Virus record (IMG/VR): IMGVR_UViG_3300027848_000043
Coordinates: 1 to 43,744 of that record
Length of the DNA: 43,744 nucleotides
Strand: one strand, 5' to 3'
Origin: a virus
A program made the position numbers and the translations under genes. The notes below the pieces were generated by a model. That model saw only the letters and a program-made list of their open reading frames with translations. It did not search any database and was not told where the DNA came from. This document shows, piece by piece, positions 1 to 43,744 of the stretch (positions within the stretch are counted from its first letter, which is position 1; each line of letters opens with the position of its first letter).

Positions 1-71
1 TCCAACTTCTCCACGCTGCGACAAGTGGGGGCGCGTTTTGCACAGACTCCCCCGAAACTGCTAGCGATGAA

Positions 72-299
72 CTATTCCATTTTCCCACCATCCGTTTCTA
101 ATTGAGCGGCCGCCATCGCCGCCATCGCCGCATCCGCAGCCACCTTGATTGCGCCGAAAATTTCTTTTCGGTGTATTGGAACGTCTTTTGGGGCATCAAC
201 GCCAATGCGGACTTTGTCTCCCCGAACCTCGATCACCATGATTCGAATGTCGTCACCAATGGTGATTTCTTCATTCACTTTGCGACTTAGAACTAACAT
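72..299 (-). CDS. csrA: CsrA/RsmA-family RNA-binding translational regulator
   Basis: This 75-residue protein aligns by eye along the whole CsrA core. It opens MLVLSRKV and continues through RIGVDAPKDVPIHR, keeping Leu4, Arg6 and Arg44, residues known to matter for RNA binding in CsrA. The family forms a dimer that binds GGA in mRNA leaders and blocks or exposes ribosome binding sites. The last 15 or so residues are an Ala/Met-rich tail absent from the short E. coli protein. I chose the inner ATG because GGAGG lies 8-9 nt upstream; a longer reading would run through a tRNA gene. It is the last early - strand gene seen here, downstream of the tRNA and a small membrane protein. A phage-borne csrA could act on host mRNAs or on the phage's own early transcripts. 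Confidence 0.93.
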   Translation of the reverse strand: MLVLSRKVNEEITIGDDIRIMVIEVRGDKVRIGVDAPKDVPIHRKEIFGAIKVAADAAMAAMAAAQLETDGGKME

Positions 300-343
300 A
301 TAAACAATCCTCCGTGATACTAAATTGAAACGAAATTCATCAT

Positions 344-415
344 AGGCTGGGGCAGGAATCGAACCTGCGACCTTCACGTTTTCACCATGACGCTCTACCG
401 CTGAGCTACCCAGCC
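344..415 (-). tRNA. tRNA-Phe (GAA anticodon)
   Basis: Read on the - strand, the sequence folds as a full cloverleaf. The 7-bp acceptor GGCTGGG/CCCAGCC is perfect, the D arm is GCTC/GAGC, and the anticodon stem TCATG/CGTGA (one T-G pair) encloses loop GTGAAAA with anticodon GAA after U33. The T arm is GCAGG/CCTGC with loop TTCGATT. No CCA is encoded, and the base at the discriminator position is U, whereas bacterial tRNA-Phe normally has A. It lies between a small membrane protein gene and csrA in the same orientation. Confidence 0.93.
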
Positions 416-449
416 AAAAACCCGGACGCATCATGCACTTCGGACCTGA

Positions 450-620
450 TCAAGGGTCTCCGGGCTCGTTCTCTTTAATCATCCTCGCGAAGTCTTTCTG
501 GCTCAGCCTCGACGTCGAGAAGTGATCGACCATCGTGGCCACGCATTCAATCACGATCATCAGCATCCCCAAACAGAACGCCAGTATCATCGCGAAATCC
601 AAAACCTCAAAGATCAACAT
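450..620 (-). CDS. small single-pass membrane protein, 56 aa
   Basis: The ORF encodes 56 residues. Residues about 9-30 are strongly hydrophobic (AMILAFCLGMLMIVIE) and are followed by a charged tail rich in Lys, Arg, Glu and Asp, so a single inner-membrane helix is expected. The ATG is preceded by GGAG at good spacing. A possible promoter, TTGACG-N16-TAGATT, lies at 638-665, but its start point would leave almost no leader. It is upstream of the tRNA-Phe and csrA in the same direction. I do not recognise the family. A small phage membrane protein could serve in lysis (holin-like) or superinfection exclusion, but nothing in the sequence decides this. Confidence 0.65.
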   Translation of the reverse strand: MLIFEVLDFAMILAFCLGMLMIVIECVATMVDHFSTSRLSQKDFARMIKENEPGDP

Positions 621-690
621 TGTTCGTCACTCCAGAGAATCTAACGACTGAATTAAGCACGTCAATACATGTTTCGTACGTTTTTCGGAA

Positions 691-927
691 TTATTTCGTA
701 CGCCAAACGTGAATCTTTCGCTTTCCGGCTCTTTCGACACGGAAAACAGTTCCGGGATTTTTCTGCGAGTACCTCGCGGCACAGGCATAGACAGCATGAT
801 ACGGAGCATTTTCGATCGTCATGCACGGCGTGTCCGTGGCTGTCACGACCGGCAGAGACGCGAAGTCATATTTTGCCGGCCGGCCTTTACTTTTGAGGCC
901 AGGCATCGGGATGTTTTCGATCTTCAT
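691..927 (-). CDS. hypothetical basic protein, 78 aa
   Basis: The protein is basic and ends KRKIHVWRTK. It contains a GRPAKYDFASL stretch near residues 15-25 and an aromatic/Ala segment (YHAVYACAARYSQK) in the middle, consistent with a small folded nucleic-acid-binding protein, although I cannot name a family. I used the inner ATG at 927 rather than the longer frame from 1050 because the extra N-terminus reads as random sequence. The Shine-Dalgarno match (GGAA) is weak. The gene is in the early - strand block, upstream of the small membrane protein. Confidence 0.6.
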   Translation of the reverse strand: MKIENIPMPGLKSKGRPAKYDFASLPVVTATDTPCMTIENAPYHAVYACAARYSQKNPGTVFRVERAGKRKIHVWRTK

Positions 928-1166
928 TTTGGTTTCCAAAAATAGACTGCGGGAACAAGCTGAAACAATGAAACAACCTGTCCCCTCATCCGATTGCGGG
1001 CAATAGCAGTCATCGTGCCCTTGGATCTTCTCTCGACGACGCGATAGCACGGCTCTGGATGATTACCGGATCGATTTGTGGGTCAGTCATCCACCGGTCG
1101 ATGCAGACCGTTTTTTATTATTCGCGAAAGTGTTTCAAAATCGCTATGAAATGTCAATCGAGATTT

Positions 1167-1409
1167 TTACTTCTCTTGGCCGTAGTGCCGCGCGTCGTCC
1201 CTTAGCTTCACTGGTGTTCCATCCCCACGGCCTGGAGCGTGACCTATCACAATTGCGGAATCATCACCCAGTCTGTTTTCGTCATCCACCGAGCAGCTCG
1301 TACCGCCCACTTCGTGTACCTGTTTGTTTCTTTCTTGATAACACGGACAGAGATTGCTGTTGTGAGCAATCAACTTTCCGCAATCGCTGCAAATGCTTTC
1401 ATGCCGCAT
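1167..1409 (-). CDS. small Cys-rich (zinc-binding-like) protein, 80 aa
   Basis: The N-terminal third has a CSDCG motif followed 11 residues later by CPC, a spacing that could hold one zinc ion (residues about 8-26). The remainder is polar and low in hydrophobic residues. The start is supported by AAGGAC about 8 nt upstream of the ATG. A longer frame begins at 1475 but lacks such a site and overlaps the preceding gene. The family is not recognised. It lies between two hypothetical early genes in the same direction. Confidence 0.6.
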   Translation of the reverse strand: MRHESICSDCGKLIAHNSNLCPCYQERNKQVHEVGGTSCSVDDENRLGDDSAIVIGHAPGRGDGTPVKLRDDARHYGQEK

Positions 1410-1446
1410 TTTGATTGTCCTTATTGGCTGGTGGAAGAACCCGGCC

Positions 1447-1914
1447 TCACGTTGAAGCAGGCTCCGTAAAAACACTGTCCCGGTTATCTGCGATCAAGCG
1501 CACAATCCTGAGCGCTTGATCGAAACTACATGCAATCGAAAACTTACCTTTGTCGTAAACTGCCGTCCTCAGACCGGCCTCATTCGCAATTGAGACGAAA
1601 CGCATGAACTCCGCCTCTTCAGCCATCTCGGACTCGTATCTCCTGAGACGAACATCATGCTCTTTTATGAACTTTTCTATTTCAAGACGCACGCCTTTCA
1701 GAACCAGTTTAAGTTGAGCTTTACTCAGCCGTGCATCGTCCCCGCTGGCAATCGTGTACCGCCTTGTTTTCCGATTCGCGATAACAACCAACCGCTGCCA
1801 GCAGTGTGACCAATTGACTGTAAGAAGCAAAAGCTTCTTATTCACTCCATTCAACAGCAAATACTCATTTACCTGCATGGCAATCGCAGATACATCACGG
1901 TGGGGAGAATTCAT
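1447..1914 (-). CDS. hypothetical protein, 155 aa
   Basis: The 155-residue protein has a long charged, mainly helical centre (residues about 60-105, many Lys, Arg and Glu) and a C-terminal segment with hydrophobic patches. AAGGAAC stands upstream of the ATG at suitable spacing. Its stop codon lies inside a degenerate copy of the GGCCTCACGTTGA hairpin found cleanly downstream of other early genes. No catalytic motif is visible and I do not recognise the family. Length and base use match the neighbouring early genes. Confidence 0.7.
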   Translation of the reverse strand: MNSPHRDVSAIAMQVNEYLLLNGVNKKLLLLTVNWSHCWQRLVVIANRKTRRYTIASGDDARLSKAQLKLVLKGVRLEIEKFIKEHDVRLRRYESEMAEEAEFMRFVSIANEAGLRTAVYDKGKFSIACSFDQALRIVRLIADNRDSVFTEPAST

Positions 1915-1949
1915 TCCGCAGTTCCTTTGGTGTGTGATTGCTGAAAGAT

Positions 1950-1972
1950 CCCGGCCTCACGTTGAGGCCGGG
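1950..1972 (-). repeat. intergenic hairpin family B, copy 1
   Basis: The inverted repeat CCCGGCCTC / GAGGCCGGG has a 5-nt ACGTT loop. It lies between early genes just after GATC. Compared with the copies at 4875, 5158 and 5692, one stem pair is G-C instead of T-A, a compensating change that keeps pairing. There is no U-run, so it is not a standard intrinsic terminator. Confidence 0.7.
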
Positions 1973-1986
1973 TGGGTTGTGATTAC

Positions 1987-2082
1987 TCAGTCGTCGATGC
2001 CGTACATTTCCCGCCACCCATGATAGTGTTCATCGCCTGGCACAACAGCCTCGCGGCATATGTCAGGACGGCAACAGCGCAT
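1987..2082 (-). CDS. possible small ORF, 31 aa
   Basis: A 31-codon frame starts inside the 3' end of the 2063-2428 gene and ends before hairpin B copy 1. Its second half (EAVVPGDEHYHGWREMYG) looks protein-like, which is why I record it. There is no clear ribosome binding site; translation would have to be coupled to the overlapping upstream gene. The alternative is that this is untranslated spacer. Confidence 0.25.
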   Translation of the reverse strand: MRCCRPDICREAVVPGDEHYHGWREMYGIDD

Positions 2083-2115
2083 TGCGAAAATCGAGGCGCT
2101 GTTGCCGTCCTGACA
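2061..2115. repeat. perfect 20-bp inverted repeat
   Basis: Arms at 2061-2080 and 2096-2115 are exact reverse complements over 20 bp, separated by 15 nt. The repeat covers the last 15 or so codons and the stop of the 2063-2428 gene. In RNA it would form a long, stable hairpin. No U-run follows on either strand. Confidence 0.9.
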
Positions 2116-2428
2116 GCGTGTCAACGAAATCACAGATACCCGCCACGGAAAAACGATCGTATTCCCGTAGCTTTTTTTCTTCAGCCCTGAGTTTCCTCAG
2201 GTACACAGAGCGGAACATAGTGTCGTCTCTGTCTCTGGCTCGCTTTGCGTCTGGGTTTCGCTTGCGCTCTTCCTGCACAGCTTTCCATTCCCATTTGGAC
2301 ATTGGTTTTGGGCAGAGATTCGCCAGATCCTTCCGTGCCGCTGGATTCGCTCTGAAAAACCAGACAATGCCGGCCGTTGTTTTCGCTGTTGATCCGTGGT
2401 TGATTGCGATTGCTTGATATTTGTTCAT
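2063..2428 (-). CDS. hypothetical basic protein, 121 aa
   Basis: The protein starts MNKYQAIAINHG. It has a basic, helix-prone middle (residues about 45-90: KWEWKAVQEERKR and further Arg/Lys runs) and ends within a perfect inverted repeat. AGGATCA lies upstream of the ATG, following a family-A double hairpin leader shared with two other early genes. High charge suggests a nucleic-acid-binding or virion-associated role, but no family is recognised. Confidence 0.7.
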   Translation of the reverse strand: MNKYQAIAINHGSTAKTTAGIVWFFRANPAARKDLANLCPKPMSKWEWKAVQEERKRNPDAKRARDRDDTMFRSVYLRKLRAEEKKLREYDRFSVAGICDFVDTLSGRQQRLDFRNALLPS

Positions 2429-2433
2429 TGTTC

Positions 2434-2503
2434 TGATCCTGAAAGTAGATATTGAACTGAGCGAAATTGCTCGACGCTGGCAGCCCGCAGACTGCCAGAC
2501 TCG
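2434..2503 (-). ncRNA. intergenic double-hairpin RNA module, family A copy 1
   Basis: In the sense of the - strand mRNA the module holds CTGGCAG-TCTGCGGG-CTGCCAG, then GAGC-AATTTC-GCTC, then a tail ending TTTCAGGATCA, the ribosome binding site of the next gene. Copies 2 (3307-3373) and 3 (3979-4051) keep the loops and tail but change the stems in a compensating way. It sits exactly between the stop of one early gene and the start of the next. Confidence 0.7.
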
Positions 2504-2505
2504 AA

Positions 2506-2688
2506 TCATTCCCCCAACGCATCAAGAACAGATTGTGCTTTGATCGCTTTCGCGGCGATGCCGCCAGCCATCTTGAACGCGGCGAGCTTCGCTTTCATAG
2601 ATTCTGAAAAGCCGTCCTGATTCTCGCCAGACGGCTCGCCAAACATCCCAGCCTTCTTCGGGTGGCAAATAGCAGCTGTCTGACTCAT
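2506..2688 (-). CDS. hypothetical protein, 60 aa (overlaps 2522-2755)
   Basis: The frame encodes a Lys/Ala-rich protein (centre KAKLAAFKMAGGIAAKAIKA), likely helical. Its stop abuts family-A hairpin copy 1, as stops of other early genes do. It lacks a clear ribosome binding site, and no earlier in-frame start exists because a TAG closes the frame. It overlaps the 2522-2755 frame over 167 nt; either one frame is spurious or the two are coupled overlapping genes. Function unknown. Confidence 0.45.
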   Translation of the reverse strand: MSQTAAICHPKKAGMFGEPSGENQDGFSESMKAKLAAFKMAGGIAAKAIKAQSVLDALGE

Positions 2689-2755
2689 AAATGCGTAACG
2701 CGATTGCTATCACTGCCAGTCTATGAACGTCTTCGATTGTCACAATTATTGCCAT
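2522..2755 (-). CDS. hypothetical protein, 77 aa (overlaps 2506-2688)
   Basis: The frame begins MAIIVTIEDVHRLAVIAIAL, plausible as a folded N-terminus, and its ATG has GGGATCA at the same spacing as the AGGATCA sites of neighbouring genes, just after an intergenic hairpin (2802-2824). The second half is Trp/Arg-rich and less convincing because the other frame looks better there. One possibility is a frameshift joining this N-terminus to the 2506 frame. Confidence 0.45.
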   Translation of the reverse strand: MAIIVTIEDVHRLAVIAIALRIYESDSCYLPPEEGWDVWRAVWRESGRLFRIYESEARRVQDGWRHRRESDQSTICS

Positions 2756-2801
2756 TGTCGTGATCCCGCAAATCTTGAATACTTGGAAAGAAACCAATAG
2801 T

Positions 2802-2824
2802 CCCCGCGCCTGTCACGCACGGGG
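2802..2824 (-). repeat. intergenic hairpin between early genes
   Basis: CCCCGCGC at 2802-2809 pairs with GCACGGGG at 2817-2824 (8 bp, one G-U type pair) around a 7-nt loop. It occupies the same place between genes as the family A and B hairpins but shares neither sequence. No U-run follows. Confidence 0.6.
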
Positions 2825-2838
2825 GGAATTGGTGGCTC

Positions 2839-3297
2839 TCAGGTGTTGCATGTCAATGTTTTGTATGTGCTGATCTCGTCAGTGACCTTGCAGCTGCAAC
2901 TGGCTGGGAGTTGTCTTCGATATCGAATTTGAATCGCAGTCAGGAATTGGACCTCCACAGTCACCCTGATCCAATTCACGCCATCAGCATCGGTTTTGTC
3001 GAATGATTTGTAAGTCGCAGACAGATGGCCGATTTTCCGCCACTTCACGAGATCTTCGCGTTCGATCTCGATTGTTATTGTCGAACTGCTATGCCTGACC
3101 TGGGACAGGATCTCCGGTGTCAACAGACCTGCCAGCGCCATGCGTGTCATGTCTAACACAATGTTTGGGAGATTGTCACGAGTCTCCTTGCACGCTCGCG
3201 CTAAGTAGGCACGTTCAGCAATCTCTGATTCCTTCATGGCCTTGCGTAGTTCGCGAACTCGCCGTGTAACGAGTGATAGCTGGTTCTTTGTAGTCAT
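2839..3297 (-). CDS. hypothetical protein, 152 aa
   Basis: The protein begins MTTKNQLSLVTRRVREL and has a long charged helical N-terminal half (residues 1-75), a short hydrophobic stretch (MTRMALAGLLTPEIL) and a C-terminal half rich in alternating beta-type residues (STITIEIERED, WIRVTVEVQFLTAIQI). CAGGATCA precedes the ATG, within a family-A leader. I chose this ATG over 3405 because the longer frame runs through the hairpin module. It is the gene directly downstream of the RadC-like gene, probably co-transcribed. No family recognised. Confidence 0.7.
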   Translation of the reverse strand: MTTKNQLSLVTRRVRELRKAMKESEIAERAYLARACKETRDNLPNIVLDMTRMALAGLLTPEILSQVRHSSSTITIEIEREDLVKWRKIGHLSATYKSFDKTDADGVNWIRVTVEVQFLTAIQIRYRRQLPASCSCKVTDEISTYKTLTCNT

Positions 3298-3306
3298 TGC
3301 ATTTGA

Positions 3307-3373
3307 TCCTGAAAGTAAAGACTGAACTGAGCGAAATTGCTCGACGCTGGCCACCCGCAGATGGCCAGACTCG
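3307..3373 (-). ncRNA. intergenic double-hairpin RNA module, family A copy 2
   Basis: This copy has the first hairpin GAGC-AATTTC-GCTC as in copy 1 and a second hairpin CTGGCCA-TCTGCGGG-TGGCCAG. Relative to copy 1 the stem has two coordinated base-pair changes while the 8-nt loop is identical. The tail again ends in CAGGATCA before the next ATG. Confidence 0.7.
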
Positions 3374-3380
3374 AACAATC

Positions 3381-3974
3381 TCAGCGTCCTGTTGCGCCTA
3401 GCCATTCCTGTATGCTAAGCGCCTTCTCACCGGCCACAATGATGTGGTCAACGACTGGGATTCCGATAATCTCGGCGGCTTCGTGAAGCCGTTTTGTGAC
3501 ACTTATGTCCTGATCGCTGGGAGTTGGATCACCGCTCGGATGATTGTGTATCGCAAGGATGCAGTTCGCGGCATCAGCAATTGCCGGCCGAAAAACCTCG
3601 CGCGGATGAACGAGGCTGTTGCGAAGCGTGCCAACCGTGATTTGGTGTTTGTTGATCGGCTGGTTCTTCGTATCCAACGTCACGATCCAGAATTCTTCCT
3701 GTGCCGAATGTCGTGCCATCGTGGCAAACTCGCGCTGGCAATATCGCATGGCTGACGTTGGGGAAACGATACGTTCGCGCTCGTAGGCGTGTTCGGGCTC
3801 ATTGATCTCGATTGCCAGCTTCAGCGATGCTCGTAATCTCGCAGCCTGGACGCGAGTCAATCCGCGTTCGATCATTTCGTCCGTTGACAATCGAACGACG
3901 TCTGGGAGTCCGGCCGGAAGACGTCGGCTTGCACGCAAGCCGACGATATCACGTATTAGTGTTGTGGTTTTCAT
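3381..3974 (-). CDS. RadC-like JAB/MPN domain protein, 197 aa
   Basis: Residues about 35-58 resemble a helix-hairpin-helix segment (GLTRVQAARLRASLKLAIE). Residues about 90-195 form the JAB/MPN domain with the JAMM metal site: a Glu at 93/94, His143 and His145 in HNHPSGDPTPS, and Asp156. This matches the RadC (UPF0758) layout and length. RadC-like proteins occur widely in phages, plasmids and genomic islands; their reaction is not settled, and metal-dependent peptidase or isopeptidase chemistry is predicted from the motif. The start is supported by CAGGATCA in family-A module copy 3. It is the only early gene in this block with a recognisable enzyme fold. Confidence 0.9.
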   Translation of the reverse strand: MKTTTLIRDIVGLRASRRLPAGLPDVVRLSTDEMIERGLTRVQAARLRASLKLAIEINEPEHAYERERIVSPTSAMRYCQREFATMARHSAQEEFWIVTLDTKNQPINKHQITVGTLRNSLVHPREVFRPAIADAANCILAIHNHPSGDPTPSDQDISVTKRLHEAAEIIGIPVVDHIIVAGEKALSIQEWLGATGR

Positions 3975-3978
3975 TGCA

Positions 3979-4051
3979 TTTGATCCTGAAGAAGAGTCTT
4001 GAACCCGGGTGAAATTACCCGACGCTGGCAGCCCGCAGACTGCCAGACTCG
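3979..4051 (-). ncRNA. intergenic double-hairpin RNA module, family A copy 3
   Basis: The first hairpin is GGGT-AATTTC-ACCC: all four stem pairs are remade relative to copies 1 and 2, yet the six-base loop is unchanged. The second hairpin is CTGGCAG-TCTGCGGG-CTGCCAG as in copy 1. The module lies between the stop of the 4069 gene and the start of the RadC-like gene and ends in CAGGATCA. Confidence 0.72.
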
Positions 4052-4068
4052 GGGGATCGCTGGCAGGT

Positions 4069-4323
4069 TCAGTCGTCGGCAGGCGCGTCTTCGAGGCAAA
4101 CCGAGACGATGTCGTCCTGTGTCCCGAAAACGCTGTTCACGTGGACTCTCAGATTAAAATTGCATGTCTCGTCGATTAAGGCGTTGATTGCGGCAGCGTA
4201 CAACTCCTTGCGGTCCGTCACCGGAACCCAGTTTCCTTCAGCATTTATCGATGATACCTGCACGAGTCTGAGTCTGATTATCTCGTCCAGAAGTTCCGTG
4301 TGTGTGTCGATCTTAATGAGCAT
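4069..4323 (-). CDS. hypothetical acidic protein, 84 aa
   Basis: This is a small acidic protein with alternating helical and beta-type stretches, ending DIVSVCLEDAPADD. Two ATGs are possible. I use the inner one at 4323 (MLIKIDTHTELLDEIIR) because GGACAAG sits at normal spacing; the outer ATG at 4335 has no Shine-Dalgarno match and adds only four residues. It lies upstream of the RadC-like gene with a family-A module between them. No family recognised. Confidence 0.65.
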   Translation of the reverse strand: MLIKIDTHTELLDEIIRLRLVQVSSINAEGNWVPVTDRKELYAAAINALIDETCNFNLRVHVNSVFGTQDDIVSVCLEDAPADD

Positions 4324-4400
4324 TTGCTTGTCCATGGTTAGGTGATGTTAGGAGGATTGGTGTCACGCCTGATTCGGGTAGTGGATCCTTGTTAAAAGAC

Positions 4401-4592
4401 TCAGGACAGGGTGACCGCCAGCGACAACGCTGTCAGCCATTGTGCCGCGTGCTCCGCAGTACCAACTTCGATTGAAGCCCCCTGAGTGCGTCGCCATGTG
4501 CCGTCTACGAGCTTGTCGATTCGCGCGAAGCACGCGTCGTCGATCATTATCTTACTGAAGCTTCTGTGTGTGATAAGCTGTTTCGTTTGCAT
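4401..4592 (-). CDS. hypothetical protein, 63 aa
   Basis: The 63-residue protein starts MQTKQLITHRSFSKIMID and has a small hydrophobic C-terminus (AAQWLTALSLAVTLS). AAGGATCA lies upstream of the ATG. A short GGCC-AACT-GGCC inverted repeat (4632-4643) sits between it and the preceding gene, in the place taken elsewhere by family A or B hairpins. Function unknown. Confidence 0.6.
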   Translation of the reverse strand: MQTKQLITHRSFSKIMIDDACFARIDKLVDGTWRRTQGASIEVGTAEHAAQWLTALSLAVTLS

Positions 4593-4645
4593 TTGTATGA
4601 TCCTTGGTTAGTGGGTTTGAAAGCATCACCGGCCAACTGGCCAGC

Positions 4646-4843
4646 CTATGACAGGTTGTCTTCGCAGTTGCGGATCACCGCTCGGACGTGCGACTCAGCA
4701 TCGCCACGGGTGACGTAGCCAGCAGGGGGGAATCCACCTTTCGCGAGCCATTCGAGCAGGTTCGTGCCGTGCTCAATCGCGTCCGACCAATCCCTGGCCG
4801 CGGATGATTCGTTCATCGCATATAGTGTTGCATTCGGGTCCAT
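4646..4843 (-). CDS. hypothetical protein, 65 aa
   Basis: The protein starts MDPNATLYAMNES and contains DWSDAIEHGTNLLEWLAKGG, a likely amphipathic helix, before a C-terminal SHVRAVIRNCEDNLS. The ATG at 4843 is chosen because AAGGACAACGAAA precedes it, the same leader as the next gene upstream; a longer frame to 4885 would run through hairpin B copy 2. Its length and pattern resemble small phage proteins of unknown role. Confidence 0.65.
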   Translation of the reverse strand: MDPNATLYAMNESSAARDWSDAIEHGTNLLEWLAKGGFPPAGYVTRGDAESHVRAVIRNCEDNLS

Positions 4844-4874
4844 TTTCGTTGTCCTTGATTGGGGGTTGGAAGAT

Positions 4875-4896
4875 CCCTGCCTCATGCGAGGCAGGG
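4875..4896 (-). repeat. intergenic hairpin family B, copy 2
   Basis: CCCTGCCTC / GAGGCAGGG (9 bp) encloses loop ATGC. It is flanked by GATC on one side as in the other copies and lies between the stop of the 4907 gene and the start of the 4843 gene. Confidence 0.75.
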
Positions 4897-4906
4897 CGAT
4901 GTGTGG

Positions 4907-5122
4907 TTATTCGGTCATCAAAACTTGCTCAGCTCGCATCAGTAGTGCATCGTATGCACTCTGGTTCACCTGCTTGCCACGACCGCCAAGCGAGTCTCCG
5001 CTCGTGCAGTCGTCAGCATGTAGCTTACGCCGCCATGACTTCAGCTTGGCTCGTGTGACCAGCTTGCTGGCATCTACAGTGATTTCATTCCCCGTGAATT
5101 CGTTCCGGATTGTCAATTTCAT
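4907..5122 (-). CDS. hypothetical protein, 71 aa
   Basis: The N-terminus MKLTIRNEFTGNEITVD is typical of a small beta structure, followed by a basic helical part (RAKLKSWRRKLH) and an acidic tail (LLMRAEQVLMTE). GAGGACAACGACG precedes the ATG. Its ATG overlaps the TGA of a possible 34-codon upstream frame (5119-5223). No family recognised. Confidence 0.65.
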   Translation of the reverse strand: MKLTIRNEFTGNEITVDASKLVTRAKLKSWRRKLHADDCTSGDSLGGRGKQVNQSAYDALLMRAEQVLMTE

Positions 5123-5223
5123 CGTCGTTGTCCTCGTTTGGGTGATTGAAGGAAGATCCCTGCCTCACGCGAGGCAGGGTTGCGTGTGGGAAGATAGATT
5201 GTTCGTCGATTCGCAGGAATCAT
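5119..5223 (-). CDS. possible small basic ORF, 34 aa
   Basis: An ATG with AAAGGATAAAA directly upstream opens a 34-codon frame whose TGA overlaps the ATG of the 4907-5122 gene. The peptide is very basic (ends SPKRGQRR). Hairpin B copy 3 lies inside it, which argues against coding because the other copies are intergenic. It could be a leader peptide or chance. Confidence 0.3.
   Translation of the reverse strand: MIPANRRTIYLPTRNPASREAGIFLQSPKRGQRR
5158..5179 (-). repeat. intergenic hairpin family B, copy 3
   Basis: CCCTGCCTC / GAGGCAGGG with loop ACGC, identical in stem to copies 2 and 4. It lies upstream of the 4907-5122 gene. Confidence 0.75.
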
Positions 5224-5225
5224 TT

Positions 5226-5321
5226 TTATCCTTTGGAGAAAACGGGGCGACAATCATCGACTGCCGCCCCGCCAAGTTCGCCACCCACGCTGTTTGTAGC
5301 CGCTTGCTTATGGCGGTACAT
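5226..5321 (-). CDS. possible small ORF, 31 aa
   Basis: A 31-codon frame starts MYRHKQAATNSVGGELGGA and ends two bases before the ATG of the 5119-5223 frame. No ribosome binding site is seen. A 7-bp GC-rich inverted repeat (CGGGGCG/CGCCCCG, 5243-5271) lies inside it. It may be untranslated spacer. Confidence 0.25.
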   Translation of the reverse strand: MYRHKQAATNSVGGELGGAAVDDCRPVFSKG

Positions 5322-5336
5322 GGGTGACGAGAGGAA

Positions 5337-5648
5337 TTACTGTCCTAGATTTACGTCAGCTGCGAGACGTCCGTTAACTGCGAACGATTGCATGCTGGTT
5401 TTTCCGCATCCGTGGTCACTGACTTGAAGATGACCACCGACTCCGGCCGCGATTATTGCGTCGATCATTCGCAATCCGTCACGGCTCGGGAATCGCGTTG
5501 CAACGCGACAGAACTCCTCATGTGTGATGTCGTCTCGGACCGCGGCACCACCATCGACTGGACACCATGCGAGCATGGACCCAAAGCTCTGGACTGCTAG
5601 TTCTCGGTTTACCATTGACATCAGCAGGTTGATTGATTCGTTTGTCAT
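5337..5648 (-). CDS. hypothetical protein, 103 aa
   Basis: The protein begins MTNESINLLMSMVNREL. It contains AWCPVDGGAAVRDDITHEEFCRV and a Gly/Ala-rich stretch (MIDAIIAAGVGGHLQ). TTGGAG precedes the ATG at suitable spacing; the frame extends to 5702 but would then cross hairpin B copy 4. No family recognised. It is part of the early - strand series. Confidence 0.65.
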   Translation of the reverse strand: MTNESINLLMSMVNRELAVQSFGSMLAWCPVDGGAAVRDDITHEEFCRVATRFPSRDGLRMIDAIIAAGVGGHLQVSDHGCGKTSMQSFAVNGRLAADVNLGQ

Positions 5649-5691
5649 CTTAATTCTCCAAGGCCTTGCGGGCCAAATGTTACTGAAAGAT

Positions 5692-5713
5692 CCCTGCCTC
5701 ACGCGAGGCAGGG
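5692..5713 (-). repeat. intergenic hairpin family B, copy 4
   Basis: CCCTGCCTC / GAGGCAGGG with loop ACGC, preceded by GAAAGAT as in copy 1. It sits between the 5727-6146 and 5337-5648 genes. Confidence 0.75.
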
Positions 5714-5726
5714 CGATGTGTTGAGA

Positions 5727-6146
5727 TCACGAAATCATGTCATGGTAGACGCGAGCGTAGTCTGTGTGGTCGATTGCGGATCGAACGATATTGATTGCTT
5801 CCTGATGCGACAACGTGTGCGTTTCAGACCGGTCAGCGAACAAGACACATGCCACCAACGTTGCGTGCTTTCCGTTAACTTCCCAGTCGATCCCGACTGA
5901 CATTCCGTTGGACACGTAGCTTGATCTTGTCGTTCCTTGCTCAACTTGCAGGTGCTTCACAAATCGCTCCGCACACTGGAAACCACGAGTCCTTGCCACG
6001 ATGTCAGCCAGTGGAGGCTCAACGATCTTACCGTCGTGATAGAGCCGTCCGTCCTTCTCTGTGACTCCTTCGCTGATCATTCGTGCCGCGACGTCCCACT
6101 GTTCCGGGCTGTTCACTGCACTGTTTGCTGCGTCGATGTTGTTCAT
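5727..6146 (-). CDS. hypothetical protein, 139 aa
   Basis: The 139-residue protein starts MNNIDAANSAVNSPEQWDV. It includes DGRLYHDGKIVEPPLADIVAR, a GIDWEVNGKHATLVACVLF beta-type segment and a C-terminal helix (LSHQEAINIVRSAIDH). GAGGACAGAAAA precedes the ATG, close to the leader of the 4907 gene. The gene is the first clear ORF after the 6147-6568 noncoding stretch, so it probably heads the early operon. No family recognised. Confidence 0.7.
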   Translation of the reverse strand: MNNIDAANSAVNSPEQWDVAARMISEGVTEKDGRLYHDGKIVEPPLADIVARTRGFQCAERFVKHLQVEQGTTRSSYVSNGMSVGIDWEVNGKHATLVACVLFADRSETHTLSHQEAINIVRSAIDHTDYARVYHDMIS

Positions 6147-6568
6147 TTTTCTGTCCTCGTTTGGGTGATTGAAGTTCCTACATGTCAATACGTAACTCAG
6201 ACGGTAATGTTACAACAATTCCGGTTGCATTTCGGAAGATTATCGGAAATAGTTTCGGGAGCACGAGAAAGCCAGTGTTTTCGCACGTTCGGCTCGGAAG
6301 TATTTCTCAGGGATGCTCACGAACAAATACCATCATCCTATTTGTTTGTTCGTGAGATCCGGATGTCTGAGTGCTGTGCATGTGTGCAGTACGAGTGCTG
6401 ATTGATACTCGGAGTTGGAGGATGGGTGGGAATTGTAGCCAGCGCTACAACTCGGTGATGCGCACTCATGGCCGTGTCATCATGCCGATAACGGCCTGTA
6501 TCACACTGACTACAGGCATGGTGTGTGTGTAGTCAGTGCGATGACACTGTGTTGTTGTCGATATGATA
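6147..6568. other. noncoding region with several hairpins and a direct repeat
   Basis: No convincing gene is seen here. It holds a 12-bp hairpin (CTCACGAACAAA and complement, 6316-6356), a 7-bp hairpin TTGTAGC/GCTACAA (6433-6450) and an 11-bp hairpin CACTGACTACA/TGTAGTCAGTG (6504-6538). It also holds the first half of a direct repeat CACTCATGG-N2/3-GTGTCA (6463 and 6570). TTGACA hexamers occur nearby on both strands (6583-6588 on -, about 6604 on +) without good -10 partners. The region probably holds the promoter and control sites of the early operon, or part of an origin. Confidence 0.55.
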
Positions 6569-6721
6569 TCACTCATGGTGCGTGTCAACGAGGGAACGCT
6601 CATTGACAGCGAATATGGCCATAAATACAGGGATTTTTGATTGATGGGCGATGAACTGGCATGTGCATCGATCCGGCTCGGCGATCATGTCTGCTTGAGT
6701 TTTTGCCCAGCCCCCTGCCAT
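6569..6721 (-). CDS. possible small ORF, 50 aa
   Basis: A 50-codon frame starts MAGGWAKTQADMIAEP and includes a short hydrophobic stretch (IPVFMAIFAV). It reads as protein-like, but there is no ribosome binding site. Open frame continues about 13 codons further upstream without a usable start codon, which suggests either a remnant or chance. Confidence 0.3.
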   Translation of the reverse strand: MAGGWAKTQADMIAEPDRCTCQFIAHQSKIPVFMAIFAVNERSLVDTHHE

Positions 6722-6837
6722 CGCCGTGGCGAACGCTGCGGGGTTAGCCTTTATCCCCCTCTATCAAATTTTTGATAAAAAGATTCTCAGGACGTCCCCA
6801 AGATCGTGAGAATGCCCTGAGACGCGATCCGATTGTG

Positions 6838-7095
6838 TCACAGGGTTCTTACCACCCTAACGGTGTCCTTGTCCTCAGAGAGCCATCTTACAGAGAATCG
6901 CTTGCCTGTCTTACGGAGATTTGAGGCAATGACTTGTGCTCTTCGTTTTGCTTCTGTCATGTCAGGCTCGTTTTTGATAGTGCATCCTGATCCGATATCG
7001 AGCAAATCCATTCTGATTCGCGTGTTGGAAGGCGGGCCTCCACCTTTACGTGCTTTGAACTTGGTCATGTCTTCCGGCGTTGCTTCTTCGATCAT
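6838..7095 (-). CDS. hypothetical basic protein, 85 aa
   Basis: This small basic protein contains KARKGGGPPSNTRIRMDLLD, a CTIKNEPDM stretch, and a C-terminal half AKRRAQVIASNLRKTGKRFSV followed by RWLSEDKDTVRVVRTL. The balance of basic residues and beta-type ends suggests nucleic-acid binding. TAGGAAACAAAT precedes the ATG. It lies between two noncoding regions and next to the replication protein gene, so a replication or control role is possible. I do not recognise the family. Confidence 0.7.
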   Translation of the reverse strand: MIEEATPEDMTKFKARKGGGPPSNTRIRMDLLDIGSGCTIKNEPDMTEAKRRAQVIASNLRKTGKRFSVRWLSEDKDTVRVVRTL

Positions 7096-7579
7096 ATTTG
7101 TTTCCTACCGTTGCTGGGATTCCGGCATCGGATTTGGTTGAGGACAATGGTTGTTTGGTTGGCGTGTTTTTCTTGCCGTCCGTACAGTATGGATTATGGA
7201 TTGAAATGCAATATGGAAATCGACTGCCGTCAGTTTTTGTCTACAGAGGGGGAACACCAGCGAGATATGGATGGTAAAACTGACCTGAAACAGACCTGAA
7301 GAGAAATACCCAGAAACTATCGGCAATCGGTCTGAGAGACTATACAAAGTATAACCACCCCCCCTATATCCTTCGGATTTCCTTTGTTTCTTACCAAAGT
7401 GATCTTGCCTATCCTGCCCAGCTATCCTAGTCGATTGCCGTTTACCTTGACGTCAATCGGTCGGCAACCGACGGCAATCGAAACGGTATGTAATATGGAA
7501 AAATCATATTCCATATCATCAGACGAATCTTAAAAATCGGCAATCGCTCGATTGCCGCCAAATGCCGTCACGATCACCG
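7096..7579. other. candidate replication origin with iteron-like CGGCAATCG repeats
   Basis: Exact CGGCAATCG (or complement) occurs at 7321, 7432, 7472, 7538 and 7549, with near copies at 7221 and 7462. An AT-rich inverted repeat ATATGGAA/TTCCATAT lies at 7493-7516, and AATATGGAAA recurs near 7210. No convincing gene is present. Clustered 9-bp repeats plus AT-rich DNA beside a primase-helicase gene are what iteron origins look like; the function here is inferred. Confidence 0.5.
7531..7557 (-). terminator. intrinsic terminator after the primase-helicase gene
   Basis: On the - strand the 9-bp stem CGGCAATCG/CGATTGCCG with a 2-nt centre is followed by ATTTTTAA, 23 nt after the stop codon. The stem is built from two of the iteron-like repeats, so the site may serve in both roles. 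Confidence 0.65.
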
Positions 7580-10000
7580 TCAGTCTTCTCCGCCTTTCTT
7601 GGTCTTGATGTACACTACTTTTTCACGACCGCCATTTTGGGGCTTGATACGGCTGATTTTAATGAGTCCCTGGGCTTCGAGGGCGAGGGCGGCGGCGTTG
7701 AATTGGGCGGTGGTGATTTTCTTGTTGTTGCTGCTGAGGACTCTCTGCGTGATTGATTCCTGTGACCGGACGGCGGTGAGGATTTTTGTTTGGGCTTCGG
7801 ACATCTGGCGGTCTTCAACTTCGGAGAGCAGCAGGTTGCAGGAGACTCTCCCGATATGGTTTGACAGCTTGATCGCCCAGTCAATGTCTTCCATTTCCAT
7901 GTGGATTGAGCCCCAGTCGGCGTGGGCGGGGTCTTCGGCGAGTCGGGCGGCTCGATGCGTCATTGCCAGCTTCATTGTGCGTTCGGCGACTCGAACCCAG
8001 ACGGCGGCACGAAGCTCGCCTTCCATGTCCATTTTCTCCCGAATGTCGTCTGAGTGCTTGTCCCAGCGATCCCATGCTTCTGGAGTCATGTACATCATTT
8101 CGGGATTCGGGGTTTTGTTCACGTTGCCTGGGCGCATCGGTTCCCATTCGATCCATCTCTGGACCATCTTGACCAGAAACTCTTTCGGCGGCTGAAGAGG
8201 GCTGATTCGCTTTTTCGGGCGATCCTGGCACACGAAAAATGCCAGCCTGCCGAAGAGCCCCTGATCAACTTGTTTTGCTGTAATCGAGCTGAGAACGAGC
8301 GGGGTGGACATTCCGAGCACTGACAGATGGGGTTGAATGGTTTTGTTTCGGACACCACTAGCGTGGCCAGCGCCGCCGTAATCCTTGTTGGCCTTCGTGT
8401 AGAACTTCAACAGATGCGCTGCAATGTTCTTCAAATGCGGGTTTGATTTTGGATCAATGATTGACTCAAGCATTATGCCGAATTCGTCGCAAAGCCAGAG
8501 CCCGTGCGGTTGGGCATGGATTGCGGCCAGCAATCCGTTCCCGGATTGCATGTCTGACGGGTGGCAGAGATCTTTTCCGACAGATTTGAACAGATTGTAG
8601 ATCGTGTTTTCACAGGCTTCTTTCCCGCAGCCAGTCGTGCCCATCGCGATGTTGTAATCGTTGGTGCGAAGGTCTGTTTGACTGCGAATTCGCCGCCCGA
8701 ACATCGTCTGGCAGAAGGTCAGAGCTGTTGCCATGCCGAAAATTGCCGACGGATATTGCGAAACGACTTGATAGTATTGGTACACGGCCCGGATCATTCC
8801 TGTCTTCGGAACCATCGTCGCCATGAAGTCTTCGTCTGACTCGGGATCGTCGATACCGTCGTCTGCAGGATCGAGAACCCATGCGTCATCGACTACGGGG
8901 ATGCACTCGGAGGCTGGTACCGGGTTCACTTCTATGCGGATTTCCGCGTCAGGCGATGGCTCGCTGGCGACGGCATCCGGAATCGGTTTGACGCGATTCC
9001 GCAGGTTGCCAACGGCTTTGACAGCAGGTGGAACCGTTTCTGCGGGCACCACTGGCGGCGTTGGCACGGCGGGCGCGACGGGTGGCCTGTTTTTAACGGT
9101 GATTTTCGGTTGATTCTTACGCTCCAAAGATTCCTTGGGGCACAGGGCGAACGCTGCTTTGACCGGGTCATCGCCATGCTTCGTTATGCACAGGTACGCG
9201 AACTTGTCGTACGATGAATCAGGTTCCAGCGGGTCGCAGGACGTCGAGAACACTCGCAGCGTGTTCGAATCGCCGAAATTCACGGTAGCGCTGATGCTGC
9301 CTTTCGTTTTGCCCGGCCGCCACCAGTCTTGAGCATTTCCACGGTTGCGGCAGAATTTCCAACCGTCTACCGCAAGGATTGTTTCCCAATCCATTGTCTT
9401 TTCAATGTGGTTTCGGGCCTTCGTCAGCAGTGAATCGCCGGATTGATATCTCGGGTCGATTTTGACGGCCTTCGCGACGGCCTTTTCCTGCGACGACTTC
9501 ATAATCAGGAAGTTTTTGTAGACATTCTCCGGCAGCGCGGCGACTTCGCATTCCCACGGCGAGAGTCCTTCAAGCCATTCGTAATGAACGCCAGATTCGT
9601 GCAATGACGGCGGAATAACTGATTGGGCGACATTGCACCCAAACCTGAATTCAACGCCCATGTGGCCGAATTTCGCCCCTTCGAGTGCGAATTTGTCATC
9701 CCACTTGAACAGGCGATGCACGGACTTCGCGGATTTGTATGTCGGCGTTACCGTGTTTCCGCATTCAGCCATCCAGTCATTGACGAGCTGTTCGCCAAGA
9801 TCGCTGTCGTATTCCAGGTCGATCAAACCCGAATTCGAACCAAGCAGGACGCCGATATTGGATCCGGCCGGCCATGAATTGATGACGCTCGGGTCGTTTG
9901 AACACTTTGACGGCCATTCTTTTCCGAGGATGCTGCCGGGATTCTTCGTTCCCGACAACATTGGGCACAAGAACCAACTCAGCGACGAGAGATCGTTCAT
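7580..10000 (-). CDS. primase-helicase replication protein (Prim-Pol N-terminus, DUF3987-like C-terminus), 806 aa
   Basis: Residues 1-165 fit a bifunctional primase/polymerase domain: NIGVLLGSNSGLIDLEYDS carries the acidic metal-binding residues, KSVHRLF a conserved His, and SVIPPSLHESGVHYEW the typical PPS motif. A Pro-rich linker (about 300-345) leads to a P-loop domain with Walker A-like GTTGCGKE (about 452) and Walker B-like GLWLCDEFG (about 500), resembling the DUF3987 helicase-like family. The C-terminus (about 735-806) looks like a winged helix. It should start and unwind phage replication, probably at the adjacent iteron-like region. A strong promoter (10129-10157) and three leader hairpins precede it; the start codon has GGA nearby. 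It is the largest - strand gene. Confidence 0.85.
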   Translation of the reverse strand: MNDLSSLSWFLCPMLSGTKNPGSILGKEWPSKCSNDPSVINSWPAGSNIGVLLGSNSGLIDLEYDSDLGEQLVNDWMAECGNTVTPTYKSAKSVHRLFKWDDKFALEGAKFGHMGVEFRFGCNVAQSVIPPSLHESGVHYEWLEGLSPWECEVAALPENVYKNFLIMKSSQEKAVAKAVKIDPRYQSGDSLLTKARNHIEKTMDWETILAVDGWKFCRNRGNAQDWWRPGKTKGSISATVNFGDSNTLRVFSTSCDPLEPDSSYDKFAYLCITKHGDDPVKAAFALCPKESLERKNQPKITVKNRPPVAPAVPTPPVVPAETVPPAVKAVGNLRNRVKPIPDAVASEPSPDAEIRIEVNPVPASECIPVVDDAWVLDPADDGIDDPESDEDFMATMVPKTGMIRAVYQYYQVVSQYPSAIFGMATALTFCQTMFGRRIRSQTDLRTNDYNIAMGTTGCGKEACENTIYNLFKSVGKDLCHPSDMQSGNGLLAAIHAQPHGLWLCDEFGIMLESIIDPKSNPHLKNIAAHLLKFYTKANKDYGGAGHASGVRNKTIQPHLSVLGMSTPLVLSSITAKQVDQGLFGRLAFFVCQDRPKKRISPLQPPKEFLVKMVQRWIEWEPMRPGNVNKTPNPEMMYMTPEAWDRWDKHSDDIREKMDMEGELRAAVWVRVAERTMKLAMTHRAARLAEDPAHADWGSIHMEMEDIDWAIKLSNHIGRVSCNLLLSEVEDRQMSEAQTKILTAVRSQESITQRVLSSNNKKITTAQFNAAALALEAQGLIKISRIKPQNGGREKVVYIKTKKGGED

Positions 10001-10018
10001 CCATCAATCCATGAAAAT

Positions 10019-10079
10019 CCCGCCGGCAACGTGATAGAAGGCACGTCACCGGCGGGCAAAGATCAGCCGGGGGGCTGAT
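10019..10079 (-). promoter_or_regulatory. structured leader of the primase-helicase gene
   Basis: The 5' leader holds hairpin ATCAGCC/GGCTGAT (10062-10079) and a nested hairpin with stems CCCGCCGG/CCGGCGGG and ACGTG/CACGT (10019-10056). The latter is followed by ATTTTC and ends some 18 nt before the start codon. The position suggests attenuation or control of ribosome access. Confidence 0.55.
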
Positions 10080-10128
10080 GATAGTGAATTGTATGCGAGC
10101 TATGCTTCTATACAAACTCGCGGGCCAA

Positions 10129-10157
10129 ACGTTACGTAATTTTTTCGGAAGTGTCAA
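10129..10157 (-). promoter_or_regulatory. sigma70-type promoter of the primase-helicase gene
   Basis: On the - strand TTGACA and TAACGT are 17 bp apart. The 32-bp stretch containing them is repeated exactly at 11179-11210. Transcription would start near 10122 and give a leader of about 120 nt. Confidence 0.75.
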
Positions 10158-10200
10158 CCAGACAGTGGGCACAGGAACCAACCGAGCGATGAAATGTCGT

Positions 10201-11064
10201 TCATTTTCGCACGTCGTTTTCATAGCCAGTAGGCACGGTCACAAGTTCTTTCTTGCCGACAATCGAACCCTTAACTGCGACAAGTTTTGGGATCTCGCCA
10301 CCCTTGCCAGTCCATCGGATTGCGAAGTGCGGCCTGCGGAAGTGTGGTGAGCGTTCGATCTCTTCACCTATCGTGAACCCATAGACTCCGCGATTGCGAG
10401 CTCTGGCAATTCGTTCTTCAATTGGTGTTGTTTTATCTTCGTCGGCTTTTAGAAGCACAGGCTTAATGTAATCAGGATCAGCGGCCAGCATCATCACGCC
10501 AAGGGCGATGCGGATAAATGGCTTTGCTATATCTACGATTGCTTCATCACTTATTTGAGATTGAACATCACTGACACGCATACCCAACGGCACGGCTAAT
10601 GTGAATCCCTCGTTGTCACCTTGACCAAAAACCACCATTGAAGGAATGTTTTCAACATGTAAAATTCGTGAACATCCTAGGCTTTCCATCTCCTTCATTG
10701 TTTCGCTGTTAAACACAGAAAGAATGAAAAAGTCAAATCCTCTATTGTTTTTATCAAGAGGTAGTTTTATGCAGATTGATCCGAGACTATGGATAATTGA
10801 TCGTGGTATTGTCTCTGGAACAATTGAAAGCGAGGTTCGAATAAGCGCCTCGACAACTTTTGGATAAACATTAAAGAAAGGCATCTCGGCTTCTATTAGT
10901 TTTTTTTCTAAAAAGCAGGTTAATGCCTCTTTCTTTTCGTTCTTCTTTCTTAGATGAAGAATGATTTCATCATATGAAATCTTTTTCTTAAATATTTTTT
11001 CAACACTCTTTCTTATTGCCTTAATTTTCAGCGGCGTATGGTCTAAAAACTGAATTTTTTTCAT
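10201..11064 (-). CDS. AT-rich hypothetical protein, 287 aa
   Basis: The N-terminal two thirds are Lys/Ile-rich and use AT-rich codons unlike neighbouring genes. The C-terminal 65 residues (RARNRGVYGFTIGEE, then SPHFRRPHFAIRWTGKG and VAVKGSIVGK) have ordinary composition and resemble a small domain I have seen at the C-terminus of planctomycete proteins; that link is from memory. The inner ATG at 11064 has GGAG upstream, whereas the outer starts overlap the leader terminator. The gene has its own copy of the primase promoter, so it is probably expressed with replication genes. The composition suggests recent acquisition or a fusion. Function unknown. Confidence 0.75.
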   Translation of the reverse strand: MKKIQFLDHTPLKIKAIRKSVEKIFKKKISYDEIILHLRKKNEKKEALTCFLEKKLIEAEMPFFNVYPKVVEALIRTSLSIVPETIPRSIIHSLGSICIKLPLDKNNRGFDFFILSVFNSETMKEMESLGCSRILHVENIPSMVVFGQGDNEGFTLAVPLGMRVSDVQSQISDEAIVDIAKPFIRIALGVMMLAADPDYIKPVLLKADEDKTTPIEERIARARNRGVYGFTIGEEIERSPHFRRPHFAIRWTGKGGEIPKLVAVKGSIVGKKELVTVPTGYENDVRK

Positions 11065-11080
11065 CTTTGAAAACTCCATG

Positions 11081-11120
11081 AAAAAACCCACGTCCACCGG
11101 TAGAGCGTTGGAGTGGGTTT
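11081..11120 (-). terminator. attenuator-like terminator in the leader of the AT-rich gene
   Basis: AAACCCAC at 11113-11120 (read on the - strand) pairs with GTGGGTTT at 11084-11091, extended by an inner TCCA/TGGA stem, and is followed by a T6 run. It lies between the promoter at 11182-11210 and the start codon at 11064, so read-through must be permitted for expression. Confidence 0.65.
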
Positions 11121-11181
11121 CTCAGTGCGGAATTACCCGCAAAGACTTTGAATCGATTCTTGTACAACCGATTGAACCCAA

Positions 11182-11210
11182 ACGTTACGTAATTTTTTCG
11201 GAAGTGTCAA
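11182..11210 (-). promoter_or_regulatory. sigma70-type promoter of the AT-rich gene
   Basis: TTGACA-N17-TAACGT, identical with the promoter at 10129-10157 across 32 bp. The -35 box overlaps the stop codon of the 11207-11596 gene. Confidence 0.75.
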
Positions 11211-11596
11211 CTAAACATTGGACCATGAGTCCATTCAGTCAACTGAAGGTCGAGGTATTCAGATCCCAGAATCTGCGCAATCTTTGCTTTATACTTATCT
11301 GACTTGAAGAGATCTCGCCATTGATCCAATGAGCACGGCAAAACATAATACACGTCGAGTTTTGCACCGGGAAACGCATACGGACAGCCAACAATATCAA
11401 TTTCCATATAATCACCAGGATAACACGCAATGAAGCCTGAAGAAAAACAATCATCATCCGGGTCTTCGTGTATGTGTTTCAAAACAGCTTGTGCGATCAC
11501 GGGGCGAATGTCTGCGACTTTACCACCTTCCCTAATCCATATTACGGCAAGATCTCTGATGGGCGTTTGGGATACAATTTGGTAATAAAATGCCAT
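11207..11596 (-). CDS. hypothetical acidic protein, 129 aa
   Basis: The protein begins MAFYYQIVSQTPIRDLAVIW. It has a central acidic segment (KHIHEDPDDDCFSSG) and an aromatic-rich C-terminal half (FPGAKLDVYYVLPCSLDQWRDLF). A GAAAGAAG stretch precedes the ATG but the Shine-Dalgarno match is weak. It is downstream of the serine recombinase gene by about 50 nt and probably shares its transcript. No family recognised. Confidence 0.65.
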   Translation of the reverse strand: MAFYYQIVSQTPIRDLAVIWIREGGKVADIRPVIAQAVLKHIHEDPDDDCFSSGFIACYPGDYMEIDIVGCPYAFPGAKLDVYYVLPCSLDQWRDLFKSDKYKAKIAQILGSEYLDLQLTEWTHGPMFS

Positions 11597-11644
11597 TTGG
11601 GGACTTCTTTCTTGAAACAGGATTTGGAAAACTGACTTTCAGGC

Positions 11645-12352
11645 TTATTCTTTTGCGAGCATGTTTTTGACAGATTGCGGCGAGAGGATCTTGCCGCGGA
11701 TCGGGCCGATGTAGTTTGCGATATCACGCAAAGAGAGGTTGTTTTTTCGCATTGACTTCGCGTGTATAATGGCGTCGAGTTCCTCTTGGCACGGGATCGT
11801 TAGCGAGTCGTCATTCGGGTCAACCATTTGCCCAAACGGGAGCGTGGCCGCGCTGGTCATTCGCTGGCCGTTCTTCTGGCGGTCTTTCATTGCGAGGCTC
11901 GTTCGACTTGCTGTGCGAAGAGGCTCAAGCGACGCTGCTGCCAAAAGTATCGTGAACATGAAATGGCCTTCGGGCGACGAGATGTCGAGAGTGCAGCCAC
12001 CAAGATCGCAGAAATGCAGGATGATGCCGTTCTTCCTGAAATGGTCCGTACTCAGCAGTCCATCGCTGGTATCCCTGAACGCGCGGTCCAGTTTTGAGCA
12101 AAGGACGTGCGTGCCACGAGGCAGGAACTTGAGACGCGATCCGCCTTCTCGCTCAAACAGCGGAGTATGCCGAGCTGACGTCTCGGGGTCTTTGATCGTC
12201 TCTGTAACAACGAGCCCCTTCATCATGGCGTAACGATTACAGACATCGAGCTGCAGGATGATGGAATCAGCGTCTTCATTTGCGGCGACTCGTTCTGCGT
12301 CCCCCTCTTTCGAAGGGCGAGGCGAGAATCGTGTGTAGAGGATTGCGTTCAT
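11645..12352 (-). CDS. serine recombinase (resolvase/invertase type), 235 aa
   Basis: The N-terminal catalytic domain is clear. The nucleophile Ser10 lies in LYTRFSPRPS, the SIILQLDVCNRY helix follows, then LDRAFRDTSDG (the conserved Leu-Asp/Ser-Arg-x-x-Arg stretch) and SSPEGHFMFTILLAAASLE. The usual Glu-Arg after Ala-Ala is changed. A short C-terminal helix-turn-helix (LSLRDIANYIG...SPQSVKNMLAKE) gives resolvase/invertase length rather than the large integrase form. Such enzymes cut and rejoin DNA through a phosphoserine link and here probably integrate, excise or resolve the phage genome. The inner ATG is chosen because the outer one at 12385 would precede the predicted transcription start of TTGACG-N17-TACCGT. 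Confidence 0.88.
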   Translation of the reverse strand: MNAILYTRFSPRPSKEGDAERVAANEDADSIILQLDVCNRYAMMKGLVVTETIKDPETSARHTPLFEREGGSRLKFLPRGTHVLCSKLDRAFRDTSDGLLSTDHFRKNGIILHFCDLGGCTLDISSPEGHFMFTILLAAASLEPLRTASRTSLAMKDRQKNGQRMTSAATLPFGQMVDPNDDSLTIPCQEELDAIIHAKSMRKNNLSLRDIANYIGPIRGKILSPQSVKNMLAKE

Positions 12353-12374
12353 TGTTTGTTCTTTCTTAAAAGAC

Positions 12375-12419
12375 TTGACAGCCATACGGTAACCTGATAC
12401 AAGTGTGGCGTCAAGTGTG
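12375..12419. promoter_or_regulatory. overlapping divergent promoters with direct-repeat operator
   Basis: On + TTGACA (12375) and TACAAG (12398) are 17 bp apart; on - TTGACG (12409-12414) and TACCGT (12386-12391) are 17 bp apart, so the two promoters interlock. CAAGTGTG is repeated at 12400 and 12412, covering one -10 and the opposing -35. The arrangement is typical of a genetic switch between the recombinase and the ribbon-helix-helix operon. Confidence 0.65.
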
Positions 12420-12445
12420 TTCCTTTTGTATTGGAGATTTAAGAA

Positions 12446-12598
12446 ATGAAAAAACCAGACGGGTTAATGAAGAGTCAGACATTGCGAGTCCGGATGACAA
12501 AAAACGACGTCAAGGCGGTTGAAAAACTCGCCAAAAAAGCAAACGCTGAATCGATCTCAGACTGGGTTCGGCAGCAGTTGTTGGGGGCGATAAAGTGA
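12446..12598 (+). CDS. ribbon-helix-helix DNA-binding protein, 50 aa
   Basis: The peptide has the Arc/CopG layout: a short beta strand (TLRVRMT), a first helix (KNDVKAVEKLAKKA) and a second helix (SISDWVRQQLLG). These proteins dimerise, insert the strand pair in the major groove and often repress their own promoter at short direct or inverted repeats. GGAG precedes the ATG. It is the first gene of the + operon and faces the serine recombinase; the CAAGTGTG repeats between them are its likely operator. The next gene overlaps its stop by GTGA. Confidence 0.8.
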   Translation: MKKPDGLMKSQTLRVRMTKNDVKAVEKLAKKANAESISDWVRQQLLGAIK

Positions 12599-13272
12599 CG
12601 GACGACGATGAACCAGTCGCTCCAGGGTTGTCGTATGGAAAGATGCGGTATGACCGCCGGACACCTGACCAGGTGGCCAGGTACAACAAAAACAAGAACG
12701 ACAAGAAAAAGGAGGATCGCAGGGTGGCAGCAGGTATCCGAAAAGAAGCCAGCGAACTGGACGACAGCGACACACACAGTGATGTTAGCGATGAAGAACA
12801 TGCCAGAAAATCGGCTAATCTTGGCAAGGGTAAAATGGCCGATAAGGACTTCGACGTCCAGCTTCGGATACTGGAGAAGCGAACTCGCGGAAATCCGACA
12901 GACGCGGACGGCGACATCGACTTCGCGTACCGGAACATGGCTTTGCCGAATGTGACTCCGTTGATGGCATCATCAATGGCCGCATGGTCGTGGTACCTTT
13001 ATTCCAGGACCGAGCCGAATAAGTTCCTCGAAATCTGCGCCAAGCGTGAAGACGCCAAAGCTAAGCTGGCCGGGGCGATCACAAGCCAGCGGATGGCTGA
13101 TGATCGCCGCGCGCAGTTCGAGGTTATCGAACGGCTGGAGAAGTCGTTGACACAGGATGTGACAGCGATCGTGAAAGAACTGATGGAAAAATATCCACTT
13201 GATGTTCTGACCGAGTGCAGAAAACACCAGGTCGAGTGGGATAAATTTCTGGCACAGGAAAAGACACCATGA
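12595..13272 (+). CDS. hypothetical charged protein, 225 aa
   Basis: The start is GTG, overlapping the previous stop (GTGA). Residues 1-80 are highly charged and likely disordered (KNKNDKKKEDRR and acidic runs). Residues about 85-225 look folded and helical (FDVQLRILEKRTRG, SSMAAWSWYLYSR, then long charged helices). The position upstream of the large terminase makes a small terminase subunit possible, but the gene is 2.5 kb away and I see no diagnostic motif. The next gene overlaps its end by ATGA. Confidence 0.75.
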   Translation: MTDDDEPVAPGLSYGKMRYDRRTPDQVARYNKNKNDKKKEDRRVAAGIRKEASELDDSDTHSDVSDEEHARKSANLGKGKMADKDFDVQLRILEKRTRGNPTDADGDIDFAYRNMALPNVTPLMASSMAAWSWYLYSRTEPNKFLEICAKREDAKAKLAGAITSQRMADDRRAQFEVIERLEKSLTQDVTAIVKELMEKYPLDVLTECRKHQVEWDKFLAQEKTP

Positions 13273-13580
13273 GCGAAGAGTGCGAGTGTGAATTCGCAGT
13301 TAGTGCAGGCTCTGATGAAGAGCCAAGTTGGCATTTCGAGCGAAAGTGCGAGTATTGTCAGCATGTGTGGTATGGACTGCATTGCCCGCATGACGAATAC
13401 CAGAATCCGTGTCCGAAATGCGACAAGAGGCCGACTGTTGTTTTCGATAAGGAGATTTTGGTGCCTGATTCTTATCAGTTGAAAATGGAACATCGCGGTT
13501 GGTTTACTTACGACAAAATCGACGAGATTCGGTGGTATTGGTGGTGGGACGAAGATCCCGACAGCCCCCGGTGCCAGTGA
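13269..13580 (+). CDS. zinc-ribbon-like protein, 103 aa
   Basis: Two Cys pairs, CEYC (about residues 27-30) and CPKC (48-51), with a further CP in between, form a likely zinc ribbon after an acidic N-terminus. The C-terminus is very Trp-rich (IRWYWWWDEDPDS). The ATG overlaps the previous stop (ATGA), so translation is coupled. Function unknown; small zinc ribbons in phages often bind nucleic acids or partner proteins. Confidence 0.7.
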   Translation: MSEECECEFAVSAGSDEEPSWHFERKCEYCQHVWYGLHCPHDEYQNPCPKCDKRPTVVFDKEILVPDSYQLKMEHRGWFTYDKIDEIRWYWWWDEDPDSPRCQ

Positions 13581-13744
13581 GTGTGTTCCATTTACGGACC
13601 AATGGAAAGTATTTCGCCACGCAAGGTCAGCTCGGGTGGACTTGTTTACGAGATGTTGAACACATGGGCGGTTGGTGGCAAAAGATGATTGCGCCGAGTG
13701 TTGCTCAGGAGGCTGAATGTGGCGAAGAAATCGACAGGGTGTAA
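13577..13744 (+). CDS. hypothetical protein, 55 aa
   Basis: The GTG start overlaps the stop of the preceding gene (GTGA), as at 12595. The product contains GQLGWTCLRDVEHMGGWWQKM and an acidic end. The open frame extends upstream, but only this start fits the coupled pattern of the operon. No family recognised. Confidence 0.55.
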   Translation: MSVFHLRTNGKYFATQGQLGWTCLRDVEHMGGWWQKMIAPSVAQEAECGEEIDRV

Positions 13745-13943
13745 ATGCGTTGAACAAGTAAATAAAAAACTGCTTCCGAGTGGATTAAAGTTGACGCAGC
13801 ACATACAAATCAATTTCCTGACTGGTAAAAGCACCATGTCTGGGCCGTGCGTCGAGGTTCAGAAATTGGGTAAAAAAGGGAGTGTGAAGATCCCGGCGGT
13901 GCTGTGCTCGTTCTGTCCGTTTTGCGGTAAGGCAGTACACTGA
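13719..13943 (+). CDS. small zinc-finger-like protein, 74 aa
   Basis: The protein has an N-terminal CKC and a C-terminal CSFCPFCGKAVH, which together could hold a zinc ion. Small phage proteins ending CPFCGKK are common, but their role is unknown. A GTG start with AGGAGG just upstream is chosen. It overlaps the previous gene by 26 nt. A - strand frame (13785-14129) overlaps it completely at its 3' half; the Cys pattern makes the + reading the better one there. Confidence 0.65.
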   Translation: MAKKSTGCKCVEQVNKKLLPSGLKLTQHIQINFLTGKSTMSGPCVEVQKLGKKGSVKIPAVLCSFCPFCGKAVH

Positions 13944-14129
13944 CCATACTGACCATCCACCATGCGGTATCTTTGCTTTTGCAATGCAAAGCAGTCGCCC
14001 AAAATTGATAGCCTTCTTGAGCGTGCTTTCGAGCGCCCACGCTGTTTCTTCGTAGGCTACTTTGCAGAGTTCGCTGAGGGGTTCGATAGCGAGGTCTTCG
14101 AGTTTTAGAGTTGCTGGCGTGTTGCTCAT
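13785..14129 (-). pseudogene. DUF3102-like gene, apparently truncated
   Basis: Residues 1-62 fit the start of DUF3102 proteins: a helical lead (CKVAYEETAWALESTLKKA), then NFGRLLCIAKAKIPHGGW and a further Trp. The remaining 52 codons are antisense to the Cys-rich + gene and show no family likeness; DUF3102 proteins normally continue with a helix-turn-helix. The break lies at a 9-bp tandem duplication (ACTGACCAT, 13939-13956). The start overlaps the preceding gene by ATGA. I read it as a gene cut by rearrangement, though a short functional form is possible. Confidence 0.55.
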
Positions 14130-14329
14130 AACACCCCGTCCAATCTATCGGTTGCCCACAAATCGCCGTCCGGATCGTCGCTGGCTGTCGGTGCCGTCGG
14201 CAGTTGCAACAGCCGCCCGAGATACTCTGTGTCCATGTGCAGACGGCTTGCGACGTCTTCGAGTGTCCTGCCGTCACGTAGTGCCTGGTGGCATTGGGCG
14301 CCAGTGTCGCCGTCGAGATAACCGCTCAT
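14126..14329 (-). CDS. hypothetical small protein with HTH-like segment, 67 aa
   Basis: The segment RTLEDVASRLHMDTEYLGRLL (about residues 20-40) has the spacing of a helix-turn-helix. The rest is short and acidic (DDPDGDLWATDRLDG). The start overlaps the stop of the excisionase-like gene (ATGA) and its own stop overlaps the DUF3102-like start in the same way, so the three are translated as a unit. Likely a small regulator; family not certain. Confidence 0.65.
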   Translation of the reverse strand: MSGYLDGDTGAQCHQALRDGRTLEDVASRLHMDTEYLGRLLQLPTAPTASDDPDGDLWATDRLDGVL

Positions 14330-14550
14330 GAGTTCACCTCGCTGTCAGCCAGCTTGCCGAGGAACTCAGAAAAGTCCTTCCCACGCACAAAACACCGGCC
14401 AGAGACTTTGACGACTCTCAACCCCTGCTGTCGTGCGTGTTTGAGTGCATGACGCCCCCAGCCAGTCGCCGCCATGAATGCAGGCATCGTATAGGTTTTG
14501 CCGTCGTCGATCGGCTGGTGTGTGTCCGCCGTAGCCTGTTTTTGTCGCAT
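14326..14550 (-). CDS. excisionase-like helix-turn-helix protein, 74 aa
   Basis: TYTMPAFMAATGWGRHALKH followed by a basic stretch ending FVRGKDFSEFL matches the winged-helix layout of excisionase/MerR-like small DNA-binding proteins: helix, turn, recognition helix, then a wing. These bend DNA and direct recombination or repress promoters. CAGGAC precedes the ATG at 14550; the longer frame to 14625 has no such site. It heads a three-gene coupled unit. Four TGAAGACTT repeats lie 100 nt upstream and may be its targets. Confidence 0.7.
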   Translation of the reverse strand: MRQKQATADTHQPIDDGKTYTMPAFMAATGWGRHALKHARQQGLRVVKVSGRCFVRGKDFSEFLGKLADSEVNS

Positions 14551-14623
14551 TGATTCGGTCCTGCAAAGGTGAATTGCGAACACGGTCAATTCAGTGTTCG
14601 ATTGCTGGACATTAGCGGCACGC

Positions 14624-14654
14624 AAAAAGCCCGCAACAAGCTGTTGCGGGCTTT
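14624..14654 (-). terminator. intrinsic terminator, 13-bp stem
   Basis: AAAGCCCGCAACA (14626-14638) pairs perfectly with TGTTGCGGGCTTT (14642-14654) around a 3-nt loop. On the - strand it ends in a T5 run; on + only three T follow, so termination should mainly act on - strand transcripts. Confidence 0.8.
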
Positions 14655-14713
14655 GAAGACTTTAGACTTTTTGAAGACTTATTGCAGAAGTTCTGAAGAC
14701 TTATTGAAGACTT
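14654..14713. repeat. four direct repeats TGAAGACTT
   Basis: Exact copies start at 14654, 14672, 14694 and 14705, spaced 18, 22 and 11 bp apart, with a fifth partial AGACTTT near 14664. The spacing near whole helical turns suggests protein binding sites. They are upstream of the excisionase-like gene and downstream of the 14701-14937 frame. Confidence 0.7.
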
Positions 14714-14937
14714 AGAAACGTTTCGATCCGGTTTCGTGTCCGTTGGGAAACTTTGTCGGCGTGTTTGCGAAGAGCATCCTTCCAGTCGTACGCGACGTAA
14801 AATGAACCGAGGTAGCCGTTTCGGTTCGTTTTTTTTACAATGCGGCTTTTGGAGATTTGAAAATGGCGATATTTCGTAAGAAACCAGTAGAGATTGAGGC
14901 GAGGCAATTCATTACAAACAACGATGATGGATCGCAT
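14701..14937 (-). pseudogene. possible gene remnant, 78 codons
   Basis: The C-terminal 45 codons read as a plausible protein (NRNGYLGSFYVAYDWKDALR, then a basic helix), and a - strand terminator follows the stop. The first 25 codons are antisense to the start of the 14863 gene, which is certainly coding. No other start codon exists, so this may be a 5'-truncated remnant. Confidence 0.3.
14804..14836 (+). terminator. intrinsic terminator upstream of the late operon
   Basis: GAACCGA (14804-14810) pairs with TCGGTTC (14821-14827) around a 10-nt loop, followed by G and eight T. It lies 27 nt before the start codon of the first late gene, so it either stops read-through from upstream or acts as an attenuator. 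Confidence 0.7.
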
Positions 14938-15543
14938 TTAGATAGCCTTGTTGGATGGATTACGTACAACGGGCATACCGCAAGCCACAACGGCACCGAT
15001 CTTTTCATTGAGACCCTGGAAGGCACAATGCGTGCGGAATGCCGTGATTGGATTATCAAGGGCGTCAAGGGTGAGTTTTACCCATGCAAGCCACATATTT
15101 TCGAGGCGAGTTACGATTCAGTCATCAATGAGTCTGTGGTGGATGAATTGCCACTTGTAGAAGGGCGTAAATTGAGAGAAATTACCAAGCACGGAACCAA
15201 CGTGCTGAACAAAGCGTTGACGATCCTTGTTGTGGATGAGCCCGGTGTTGGAAATGCTTGCCATCATTACCGCATCGAGCATTCGCACAACGGACCGGCA
15301 TGTGACGCAGTGGATATCAAATTCCAGAAAGGGGCAATTCTGGAGGCTGGAGAAGTGAATGGAATCAGCATCGAAGCACTGCTGGCGATAGTTGAAGATC
15401 GACTAGCTGACTTCCAGTCTGGCCCGTTTGCTTGCGCTGAGAGCAATCTTGCGTTGGCATCAGTGCAAGAGGCGTTGATGTGGTTGACTGAGCGTACAAA
15501 ACTTCGCGAGGCCCGTGGAGTGGAAGGCACGCATACGATTTGA
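14863..15543 (+). CDS. two-domain phage protein with Acb2/Tad1-like C-terminus, 226 aa
   Basis: Residues 1-88 are a known phage-type domain of unknown role (MAIFRKKPVEIEARQF, then WIIKGVKGEFYPCKPHIFEA). Residues about 105-226 carry the pattern I associate with the Acb2/Tad1 family: NKALTILVVDEPGVGNACHH, FQKGAILEAGEVNGISIEAL, LLAIVEDRL, DFQSGPFACAESN and a C-terminal RTKLREARGVEGTH. Acb2 and Tad1 are phage proteins that soak up cyclic nucleotide or cyclic ADP-ribose signals and so block CBASS or Thoeris defence. The ATG has GGAG at 8 nt. It is the first gene of the late operon. The domain call rests on recalled sequence patterns and needs a profile search. Confidence 0.65.
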   Translation: MAIFRKKPVEIEARQFITNNDDGSHLDSLVGWITYNGHTASHNGTDLFIETLEGTMRAECRDWIIKGVKGEFYPCKPHIFEASYDSVINESVVDELPLVEGRKLREITKHGTNVLNKALTILVVDEPGVGNACHHYRIEHSHNGPACDAVDIKFQKGAILEAGEVNGISIEALLAIVEDRLADFQSGPFACAESNLALASVQEALMWLTERTKLREARGVEGTHTI

Positions 15544-15561
15544 AGTCGGGACAAAGCAACT

Positions 15562-15783
15562 ATGGCATTACCGGTGATACCCAGTGAAATTGAAATTGCG
15601 GAACTCGTTAAGTTTGGCGGAGAAGTGGCGAGAGGGCTCGCGTTCGAGCGGGATCAGCTCCGCGAATTAGTGAAGGCAAAAGACCAGTACATTGCCTGCT
15701 ATAAAACAAGGAAGAGTCCAACAGAGGCATTGTTTTCCAGATTGGAAAGGCTCACAGCGTTGCTGAACAGTGGGTTAAAATAA
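15562..15783 (+). CDS. hypothetical small protein, 73 aa
   Basis: The protein is charged and mostly helical (VKFGGEVARGLAFERDQLRE, then SRLERLTALLNSGLK). CGGGACAAAGCAACT precedes the ATG; nearly the same leader (CGGGATAAAGTAACT) precedes the terminase gene, which suggests a small duplication of control sequence. It lies between the Acb2/Tad1-like gene and terminase. Function unknown. Confidence 0.7.
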   Translation: MALPVIPSEIEIAELVKFGGEVARGLAFERDQLRELVKAKDQYIACYKTRKSPTEALFSRLERLTALLNSGLK

Positions 15784-15809
15784 CGCACTCGGGATAAAGT
15801 AACTGAAAC

Positions 15810-17825
15810 TTGAAAGATCTGTGGCATAACACCATGGCAGACAGCGTTAGGTCAACTTGTGAAACACTAAGGTTAATCGGCGTCCCTGATCGGGATGTCG
15901 CTGTGTACAGCACCCTGACGCCGAAGAACACGGTCCTGAACATGCGATTCAGGAAATTGCTACTGGAGCTTGGATACGATAGCCAGGAAAACGCTCGCGA
16001 AATCTGGATGCTGTGTGCCCGCGATCCTTTGTTCTTCATCAACACGTTCTGCTATTTGATGGAGACGCGAGAGCGTCAGGAATGGAACACGAACAATCGT
16101 TACGGCTCAAACAAAATCATTCCGTTCATCACACGCAAGTATCAGGATGACCTGATCCTGAAATGCGTTGAACACCTGGGCCGGAACGACATTATCATTC
16201 CGAAATCACGCGAGACAGGAATCTCATGGATTATCGCGGGGGCGCTTACGTCGTGGGATTTCATCTTTCACGATCAGACGCACATCGGGTTCGTCTCGAA
16301 GGATTTGTTGTCGGCGAACAACCCTGACGACCCGGATGCGTTGTTTTCCAAATTAGAGTTCCTGTTGAGGAGATTACCGTTTTGGTTATTTTCACCGGCA
16401 GACTACGAACGGAACATTTCGAAGAACACTTTGAAAAACATTAGAAACGGATCGTCCATAACGGCGTATGCGGCGAAGGGAGACATCGCGCGTGGAGGCC
16501 GCAAAGCGTATCTGTTAATGGATGAGTTTCACTTCTTCGAGCATGGCGAAGATTACGCGGCCATGGACTCGACAGTCCACGTTACGCCATGCCGCGTGTT
16601 TGTCTCAACGGCGAACCGCGATCGCGGTATGGCAGGGGCGTTCTATGACGTGATGACAGACGACAGCCGCAACGGGGTCCGGGTTGTCGTGGACTGGAAA
16701 GACGACGAAGACAAGCGCCGGGGGCTTTACCACGGAAAGACGAAGTTAGGTACTGACACGTACCATCTTGCGATTGACGATGTTGAATTCTGGAGCAAGT
16801 TTTCAAACAACGACGGGACATACAAACATCCAAATAAACCCGGTCAGAACTACCCGTTTATTGTCGATGATAGGATACGCTCGCTCTATTACGACCACGT
16901 CTGGATGCGTCCTGGCTCAACGCCGCAATCTATCGCCGCAGAACTCGACAGAAACTTCGGGGGAGCGACTGCGCAGATCTTCAATCCGCAGCTTCTGGCA
17001 AGTGCGATGGAGAAGACGAAGCCGCCGTTAATGCAAGGGGATATCGTTAGGAATCCATCGAAGCAGAATGAGTGGATGTTCGAAAGCCTGATGCTTGGCG
17101 GACTGACGTCGTTGTGGTGTTTGCTGGTAGATGGAAGGCCACCAAAAGGCGAGTATTCGATTGGAGCCGACGTGGCAGCAGGCACGGGCGGGGGATGGTC
17201 GAGTTACTCAGTTCTGGAGGTCATTGAGAGAAATTCCGGAGATCATGTTTTCGAGTGGCGGTCGAATCGCCTTGATCCAATTCAATTTGGCGAGTTGGCA
17301 GTCTGGGTTTGTAAATGGTTCTGGAACGGGTATCTTGTGCCGGAAGTAAACGGCCCCCTGGGCCAATTGTTCATCAATAAAGTCGTGAAGGATTTGAGAT
17401 ACGGGAATGTCTACCACGAGTTAAAAGCGAGAATCGCGTATCGACAGGTGACTGAGAAAATCGGCTACGTCAATAACGACAGAGGGCTTGCGTTGTTGAA
17501 AAACATGGAATCAGCAGTCCGGGATAAGCGAGTTCAACTGAACTCATTATTGGCCCTAAAGGAGTGCGGCCGCTATTTTATGAAGAACGGCAGGTTGGTT
17601 CACTCGGCTGCAGAAGTGACTGACGACGGCGCTGGAATGGGCCTGGCGCACGGCGATGCGGCAATTGCATTGGGTTGTTCTGTACTGGGCATCGACGGCT
17701 ATCAGGTGAAGCGGGAATCTGATGTGAAAAACGAAGCTCCGCACGGGTCATTCCAGTGGCGACGCGAGCAGTATGAGAAGTCGATGAAGAAGATCGGTCA
17801 GAAGTCTTACTGGAAACCGGAGTGA
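15810..17825 (+). CDS. terL: terminase large subunit, 671 aa
   Basis: The ATPase domain shows a Walker A-type loop IPKSRETGISW (residues about 130-140), Walker B LLMDEFHFF (about 235) and the coupling motif STANRD. The nuclease domain has an acidic triad in SIGADVAAG (about 453), VPEVNG (about 511) and HGDAAIALG (about 613). The enzyme pumps DNA into the prohead through the portal and cuts the concatemer. The start is taken as TTG at 15810, which keeps the CGGGATAAAGTAACT leader shared with the previous gene; ATG at 15834 is the alternative and lacks a clear ribosome binding site. The portal gene follows after 3 nt. Confidence 0.93.
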   Translation: MKDLWHNTMADSVRSTCETLRLIGVPDRDVAVYSTLTPKNTVLNMRFRKLLLELGYDSQENAREIWMLCARDPLFFINTFCYLMETRERQEWNTNNRYGSNKIIPFITRKYQDDLILKCVEHLGRNDIIIPKSRETGISWIIAGALTSWDFIFHDQTHIGFVSKDLLSANNPDDPDALFSKLEFLLRRLPFWLFSPADYERNISKNTLKNIRNGSSITAYAAKGDIARGGRKAYLLMDEFHFFEHGEDYAAMDSTVHVTPCRVFVSTANRDRGMAGAFYDVMTDDSRNGVRVVVDWKDDEDKRRGLYHGKTKLGTDTYHLAIDDVEFWSKFSNNDGTYKHPNKPGQNYPFIVDDRIRSLYYDHVWMRPGSTPQSIAAELDRNFGGATAQIFNPQLLASAMEKTKPPLMQGDIVRNPSKQNEWMFESLMLGGLTSLWCLLVDGRPPKGEYSIGADVAAGTGGGWSSYSVLEVIERNSGDHVFEWRSNRLDPIQFGELAVWVCKWFWNGYLVPEVNGPLGQLFINKVVKDLRYGNVYHELKARIAYRQVTEKIGYVNNDRGLALLKNMESAVRDKRVQLNSLLALKECGRYFMKNGRLVHSAAEVTDDGAGMGLAHGDAAIALGCSVLGIDGYQVKRESDVKNEAPHGSFQWRREQYEKSMKKIGQKSYWKPE

Positions 17826-17828
17826 CAA

Positions 17829-19577
17829 ATGGACCATAAACGTTTCATGGCCCTTAAAAACGCCATTGAGCCAAACCTGAAACAACTGAAGCCGTTCAGG
17901 GATGAACTGGCAGAAGCCATGAAAGCATACACCGGCCCGCACTACGGCCAGCAGAATGGCGACGATCGCCCAATCAACATGCTGCAATTGTCGGTCGAGT
18001 CATTGCTACAGCAGCTCTCTTCGAGAAACCCGCAGGTGTTGTGTTTCACGCACCGGCCGGAACTTCAGTCTTCAGCCATTGAGCTGGAGCTCGCAATGAA
18101 CCAGGCGCTCAAGAACATGAAGTTTGAGGCTGAACACCGACTATGGGTTCTGTCTGCCATTTTTCTTGTTGGCATCATGGAAGTCGGTCTCGACATTATA
18201 GACTCGCCGGAAATCGACGGCGAGATATTGCCGATCACAGAGGTGTTCTGCGAAGCGATCATGTTCGACGACTTCGTGTTCGACACAACCGCCACGAAAT
18301 GGGATCGCCGTCAGGTCTCGTTCTGGGGGCACAAGTATCGAATGTCGCTCGCTGAAGCAAAGAAAGATCTCACGTTCAATAAGGAGGCGAGAGGACAACT
18401 GACGGCTATCGAAAAGATGAGTGCCGGCCGTGACGGGATGTCCAACATCTCAAAGCCTGACGGCAATGCGAACACCGATTCATTTACTGAAATGTGCGAG
18501 ATCTGGCAGATCTTCGTGCCTGAAGAGAACGAGATTGTAACCTTCTCGGTCGATGGCGGCGACAGACCATTAAAGACCGTTAAATGGGAGGGTCCAAAGC
18601 ATGGTCCGTATCACATGTTCGGATTCAATCCTGTTCTCAACAACATCATGCCGCTTTCGCCCATCGCCAACTGGATCGCATTGGATGACCTTGAAAACAA
18701 GCTCTACACGAAACTCGGTGAGCAGGCATCCCGGCAGAAGACAATCGGCATCACTGACTTACAGGGAGTCACTGACGGCCAGTCCATCATCAAGACGAGT
18801 GACGGCGATGTGATCGCGGTTGGCAATCCGAACGCATTCAGGGAAGCCAGCTTCGGGGGTGTCAATCAGCAGACGCTGGGATTCGCTCTGAACGTGAAGT
18901 CGATGGCTGATTTTATGATGGGCAACCTTTCGCAACAAATGGGGCTCGGGGCGTCTGCCTCCACGTTGGGGCAGGAGCAGATGATTAAGCAGGCAGCGAA
19001 CGTGCGTATTGAATCAATGCAAGGGGTTTTGCTGTCTGCAACCGAGGCGGTCCTTGAAGACGTCGCGTTCTACCTGCATCATCATCCGACGCAGGAATTT
19101 GACCTGACGCGGGAAATACCAGGCACGGACATGAAGCTGCCAATCAAGTGGCCTCGCCGTGATAATGGATTCGGACAAGAAATGGATGTCCGTACCGGCG
19201 ATTACGAACAGTATGCAATCTCGATTGAGCCATACTCAATGACGTCCGTCTCTCCAGGTCAACGCGCTGAGCTTCTGCGGGCGATTTGGCGAGAGGATAT
19301 TATGCCATCAATTCAACTTGGCATTCAGCCAGACGTTTACGTATATTTGTCAAAACTAGCGAAGTATTACGATCTTCCTGAGCTCACCCAGATAGTTCCA
19401 ATGATACAGGAAGCATTGCCACCGCAAGAGAAGTTCGGTGGCGGTGGCCAAGCTCCGAAACCTGGCAAACCAAACGGAAACTACACGCGAGAAAACGTTA
19501 GTCGAGGCATGACAGATCGTGGAATGGACCAGCAGCGCGAAATGATGGCCCTCGCAGGTGGCGGCCAGGAATCCTAG
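17829..19577 (+). CDS. portal (head-tail connector) protein, 582 aa
   Basis: Position directly after terminase, length, and a mixed helical layout with a long central part fit a podovirus-type portal. The N-terminal half contains LQLSVESLLQQLSSRNPQV and the middle a membrane-like helix (LWVLSAIFLVGIMEVGLDII). A Gly/Ser-rich ASASTLGQEQMIKQAANVRI region precedes the conserved C-terminal crown part. Twelve copies would form the ring through which DNA passes. The C-terminal 50 residues are Gly/Pro-rich and likely disordered. Confidence 0.85.
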   Translation: MDHKRFMALKNAIEPNLKQLKPFRDELAEAMKAYTGPHYGQQNGDDRPINMLQLSVESLLQQLSSRNPQVLCFTHRPELQSSAIELELAMNQALKNMKFEAEHRLWVLSAIFLVGIMEVGLDIIDSPEIDGEILPITEVFCEAIMFDDFVFDTTATKWDRRQVSFWGHKYRMSLAEAKKDLTFNKEARGQLTAIEKMSAGRDGMSNISKPDGNANTDSFTEMCEIWQIFVPEENEIVTFSVDGGDRPLKTVKWEGPKHGPYHMFGFNPVLNNIMPLSPIANWIALDDLENKLYTKLGEQASRQKTIGITDLQGVTDGQSIIKTSDGDVIAVGNPNAFREASFGGVNQQTLGFALNVKSMADFMMGNLSQQMGLGASASTLGQEQMIKQAANVRIESMQGVLLSATEAVLEDVAFYLHHHPTQEFDLTREIPGTDMKLPIKWPRRDNGFGQEMDVRTGDYEQYAISIEPYSMTSVSPGQRAELLRAIWREDIMPSIQLGIQPDVYVYLSKLAKYYDLPELTQIVPMIQEALPPQEKFGGGGQAPKPGKPNGNYTRENVSRGMTDRGMDQQREMMALAGGGQES

Positions 19578-19597
19578 TTGACTTAAAGGAAGATTTC

Positions 19598-20002
19598 ATG
19601 CCGGTATACGAATTCAAAACTGATGATGGCGAATTGGTTGATTTATCCATGTCGTTCAAAGATCACGATCGCCGCGTGAAGAACGGCCAGATCAAACTTT
19701 CCGACGGTCGCACGGCCAAGACTTATTGGGGAGGAATGTCGTCAATCTCGACGGTTCCTTCTAACTACCCAATGGTCTCTTCTGCGGCCGGTGTTCATCC
19801 GGGACAAATCAAAGAGCACATGGATCACCTGAGATCGCAGGGTTGTGGCCAGGTGAATCACACAAAGGACGGAGACATTATCTTCGAATCCAAGGGGCAG
19901 AGAAAGAAGGTTCTCGAAACGCTTGGCATGTTTGACAGGCAGGGCGGGTATTCAGACCCCCAACCAAAAATAAGGACTGCAAGTTGCCGAAAGTATCGGT
20001 AA
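19598..20002 (+). CDS. hypothetical protein, 134 aa
   Basis: The N-terminus MPVYEFKTDDGELVDLSMSF recalls the start of FmdB-like zinc ribbons (MPIYEY) but there are no Cys pairs, so no zinc site is expected. The C-terminal part has HPGQIKEHMDHLRSQGCGQV and a basic end. AAGGAAG precedes the ATG. It follows the portal gene closely and may be a small virion or assembly protein. Not recognised with certainty. Confidence 0.75.
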   Translation: MPVYEFKTDDGELVDLSMSFKDHDRRVKNGQIKLSDGRTAKTYWGGMSSISTVPSNYPMVSSAAGVHPGQIKEHMDHLRSQGCGQVNHTKDGDIIFESKGQRKKVLETLGMFDRQGGYSDPQPKIRTASCRKYR

Positions 20003-20042
20003 CCAAATCTTTAGTCACAAATTTGATAAATGAAGAGCGAAA

Positions 20043-20363
20043 ATGACCACAGTAATCTTATCAATAAACGTGTCTCAGGCACCCGACAAGGATGACATCA
20101 GGGCGATGGAATACATCGTCAGCAAAGAGAACATTCGCAGAAAAGAATCTAATAAACCCATGCTTCCTGAATCAACGAAGCGTGAATTAAAAGAGTCGTA
20201 CGAGATTTGTCTTGCAGGCATTATGACAGACGCTCACCTGTCATACATTCAGCAGGCATTTGATGTCGTTCAGTCGGAAGATGGATTTAAGGGATTGCGG
20301 AAATTTTGGGCTGACTCAACGCCCGAACAACGGTCACAGGCGATTTCAGCACTTGGCGGATAA
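20043..20363 (+). CDS. hypothetical protein, 106 aa
   Basis: A helical, charged protein (ENIRRKESNKPMLPESTKRE, then FKGLRKFWADSTPEQR). It begins MTTVILSINVSQAP, a beta strand-like start. It lies 40 nt after the previous gene and just before the promoter and structured RNA that lead the scaffold and capsid genes. No family recognised. Confidence 0.7.
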   Translation: MTTVILSINVSQAPDKDDIRAMEYIVSKENIRRKESNKPMLPESTKRELKESYEICLAGIMTDAHLSYIQQAFDVVQSEDGFKGLRKFWADSTPEQRSQAISALGG

Positions 20364-20372
20364 TCAAATCGC

Positions 20373-20401
20373 TTGACAGGTTTTCTTTTTCTTCATAATG
20401 T
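20373..20401 (+). promoter_or_regulatory. sigma70 promoter of the capsid module
   Basis: TTGACA and TAATGT are 17 bp apart, near consensus at both boxes, with a T-rich spacer. Transcription would start near 20408 and run straight into the structured RNA. Confidence 0.85.
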
Positions 20402-20407
20402 TTCGTA

Positions 20408-20564
20408 AATAATACAACGGGAGCCGGGCTGATTAGCTCGGTAACAGGCAGACGGACATAGCGAGATCAGTGGAATAGCTACCACTCCTCGCAGAAGATG
20501 TCCACAGAACATCACGGCCCTCTGTGGGAGCCGAGTTGAAAAACTCGCGCTCCCATTTTCTTTT
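20408..20564 (+). ncRNA. structured leader or small RNA of about 155 nt
   Basis: Between a strong promoter and an intrinsic terminator the sequence folds into nested stems. Hairpin 1 is CCGGGCT-GATT-AGCTCGG (20424-20441). Hairpin 2 has three stacked stems, GGACAT/ATGTCC, GCGAG/CTCGC and AGTGG/CCACT (20454-20503). Hairpin 3 is ACAGA/TCTGT (20504-20525). The terminator is last. GGGAGC at 20419-20424 repeats the 5' arm of the terminator, so it could pair with GCTCCC at 20549-20554 and act as antiterminator. No ORF of note lies within. It is either a stand-alone small RNA or a switch controlling the scaffold-capsid genes. Confidence 0.75.
20526..20564 (+). terminator. intrinsic terminator of the structured RNA
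   Basis: GGGAGC plus CGAGTT pair with AACTCG and GCTCCC around a GAAA tetraloop, with one bulged C, and are followed by ATTTTCTTTT. The ribosome binding site AAGGG of the scaffold-like gene begins directly after it. Confidence 0.85.
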
Positions 20565-20577
20565 AAGGGTCTGATTG

Positions 20578-21591
20578 ATGAGTCTGGAAACCGAAGGCAA
20601 TTCTGATGTCGCTTCTGATGTCGCTTCTGAAAGCGTTTCCAGCAGCGAGTCTACGCCTGTTTCCACCAGCGAGTATTCCGCTGTTGATCCCGGTTATGAT
20701 TCCAGCCCTTCATCAGAAATCGATGATCTTTCGGCACTGAAAGCCGAAAACGAAACAAAGAAAACTCCGTCCGAGACGTCAGACGATGCCAGCGAAGACA
20801 CTGAAAGTGTTGAAACTGAAGAGGAGACTGAAACCCAGTCAACTGTTGAATCCGCTGAGAATATCATCAGCGATGAACTGTTGGATCGAGCTACTGAGCT
20901 TGGTTACACACTCGGTGAGATCAAGGGCTTCACCAGCGAGAAATCACTGGAAAAGGAAGTCGCGCGAGTCGAGAAGCTACAACAGCGACTGCAGGCACGA
21001 CAGTCAAGCAAAGAGTCTCCCGCCAAAGATGATCAAACTCCAGCTGAAGAAGTTGAGGTTGAACCAGATTGGGCAGAGATGATTGAGCTGGGGCACGACC
21101 CAGATGTCGTCGGATTGCAGGAGAAAATGTGGCAACGTGCTACCAGAGCAGAAGCAATGGTCAAGCAGGTTTTCCAAGCCGATCGAGACCGTGCGTGGGC
21201 AGCGCACTGTGAGCGGTTTGACGATTCGATCAACAAACTCGGCGAAGAATTCAAGTCACTGCTTGGCAATGGCCGACGCGGAGATCTGATGAAGACATCG
21301 CCGGAAGCTGTCGCTAATCGGGACCAAGTCTTTCAAAAGATGGAGGTTCTGATGAACGGCTATCAGTCCGGAGGTAAGCCCATGCCGTCCGAAGATGAAC
21401 TTATTCAAGAGGCCGTTCAAGCCTCTTTCTGGAAACAAACCAAAACATTCGCCCGCAAAGAGCTTACAAGCGACATCAAGAAGGCTGGTTCACAAGCGTT
21501 GTCGAGACCTCGTTCCTCAGGGACCAAAGCCCTGACAGGGCAGGCATCGGCAACAGCTAAAGAAAAAGAATTCTGGAAAAGTCACTCGTAG
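20578..21591 (+). CDS. putative scaffolding protein, 337 aa
   Basis: Residues 1-120 are acidic, Ser/Thr/Glu-rich and disordered. Residues about 120-180 hold a charged helical stretch (EKSLEKEVARVEKLQQRLQA), and the C-terminal part is basic (TFARKELTSDIKKAGSQALS). This composition, and the place directly before the major capsid gene, fits phage scaffolding proteins, which shape the prohead and leave before or during packaging. The start is ATG with AAGGG 8 nt upstream, right after the terminator of the structured RNA. Sequence likeness to a specific family was not seen. Confidence 0.7.
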   Translation: MSLETEGNSDVASDVASESVSSSESTPVSTSEYSAVDPGYDSSPSSEIDDLSALKAENETKKTPSETSDDASEDTESVETEEETETQSTVESAENIISDELLDRATELGYTLGEIKGFTSEKSLEKEVARVEKLQQRLQARQSSKESPAKDDQTPAEEVEVEPDWAEMIELGHDPDVVGLQEKMWQRATRAEAMVKQVFQADRDRAWAAHCERFDDSINKLGEEFKSLLGNGRRGDLMKTSPEAVANRDQVFQKMEVLMNGYQSGGKPMPSEDELIQEAVQASFWKQTKTFARKELTSDIKKAGSQALSRPRSSGTKALTGQASATAKEKEFWKSHS

Positions 21592-21632
21592 GTTTTGCTG
21601 GCTAAACAAACCATAAAGAAAGACAGAGTACC

Positions 21633-22739
21633 ATGCCTGGAGTTGTCACACCACAAGACGTAGCCGATTTGGTCCAAAGCATTTTGCCGGACTTGGATCG
21701 AATGAACTGGGAGCAAATCGCCCAGAATCTCGTCGATTATGAAATGATGAGTCACTGGCTGAAAGACGACAAGATCGTCTTCGGTGACGGGATCGCAATC
21801 CGTAAAAATCTGTTGACCCGGTTGTCTGGCGCTGCGTCGCACACGGGAATGACGGACATTGATGACGTGGATATTCCAGACCTGATGGATGATATCCAGG
21901 TTCCGTGGCGTCATGCTCAGTCCAAGTGGGCATACCACTACCAGACTGACATCCTAATGAATCGTGGCAAGTCCACGATCAACGACACTGTCAAGCCTCG
22001 CCGACACGTCGCGATGCTCGACTTGGCGGAAGAATTGGAGGCCAAGGCGTGGCAGGTTCCGAATTCGTCTGACCGATTGAATCCATACGGCTTGCCGTAT
22101 TGGATTGTGTTTAACGCGACGACTGGCTTCACGGGTGGATACCCGACTGGACCAGACGGCGTCATGCACGCGACAATCGCAGGCTTGAACCTGACTGATT
22201 CGCCGAAGTTCCGAAACTACTCGGCACAGTACGCGGCCGTAAACAAGCAGGATCTCCTGCCGAAAATGCGAACCGCACTCCGCGCGACAAACTTCAAGTC
22301 ACCCGTAACGAAGGGGGACATGAGCACTCCGCGCGCGAACGATCGCCGTTACTACATGAACGAAGTCACGACAAGTGCCTTTGAAAATGTGGGCGAAGCT
22401 CAGAACGAGAATCTCGGTCGTGACATTGCGCCGTATACCGCTGGCGTCGGTAACAGCCATGGTGGCGTCCAGGATACCGACGGCACCCTGACTTTCAAAA
22501 AGAACCCGCTGGTTTATGTCCCGCAACTGGATGACACGACCGTGTACACGGCTGCGACAGATCCGATTTACCAGGTTGATCACGCGGTGTTCTATCCGTA
22601 CTGCTTGAAGGGTGACTACCTTCGTGAAACGGGGCCGACACCAGCCCCGAATCAACACAACTATTATAGGGTGTTTGTTGATTTAACCTATAATATCCTC
22701 TGTACGAATCGTCGCCGATGTGCGGTGTTCGCGAAGTAA
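21633..22739 (+). CDS. major capsid protein candidate, 368 aa
   Basis: The protein has the size and position of a major capsid protein, after a scaffold-like gene and before a strong terminator. It contains SGAASHTGMTDIDDVDIPD, a helical LDLAEELEAKAWQVP spine-like stretch and YYMNEVTTSAFENVGEAQNE. I believe it has the HK97-type fold, but this is from composition and context, not a clear motif. The start has only a weak AAAGA site. The terminator at 22748-22785 limits transcription beyond it, consistent with high expression of this gene. Confidence 0.78.
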   Translation: MPGVVTPQDVADLVQSILPDLDRMNWEQIAQNLVDYEMMSHWLKDDKIVFGDGIAIRKNLLTRLSGAASHTGMTDIDDVDIPDLMDDIQVPWRHAQSKWAYHYQTDILMNRGKSTINDTVKPRRHVAMLDLAEELEAKAWQVPNSSDRLNPYGLPYWIVFNATTGFTGGYPTGPDGVMHATIAGLNLTDSPKFRNYSAQYAAVNKQDLLPKMRTALRATNFKSPVTKGDMSTPRANDRRYYMNEVTTSAFENVGEAQNENLGRDIAPYTAGVGNSHGGVQDTDGTLTFKKNPLVYVPQLDDTTVYTAATDPIYQVDHAVFYPYCLKGDYLRETGPTPAPNQHNYYRVFVDLTYNILCTNRRRCAVFAK

Positions 22740-22747
22740 TCGTGACT

Positions 22748-22785
22748 GACAAGGGCGGTTTTGTGTCCGCCCTTGTCTTTTTCTT
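22748..22785 (+). terminator. strong intrinsic terminator after the capsid gene
   Basis: GACAAGGGCGG (22748-22758) pairs perfectly with CCGCCCTTGTC (22767-22777) around an 8-nt loop and is followed by TTTTTCTT. It begins 8 nt after the capsid stop codon. Confidence 0.92.
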
Positions 22786-22790
22786 GTGAT

Positions 22791-22907
22791 CCCGTCCGAT
22801 CTTGTTGATCGGAAAAGAGAGCCGTGTGGGAACGGACCCCAGTTGCCACGAGGCAGCGAATGACCACTGGAGGGGTTCAGTGGCGATGCTGAAGTAGTTG
22901 AAAGGTC
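22791..22907 (+). promoter_or_regulatory. leader with four short hairpins before the 22914 gene
   Basis: Stems CCGATC/GATCGG (22796-22812), CCGT/ACGG (22822-22835), TGCC/GGCA (22844-22855) and CCACTG/CAGTGG (22864-22883) follow one another. No clear promoter boxes are seen. The region could be a structured 5' leader controlling the next virion protein. Confidence 0.4.
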
Positions 22908-22913
22908 TTGATC

Positions 22914-23735
22914 ATGTCTAACGCAGTGCAGTACAACGGCGGAAGAACCGCTGATACAAGTCGCGGCTTGTCGTCTGGTGTTTGGGCAGATTGTCCTCTT
23001 GAGGACATTCGCGACGGTAATGTCAATGGCATTATTGTTGATGACGATTTCAATGTCGGCGGATCAATCGCATCAGTGACAGGCGATGCAACACTGGTTG
23101 GTATTCCGTACTTTGGATTCAATTCCGCTGGAGGCACAATCACCTACCCTGATGTCACAGGCGGCGAGATCGCTTTGACTGAAGCGACCGCCAATGAAGG
23201 GAATTTCATCCGCTCGATTCGGACAGTGTTCCAGATTTCATCGCAGCTTGGTGATTTGTGGTTCGAGGCTCGCGTGAAGGTTGGCTCCATCACAAATCTC
23301 GGAATGATCATTGGCCTTTGGGACAATGTTGCAGCCACGGTTGATATCCCGCTTTCCGCTGCTGATCCTCCGATCATGGCTGCGACTGGCAACTTTGTGG
23401 GCTTCCGAATGCCAGAGGGTTCGGGGTCTGTTGACACGATCTACAAGGCAGACGGTGTTGGTGTCGTTGCTGATCAGACAGTCAACTCCGCGTGTGTTGT
23501 GTTGGTGGCCGACACTTATGTCAAGCTCGGAATGCGATTCACTCGCCGTACGGGACTGCTGACATGGTACGTCAACGGTGTTTCATGCGGAAACACGAAA
23601 GCTGTTCCGAACGAGACCGGAACTGATTTCCCTGCCGACGTTCGGTTTGGATTACTGTTCGGTCAGAAGCTTGTCGCTACCGCTGCTGGTGTAAGCAAGA
23701 TTGACCGCTGGACTTGTGCCCAGCTATTCGTGTAA
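22914..23735 (+). CDS. virion protein, lectin-like fold suspected, 273 aa
   Basis: The protein is rich in beta-type residues. SQLGDLWFEARVKVGSITN, GMIIGLWDNV, YVKLGMRFTRRTGLLTWYVN and the RFGLLFGQKL ending suggest a jelly-roll such as the concanavalin/LamG type, used by phage decoration or receptor-binding proteins. AAAGG precedes the ATG at 22914; an upstream TTG adds two residues. It lies right after the capsid gene and its terminator, so a capsid decoration role is likely, but fold and role are inferred. Confidence 0.7.
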   Translation: MSNAVQYNGGRTADTSRGLSSGVWADCPLEDIRDGNVNGIIVDDDFNVGGSIASVTGDATLVGIPYFGFNSAGGTITYPDVTGGEIALTEATANEGNFIRSIRTVFQISSQLGDLWFEARVKVGSITNLGMIIGLWDNVAATVDIPLSAADPPIMAATGNFVGFRMPEGSGSVDTIYKADGVGVVADQTVNSACVVLVADTYVKLGMRFTRRTGLLTWYVNGVSCGNTKAVPNETGTDFPADVRFGLLFGQKLVATAAGVSKIDRWTCAQLFV

Positions 23736-23745
23736 TCTTACTTGG

Positions 23746-23787
23746 TTGACCGGCGACACAATGTCGCCGCGTCAATCTTGTTTTATT
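23746..23787 (+). terminator. intrinsic terminator
   Basis: TTGAC and CGGCGAC pair with GTCGCCG and GTCAA around ACAAT, with one unpaired C, and are followed by TCTTGTTTTATT. It separates the decoration-like gene from the 23803 gene. Confidence 0.8.
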
Positions 23788-23802
23788 CTAAAAGGGTTTT
23801 CA

Positions 23803-24261
23803 ATGGATCGTACAACAGCCAGTTACTACCGATCGATTCTGTTCCATGATGGCGAGGATCAACGGCCACTGCCACAATCGCTGGTCCGGATGCACGCATG
23901 GGCGTTCAAGTGCTGTCAGAATTTGGGTATCGGCAGTGTCATCACGAAACAGGCCGCATTGGGCGTGGTGATGAATTGGTTGATCGCGACCAAAGATGGT
24001 CGTGCGTTTGCGATTGAGTTCACAACTATTGGCGACCTGCTGTGCAGTCCAGAAGATGACGCAAAAGTCGATAGCATCAGCGACTTGCCGGCCAGTGACG
24101 ATTGGGACAACACCCCAGCGCAGAGCAAGGTCACGGTCCTGATTGACGATAAGCCGACTGCCGGAAAGTTCATCGGCCGTCGGGGAGCATGGATCGACGT
24201 CAAGGTAGGATCAGAGACAAAACCGTACCTGATGAGTCAGGTACAAATCGCGGGAGCGTAA
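23803..24261 (+). CDS. hypothetical virion-module protein, 152 aa
   Basis: The protein starts MDRTTASYYRSILFHDGEDQ. Its C-terminal 45 residues (KVTVLIDDKPTAGKFIGRR, then GAWIDVKVG and a short end) form a small beta-rich domain. AAAGGG precedes the ATG; the open frame continues upstream through the terminator and is not used. It lies immediately before the adaptor gene and may be a head-completion protein. Family not recognised. Confidence 0.75.
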   Translation: MDRTTASYYRSILFHDGEDQRPLPQSLVRMHAWAFKCCQNLGIGSVITKQAALGVVMNWLIATKDGRAFAIEFTTIGDLLCSPEDDAKVDSISDLPASDDWDNTPAQSKVTVLIDDKPTAGKFIGRRGAWIDVKVGSETKPYLMSQVQIAGA

Positions 24262-24265
24262 GTTC

Positions 24266-25264
24266 GTGGCTGATTCAACATTAACGCTTAATCGTGACGA
24301 TCTGCTGAAGGCCGCTGGCAACATGCTGGGCCGGGGCATTGACATCACTGGTTGGGATGATGCTGATTTCACAACGCGAGTCAACATGTGCGTTGATATC
24401 GGCTGTCGGTGGGTTTACGAACCTGACATACTGCCGAACGAGCTTCAGGTTCACATGTGGTCGTTCATGCAGCCAAAGTTCCGGTCGTTCAGCATCAACG
24501 CTCCATACGCGACCGGGACCGTCACTGTTGTGGCTGGTGTCGTGACTGGCGTTGGTACTTTGTTTCCGGCCTGGGCGGCGGATGCGGAGTTTACTGTTGG
24601 CGGTGTGAGCTACCCGGTAGCAACACGATCCAGCGACACATCGCTGATTTTGGACAACGCGGCAGTGGCAGCGGCCGCCGGATCGTCATACACGTTGCAG
24701 CAGATCGATTACGTACTGCCTGATTTGTTCGGTGGCTTCCGAGGCGATCTGTTCCTTGATCATTCATCAACATCGCTGGGATACACGGTTCAGCGTGCCG
24801 ACAAGCAGCAATTGCTGTCGTATCAGAAAAGCGGTGTTGCCGACTTTGCTTCTCAGCCAACTCGGTTCGCTGTCTTTACGCAGGATCAGACTGGCGCGAG
24901 TGGTCAGCGATGGATGATGACACTCTGGCCGACGGCGGACTCTGCCTACACGATTTCCGGGTTCTACACGATCAACCCTTATCAGCTTACATCCGCGTTG
25001 CCGTTTCCGATGGGCGGACTGCCCTTGTCAGAATGTCTTCGCGAAGCGGTCCTTGGAGCCGTGGAGCTTGAATTCAAAGGCGAAGCTGGCATTCACATGC
25101 AGATGTTTAGAATGAAACTCCAGGCGGCCGTTTCATTCGATCGCCAGACAAGCAATCCGGGGATCATCGGACAGAACCTGGACTACAGTCACCAGCGTCG
25201 CAGCTTCATGCGACAAGGCCCGCGAGTGCAGCACGTCGGGCTTGGTCCGACAAACTACCAATAA
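24266..25264 (+). CDS. head-to-tail adaptor, tail-tube protein A-like, 332 aa
   Basis: The helical N-terminus (LLKAAGNMLGRGIDITGW, then RVNMCVDIGCRWVYEP) and C-terminal half with ECLREAVLGAVELEFKGEAG fit podovirus adaptors such as T7 gp11 and P22 gp4. An inserted small beta domain (about residues 88-150: GTVTVVAGVVTGVGT to SYTLQQ) is a common insertion in this group. The protein forms a ring below the portal. GTG is the start, with GGGAG upstream, 4 nt after the previous gene. Confidence 0.78.
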   Translation: MADSTLTLNRDDLLKAAGNMLGRGIDITGWDDADFTTRVNMCVDIGCRWVYEPDILPNELQVHMWSFMQPKFRSFSINAPYATGTVTVVAGVVTGVGTLFPAWAADAEFTVGGVSYPVATRSSDTSLILDNAAVAAAAGSSYTLQQIDYVLPDLFGGFRGDLFLDHSSTSLGYTVQRADKQQLLSYQKSGVADFASQPTRFAVFTQDQTGASGQRWMMTLWPTADSAYTISGFYTINPYQLTSALPFPMGGLPLSECLREAVLGAVELEFKGEAGIHMQMFRMKLQAAVSFDRQTSNPGIIGQNLDYSHQRRSFMRQGPRVQHVGLGPTNYQ

Positions 25265-25349
25265 AAGTTTTTCGAGTTGGCATATGCCTTTAAGATGGCT
25301 TACTTAAAGCCCCACCTTTTTAACCAGAAGAAGAAAGCAGAGTTGTACT

Positions 25350-25934
25350 ATGTCTCGCGCGCTTAACATTCACGACGGACTTGGCGAAGTCGCAAAAGAC
25401 CCGTCTCTTGGCATCCTTCTGGCCTACGGATCAACCGTTCCGGCTGCAGCAACTTTGGGGTATGCACCGGGATGCCAGTTTATCAAAACAAACGGCACCG
25501 GGCTGTCAACAACTCGTTTCGTCAACATCGGCACCAGAGCTTCATCTCTGTTCGTCACTGAAGGGTTGTCTGGCGCATATGCAGTCAGCTTTAACTACGG
25601 CGAAGCAACTGCGATCGATGATCCGTTTTTCGTGGCGAGTCGGGCGCTTCAGGTTCAGTCAATCATTGTTCGTCCGCTGGTTGTCGGATCAGACGCGAGT
25701 GGCGTTACGGCAGAAATCCGCAAAGCAGCAAGTGGCGTGGCGATTGCCAGCGGCACGGTACTACATACCGGATCAGCAAACCTGAGAGTCGGAGCCAACA
25801 CCAACCAAACGTTGGCACTCAGCGCGACTCCAGCGACAATCCTGTTGGCGGCTGGCGATGCAATCGGAATGGACGTGACTGGAACCACGACAGCGGCTCG
25901 CGGTCTCGTCACTGTGCTCTTGCTTCCGGTGTAA
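25350..25934 (+). CDS. virion protein, beta-rich, 194 aa
   Basis: The product is Ala/Gly/Thr-rich with many short beta strands and no charged clusters, typical of phage surface or fibre-associated proteins. It starts MSRALNIHDGLGEVAK and ends in LLAAGDAIGMDVTGTTTAARG. The 85-nt gap before it contains the palindrome GGCATATGCC and a weak 7-bp hairpin. An intrinsic terminator follows (25957-25992). Specific role unknown. Confidence 0.7.
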   Translation: MSRALNIHDGLGEVAKDPSLGILLAYGSTVPAAATLGYAPGCQFIKTNGTGLSTTRFVNIGTRASSLFVTEGLSGAYAVSFNYGEATAIDDPFFVASRALQVQSIIVRPLVVGSDASGVTAEIRKAASGVAIASGTVLHTGSANLRVGANTNQTLALSATPATILLAAGDAIGMDVTGTTTAARGLVTVLLLPV

Positions 25935-25956
25935 TGGTTTCATTCTTGCCAAACCG

Positions 25957-25992
25957 TCTGAAGCCGTCGTGATCGCGGCGGCTTCAGATTTT
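25957..25992 (+). terminator. intrinsic terminator
   Basis: TCTGAAGCCG (25957-25966) pairs with CGGCTTCAGA (25979-25988) around a 12-nt loop and is followed by TTTTC. It separates the beta-rich virion gene from the fibre genes. Confidence 0.82.
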
Positions 25993-26034
25993 CACAGGCA
26001 TTGTCTGCGTTCGGTAATCTGAGAGATCCGCCCC

Positions 26035-27240
26035 ATGCCTTCGGAAATTACGTTTTGGAAACAAATGCGAGGCTTGCTGTCCACCCTGTCAGCATCGGCC
26101 GGGCGAATGCCAACAGCGAACCTTGGAACAGGGACAGCAGATGCTAACACTGTTTTGCGAGGCGACCAGACATATGTCAATCTTGCGTCTGCCGTCGCTG
26201 CGACAGCAGATGTAGCTGCAAATACAGCGAAAACTTCCAATGCAACTCATACGGGCGACGTGACTGGAGCGACGGCATTAACAATTGCTGCAGGTGTTGT
26301 GACGCTGGCAAATCAAGCCAATATGGCAACGGCGAGTGTTGTCTATCGCAAGACTGGAGGCACTGGCGTGCCGGAAGTGCAGCCGCTGGCGACGCTGAAG
26401 ACTGACCTGGGATTGACTGGCACAAACGCAGGTGACATAACAATCAATGCTCTGAGTAGCACTTCCTATACGATTGCGGTTGGAACAGCAGGCGTTGATG
26501 TCGAGGTGGACGCAGCGGTCTCGACCGTCACGATAAATATCCCAAGTGCATCATCCTCGGCTCGCGGTGTTGTTACAACAGGTGCTCAGACAATCGCTGG
26601 GGCCAAGACATTTGGTCAAGTTTTAGTGACGCCAGTTAGTGATGCTGTCGCGATCACGTCGGGGGGATTCGCTGGCCTGACGGTGAATCAGCAAGAGTGG
26701 AGAACCCCTGGCAATGCTGTTACTTCGTCGATTGATTCAGCCGGACGGCCAATGTTTCTTGGGTCGATGTCTGTGATAAGCACTTTTCATACGACCATGT
26801 GGAACAATGGGGCATTTGGTTGGGCAAGTACAGGTAGCGTGAACACAACAAGTGCGCTCGAAACAGCTTTGTTCCGCGATGGTGGGGCAGGTCTGGTAGG
26901 AGTAAGAAACGGCACGACTCCACATCGAATCCAGGTCTATAACACTTGGTCCTCAGCGGGCTCGAACTTCGAGCGAGGAGTGTGTGGTTTTGACACTAAC
27001 GTATTTACGATCGGGAGCTACGCCGGTGGCACGGGAACACTCCGGGACATCAGGGTTGGCGTTACAGGGAACAAGCTGGGTTTCTATGGCACTACGGCTG
27101 TCACGCGGCAAACGACTGGCGTTTCGGCAGGAGCCTTTGTTGCGAACTCGTCTGGTATTGCAAATGATTCAGCTACGTTCGGCGGGTACACGATCGCGCA
27201 GATAGCGGCGGCATTGAGAAACTTGGGGCTATTAACATGA
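26035..27240 (+). CDS. tail fibre-like protein, 401 aa
   Basis: The N-terminal third is Ala/Thr-rich and repetitive (SNATHTGDVTGATALTIAAG), with a pattern of hydrophobic repeats often seen in trimeric fibres; TTGAQTIAGAKTFGQVLVTP is a typical phage fibre segment. The C-terminus NKLGFYGTTAVTRQTTGVSA through QIAAALRNLGLL is a common fibre tail end. The protein should project from the tail and help bind the cell surface. Its stop overlaps the next start (ATGA). Confidence 0.78.
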   Translation: MPSEITFWKQMRGLLSTLSASAGRMPTANLGTGTADANTVLRGDQTYVNLASAVAATADVAANTAKTSNATHTGDVTGATALTIAAGVVTLANQANMATASVVYRKTGGTGVPEVQPLATLKTDLGLTGTNAGDITINALSSTSYTIAVGTAGVDVEVDAAVSTVTINIPSASSSARGVVTTGAQTIAGAKTFGQVLVTPVSDAVAITSGGFAGLTVNQQEWRTPGNAVTSSIDSAGRPMFLGSMSVISTFHTTMWNNGAFGWASTGSVNTTSALETALFRDGGAGLVGVRNGTTPHRIQVYNTWSSAGSNFERGVCGFDTNVFTIGSYAGGTGTLRDIRVGVTGNKLGFYGTTAVTRQTTGVSAGAFVANSSGIANDSATFGGYTIAQIAAALRNLGLLT

Positions 27241-27794
27241 GCGCAGTGATTTCAATTAGCTTTCCGCACATTTCAGGTGTCGTCAGCGGGCACACTGCGT
27301 TTGTTCGCGATGAGGCCGGAGCGTTGCTGAATACCGGCGGAGATACGATTTTAGAGACTGGCAGCACTGGCGTCTGGACGTTCACGCTCTCGGAAGTTCG
27401 CGTAACAAACGCGAGCTACCTTGTGAGAATCTATAGTGGCTCAGTTGAGGTTACTGACGAACTGGTGTTTGACGGCGTGCTACATGCGGGACAGTTGCTT
27501 GTTGATAAGGTTGGAGACAGTTTCCTGTTCTCGAATCGCACGATCATTCGCGGGGTGGTAGGAGCGACTGCGCCGTCAACATCGTCATTCACGCCTTCGG
27601 GAATCTCGCCGGCCGGAAGTGTCGCCAATCAATGGAACGGCAGAGTCATTATTTTTGACAACAACACGACAACGGTTGGCCTGAGAGGGCAAGGGACAGT
27701 AATCACATCGTGCAGCGCGGCGGCACTTCCTTTGCTGACATTCGTTGCGTTGACAACAGCTCCAGTAAGTGGCGACAGTTTTTCGATAACATGA
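27237..27794 (+). CDS. virion/fibre-associated protein, 185 aa
   Basis: The N-terminal 85 residues (GHTAFVRDEAGALLNTGGDT, then a beta-rich stretch) and C-terminal part (NQWNGRVIIFDNNTTTVGLR through FVALTTAPVSG) resemble modules found in phage tail fibre or baseplate genes. The ATG overlaps the preceding stop (ATGA), so its output is tied to the fibre gene. It may be a fibre component or assembly factor. Confidence 0.7.
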   Translation: MSAVISISFPHISGVVSGHTAFVRDEAGALLNTGGDTILETGSTGVWTFTLSEVRVTNASYLVRIYSGSVEVTDELVFDGVLHAGQLLVDKVGDSFLFSNRTIIRGVVGATAPSTSSFTPSGISPAGSVANQWNGRVIIFDNNTTTVGLRGQGTVITSCSAAALPLLTFVALTTAPVSGDSFSIT

Positions 27795-27804
27795 GGTGCG
27801 ACAC

Positions 27805-28017
27805 ATGGAAGCGATAACTCAGTCACGAGCAGGTGTACCGTATCCAGGTCGTCGATACGGGTCGTTTGTAAAAGCTGAAGTCATTGCCCCAGATTTTCTG
27901 CACGGTACAATCCGCGTAGTTCCTCACCTTTCTGGTACGATCAGCTTTGTTCCGCACCTTTCTGGTACGATCAATGTTGATCCGCATCTATATGGCGACA
28001 TCAGGATGAATCAATGA
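27805..28017 (+). CDS. small virion-module protein with GTI-PHL repeats, 70 aa
   Basis: After 35 ordinary residues the protein consists of four imperfect 10-residue repeats (HGTIRVVPHLS, then SGTISFVPHLS, SGTINVDPHLY and a shortened YGDIRMNQ). At DNA level the copies are about 30 bp and nearly identical in the middle. GAGG precedes the ATG. Each unit could add one strand to a beta-helix. It lies in the fibre region and its stop overlaps the next start (ATGA). Function unknown. Confidence 0.65.
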   Translation: MEAITQSRAGVPYPGRRYGSFVKAEVIAPDFLHGTIRVVPHLSGTISFVPHLSGTINVDPHLYGDIRMNQ

Positions 28018-28370
28018 GCGAAACGCTCTTCCGCAAGAACGACAACATCATCGAATGGACGTGGCTCCAGAAGGCGACTGACGGAGCTTACGTCAACGAC
28101 GGTTCTGTCACGTTCTCGTTGTACTCAGGATATTCGCTGGTTTCAGCGACTGGTGTTCGGACAGCATCTGCCGGAGCGGTGAACGCACTTGCGTTTGGTC
28201 CATCGGATATGGATTATGTGCCAGGCAGCAATGGCAAGTATCAGGGCAAACTGCCAGCGAGCCTTGCTTTGGATTTGGATCTGGAATACACAATCGAGAT
28301 TAACGCCGTCGCGTCCGGACACACAGCGAGACGCTCAATTGCGGCGTCTGTCATTGATCGAACAACGTAA
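28014..28370 (+). CDS. virion/fibre-associated protein, 118 aa
   Basis: This is a compact beta-rich protein (NIIEWTWLQKATDGAYVNDG, then VTFSLYSG and LDLEYTIEINAVASGHTARR) with an immunoglobulin-like feel, similar in layout to small phage proteins placed between fibre genes. The ATG overlaps the previous stop. It probably takes part in the fibre or distal tail assembly. No firm family. Confidence 0.68.
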   Translation: MSETLFRKNDNIIEWTWLQKATDGAYVNDGSVTFSLYSGYSLVSATGVRTASAGAVNALAFGPSDMDYVPGSNGKYQGKLPASLALDLDLEYTIEINAVASGHTARRSIAASVIDRTT

Positions 28371-28382
28371 AGGAGAATCATC

Positions 28383-29246
28383 GTGGGTGTTGCCATTTCA
28401 GGACTTGCGGCGGCTTCAATTCTCAATGAGGCCGACATCTTAGAAATCGAAACGGCTGGAGTCAGTAAGAAAATCACAAAGACGCTGTTTCGGCAAAATC
28501 TGTTTATTGATCCAGCAGAGGCAGCACCAGTGTTAGGGGACGTATTAGCCCACGATGGTACGGACTTTGTCTTTATTGCTGGATCTCCTCAGACAGGGCG
28601 TTGGACGGTGATTAATCAAATTGCGTACACCGAAGCGGCCCCCGCCACGTCATCCACGATCACGTTTGCTGGCGGAGCTCCGTCTGGTGGAGTTAATCGG
28701 AAAGGCGGTGACTACTTCTCAGTCGGATTGCCGGTTCGTGTCGAGATTGGAGCAGGAGTCTTCTACTACGGAATATGCACGGCGGTCACAGACACGCTAT
28801 TGACGATGTCTGGGGCGATTCTTCCAATAAGTCCAATTATCAGCCTCACTTTCGGTAAGTTAGAGATGGTGAAGCATGTGGAGATGAGTGTTCCGGCGGT
28901 GACCTACAACACGCTGGGACCGACTATTCCGTTGGTGAAAGGCTGCCTTCATCGTTGGCGAGGCGCACCCGGTCGCCTTGTGGCTTATTCGTGTTCGCAT
29001 ATGAATACGTCAGGAACGACTGTCGTCAATCTGAAAATGAATGGTGGAACAAACGTTTCGACCGCTGGTGTAATTCCCGCAGCAGGAACAGCAACAACTC
29101 ATGGAGCTTTCGTTAACTCCGCGCTGGGTGACCTGATTCAAGCGAACCTCGCGATTGCCGACAGTCAGACGATTACCGCAGTGGTGACGACTGCTGGCGA
29201 TACGGCAGACTTCCTTGTTATCTGCATGGCTTTTGTGTTGACGTAA
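28383..29246 (+). CDS. fibre/receptor-binding-like protein, copy 1, 287 aa
   Basis: The N-terminal 45 residues (ISGLAAASILNEADILEIET, then KKITKTLFRQNL) are a phage fibre head module, with the GTDFVFIA motif after it. The rest is a beta-rich body. It is paralogous to the next gene: both share SGGVNRK, DYFSVGLPVRVEIGAGVFYY, the LEMVKHV segment, CSHMNT and GTATTHGAF. GTG is the start, with AAAGGAG upstream. It likely forms a surface-binding tail component. Confidence 0.75.
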   Translation: MGVAISGLAAASILNEADILEIETAGVSKKITKTLFRQNLFIDPAEAAPVLGDVLAHDGTDFVFIAGSPQTGRWTVINQIAYTEAAPATSSTITFAGGAPSGGVNRKGGDYFSVGLPVRVEIGAGVFYYGICTAVTDTLLTMSGAILPISPIISLTFGKLEMVKHVEMSVPAVTYNTLGPTIPLVKGCLHRWRGAPGRLVAYSCSHMNTSGTTVVNLKMNGGTNVSTAGVIPAAGTATTHGAFVNSALGDLIQANLAIADSQTITAVVTTAGDTADFLVICMAFVLT

Positions 29247-29284
29247 TAAATGACATCACGACGTAGCACACAAGGAGAAATCTT

Positions 29285-30184
29285 ATGGTGGTGAAAATTT
29301 CAGACATGCCAGAAGCGTTGGTTCTCAACGAAACCGACGAAATCGAAATCGAACAGGCAGGCGTCAGTAAGAAACTCACGAAGAAACAGCTTCGGTCTTT
29401 ATTGTTTAAGGCGTCTCCAGCTCCAGTGTTGGGGGACTACATATCCTACGATGGTACGGACTTTGTAGCTACTGCTCCAGTTCCTCCGTTAGAGCGTTGG
29501 ACGGTGATTGACCAAATTGCGTACACTGAATCGGGTGCTATTACTTGGGATAGGGTACTATTTGATGGCGGAGCTCCGTCTGGTGGAGTCAATCGGAAAG
29601 CGAGCGACTACTTCTCAGTTGGATTGCCGGTTCGTGTCGAGATTGGAGCAGGAGTCTTCTACTACGGAATGTGTAGTGCTGTAAGTACCACGCTGTTGAC
29701 TGTCTCCAATGCTATATTTCCAAGCGCTGGTTCAATTATTCCAGCCTCTCCCATCATAAGCCTTGCTTTCGGTACGTTAGAGATGGTGAAGCATGTTTCA
29801 ATGGCTTTTGTCGGAACGAACTACAATACCTCCACCACGCTTGTTTTAACAAACGGTTGTCAACATCGCTGGATTGGTCCAACAGGCCATCTGGTAGAGG
29901 CTACGTGTTCGCACATGAACACTGCCTTTAATACTGTAGTGAATCTGCACATGAACGGCGGCAGTCCAGTCTTATGGTATGGCATGATTCCCGGAGCAGG
30001 AACGGCAACCACACATGGAGCTTTCAGTCCGCGTCCGATTTATCATACGGATTTTGGAACCCTGACTGCTGCGAATGCCGTGATTTCACACAATCAGACA
30101 ATCACAGCAAAAACACCGGTTCGCGGCGATGCGCCCCATGTGGGCGACTTCCTCATAATCAACATGACATTCGTGGTGCCATAA
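29285..30184 (+). CDS. fibre/receptor-binding-like protein, copy 2, 299 aa
   Basis: A tandem paralogue of the preceding gene. Identity is highest in the N-terminal head (ISDMPEALVLNETDEIEIEQ matches copy 1 in pattern) and in the DYFSVGLPVRVEIGAGVFYY core, while the outer loops (after LLTVSNAIF and near HMNGGSPVLWY) differ and include small insertions. CAAGGAG precedes the ATG. Duplicate fibres with differing loops would broaden or switch receptor range. Confidence 0.75.
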   Translation: MVVKISDMPEALVLNETDEIEIEQAGVSKKLTKKQLRSLLFKASPAPVLGDYISYDGTDFVATAPVPPLERWTVIDQIAYTESGAITWDRVLFDGGAPSGGVNRKASDYFSVGLPVRVEIGAGVFYYGMCSAVSTTLLTVSNAIFPSAGSIIPASPIISLAFGTLEMVKHVSMAFVGTNYNTSTTLVLTNGCQHRWIGPTGHLVEATCSHMNTAFNTVVNLHMNGGSPVLWYGMIPGAGTATTHGAFSPRPIYHTDFGTLTAANAVISHNQTITAKTPVRGDAPHVGDFLIINMTFVVP

Positions 30185-30185
30185 A

Positions 30186-32069
30186 ATGCCAACCCGTCGA
30201 ATTGAAATCCAATTTCCGCTAAAAGGGCTCAATGAGGCTTCAGCATTATTGCGTCAAAAGGGAGGCCAAGACGGAACGCACACAGCATCTAAGTGCGATA
30301 ACGTGATCGGGTATGATCCCAAAACAGGACGAAACCGAGGGGCATCGCGAGCTGGAACGCTAAAGTATTGTCCCGATCGAATCAATGGGGCTTTGGCAGG
30401 CCAGTGTCTTGTGCATGTTGTTGCCGTTGTTGAAAACGAAAGCCGTCAGACAGGTTCATTAGGAGACCCACCTGGAGGAGTGAGGGTCACGGCTTCAGGG
30501 GCTGTTCGACAATTAGGACCAAGCACAATCTTGACAACTGGAGCGAGGGTCACAACTCTTGTGGGTATTTCTGGTGGAAATGCTGCTGTAATCACCAGAA
30601 CTGGAATCCAACCAATTCTCTCTGGAACCTCTGCCATGTCATCGGCAAAGACTGTCATATTTGCCGAATCATTCTTCAAGCAAATTTTTTTCTGTGACGG
30701 AGCGAACTACAAGTATTACAACGTATCAGCGAACGAAATGATTACATGGACGGCAGCGACTGGCGGCACAATGCCATCGCAGGAATCAAACGTTCAACCA
30801 ATCACAAACGCCTCAAATGCAACGCCGATTGTAGTCACTATTGTTTCACATGGATTTAGTAACGGGGATCAGGTCACAATCACGGGGGTTGTTGGCAACG
30901 CGGCAACAAATGAAACGTGGGTGATTGAAAACATAACGGCCGACACCTTTGAGATAATTGGCTCAATAGGGAGCGGAGCATACGCAAGTGGTGGAAGTTG
31001 TGTTCGCCTGAGCGGATCACGATGCTCGCTGATTGCCGTCTGGGGAGGACGAATCGTACTGAGTGGGCTGGAGACTGATCCGAACAACATTTTTATGTCG
31101 GCGGTCGGTGATCCTTTCGATTTCGACTACGCTCCTGATACAGCGACGGTTCAGCAGGCGGTTGCAGGGAATGTGACTTCTGGCTACGGCAAGAATCCAG
31201 ATATTGTGACAGCCCTGATTCCGTACACCGATGATGTAATGCTGATTGGAGGCTCGCATTCAATCCGCCGTCTTGTTGGCAACCCGGCTGAAGGGGGGAT
31301 CAATGTCAGCGTGACCGATATTACCGGGATCGCTTTTGGTAAAGCATGGTGCCAATCGCCTGAAGGGATTGTCTATTTCTTCGGTTCACGCGGTGGGATT
31401 TATCGCATTAACCCCGAGAACGGCATTCCGAACAGACTGACGTCCATGACGATCGACGAAAGATTGTCTGACACCAATCTTAGTGAAAACATCGTAACAC
31501 TGGAGTGGGATGACAGGGCGATTGCCGTCCGTGTCTACATCTCTCCTATTAACGGATCAGGGACAGTAAATTATGTCTGGGACGTAAGAAACGAAGCATG
31601 GTGGCCATTCACGTATGCGAACTCAGATCACAATCCTTTTTCCGTCCATCTGTTGGCCGGAAACACGGCTGCGGATCGCAGTATTCTGGAATACGGACAG
31701 GATGGCTATGTTCGGTTTATTGACGTGGATTCAAATACTGATGATGGAAACGCAATCGAGAGCTTTGTCTACATTGGGCCATTCAGTGGCATGATGCTGG
31801 TTGAACTCTATGCCACGCTGAGTGAAAGCAGTGATAGCGTGACGTGGGCAATATGCAGTGCGTCAAGCATGGAGCGAGCATTGGATATTGCGCCGAGAAT
31901 CACTGGGCGAATCAAAGGCGGCCGTAACGCATGTCAGTGGCCTCGCGGATTCATAGAACATGGATACCTGCGGTTGTCTTCATCTGGACCATGGGCAATG
32001 GAGCAACTGACGATTGGCGTTGAGCAGGCGACCGAGACAATGCAAAGAATCATGCGGAGCACGCCATGA
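30186..32069 (+). CDS. tail nozzle, tail-tube protein B-like, 627 aa
   Basis: Length, a beta-propeller style repeat pattern and position after the fibre genes fit podovirus nozzle proteins such as T7 gp12. Typical stretches are IEIQFPLKGLNEASALLRQ at the start, FFCDGANYKYYN, VWGGRIVLSGLETDPNNIFM, the SRGGIYRINPE turn and YVWDVRNEAWWPFTYA. Residues about 210-265 (SHGFSNGDQVTITGVVGN) are an inserted FCCH-like domain, a frequent visitor in phage tail proteins. Six copies would form the end of the tail tube. Confidence 0.78.
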   Translation: MPTRRIEIQFPLKGLNEASALLRQKGGQDGTHTASKCDNVIGYDPKTGRNRGASRAGTLKYCPDRINGALAGQCLVHVVAVVENESRQTGSLGDPPGGVRVTASGAVRQLGPSTILTTGARVTTLVGISGGNAAVITRTGIQPILSGTSAMSSAKTVIFAESFFKQIFFCDGANYKYYNVSANEMITWTAATGGTMPSQESNVQPITNASNATPIVVTIVSHGFSNGDQVTITGVVGNAATNETWVIENITADTFEIIGSIGSGAYASGGSCVRLSGSRCSLIAVWGGRIVLSGLETDPNNIFMSAVGDPFDFDYAPDTATVQQAVAGNVTSGYGKNPDIVTALIPYTDDVMLIGGSHSIRRLVGNPAEGGINVSVTDITGIAFGKAWCQSPEGIVYFFGSRGGIYRINPENGIPNRLTSMTIDERLSDTNLSENIVTLEWDDRAIAVRVYISPINGSGTVNYVWDVRNEAWWPFTYANSDHNPFSVHLLAGNTAADRSILEYGQDGYVRFIDVDSNTDDGNAIESFVYIGPFSGMMLVELYATLSESSDSVTWAICSASSMERALDIAPRITGRIKGGRNACQWPRGFIEHGYLRLSSSGPWAMEQLTIGVEQATETMQRIMRSTP

Positions 32070-32512
32070 GCCTGTCAGTCGGTTTGGGAAAAATCATAAA
32101 CGATCCAGAAGCGACTCTTCGAACACGAAGAGCCCTTGGCGCATTATCAACGCCAGGGCTTCTTGTTCTCGACACCGGAATCACGATTGATAGCGACGGG
32201 CGACTGGTCTTACGACTGAAATCCACTGGTGGATTGACGCAGGACGAAACTGGGTTGTCAGTTTTTTCAGGGAAAGGAACAGCAAGTTTGTCATTCGCCA
32301 GGAATGGCACTGTTCAAAACCTTACGATAACTGTGACCGGGGCACTATCTGGAGACAATGTGATCGTATCTCCAGTTGAAGCCCCAGCCACTGGTATTAT
32401 TTCATGGTCAGGATACGTGTCTGCTGATAATACGGTTACCATCAGGGTAGCGACAGCAAACGTTGGCGGCAGTGATGTGCGATTTTGGCGAGCAGTAGTT
32501 ATTCGTTATTGA
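32066..32512 (+). CDS. virion protein with fibre-type C-terminal domain, 148 aa
   Basis: The start overlaps the nozzle stop (ATGA). The C-terminal 70 residues (LTITVTGALSGDNVIVSPVE, then ISWSGYVSADNTVTIRVATA) match a small beta domain often found at the C-terminus of phage fibres and tail proteins. The N-terminus holds DTGITIDSDGRLVLRL. It is likely a minor tail component. Confidence 0.72.
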   Translation: MSLSVGLGKIINDPEATLRTRRALGALSTPGLLVLDTGITIDSDGRLVLRLKSTGGLTQDETGLSVFSGKGTASLSFARNGTVQNLTITVTGALSGDNVIVSPVEAPATGIISWSGYVSADNTVTIRVATANVGGSDVRFWRAVVIRY

Positions 32513-32534
32513 CTCAAGGCAAGGATACACGCAA

Positions 32535-33581
32535 ATGGCAAGAAATAATTTTAATGTCCCAACGCCAGCGGGTTACGAGCGTGTGACATTTCCGGGCGGT
32601 ATGAGCGGGACTTTCGTGCCATCATTGCCAAAACCGCCACAGGCTGGACCAATGAGCCCGTCTGGATCATTGCCTTCGTTCAATCAGGCTGGACCAACAG
32701 CCATGAGAGATTTCGGATCACCGGGCGTTGAGGCTCAGCGAATGTATTCAGGGCAACAAGACGCGGCCAGATTCAATGCGGCATCCGCAGGTTACGACCA
32801 GCAAATCCTTAACTCGCGGTCTCGTGGCGACCAAGGCTACCAACAGCTTTCAAACAATTACGACGCTGTCACTGCGGATGCCAGTGCGACTCGCGATCGC
32901 AACATGGCGAGAGTCGATCTCTACGGAAACTCAATGCGAGATGACTTGAATCGGCAGAACACCCAGAGACTGGCAGCGTCGTCTCAGTCCGCAATCATGC
33001 GTGGGCTGGGAAACACAACGATCCATGATTCTCTGCAGCGCGGGACGAATTTTGATAACACTCGCCAGCTATTGAGTCTTGAAGATCAGTTGTTGCAGAA
33101 TCGCATCTCGACAGACGCAAGCCTGAGCGCGGCCTACCAGAACACTTTACAAAACCGTGCGACTGGACTCGCGTCTCAGTGGAATCAGAACACCACAAAC
33201 GAGAACGATTTGGCAGGCAGGCGATTGAGCTTTCTTCAACAAGGTGTCCAATCCAGCGGTCCATCATCTATGGACGTTTCGAATGTTTACGCGCAGGAAA
33301 AACAATTGGGTTTCCAGAGGGAGGATTTGACGCAACGGGGCGAACTACAAAGGGATCAGTTGGTATTCCAGAGGGAGGAGTTGGCGCAACAGGGCGCACT
33401 ACAAAGGGAGCAGTTGGCATTCCAGCAAAGGCAAGCAGAACTGAATTACTCGGCGAGCGTGCCTGCTAGGTTCAGGCTTATTAATGGTCAAGTGCAAAAA
33501 TCCACTAACAACGGGGCATCATGGGCTGTTGACACTGACCGACCATCACGCGGCTCTCACGATCTTGTATACCGTCGTTGA
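32535..33581 (+). CDS. internal virion protein-like, Gln-rich, 348 aa
   Basis: The protein starts with a Pro/Gly-rich segment, continues with a Gln/Asn/Arg-rich helical body, and has three 17-19 residue repeats near residues 254-300 (LGFQREDLTQRGELQRDQ and close variants) encoded by about 57-bp direct repeats. Position after the nozzle gene corresponds to the internal or ejection protein slot of podoviruses. Coiled-coil formation is likely. No enzyme motif seen. Confidence 0.65.
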   Translation: MARNNFNVPTPAGYERVTFPGGMSGTFVPSLPKPPQAGPMSPSGSLPSFNQAGPTAMRDFGSPGVEAQRMYSGQQDAARFNAASAGYDQQILNSRSRGDQGYQQLSNNYDAVTADASATRDRNMARVDLYGNSMRDDLNRQNTQRLAASSQSAIMRGLGNTTIHDSLQRGTNFDNTRQLLSLEDQLLQNRISTDASLSAAYQNTLQNRATGLASQWNQNTTNENDLAGRRLSFLQQGVQSSGPSSMDVSNVYAQEKQLGFQREDLTQRGELQRDQLVFQREELAQQGALQREQLAFQQRQAELNYSASVPARFRLINGQVQKSTNNGASWAVDTDRPSRGSHDLVYRR

Positions 33582-33654
33582 TAACAGAAATCAGTAACGA
33601 AGCCAATCGCGATTGCGTCCCGGTCTTCTAACACTCAGTACAGGCGTCGTTCTC

Positions 33655-35397
33655 ATGGTCCAATACAAATCTCGTCATCCGTATGGAACAGACACGTACA
33701 ATCGAGCGCCATCATTTGGCCGCAGTCAGGGGGGTACGCAAGCAGAACAAGACGAACTGGAAAAACGGAGATTAGAGGAGGAGAGATATCGAGAGGCCCA
33801 AAACAGATACATCGCGGTCCTTAATAAAAACCGTGAAGACATTACCCAAAAAAGTCTCGTCAAACAAAAAGGTGGTATTGAATCCGCCCTCGCCGCACAG
33901 CAGCAAGCGGCAACTGCAAGGCGTGATCAACAGCAGCAATTGTACGGACAACAGAACACGAACCAGCGTGCCGGCATTGCTGCGGACGCTTCAGCACAAC
34001 AGTTCGGACAGCAAACTCAACGCGATCAGCAGCAGCAAAAAGATCTGCTGAGGCGTGATGCCTCGCAATTCGGATATTCGACGCAGCGCGATCGAGCACA
34101 GCAGCAAGATCAGTTGCAACGCGATCAGCAGCAGTTCGGATACCAAACGCAACGCGATCAGCAGCAGTTCGGATACCAAACTCATCGCGATCGAGCACAA
34201 CAGCAAGATCAGTTGCAACGCGATGCCTCGCAGTTCGGGTATTCAACGCAGCGCGATCAACAGCAGTTCGGATACCAAACGCAGCGCGATCAGCAACAGC
34301 AGCAGGATCTTCTGCAACGCGATGCCTCGCAGTTCGGGTATTCAACTCAGCGCGATCAGCAACAGTTCGGTCAGCAAACACAGCGCGACGAAATACAGCA
34401 AGGATACACGCAGCAGAACGCGACCCAGAGGGAAACGTTCGGCGTGTCTGAGCGATGGAACGAACAGATTCAGCAGGCCCGCAACGCTGGAATGGATTTC
34501 AGCGAGTCACAACAGAAAGAAATGAAAACGCTGGATGAGTCGTTTCAGAAAAACGTGATGAATGGCCCGTTTGACGAAGGGCTGAAGCAGCAAGCAATGC
34601 TGGAGCATCAGAGAAAACTCTCGGCGATTATCCCCAATGAAAGGGTTCAGAGTTCGCAGGATGGCTTTGACGGATCATTGGTAACGCACAAAAAAACTGG
34701 AGCCGAGTTTATCGTCAGCCTTGATTCGCGAGGATTCCGGACATATGAGCCACTCTCTTCCGGCCAGGGGAAGGCGGCTCCGACAACACAGGAGCTCGCT
34801 TCGAAACAGCGAAAAGGGGCACTCGACAGAGAGATCGCCATGCAGAAATTACGGGACAAGCTTGGAGCAAAGACGGACCCTGAAACCGGCGAGCCTGTTT
34901 ACAAAAACACGGATGATCTCGACAAAGCGGCAATGGACGAATTTGCCCCACATGAACATTACTTCCGAGAGGAAGAAGGTCTTCCGCCACAAAAACTGTA
35001 TCAACAGGAAATAGACCGAGAGAAGCTGAAGCAGCAACAGCAACAACCACAGCAACAGCCTTTTCAGCCGCAAGGCCCGATTGATCCACGAGGCAATGAG
35101 CAATGGCAAATAGCGCCACAGCAAATGCCAGCGGGACAAGCATCGGCGAAACCACCTGTATTGTCTGCGAGGTCGCCATTGCCAGCAGAAGTTGGTAAAA
35201 CGCTGAGCGGTCTTCCCGGCGGAAAGCAGTTGCAGGCACTGCGAGAGAAGCACAGCTCAACATCGACAATGGATCAGACTGTGCGGATGGCGGCGGATAT
35301 CGTGATCAATTCTGTTATGACAAAAGACACCAGTGATCCTGATCTTGCTGAAGCAGAAGAGATTCTTAAAAAAGCTGGGTACAAGATAGGTAATTGA
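33655..35397 (+). CDS. internal virion protein-like with long Gln repeats, 580 aa
   Basis: Residues about 100-250 are tandem 11- to 20-residue repeats built on RDQQQFGYQTQ and RDASQFGYSTQ. The DNA between 34000 and 34380 is accordingly a run of imperfect repeats. The C-terminal half is mixed helical and Pro/Gln-rich (QQQPQQQPFQPQG), ending in an acidic helix. The ATG at 33655 is preferred over the TTG-led frame at 33613; the ribosome binding site is weak. The next ORF begins 1 nt after the stop. Like the preceding gene it is probably an ejection or internal protein. Confidence 0.65.
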   Translation: MVQYKSRHPYGTDTYNRAPSFGRSQGGTQAEQDELEKRRLEEERYREAQNRYIAVLNKNREDITQKSLVKQKGGIESALAAQQQAATARRDQQQQLYGQQNTNQRAGIAADASAQQFGQQTQRDQQQQKDLLRRDASQFGYSTQRDRAQQQDQLQRDQQQFGYQTQRDQQQFGYQTHRDRAQQQDQLQRDASQFGYSTQRDQQQFGYQTQRDQQQQQDLLQRDASQFGYSTQRDQQQFGQQTQRDEIQQGYTQQNATQRETFGVSERWNEQIQQARNAGMDFSESQQKEMKTLDESFQKNVMNGPFDEGLKQQAMLEHQRKLSAIIPNERVQSSQDGFDGSLVTHKKTGAEFIVSLDSRGFRTYEPLSSGQGKAAPTTQELASKQRKGALDREIAMQKLRDKLGAKTDPETGEPVYKNTDDLDKAAMDEFAPHEHYFREEEGLPPQKLYQQEIDREKLKQQQQQPQQQPFQPQGPIDPRGNEQWQIAPQQMPAGQASAKPPVLSARSPLPAEVGKTLSGLPGGKQLQALREKHSSTSTMDQTVRMAADIVINSVMTKDTSDPDLAEAEEILKKAGYKIGN

Positions 35398-35398
35398 A

Positions 35399-38300
35399 AT
35401 GGCTGATGGGTATCAACGATACGGTCCAATTACGACAGCAGAAGAAATCCAGAGACAAAAAGCAATAAAAGATGCTGAAGAGTCTGCGCGTCAAAATGCT
35501 GCGCGAAAGGAACAGCAGCAGAAGTACCAAGACGAAATCGACAAACGAAAAAACGCTCTGATCAACGAAGCAAAACAGCAAGATGCTTCGAAGGGTGAAG
35601 ATCCTGGATCTGTTGAGGGGAGACAAAACCGGAAAGAGCTTCTGAGGAAGGGGCCGCAGTTTGAAAAACAGAAGCCTGCTCCGTCAACCGTAAAAGTTGA
35701 CGGCATCGAAAAACCTATCGACGAAGCAATCGCAGACATCCCCGCGCGGATGGAATTCGAGAACGCCGTTGCTTCCAGTCCCCTCAGGCAACGAGCACTT
35801 GCACGCACTCGCACGGAAGAACTGATCTCCGAAGGCGTTGATTCCACCAAAGCTGCTGAGCAGGCACGGACAGAGCAAGAACAACGACAGGCGTCATTCG
35901 ATAAGGGACGCGAAAACATTCGCAAAGAGCCATCGAACCTCGGCAAAGAAACGCGAGCGTTCATGGAGCGATCAACGCTTGGCTTTGTTGCTCCATTCTC
36001 CCGAATGGCTTCGCCTCTCGTTAAAAAACTGGGCTATGGCGACGTGGCAACACAGGCTGCTGACCAAGCTGAGGCACAAGCGGCCGGCGCTGAGTCTGAA
36101 ATGGCTCAACACCGCGACGAAAAATATGCACATCCTGAAATTTCCAAGGCTTTTGCAGGAGTTGCAGAAAACGTAGCACAAATGTTGCCCGGCATTGCAG
36201 CGTCAATGATTGGCACTCCGGCTGTTGGTATGGCCGTAATGGCTGGCCAGTTCGGGAGCCAGGAATACAGCCGAGCGGAGTACGAAGGTAAAGAAGCTGG
36301 ACTCGCCGGCGATGAGTTGACAAGGTATGCAGCAATTCAGGGAGGAATTGAAGCATCCATCATGCCGATAATGAGCAAGATCCCAGGGCTTGGCGGTATT
36401 GAAAGTCGTGTGATGAGACAGGCGATTGCGAACAAGATCGCATCTAGCCCGGCATCCATGAAAGCATTGGCCAGTGGTGCCAAGTCGCTGGCTAAAGACA
36501 CGTCCGCCGAATTGGTTGAAGAGGTATTGACGGAAGTCCTGCACGGCTATGCAACTGAGAAAATGCTGAACCAGGATGTCGATTACAAAGCAGTGCTGAA
36601 AGACACTGTCTTGCAAACGATGTTAATGATGGGGACGATGGAAGGCGCTCGACAGGTAGGACGTTTGGCGTCAAGTGGTAATCAGCGACTGCCTGTCCTC
36701 CCAGAAGATCAGCAGAAATCAGACGACGGTGAAATCCAGCAAATCCCGATCGATGAAATGCTGCGACGTCGAGACGAGCAGCAAGGAGCAACAGACTCGC
36801 CAGATACGTCCACCACGCCTGTTCGACCAGCAGTGGATGCGTTCATCAAGAAGCCATCTAAACAAAACTACGACGCTGCTATTGCCGATGGAATGCCGCC
36901 AGTTGACAACCCGAACCGTGCGAATCGTCAGAAACTTGCAGACAACCTGAACAACCCCGATCCGTTGGGAATGCGAAAGCCTGAGCTCGATCCAGCGCCT
37001 GCTCCGCAAGAAGACATGTCAGGCAATGTGCCTGATGATGTAGAGGATAGAATCTTTAACCGATTGAAAGCTCAAAATGAAAAGCTCACCGAAGCACCCG
37101 AAGGGGACGAAGTCGCCCAAGAACCCGAAGTCGCCACCCAAGACCCCGAAGTCGGGGTATTAAAGACCGACGCTGCTGCTCCCATGGTGGATTCCGCCAT
37201 GGGGCAGGTTGCTTCTCCAGACGCAATCGCTCCGCAGGAGGATGCGACATCGCCAGAAGCCACTGCAGACACGCCACGTCGCGGCGTTGTCGGCGACATG
37301 CTGTCATCGGATGAAGTCGTGCAAACGTCTTCAGGGCGACCAACAACCCCTTTCCCGAAGGTCAGCACTGGAACCGAAGGCAAGACAGGCATGACTCTTC
37401 GCATGACTTTTCGGCGTGCGGAGACTTGGCTGCAGTCAAATGCACTTAAGGAAGCGGAATCACGAGGCGACGATTTCAACGCCACCATATTCCGTGGCGA
37501 GAAGCCTGGCAAGATGTCAAAGGCGACCAAGGATTCAATGGAGGAATACCTGTTCGGCGAGCAGCCAGCGGTTGTTCCAAGCATCCTGAAGCCGTTGGTG
37601 AAGCCTGAAATACCGGCAGTTGATGACGAGAGCACTTCGGCAGCAGTGGGCGATTGGGCAGAAAGCAAGTCAACAGACGGGAACGTAGTCTTTTCTTCTC
37701 CAGACGCAATCGCTCCGGCAGATCAGGCTACTCCACCACTTACGTCAGAGCTTCCAACAGAAGTTGGCCAAGTTTATATCGCAAATATGCGTAGCGGCCA
37801 AAAGTTTGCTGTGCGAAGTTCTGATCAGCCGCGAGGCGGTGGCGATATGCTGTTTGATACCGAGCAGCAAGCAAGAGAAGAATCCCCGAAGATCAAACAA
37901 CAGTACGAAGATGAAATTGCAAGAAAGGCTGGATTCGATAAGGCTGATGCCGACAAGGCCGAAGCAGACGCAGCAAAGCCAAAGTTGACACTTCAAGAGG
38001 CGAGCAAAGCAGCAAGGTTCAAAAAGACACTCGATCAGAAGGTGAACTATACAGGGTCAGTCGGAGGAAAGAGTGAAGTTATCACTCGTCGCGATCTAGT
38101 AGACCGCCAACTCACAGAAGGGCGAAAGCCTGTTGTCTCAGAAGACGATGATACAGCAGCGGTCAATAAGGCTACACGGCAATTAGGCTCTTTGCGAAAG
38201 CAAAAGTGGGGTATCTCAGCAAACGAAAACCACCCGGATGCAATCAAAGCCAAGGAATACCGTGAGATCATTGCCAATCCACCGAAAATCAAGTCGTATT

Positions 38301-41300
38301 CAATGGACGACGCGGACGGCAATGGAAGGGTGTTGACAAAAGCAGAATACGAATACGCGATATCAAAGAGCGATCAAACACCAGCACAAGGAACAGCAGA
38401 TGTCATCGAATCGCCGGATCTGCGTTTAGAGAAGCGAAGAGAAGCGGACGCGGAGAAACGCAAACAGTCCATCAAGGACGGCGGATTCAATGTTGGCGAC
38501 CGCTTGACGCAGGCCGTGACTGGTCGGACAGGCGTGTTGGATGGGATCAGCGAGAATTCGGGAACCATCAGCGTGCGGTTCGACGCCGATGGAAGCGTGC
38601 TTTCCGGGACAGACGTCTCCGGATTCGAGCGGACGCCGGAACCCAAAACAAAGCCTGCACAAACATGGACGCCAAAGCCAGAGGGCGTGGTTCGTGTAGT
38701 TCACGTCTCGTCTAAGGAAATGACCAAAGGCATCCGCGACAACGGGTTGAATTACGCCAAACAGGGGATGCTGCAGAGTACGGCGCGAGTGGTGGACGAT
38801 GAGTCCGGAATGGAAACGGACGATCCGAGATACAGGGCCGGTGTCGCAAACGTCTTTGACATACCTGCCAGCGAATATCGCCAGCATGATGACGTCACCA
38901 AATCGCCAGGCGTTCTTCCGGCGAAGTACCTTGTTTCTCAGATCCCGATCAAGGACGGCAAGCCGGTTCCACCGAAGGCAGGAAAATCGAAGCCTGAGCC
39001 TAAAACAGAGCCGTTTCCGGTTGTTGAACAAAAGGCCAAGGCAGAAAAGCCATCGGCTATTGAGCACGACAGGCTTTACGGCGAACTGCAGCCACTCTAC
39101 CGCGATCCAAAACACAAGGCTGGCGACAGAGATCACATGGCGAGGATTAAAGATCTGGAAGAACAGGTCGAATTCCACAAGCCAGCGGCAGTGGCAAGGG
39201 CACAATCTGAGATTGATCAGGAGAACAAGGCTAAGGCGAGCGAGCCTGAACCATCTCAAGAGGATCTTATGGAGCAAATGCTTCGCGAGGAACTGCTTGG
39301 CCAAAAGCCAGCGCAGGAGCCAAAGGCGACAGCCCTAAACCTAGACGACAAGGTTCAGATTATTTCCAGTGGCGAAACCGGGACTGTTCAGGGCATACAG
39401 ATCAGCCGTGGAATTCTTGTCAACAGTAAGTGGTTTCCAGCAGAAGACGTGAGGCCATCGAACCACAAAGACGCCATTGATCTTTTGGTAGAACAGTTGA
39501 CTCCAAAAAATAAGGGTAAAGCAAAGACGCGGAAACCAAAGACTCCAAAGCCATCCGGGGCAATCGACATGATTGAATCGCCGGGGGCAAGATCTCAGAG
39601 GAAAAAGGACGAAGCAAAGTCGCGATCAGAGCAGACTAAGAAAGAGCTGGACGATGCCGCTGACGACTTTGGAAAGGCGTTTGGCTTTACAGCACCAATG
39701 GGTCTTACTCGCGAACAGATGCGAGCCTCCGCGCGACTGGTAAAGGCTGCGCTGGATCATGGCGTGGCGAAGTTCGACGAGTTTGTTGCGTTTGTGGCGA
39801 ATAAGTTTGGAAACGAGATCACGCTGAATGCTGCAGAAGGAATCGAGCTGGCATGGCGGACGTTAAAGCGGTTGCCGGAGTATTCCGGAATCGATGACGC
39901 AGGAAGCGTGGCTGACGTACTCACTTCAAGAAAGGTATCTACCGATGGAACAAGCGACCAAGGTGAAGCCTCATCAGACGAGGGCATGGGCGGAGAGTCT
40001 GGAGAATCTGGAACAACACTGGCCCCGGAAGCTGGAAGCACTTCTAAAGACGGGGAAGCTGAAGCAGGAACTAGACCAAACAGCGATTCGCTACCTGGAG
40101 GAACTGACAGCACTTCGGAAACAGAATCCGAAGGAACCGGAACTAGCACTGAGGGAACTGGCACAGAGCAGAGTTCTGGAGCAAAACCAAAGCCCGGACG
40201 AAAACCCTCTAACCGAGGAAGCCGAAAGCCAGCTAAGACAGTTTCGGGAACAATGGCAGGTCCGCGAAACCTGAAGATCCAGCCCGGCGATACGATTGCG
40301 CCAAATGGGCTCATTACGAAACTGAAGGCCAACATCGCAGCCATCACACTCCTGAAGGAAATTCAGAAAGACAATCGGCAAGCCACAGCGGCGGAGCAAC
40401 AAGTTCTGATGCGGTACACAGGCTGGGGATCACTTCAGCATGTGTTCGACGAGAACAAGGGCAAGGAATTCATTGAGCGTCCAGGACTTCTGGATCAATA
40501 TGACGAGTGGTACAAAAAAGCCCGGATGTACCAAAAGAAGGGCGAATACTCGACAATCATTGAAATTCGGAACCGTGTTGAGGCATGGGAAAAACAATGG
40601 GGCGAATCGTATCGGTTCTTGAAAGAGACTTTAACGCCGAACGAGTGGAAGAAAGCAAAGGCCAGTGTTCTCAATGCACACTTCACCAGCCGCGACGTCA
40701 TCACCAACGGAATCTGGGGCGCTCTTGAACAAATGGGCGTCACTGGCGGTAGGTTCATGGAGCCGTCTGCCGGTATCGGTAGTCTGATCGGGTTGATGCC
40801 AGAGAGTATTTCCAACAACTCTGAAGTAATTGCGATCGAACTCGATTCGTTGACTGGTGAGATGGTCAAACAGTTGTATCCAGATGCTGATGTTCATGTG
40901 AAGGGGTTCGAGGAAGTTCCAATCCCAGCGGGAACCATCGACATTGCTGCGACGAACGTGCCTTTCCACCAGATCGGGCCGGCAGACGCAAAGACTCGCT
41001 ACGGCCGCGAGATGAACCTCCACAACTATTTCATTGCGAGAATGCTGGACTCACTACGTCCAGGTGGACTGGCGGCAGTAATCTCAACTCACTTCACGAT
41101 GGATGCGAATCCTGAAGACCGGGCGCTGTTGGCGAGCAAGGCGGATTTGGTTGGGGCGATTCGACTTCCAAACACTGCGTTCAAGGCAAACGCTGGCACT
41201 GAAGTGACGACAGACATCATGTTCTTCCGCAAGCCTGACGGTTCCTCGTTCAAGGGTGCGTCATGGCAGAATCTTTCGTCCGTCGGGACGTACACGTACA

Positions 41301-43744
41301 AAGCCAAGAAAACGAAGAATGGACCGTTTGTTGATAAAGAGGGAAACATCACGGTCAATGAGTATTTCGCCGCGCATCCTGAAATGGTGATAGGCACACA
41401 CTCCATGGAGGGCAAGCAGTATTCTGATACGGAATACACGGTGATGCCAGTTGAGGGCGCAAGCCTCGCCGATCAACTTCAGAAGGCTGTCAAGAATCTT
41501 CCTGCCGGCATAGCAACAGTAGACAACGCTCCGCTGATGCCATCACTCGACACAGGGACAAGTGGTGTTGAGGGCAGGATCGAGTTTCGCGGCGGAAAAC
41601 TTCAGGAGTTATCCAAAGGCGAGTGGGTATCCCCGTCATGGCTGAAAGACGCCGTGCTGCTGACGAAGGATGGAAAGCCGCGAAAGCTGAAAGATGACAC
41701 CAAGGCGGATAAAATCGCGAACGCCATGAGGCAGGGGATTTCCTATACGAAGGTTCGAAATGCCTATGAGATTCATCTGGCAAACATGCGTAACGATAAC
41801 GCAACGCAGGATGAGTACAAACAGTCACAGAAGGCGCTCAATGTCGCCTACGATGCCTACAGGCTGGCGCACGGTGCCCTGAATCACAAAGACAGCCACT
41901 GGCTTCATCGCGATCCGGGTTTCTTCTTCACGTCTGGCATTGAAAACGATGTTGAAATCATTGAGAACGGTGTTCTGTCGAAGGGGTATGTCAAGGCTGA
42001 CGTGTTCAGAGAGAGAACAGTCAACCCGGACGCAGCTCCAACGACGGCCGACACAACTGAAGACGCTATCAAAATGAGTTTGGCCTGGCGAGGTGCAATT
42101 AATCTTCCGTGGATGTCCAAACTGACTGGAACATCTGAAGAGGATCTTGAAGCCGAGTTACTGGACTCCGGTACTGTCTTACTTGATCCCGAAACGAGTC
42201 TCCTGGAACCAGCAGACACTTATCTTTCTGGAAACGTGCAGGCGAAACTAAGAACGGCAGAACGGTCGGTAGCCGAGGGGGACAGCAGGTTTGAACGGAA
42301 TGTCGAACTCTTGAAGATGGTTCAGCCACCGAAGATGACGATCGACTCAATCACACCGAGTCTTGGTCAGGCATGGGTTCCCATTGAAGTAGTGAATCGT
42401 TGGTTAACGGATGTTCTGAAACTGGACGGTTCAACAGCCAGATATAACGCCAAAGTGGATATCTGGAGCGTTCGCACAGAGGGTATTCCACGGGATGTTC
42501 AGAACGAATGGGGCACGCTTGGGATGCACTTATCCGACTTGCTTCCAAAGACGCTGAACGGCTCGACGATCCGTGTTACGAAGGCGGACCCAAACGACCA
42601 TAAGAAAAGAGTTCCTGATGAGGCTCAAACGCAGGCAGCGCAGATCAAAGCTGAAAAAATGCGTGATTCATTTCAAGCGTGGTCTAAGTCTAACGAAGAG
42701 ACCATACCCCTGATCGAACAGGCGTTCAACGAGCAAAAGAACTTCTACGTCAAACCACAATACAACGGAGAACACCTGACGTTTCCGGGGATGTCTGATT
42801 TGTGGCTCAAGCGAATGCGGCCTTACCAGAAGAACACGATCTGGCGGGCAATCCGTGAAGGACGTGGCATGATCGCGCACGGCGTAGGCGCTGGAAAGAC
42901 GGCTGAGTTGATCGCGATCGCCATGGAGATGAAGCGACTGGGAACAACAACGAAGCCTTTGATTGTCGTGCAGAACTCAACGCTCGGTCAATTCGCGAGG
43001 ACGTTCACGGAAGTGTACCCGGCTGCCAAAGTGCTGGTTGCAGGCAAAAACGATCTGAATCCAGAAAACCGCGCAAAGTTCATGGCTCGCATCGCGACTG
43101 GAAACTGGGACGCGATCGTGATGGCGAAATCAACGTTCAACATGAAACTACCGAATGACCCAGCGCTTGAGCAGGAGATGGTTGAAGGTTTGATCGCAGA
43201 ACTCGAAGCCGTAATGCTTGAAGCTCAACTGGAAGACGGGGCTGGATCACCATCAGTCAAGGCTATTCAGCAGCAGATCAAATCCCTCGTAAAGCGATTG
43301 GATAAAATCATAAAAAGCGTCAATGCGAGAACGGACAGTGACGTGTACTTCGAGCAGATGGGAGTCGATTCCTTGTTTCTGGATGAGGCACACGACTATA
43401 AGAAACCGCCATTCGTCACGAAGCTCGATCGATCCATCAAAGGTCTGTCAACCGACGTCTCTGGACGGGCATTGTCGGCGCTGATCAAAATGCGATTTAT
43501 TCAGAACGGCAATAAGGGCCGCAATACATTCATGGCGACGGGAACACCGATCACAAACACGCTCGGTGAATCGTGGCTTCTGATGAACATGGTTGCTCCT
43601 GACGTCGTTAAAGAATTTGGAGTAACGACGTTCGATCAGTTCGTAGCGACATTCGCAAAAGTCATGAGTTCGCTTGAACAAAACTCTGCCGGAAAACTGC
43701 AGCGAAAAACACGATTGGCAAAGTTTAAGAACGGCCACCAGCTT
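35399..43744 (+). CDS. giant polyvalent protein: virion N-terminus, N6-adenine methylase and DEAH helicase (partial)
   Basis: The frame stays open for 2782 codons and leaves the window. Residues 1-230 are charged and helical; about 255-290 form a hydrophobic patch (LPGIAASMIGTPAVGMAVMA) like that of ejected virion proteins. About 1100-1185 hold a folded domain I cannot name. After a low-complexity linker (about 1515-1610) comes a methylase fold: TGWGSL (1674), the S-adenosylmethionine loop EPSAGIG (1788) and catalytic-type NVPF (1853). Then come a helicase with Walker A GVGAGKTAE (2495), DEAH (2662) and ATGTPITNT (2713). This layout is that of DarB-like phage proteins, which are packaged and injected to protect entering DNA from restriction. 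ATG follows the previous stop by one base. The C-terminus is not in view. Confidence 0.85.
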   Translation, partial: MADGYQRYGPITTAEEIQRQKAIKDAEESARQNAARKEQQQKYQDEIDKRKNALINEAKQQDASKGEDPGSVEGRQNRKELLRKGPQFEKQKPAPSTVKVDGIEKPIDEAIADIPARMEFENAVASSPLRQRALARTRTEELISEGVDSTKAAEQARTEQEQRQASFDKGRENIRKEPSNLGKETRAFMERSTLGFVAPFSRMASPLVKKLGYGDVATQAADQAEAQAAGAESEMAQHRDEKYAHPEISKAFAGVAENVAQMLPGIAASMIGTPAVGMAVMAGQFGSQEYSRAEYEGKEAGLAGDELTRYAAIQGGIEASIMPIMSKIPGLGGIESRVMRQAIANKIASSPASMKALASGAKSLAKDTSAELVEEVLTEVLHGYATEKMLNQDVDYKAVLKDTVLQTMLMMGTMEGARQVGRLASSGNQRLPVLPEDQQKSDDGEIQQIPIDEMLRRRDEQQGATDSPDTSTTPVRPAVDAFIKKPSKQNYDAAIADGMPPVDNPNRANRQKLADNLNNPDPLGMRKPELDPAPAPQEDMSGNVPDDVEDRIFNRLKAQNEKLTEAPEGDEVAQEPEVATQDPEVGVLKTDAAAPMVDSAMGQVASPDAIAPQEDATSPEATADTPRRGVVGDMLSSDEVVQTSSGRPTTPFPKVSTGTEGKTGMTLRMTFRRAETWLQSNALKEAESRGDDFNATIFRGEKPGKMSKATKDSMEEYLFGEQPAVVPSILKPLVKPEIPAVDDESTSAAVGDWAESKSTDGNVVFSSPDAIAPADQATPPLTSELPTEVGQVYIANMRSGQKFAVRSSDQPRGGGDMLFDTEQQAREESPKIKQQYEDEIARKAGFDKADADKAEADAAKPKLTLQEASKAARFKKTLDQKVNYTGSVGGKSEVITRRDLVDRQLTEGRKPVVSEDDDTAAVNKATRQLGSLRKQKWGISANENHPDAIKAKEYREIIANPPKIKSYSMDDADGNGRVLTKAEYEYAISKSDQTPAQGTADVIESPDLRLEKRREADAEKRKQSIKDGGFNVGDRLTQAVTGRTGVLDGISENSGTISVRFDADGSVLSGTDVSGFERTPEPKTKPAQTWTPKPEGVVRVVHVSSKEMTKGIRDNGLNYAKQGMLQSTARVVDDESGMETDDPRYRAGVANVFDIPASEYRQHDDVTKSPGVLPAKYLVSQIPIKDGKPVPPKAGKSKPEPKTEPFPVVEQKAKAEKPSAIEHDRLYGELQPLYRDPKHKAGDRDHMARIKDLEEQVEFHKPAAVARAQSEIDQENKAKASEPEPSQEDLMEQMLREELLGQKPAQEPKATALNLDDKVQIISSGETGTVQGIQISRGILVNSKWFPAEDVRPSNHKDAIDLLVEQLTPKNKGKAKTRKPKTPKPSGAIDMIESPGARSQRKKDEAKSRSEQTKKELDDAADDFGKAFGFTAPMGLTREQMRASARLVKAALDHGVAKFDEFVAFVANKFGNEITLNAAEGIELAWRTLKRLPEYSGIDDAGSVADVLTSRKVSTDGTSDQGEASSDEGMGGESGESGTTLAPEAGSTSKDGEAEAGTRPNSDSLPGGTDSTSETESEGTGTSTEGTGTEQSSGAKPKPGRKPSNRGSRKPAKTVSGTMAGPRNLKIQPGDTIAPNGLITKLKANIAAITLLKEIQKDNRQATAAEQQVLMRYTGWGSLQHVFDENKGKEFIERPGLLDQYDEWYKKARMYQKKGEYSTIIEIRNRVEAWEKQWGESYRFLKETLTPNEWKKAKASVLNAHFTSRDVITNGIWGALEQMGVTGGRFMEPSAGIGSLIGLMPESISNNSEVIAIELDSLTGEMVKQLYPDADVHVKGFEEVPIPAGTIDIAATNVPFHQIGPADAKTRYGREMNLHNYFIARMLDSLRPGGLAAVISTHFTMDANPEDRALLASKADLVGAIRLPNTAFKANAGTEVTTDIMFFRKPDGSSFKGASWQNLSSVGTYTYKAKKTKNGPFVDKEGNITVNEYFAAHPEMVIGTHSMEGKQYSDTEYTVMPVEGASLADQLQKAVKNLPAGIATVDNAPLMPSLDTGTSGVEGRIEFRGGKLQELSKGEWVSPSWLKDAVLLTKDGKPRKLKDDTKADKIANAMRQGISYTKVRNAYEIHLANMRNDNATQDEYKQSQKALNVAYDAYRLAHGALNHKDSHWLHRDPGFFFTSGIENDVEIIENGVLSKGYVKADVFRERTVNPDAAPTTADTTEDAIKMSLAWRGAINLPWMSKLTGTSEEDLEAELLDSGTVLLDPETSLLEPADTYLSGNVQAKLRTAERSVAEGDSRFERNVELLKMVQPPKMTIDSITPSLGQAWVPIEVVNRWLTDVLKLDGSTARYNAKVDIWSVRTEGIPRDVQNEWGTLGMHLSDLLPKTLNGSTIRVTKADPNDHKKRVPDEAQTQAAQIKAEKMRDSFQAWSKSNEETIPLIEQAFNEQKNFYVKPQYNGEHLTFPGMSDLWLKRMRPYQKNTIWRAIREGRGMIAHGVGAGKTAELIAIAMEMKRLGTTTKPLIVVQNSTLGQFARTFTEVYPAAKVLVAGKNDLNPENRAKFMARIATGNWDAIVMAKSTFNMKLPNDPALEQEMVEGLIAELEAVMLEAQLEDGAGSPSVKAIQQQIKSLVKRLDKIIKSVNARTDSDVYFEQMGVDSLFLDEAHDYKKPPFVTKLDRSIKGLSTDVSGRALSALIKMRFIQNGNKGRNTFMATGTPITNTLGESWLLMNMVAPDVVKEFGVTTFDQFVATFAKVMSSLEQNSAGKLQRKTRLAKFKNGHQL

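Follow-up and report, generated by a model that had tools for sequence, protein, structure and literature searches.

Just upstream of the scaffold and capsid genes of a virus genome lies an RNA of about 145 bases that is precisely folded. Thirty-one elements, mostly without sequence similarity to one another, share its first hairpin (H1), its second hairpin (H2), an H-type pseudoknot and an intrinsic terminator. By sequence comparison they constitute a structured RNA family absent from Rfam, and the element gives the impression of a hitherto undescribed device, common to many phages, that controls the assembly of virions. We tentatively regard it as a transcription attenuator in the leader of virion structural genes, acting in cis, an assignment in which our confidence falls a little below even. 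Phages with unrelated capsid proteins have it ahead of their structural genes; if it is a switch, it would be a portable regulatory module and a widespread RNA-level control over the timing and amount of virion protein. It is also a candidate case of DNA phages using RNA dimerization to control genes, and the lineages concerned yielded no cultured relative here.

A structured RNA within the head-gene region

The window, by which we mean the entire 43,744-base virus record, carries in order TerL, a portal-like gene and two small genes, then, beyond a gap, a scaffold-like gene and a capsid-like gene. PHROG and Pfam searches gave no match for the scaffold, capsid or portal of the window (17829-22739), and a search of a named phage collection found no DNA, capsid or RNA match to it. 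All capsid relatives in bacterial genomes carrying a phylum-level or lower name are in Planctomycetota bins, and the lineage appears to infect members of this phylum. A tRNA-Phe gene is located at 344-415 (minus strand), near the contig end.

The structured RNA is housed in the gap between the small genes and the scaffold-like gene (20364-20577). The original prediction, made from the letters of this DNA, placed here about 200 bp with no gene and, immediately 5′ of the scaffold and capsid genes, a structured RNA that includes an intrinsic terminator, and both statements are borne out. No sense ORF of at least 60 amino acids is present between 20363 and 20575, and every piece that had been described is in the sequence, with TTGACA for the promoter, GGGAGCC at 20419 and repeated near 20526 within the arm of the terminator, GCTCCC at 20549-20554, and the GAAA-capped hairpin with its U-tract. 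The features of the region are as follows.

15810-17825: TerL gene (phrog_2 match)
17829-19577: portal-like gene
20373..20401, plus strand: promoter-like sequence, with TTGACA at 20373-20378, a 17-nt spacer and TAATGT at 20396-20401
20418..20429, plus strand: segment 1 (CGGGAGCCGGGC), which repeats the 5′ arm of the terminator at the 5′ end and can pair with the terminator 3′ arm
20423..20442, plus strand: hairpin H1 (segments 1 and 2) of the MFE fold, resembling terminator hairpin H4
20446..20449, plus strand: AGGC, 5′ strand of a possible short helix S3, with partner GCCC at 20517-20520
20461..20492, plus strand: hairpin H2, GCGAG/CUCGC and AGUGG/CCACU, supported by covariation
20474-20481, plus strand: H2 loop of 8 nt, AAUAGCUA, within which UAGCUA is self-complementary
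20497-20501 with 20509-20513, plus strand: pseudoknot helix S1, GAUGU:ACAUC, supported by covariation and permutation
20502-20507 with 20522-20527, plus strand: pseudoknot helix S2, CCACAG:CUGUGG, supported by covariation
20524..20564, plus strand: intrinsic-terminator hairpin H4 of 14 bp, with GAAA loop at 20538-20541 and U-tract at 20556-20564
20565-20569, plus strand: AAGGG, a ribosome-binding-like sequence, followed by the ATG of the scaffold-like gene at 20578-20580
20578-21591, plus strand: scaffold-like protein gene, directly 3′ of the RNA element, with a Ser/Glu-rich N-terminus
21633-22739, plus strand: major-capsid-like protein gene, the query that retrieved the relatives

The fold of the element reaches -68.5 kcal/mol, compared to -47.4 +/- 3.7 kcal/mol for shuffled versions (z = -5.65), and none of 200 shuffles is equally stable. 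A generic terminator scan overlooked H4 and a promoter scan returned none, both because of the stem/loop and hexamer rules that these scans apply. Rfam searches of the window at gathering and at permissive thresholds gave only chance matches of snoRNA type.

Relatives of the element in other phages

Searching with the capsid protein retrieved 18 contigs, and an alignment of ten capsids brought in 78 loci, while a scan with the portal protein found three close relatives only. One homologue alone, locus L004 (capsid 80% identical), has an RNA that blastn or nhmmer can align, and it carries compensating changes in H1 and H4. Other relatives lack detectable nucleotide similarity at this place, and in the same gap they have a hairpin with a AGUAGCUA, UGAUCA or similar loop together with a strong terminator. 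Additional elements in unrelated phages were located by scans for GGGAGTAGCTACCC, for the same pattern with a conserved downstream AGA, and for a UAAUUA loop; in elements fetched by loop pattern, conservation of the loop is not evidence. The UAAUUA element of L177 is far from the match that fetched its locus, and the AGUAGCUA element of L283 is not the one that was matched. Most matches of a 14-mer loop pattern were rejected as chance or int-alpA-like (see below).

In plain MAFFT alignments the variable helices came out in the wrong place. A covariance model (R1) was therefore built on an alignment registered by hand and padded with N, and its pairs comprise H2, S2 and H4 only, with S1 left out. 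R1 recovers 31 elements, 17 of them from loci outside the training set. The window is included with an E-value of 0.014 (R1 E-values are rough), and its modest score of 16.5 bits is due to an extra stem in its H2. Elsewhere in the window nothing comes near the element, and weaker matches were not accepted, nor were candidate second copies in L177 (218-274) and L016 (3041-3129). Full Rfam scans of the window and its relatives gave no match to any non-tRNA family, and a literature search that covered few subscription papers returned no description of such an element.

The distribution of the family is patchy. L015, whose capsid is 86% identical to that of the window, gives no R1 match. The gap of this locus (L015:2484-2700) is occupied by a different long hairpin. 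Among 392 Planctomycetota genomes there were three matches, of which only that in the phage-like contig L101 is real; those in L234 and L235 were rejected as host-type sequence in which the fold is absent.

A pseudoknot supported by covariation

Ordinary folding misses the pseudoknot. In the first alignment, column statistics revealed pairing between the segment 3′ of H2 and the following hairpin's loop, and an H-type pseudoknot can be written out in all 19 elements first assembled, each of which beats its own shuffles (P <= 0.027). For example, L041 has GUUGG:CCAAC and CCUAA:UUAGG, and L073 has GAUAG:CUAUC and CCUCAC:GUGAAGG. The loop of S2 contains a conserved CG(N)GCC segment. An outer stem, GGACAU:AUGUCC, with analogous “P2” stems was rejected as the main fold; the pseudoknot overlaps these stems and explains the covariation, and it is the pseudoknot rather than the outer stem that the relatives keep. 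This outer stem belongs to the middle hairpin with three stacked stems that was originally proposed and that competes with the pseudoknot.

The hand-registered 14-member alignment has double-sided changes at 22 of 25 pairs and a pseudoknot helix that is 100% paired, although its strands were picked by eye and it is therefore not an independent test. In the 31 automatically aligned elements, S1 is paired in all except one, and none of 20,000 permutations does as well, a result that is repeated when only the 17 elements outside the model are considered. H2, S2 and H4 are paired in 96% of 587 cells, with double-sided changes at 19 of 20 pairs and a covariation score of 0.80 versus 0.20 for shuffles. 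Such changes affect six of seven pairs of S2 and all nine modelled pairs of H4 across the 31 elements. Compensating changes in related phages, which had been suggested as a check on the structure, are abundant, and covariation in these alignments lends overwhelming support to the fold. The pattern of substitutions indicates that the pseudoknot, H2 and the mirrored ends described below are under intense selection. S3 is a plausible helix, its GGC:GCC being conserved and compensated by eye in L112 and L042, but the swap test is not significant and the helix is not separable from sequence conservation.

Mirrored ends and alternative folds

Segments 1 and 3 of the element are alike, as are segments 2 and 4. 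Because H1 resembles H4 of the same RNA, the four segments can form either 1:2 with 3:4 or 1:4 with 2:3. Pairing of 1:4 within the same element reaches -22.7 kcal/mol compared to -16.2 kcal/mol when strands are swapped between elements, and none of 20,000 permutations is as strong. The corresponding test of 2:3, in which segment 2 pairs with the 5′ arm of H4, likewise yields none in 20,000. The original prediction had noted the 5′ copy of the terminator arm and seen in it an antiterminator/terminator switch. Retention of this copy in sequence-divergent relatives upholds the alternative pairing; the switch itself is what we infer.

Predicted energies, in which the pseudoknot is not counted, place the open and closed folds 0.5 kcal/mol apart in the window, and in approximately half of 27 elements the difference is at most 1.5 of about -60 kcal/mol. 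Some elements are strongly one-sided, with L021 open by 10.6 and L241 closed by 26 kcal/mol. The closed rod extends to 27 uninterrupted base pairs in L283 and about 30 in L101.

In a subgroup formed by L014, L045, L046 and L169 the terminator arm has no 5′ copy. In these elements CCAAAAGAA upstream is complementary, by eye, to UUCUUUUGG after the terminator, and this pairing, which is able to close the domain across the U-tract, covaries in length (six A and six U in L169). Closure in this other manner argues that joining of the ends matters, and it cautions that termination is perhaps not the whole story.

A self-complementary loop in H2

The H2 loop is commonly self-complementary. Eleven of 14 distinct loops have a self-complementary stretch of at least 4 nt (5.1 expected, P about 0.001) and six have a 6-nt palindrome (0.85 expected, P 5e-5), although these statistics are indicative only, the loops being related by descent. 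The window has UAGCUA, and GUCGAC, UGAUCA and UAAUUA are found elsewhere; the three non-palindromic loops are UUCGCUA, GUCGCUC and GUUGCU.

A comparable arrangement is known from the kissing hairpin of the HIV-1 DIS, in which the apical loop carries a 6-nt palindrome flanked by purines (PMC7357161). The H2 loop resembles this design by analogy only; a single palindromic loop favours RNA dimers, which are putative here. It is doubtful, but conceivable, that two copies of the leader kiss via this loop and so tip the ends from the terminated to the read-through state. Such a device would sense abundance, switching on capsid and tail genes as late transcripts grow in number. The two leaders of one phage carry different palindromes, UAGCUA before the capsid gene and UAAUUA before the tail-tube gene, which would keep the circuits separate.

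Promoters and neighboring genes

A promoter-like sequence is indeed present upstream of the RNA as first proposed, but the better -10 box is TAATGT at a spacing of 17 nt rather than CATAAT at 15. TTGACA-N17-TA[AC][CT]GT is found at the same place in L021 (=L003), L022 (=L004) and L019, giving four elements with the window, and is absent from the other 27 of the 31. The full pattern occurs only six times in 667 kb on both strands. A unit running from promoter to terminator thus describes the window without being general for the family. Elsewhere in the window, TTGACA-N17-TANNGT is found only at 11210 and 10157 (minus strand), near the starts of minus-strand genes, and may represent a promoter type of the phage itself.

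The distance from the upstream stop codon to the element is 3-22 nt in at least 14 relatives and 33-80 nt in others (54 nt in the window). A tRNA gene (L041:4279-4352) ends 22 nt upstream of the element in L041, and the two may share a transcript. Wherever the downstream frame is readable, the element has the same direction as the next gene, and where an ATG or GTG is resolved the start codon follows by 6-33 nt, mostly about 20. In nearly all elements a U-tract is kept directly after the stem.

The next genes encode major head proteins (phrog_1005, phrog_212, phrog_10 and gpT-like), head decoration, major tail, TerL or TerS proteins, with scaffold plus capsid in the lineage of the window and no clear assignment in a few cases such as L138 and L112. 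Two diverged elements occur in L283, one ahead of the capsid gene and the other ahead of the gene for the major tail (tail-tube) protein.

Possible functions of the element

The variety of next genes and the two copies in one phage argue for a cis-acting leader rather than a packaging RNA, and probably rather than a free small RNA; a cis role explains why L283 has one copy before each of two structural genes. Attenuation is suggested by the element's own terminator, by the constant spacing of terminator and ribosome-binding sequence, by the fixed spacing to the start codon, and by the copies before different structural genes. Comparison among relatives is what establishes the fold, its placement, the mirrored ends and the near-equal energies, whereas regulated termination, its trigger and dimerization are things that we infer.

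In the mechanism we propose, nascent RNA that folds as 1:2 with 3:4 would terminate before the gene. If instead the 5′ segments capture the terminator strands, first as 2:3 and later as 1:4, polymerase would enter the structural gene, and 1:4 would enclose the pseudoknot domain in a closed rod. The balance would be tipped as the pseudoknot junction folds, perhaps with two leaders kissing via the palindromic loop. Alternatively, a ribosome that covers segment 1 while at the upstream stop codon might do so in many relatives, but purely ribosome-coupled attenuation was rejected as the general mechanism, as the window itself and several of its relatives lack an ORF near segment 1. Several observations count against attenuation. 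The 1:4 helix of the closed form also abuts the U-tract, so termination might still be possible there. Moreover, the family is patchy (as in L015), some fold energies are one-sided, the 5′ copy is missing from a subgroup, and switches of this kind do not usually have a dimerizing loop.

Post-transcriptional processing or stability is less likely as the explanation, though the most probable of the rivals. RNase III, for instance, would cut the closed stem, which reaches 27-30 bp, or 5′-to-3′ decay would be blocked by the pseudoknot. The outcome would be abundant capsid and tail mRNAs with protected 5′ ends, while the terminator hairpin would guard the 3′ end of the upstream mRNA. Long rods in L283 and L101 are consistent with this account, as are the placement of the element inside operons before the most highly expressed structural genes and the lack of a promoter for most elements. 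However, processing has no need of the U-tract that nearly all elements retain, and the rods of others (L021) are interrupted or unfavourable.

We consider it rather improbable that the element is a free small RNA that merely has its gene in the head module, runs from promoter to terminator and acts in trans as a regulator or assembly factor, possibly as a dimer. The promoters in the window, L021, L022 and L019, the complete terminator, the palindromes among 11 of 14 distinct loop types, and the tRNA gene upstream in L041 would all suit an independent transcript. Yet most elements are promoterless, the short distance to the start codon is fixed even though the structural genes differ, and each diverged copy in L283 precedes its own gene. 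A free small RNA had been offered initially as an alternative, and it is less likely than a leader.

The compact, aptamer-like pseudoknot adjoining a terminator and the small number of unpaired letters conserved near the junction (GGC, GA, CGC) raise the prospect of a ligand-binding riboswitch, in which the junction and pseudoknot would provide a pocket for a metabolite or ion signalling late infection. This prospect is poor, as no Rfam riboswitch was matched in the window or its relatives, there are hardly any invariant unpaired letters, unlike in usual pockets, and the palindromic loop is left unexplained.

Still less probable is a strong terminator without regulation and with co-inherited decorative structure. 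Termination is the sole activity recognisable from the sequence, but the intense selection on the pseudoknot, H2 and the mirrored ends does not fit, and an unregulated terminator before a capsid gene with no intervening promoter would silence that gene.

The phi29 pRNA has an Rfam family; no Rfam match was obtained here. This pRNA uses two different, non-palindromic, complementary loops to build head-to-tail rings (PMC7357161). The element resembles it in size, in nearness to head genes and in a likely RNA-RNA loop contact, but a packaging role, raised originally by analogy to this RNA, is very improbable because loop logic, gene context and fold all differ, the single H2 loop being usually self-complementary with no non-palindromic loop pair, the next genes being many and including tail-tube genes, and the carriers encoding an ordinary TerL and in one case TerS.

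Comparison with known regulatory RNAs

As in attenuators of the trp/his type, an intrinsic terminator lies just before the controlled gene, and its strands can pair alternatively with upstream segments (1:2 with 3:4 versus 2:3); many relatives also have an upstream stop codon near segment 1. Unlike those attenuators, the element carries a pseudoknot and a hairpin with a self-complementary loop between segments 2 and 3, its segments 1 and 4 are complementary as well, the window has no leader peptide, and the genes controlled would be phage structural genes.

The lambda pR′-6S RNA-tR′ module consists of a promoter, a short RNA of about 150-200 nt and a terminator, before the late genes. Although this order recalls that in the window, most relatives have no promoter, and we know of no conserved fold of this kind for lambda 6S RNA. 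The put RNA of phage HK022, of about 70 nt with two stem-loops, acts on polymerase and distant terminators (PMC9378689). It is likewise a cis-acting nascent phage RNA of similar size connected with terminators, but our element has another fold, a built-in terminator and a location before late structural genes.

A further look-alike is int-alpA RNA (RF02996), which is also phage-associated and, by eye, has an outer helix, a first hairpin with a AGUAGCUA loop in the fetched copies, a second hairpin whose loop pairs downstream, and a U-tract. However, int-alpA RNA lacks the mirrored terminator hairpin, and members of the present family precede structural or packaging genes rather than lying near int and alpA. 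No family member reaches the RF02996 gathering score of 35.8 bits, and L201 is unmatched at E-values up to 10. The only RF02996 match, L128:1423-1499, is a different RNA found through the shared loop. Other int-alpA-like loop matches (L109, L185, L151, L122 and more) also have AGUAGCUA in the first hairpin. By eye the overall topology of these RNAs is similar to that of the leader family, whose S3 outer helix is not significant in the swap test.

A possible sister class of RNAs, for which Rfam gave no match, is represented by L277:3771-3857, L286:2451-2532 (minus strand) and L289:5824-5909 (minus strand). These RNAs are located before portal or capsid genes and combine a AGUAAUUAA hairpin and a terminator with a GGCGA...UCGCC pairing that closes beyond the U-tract.
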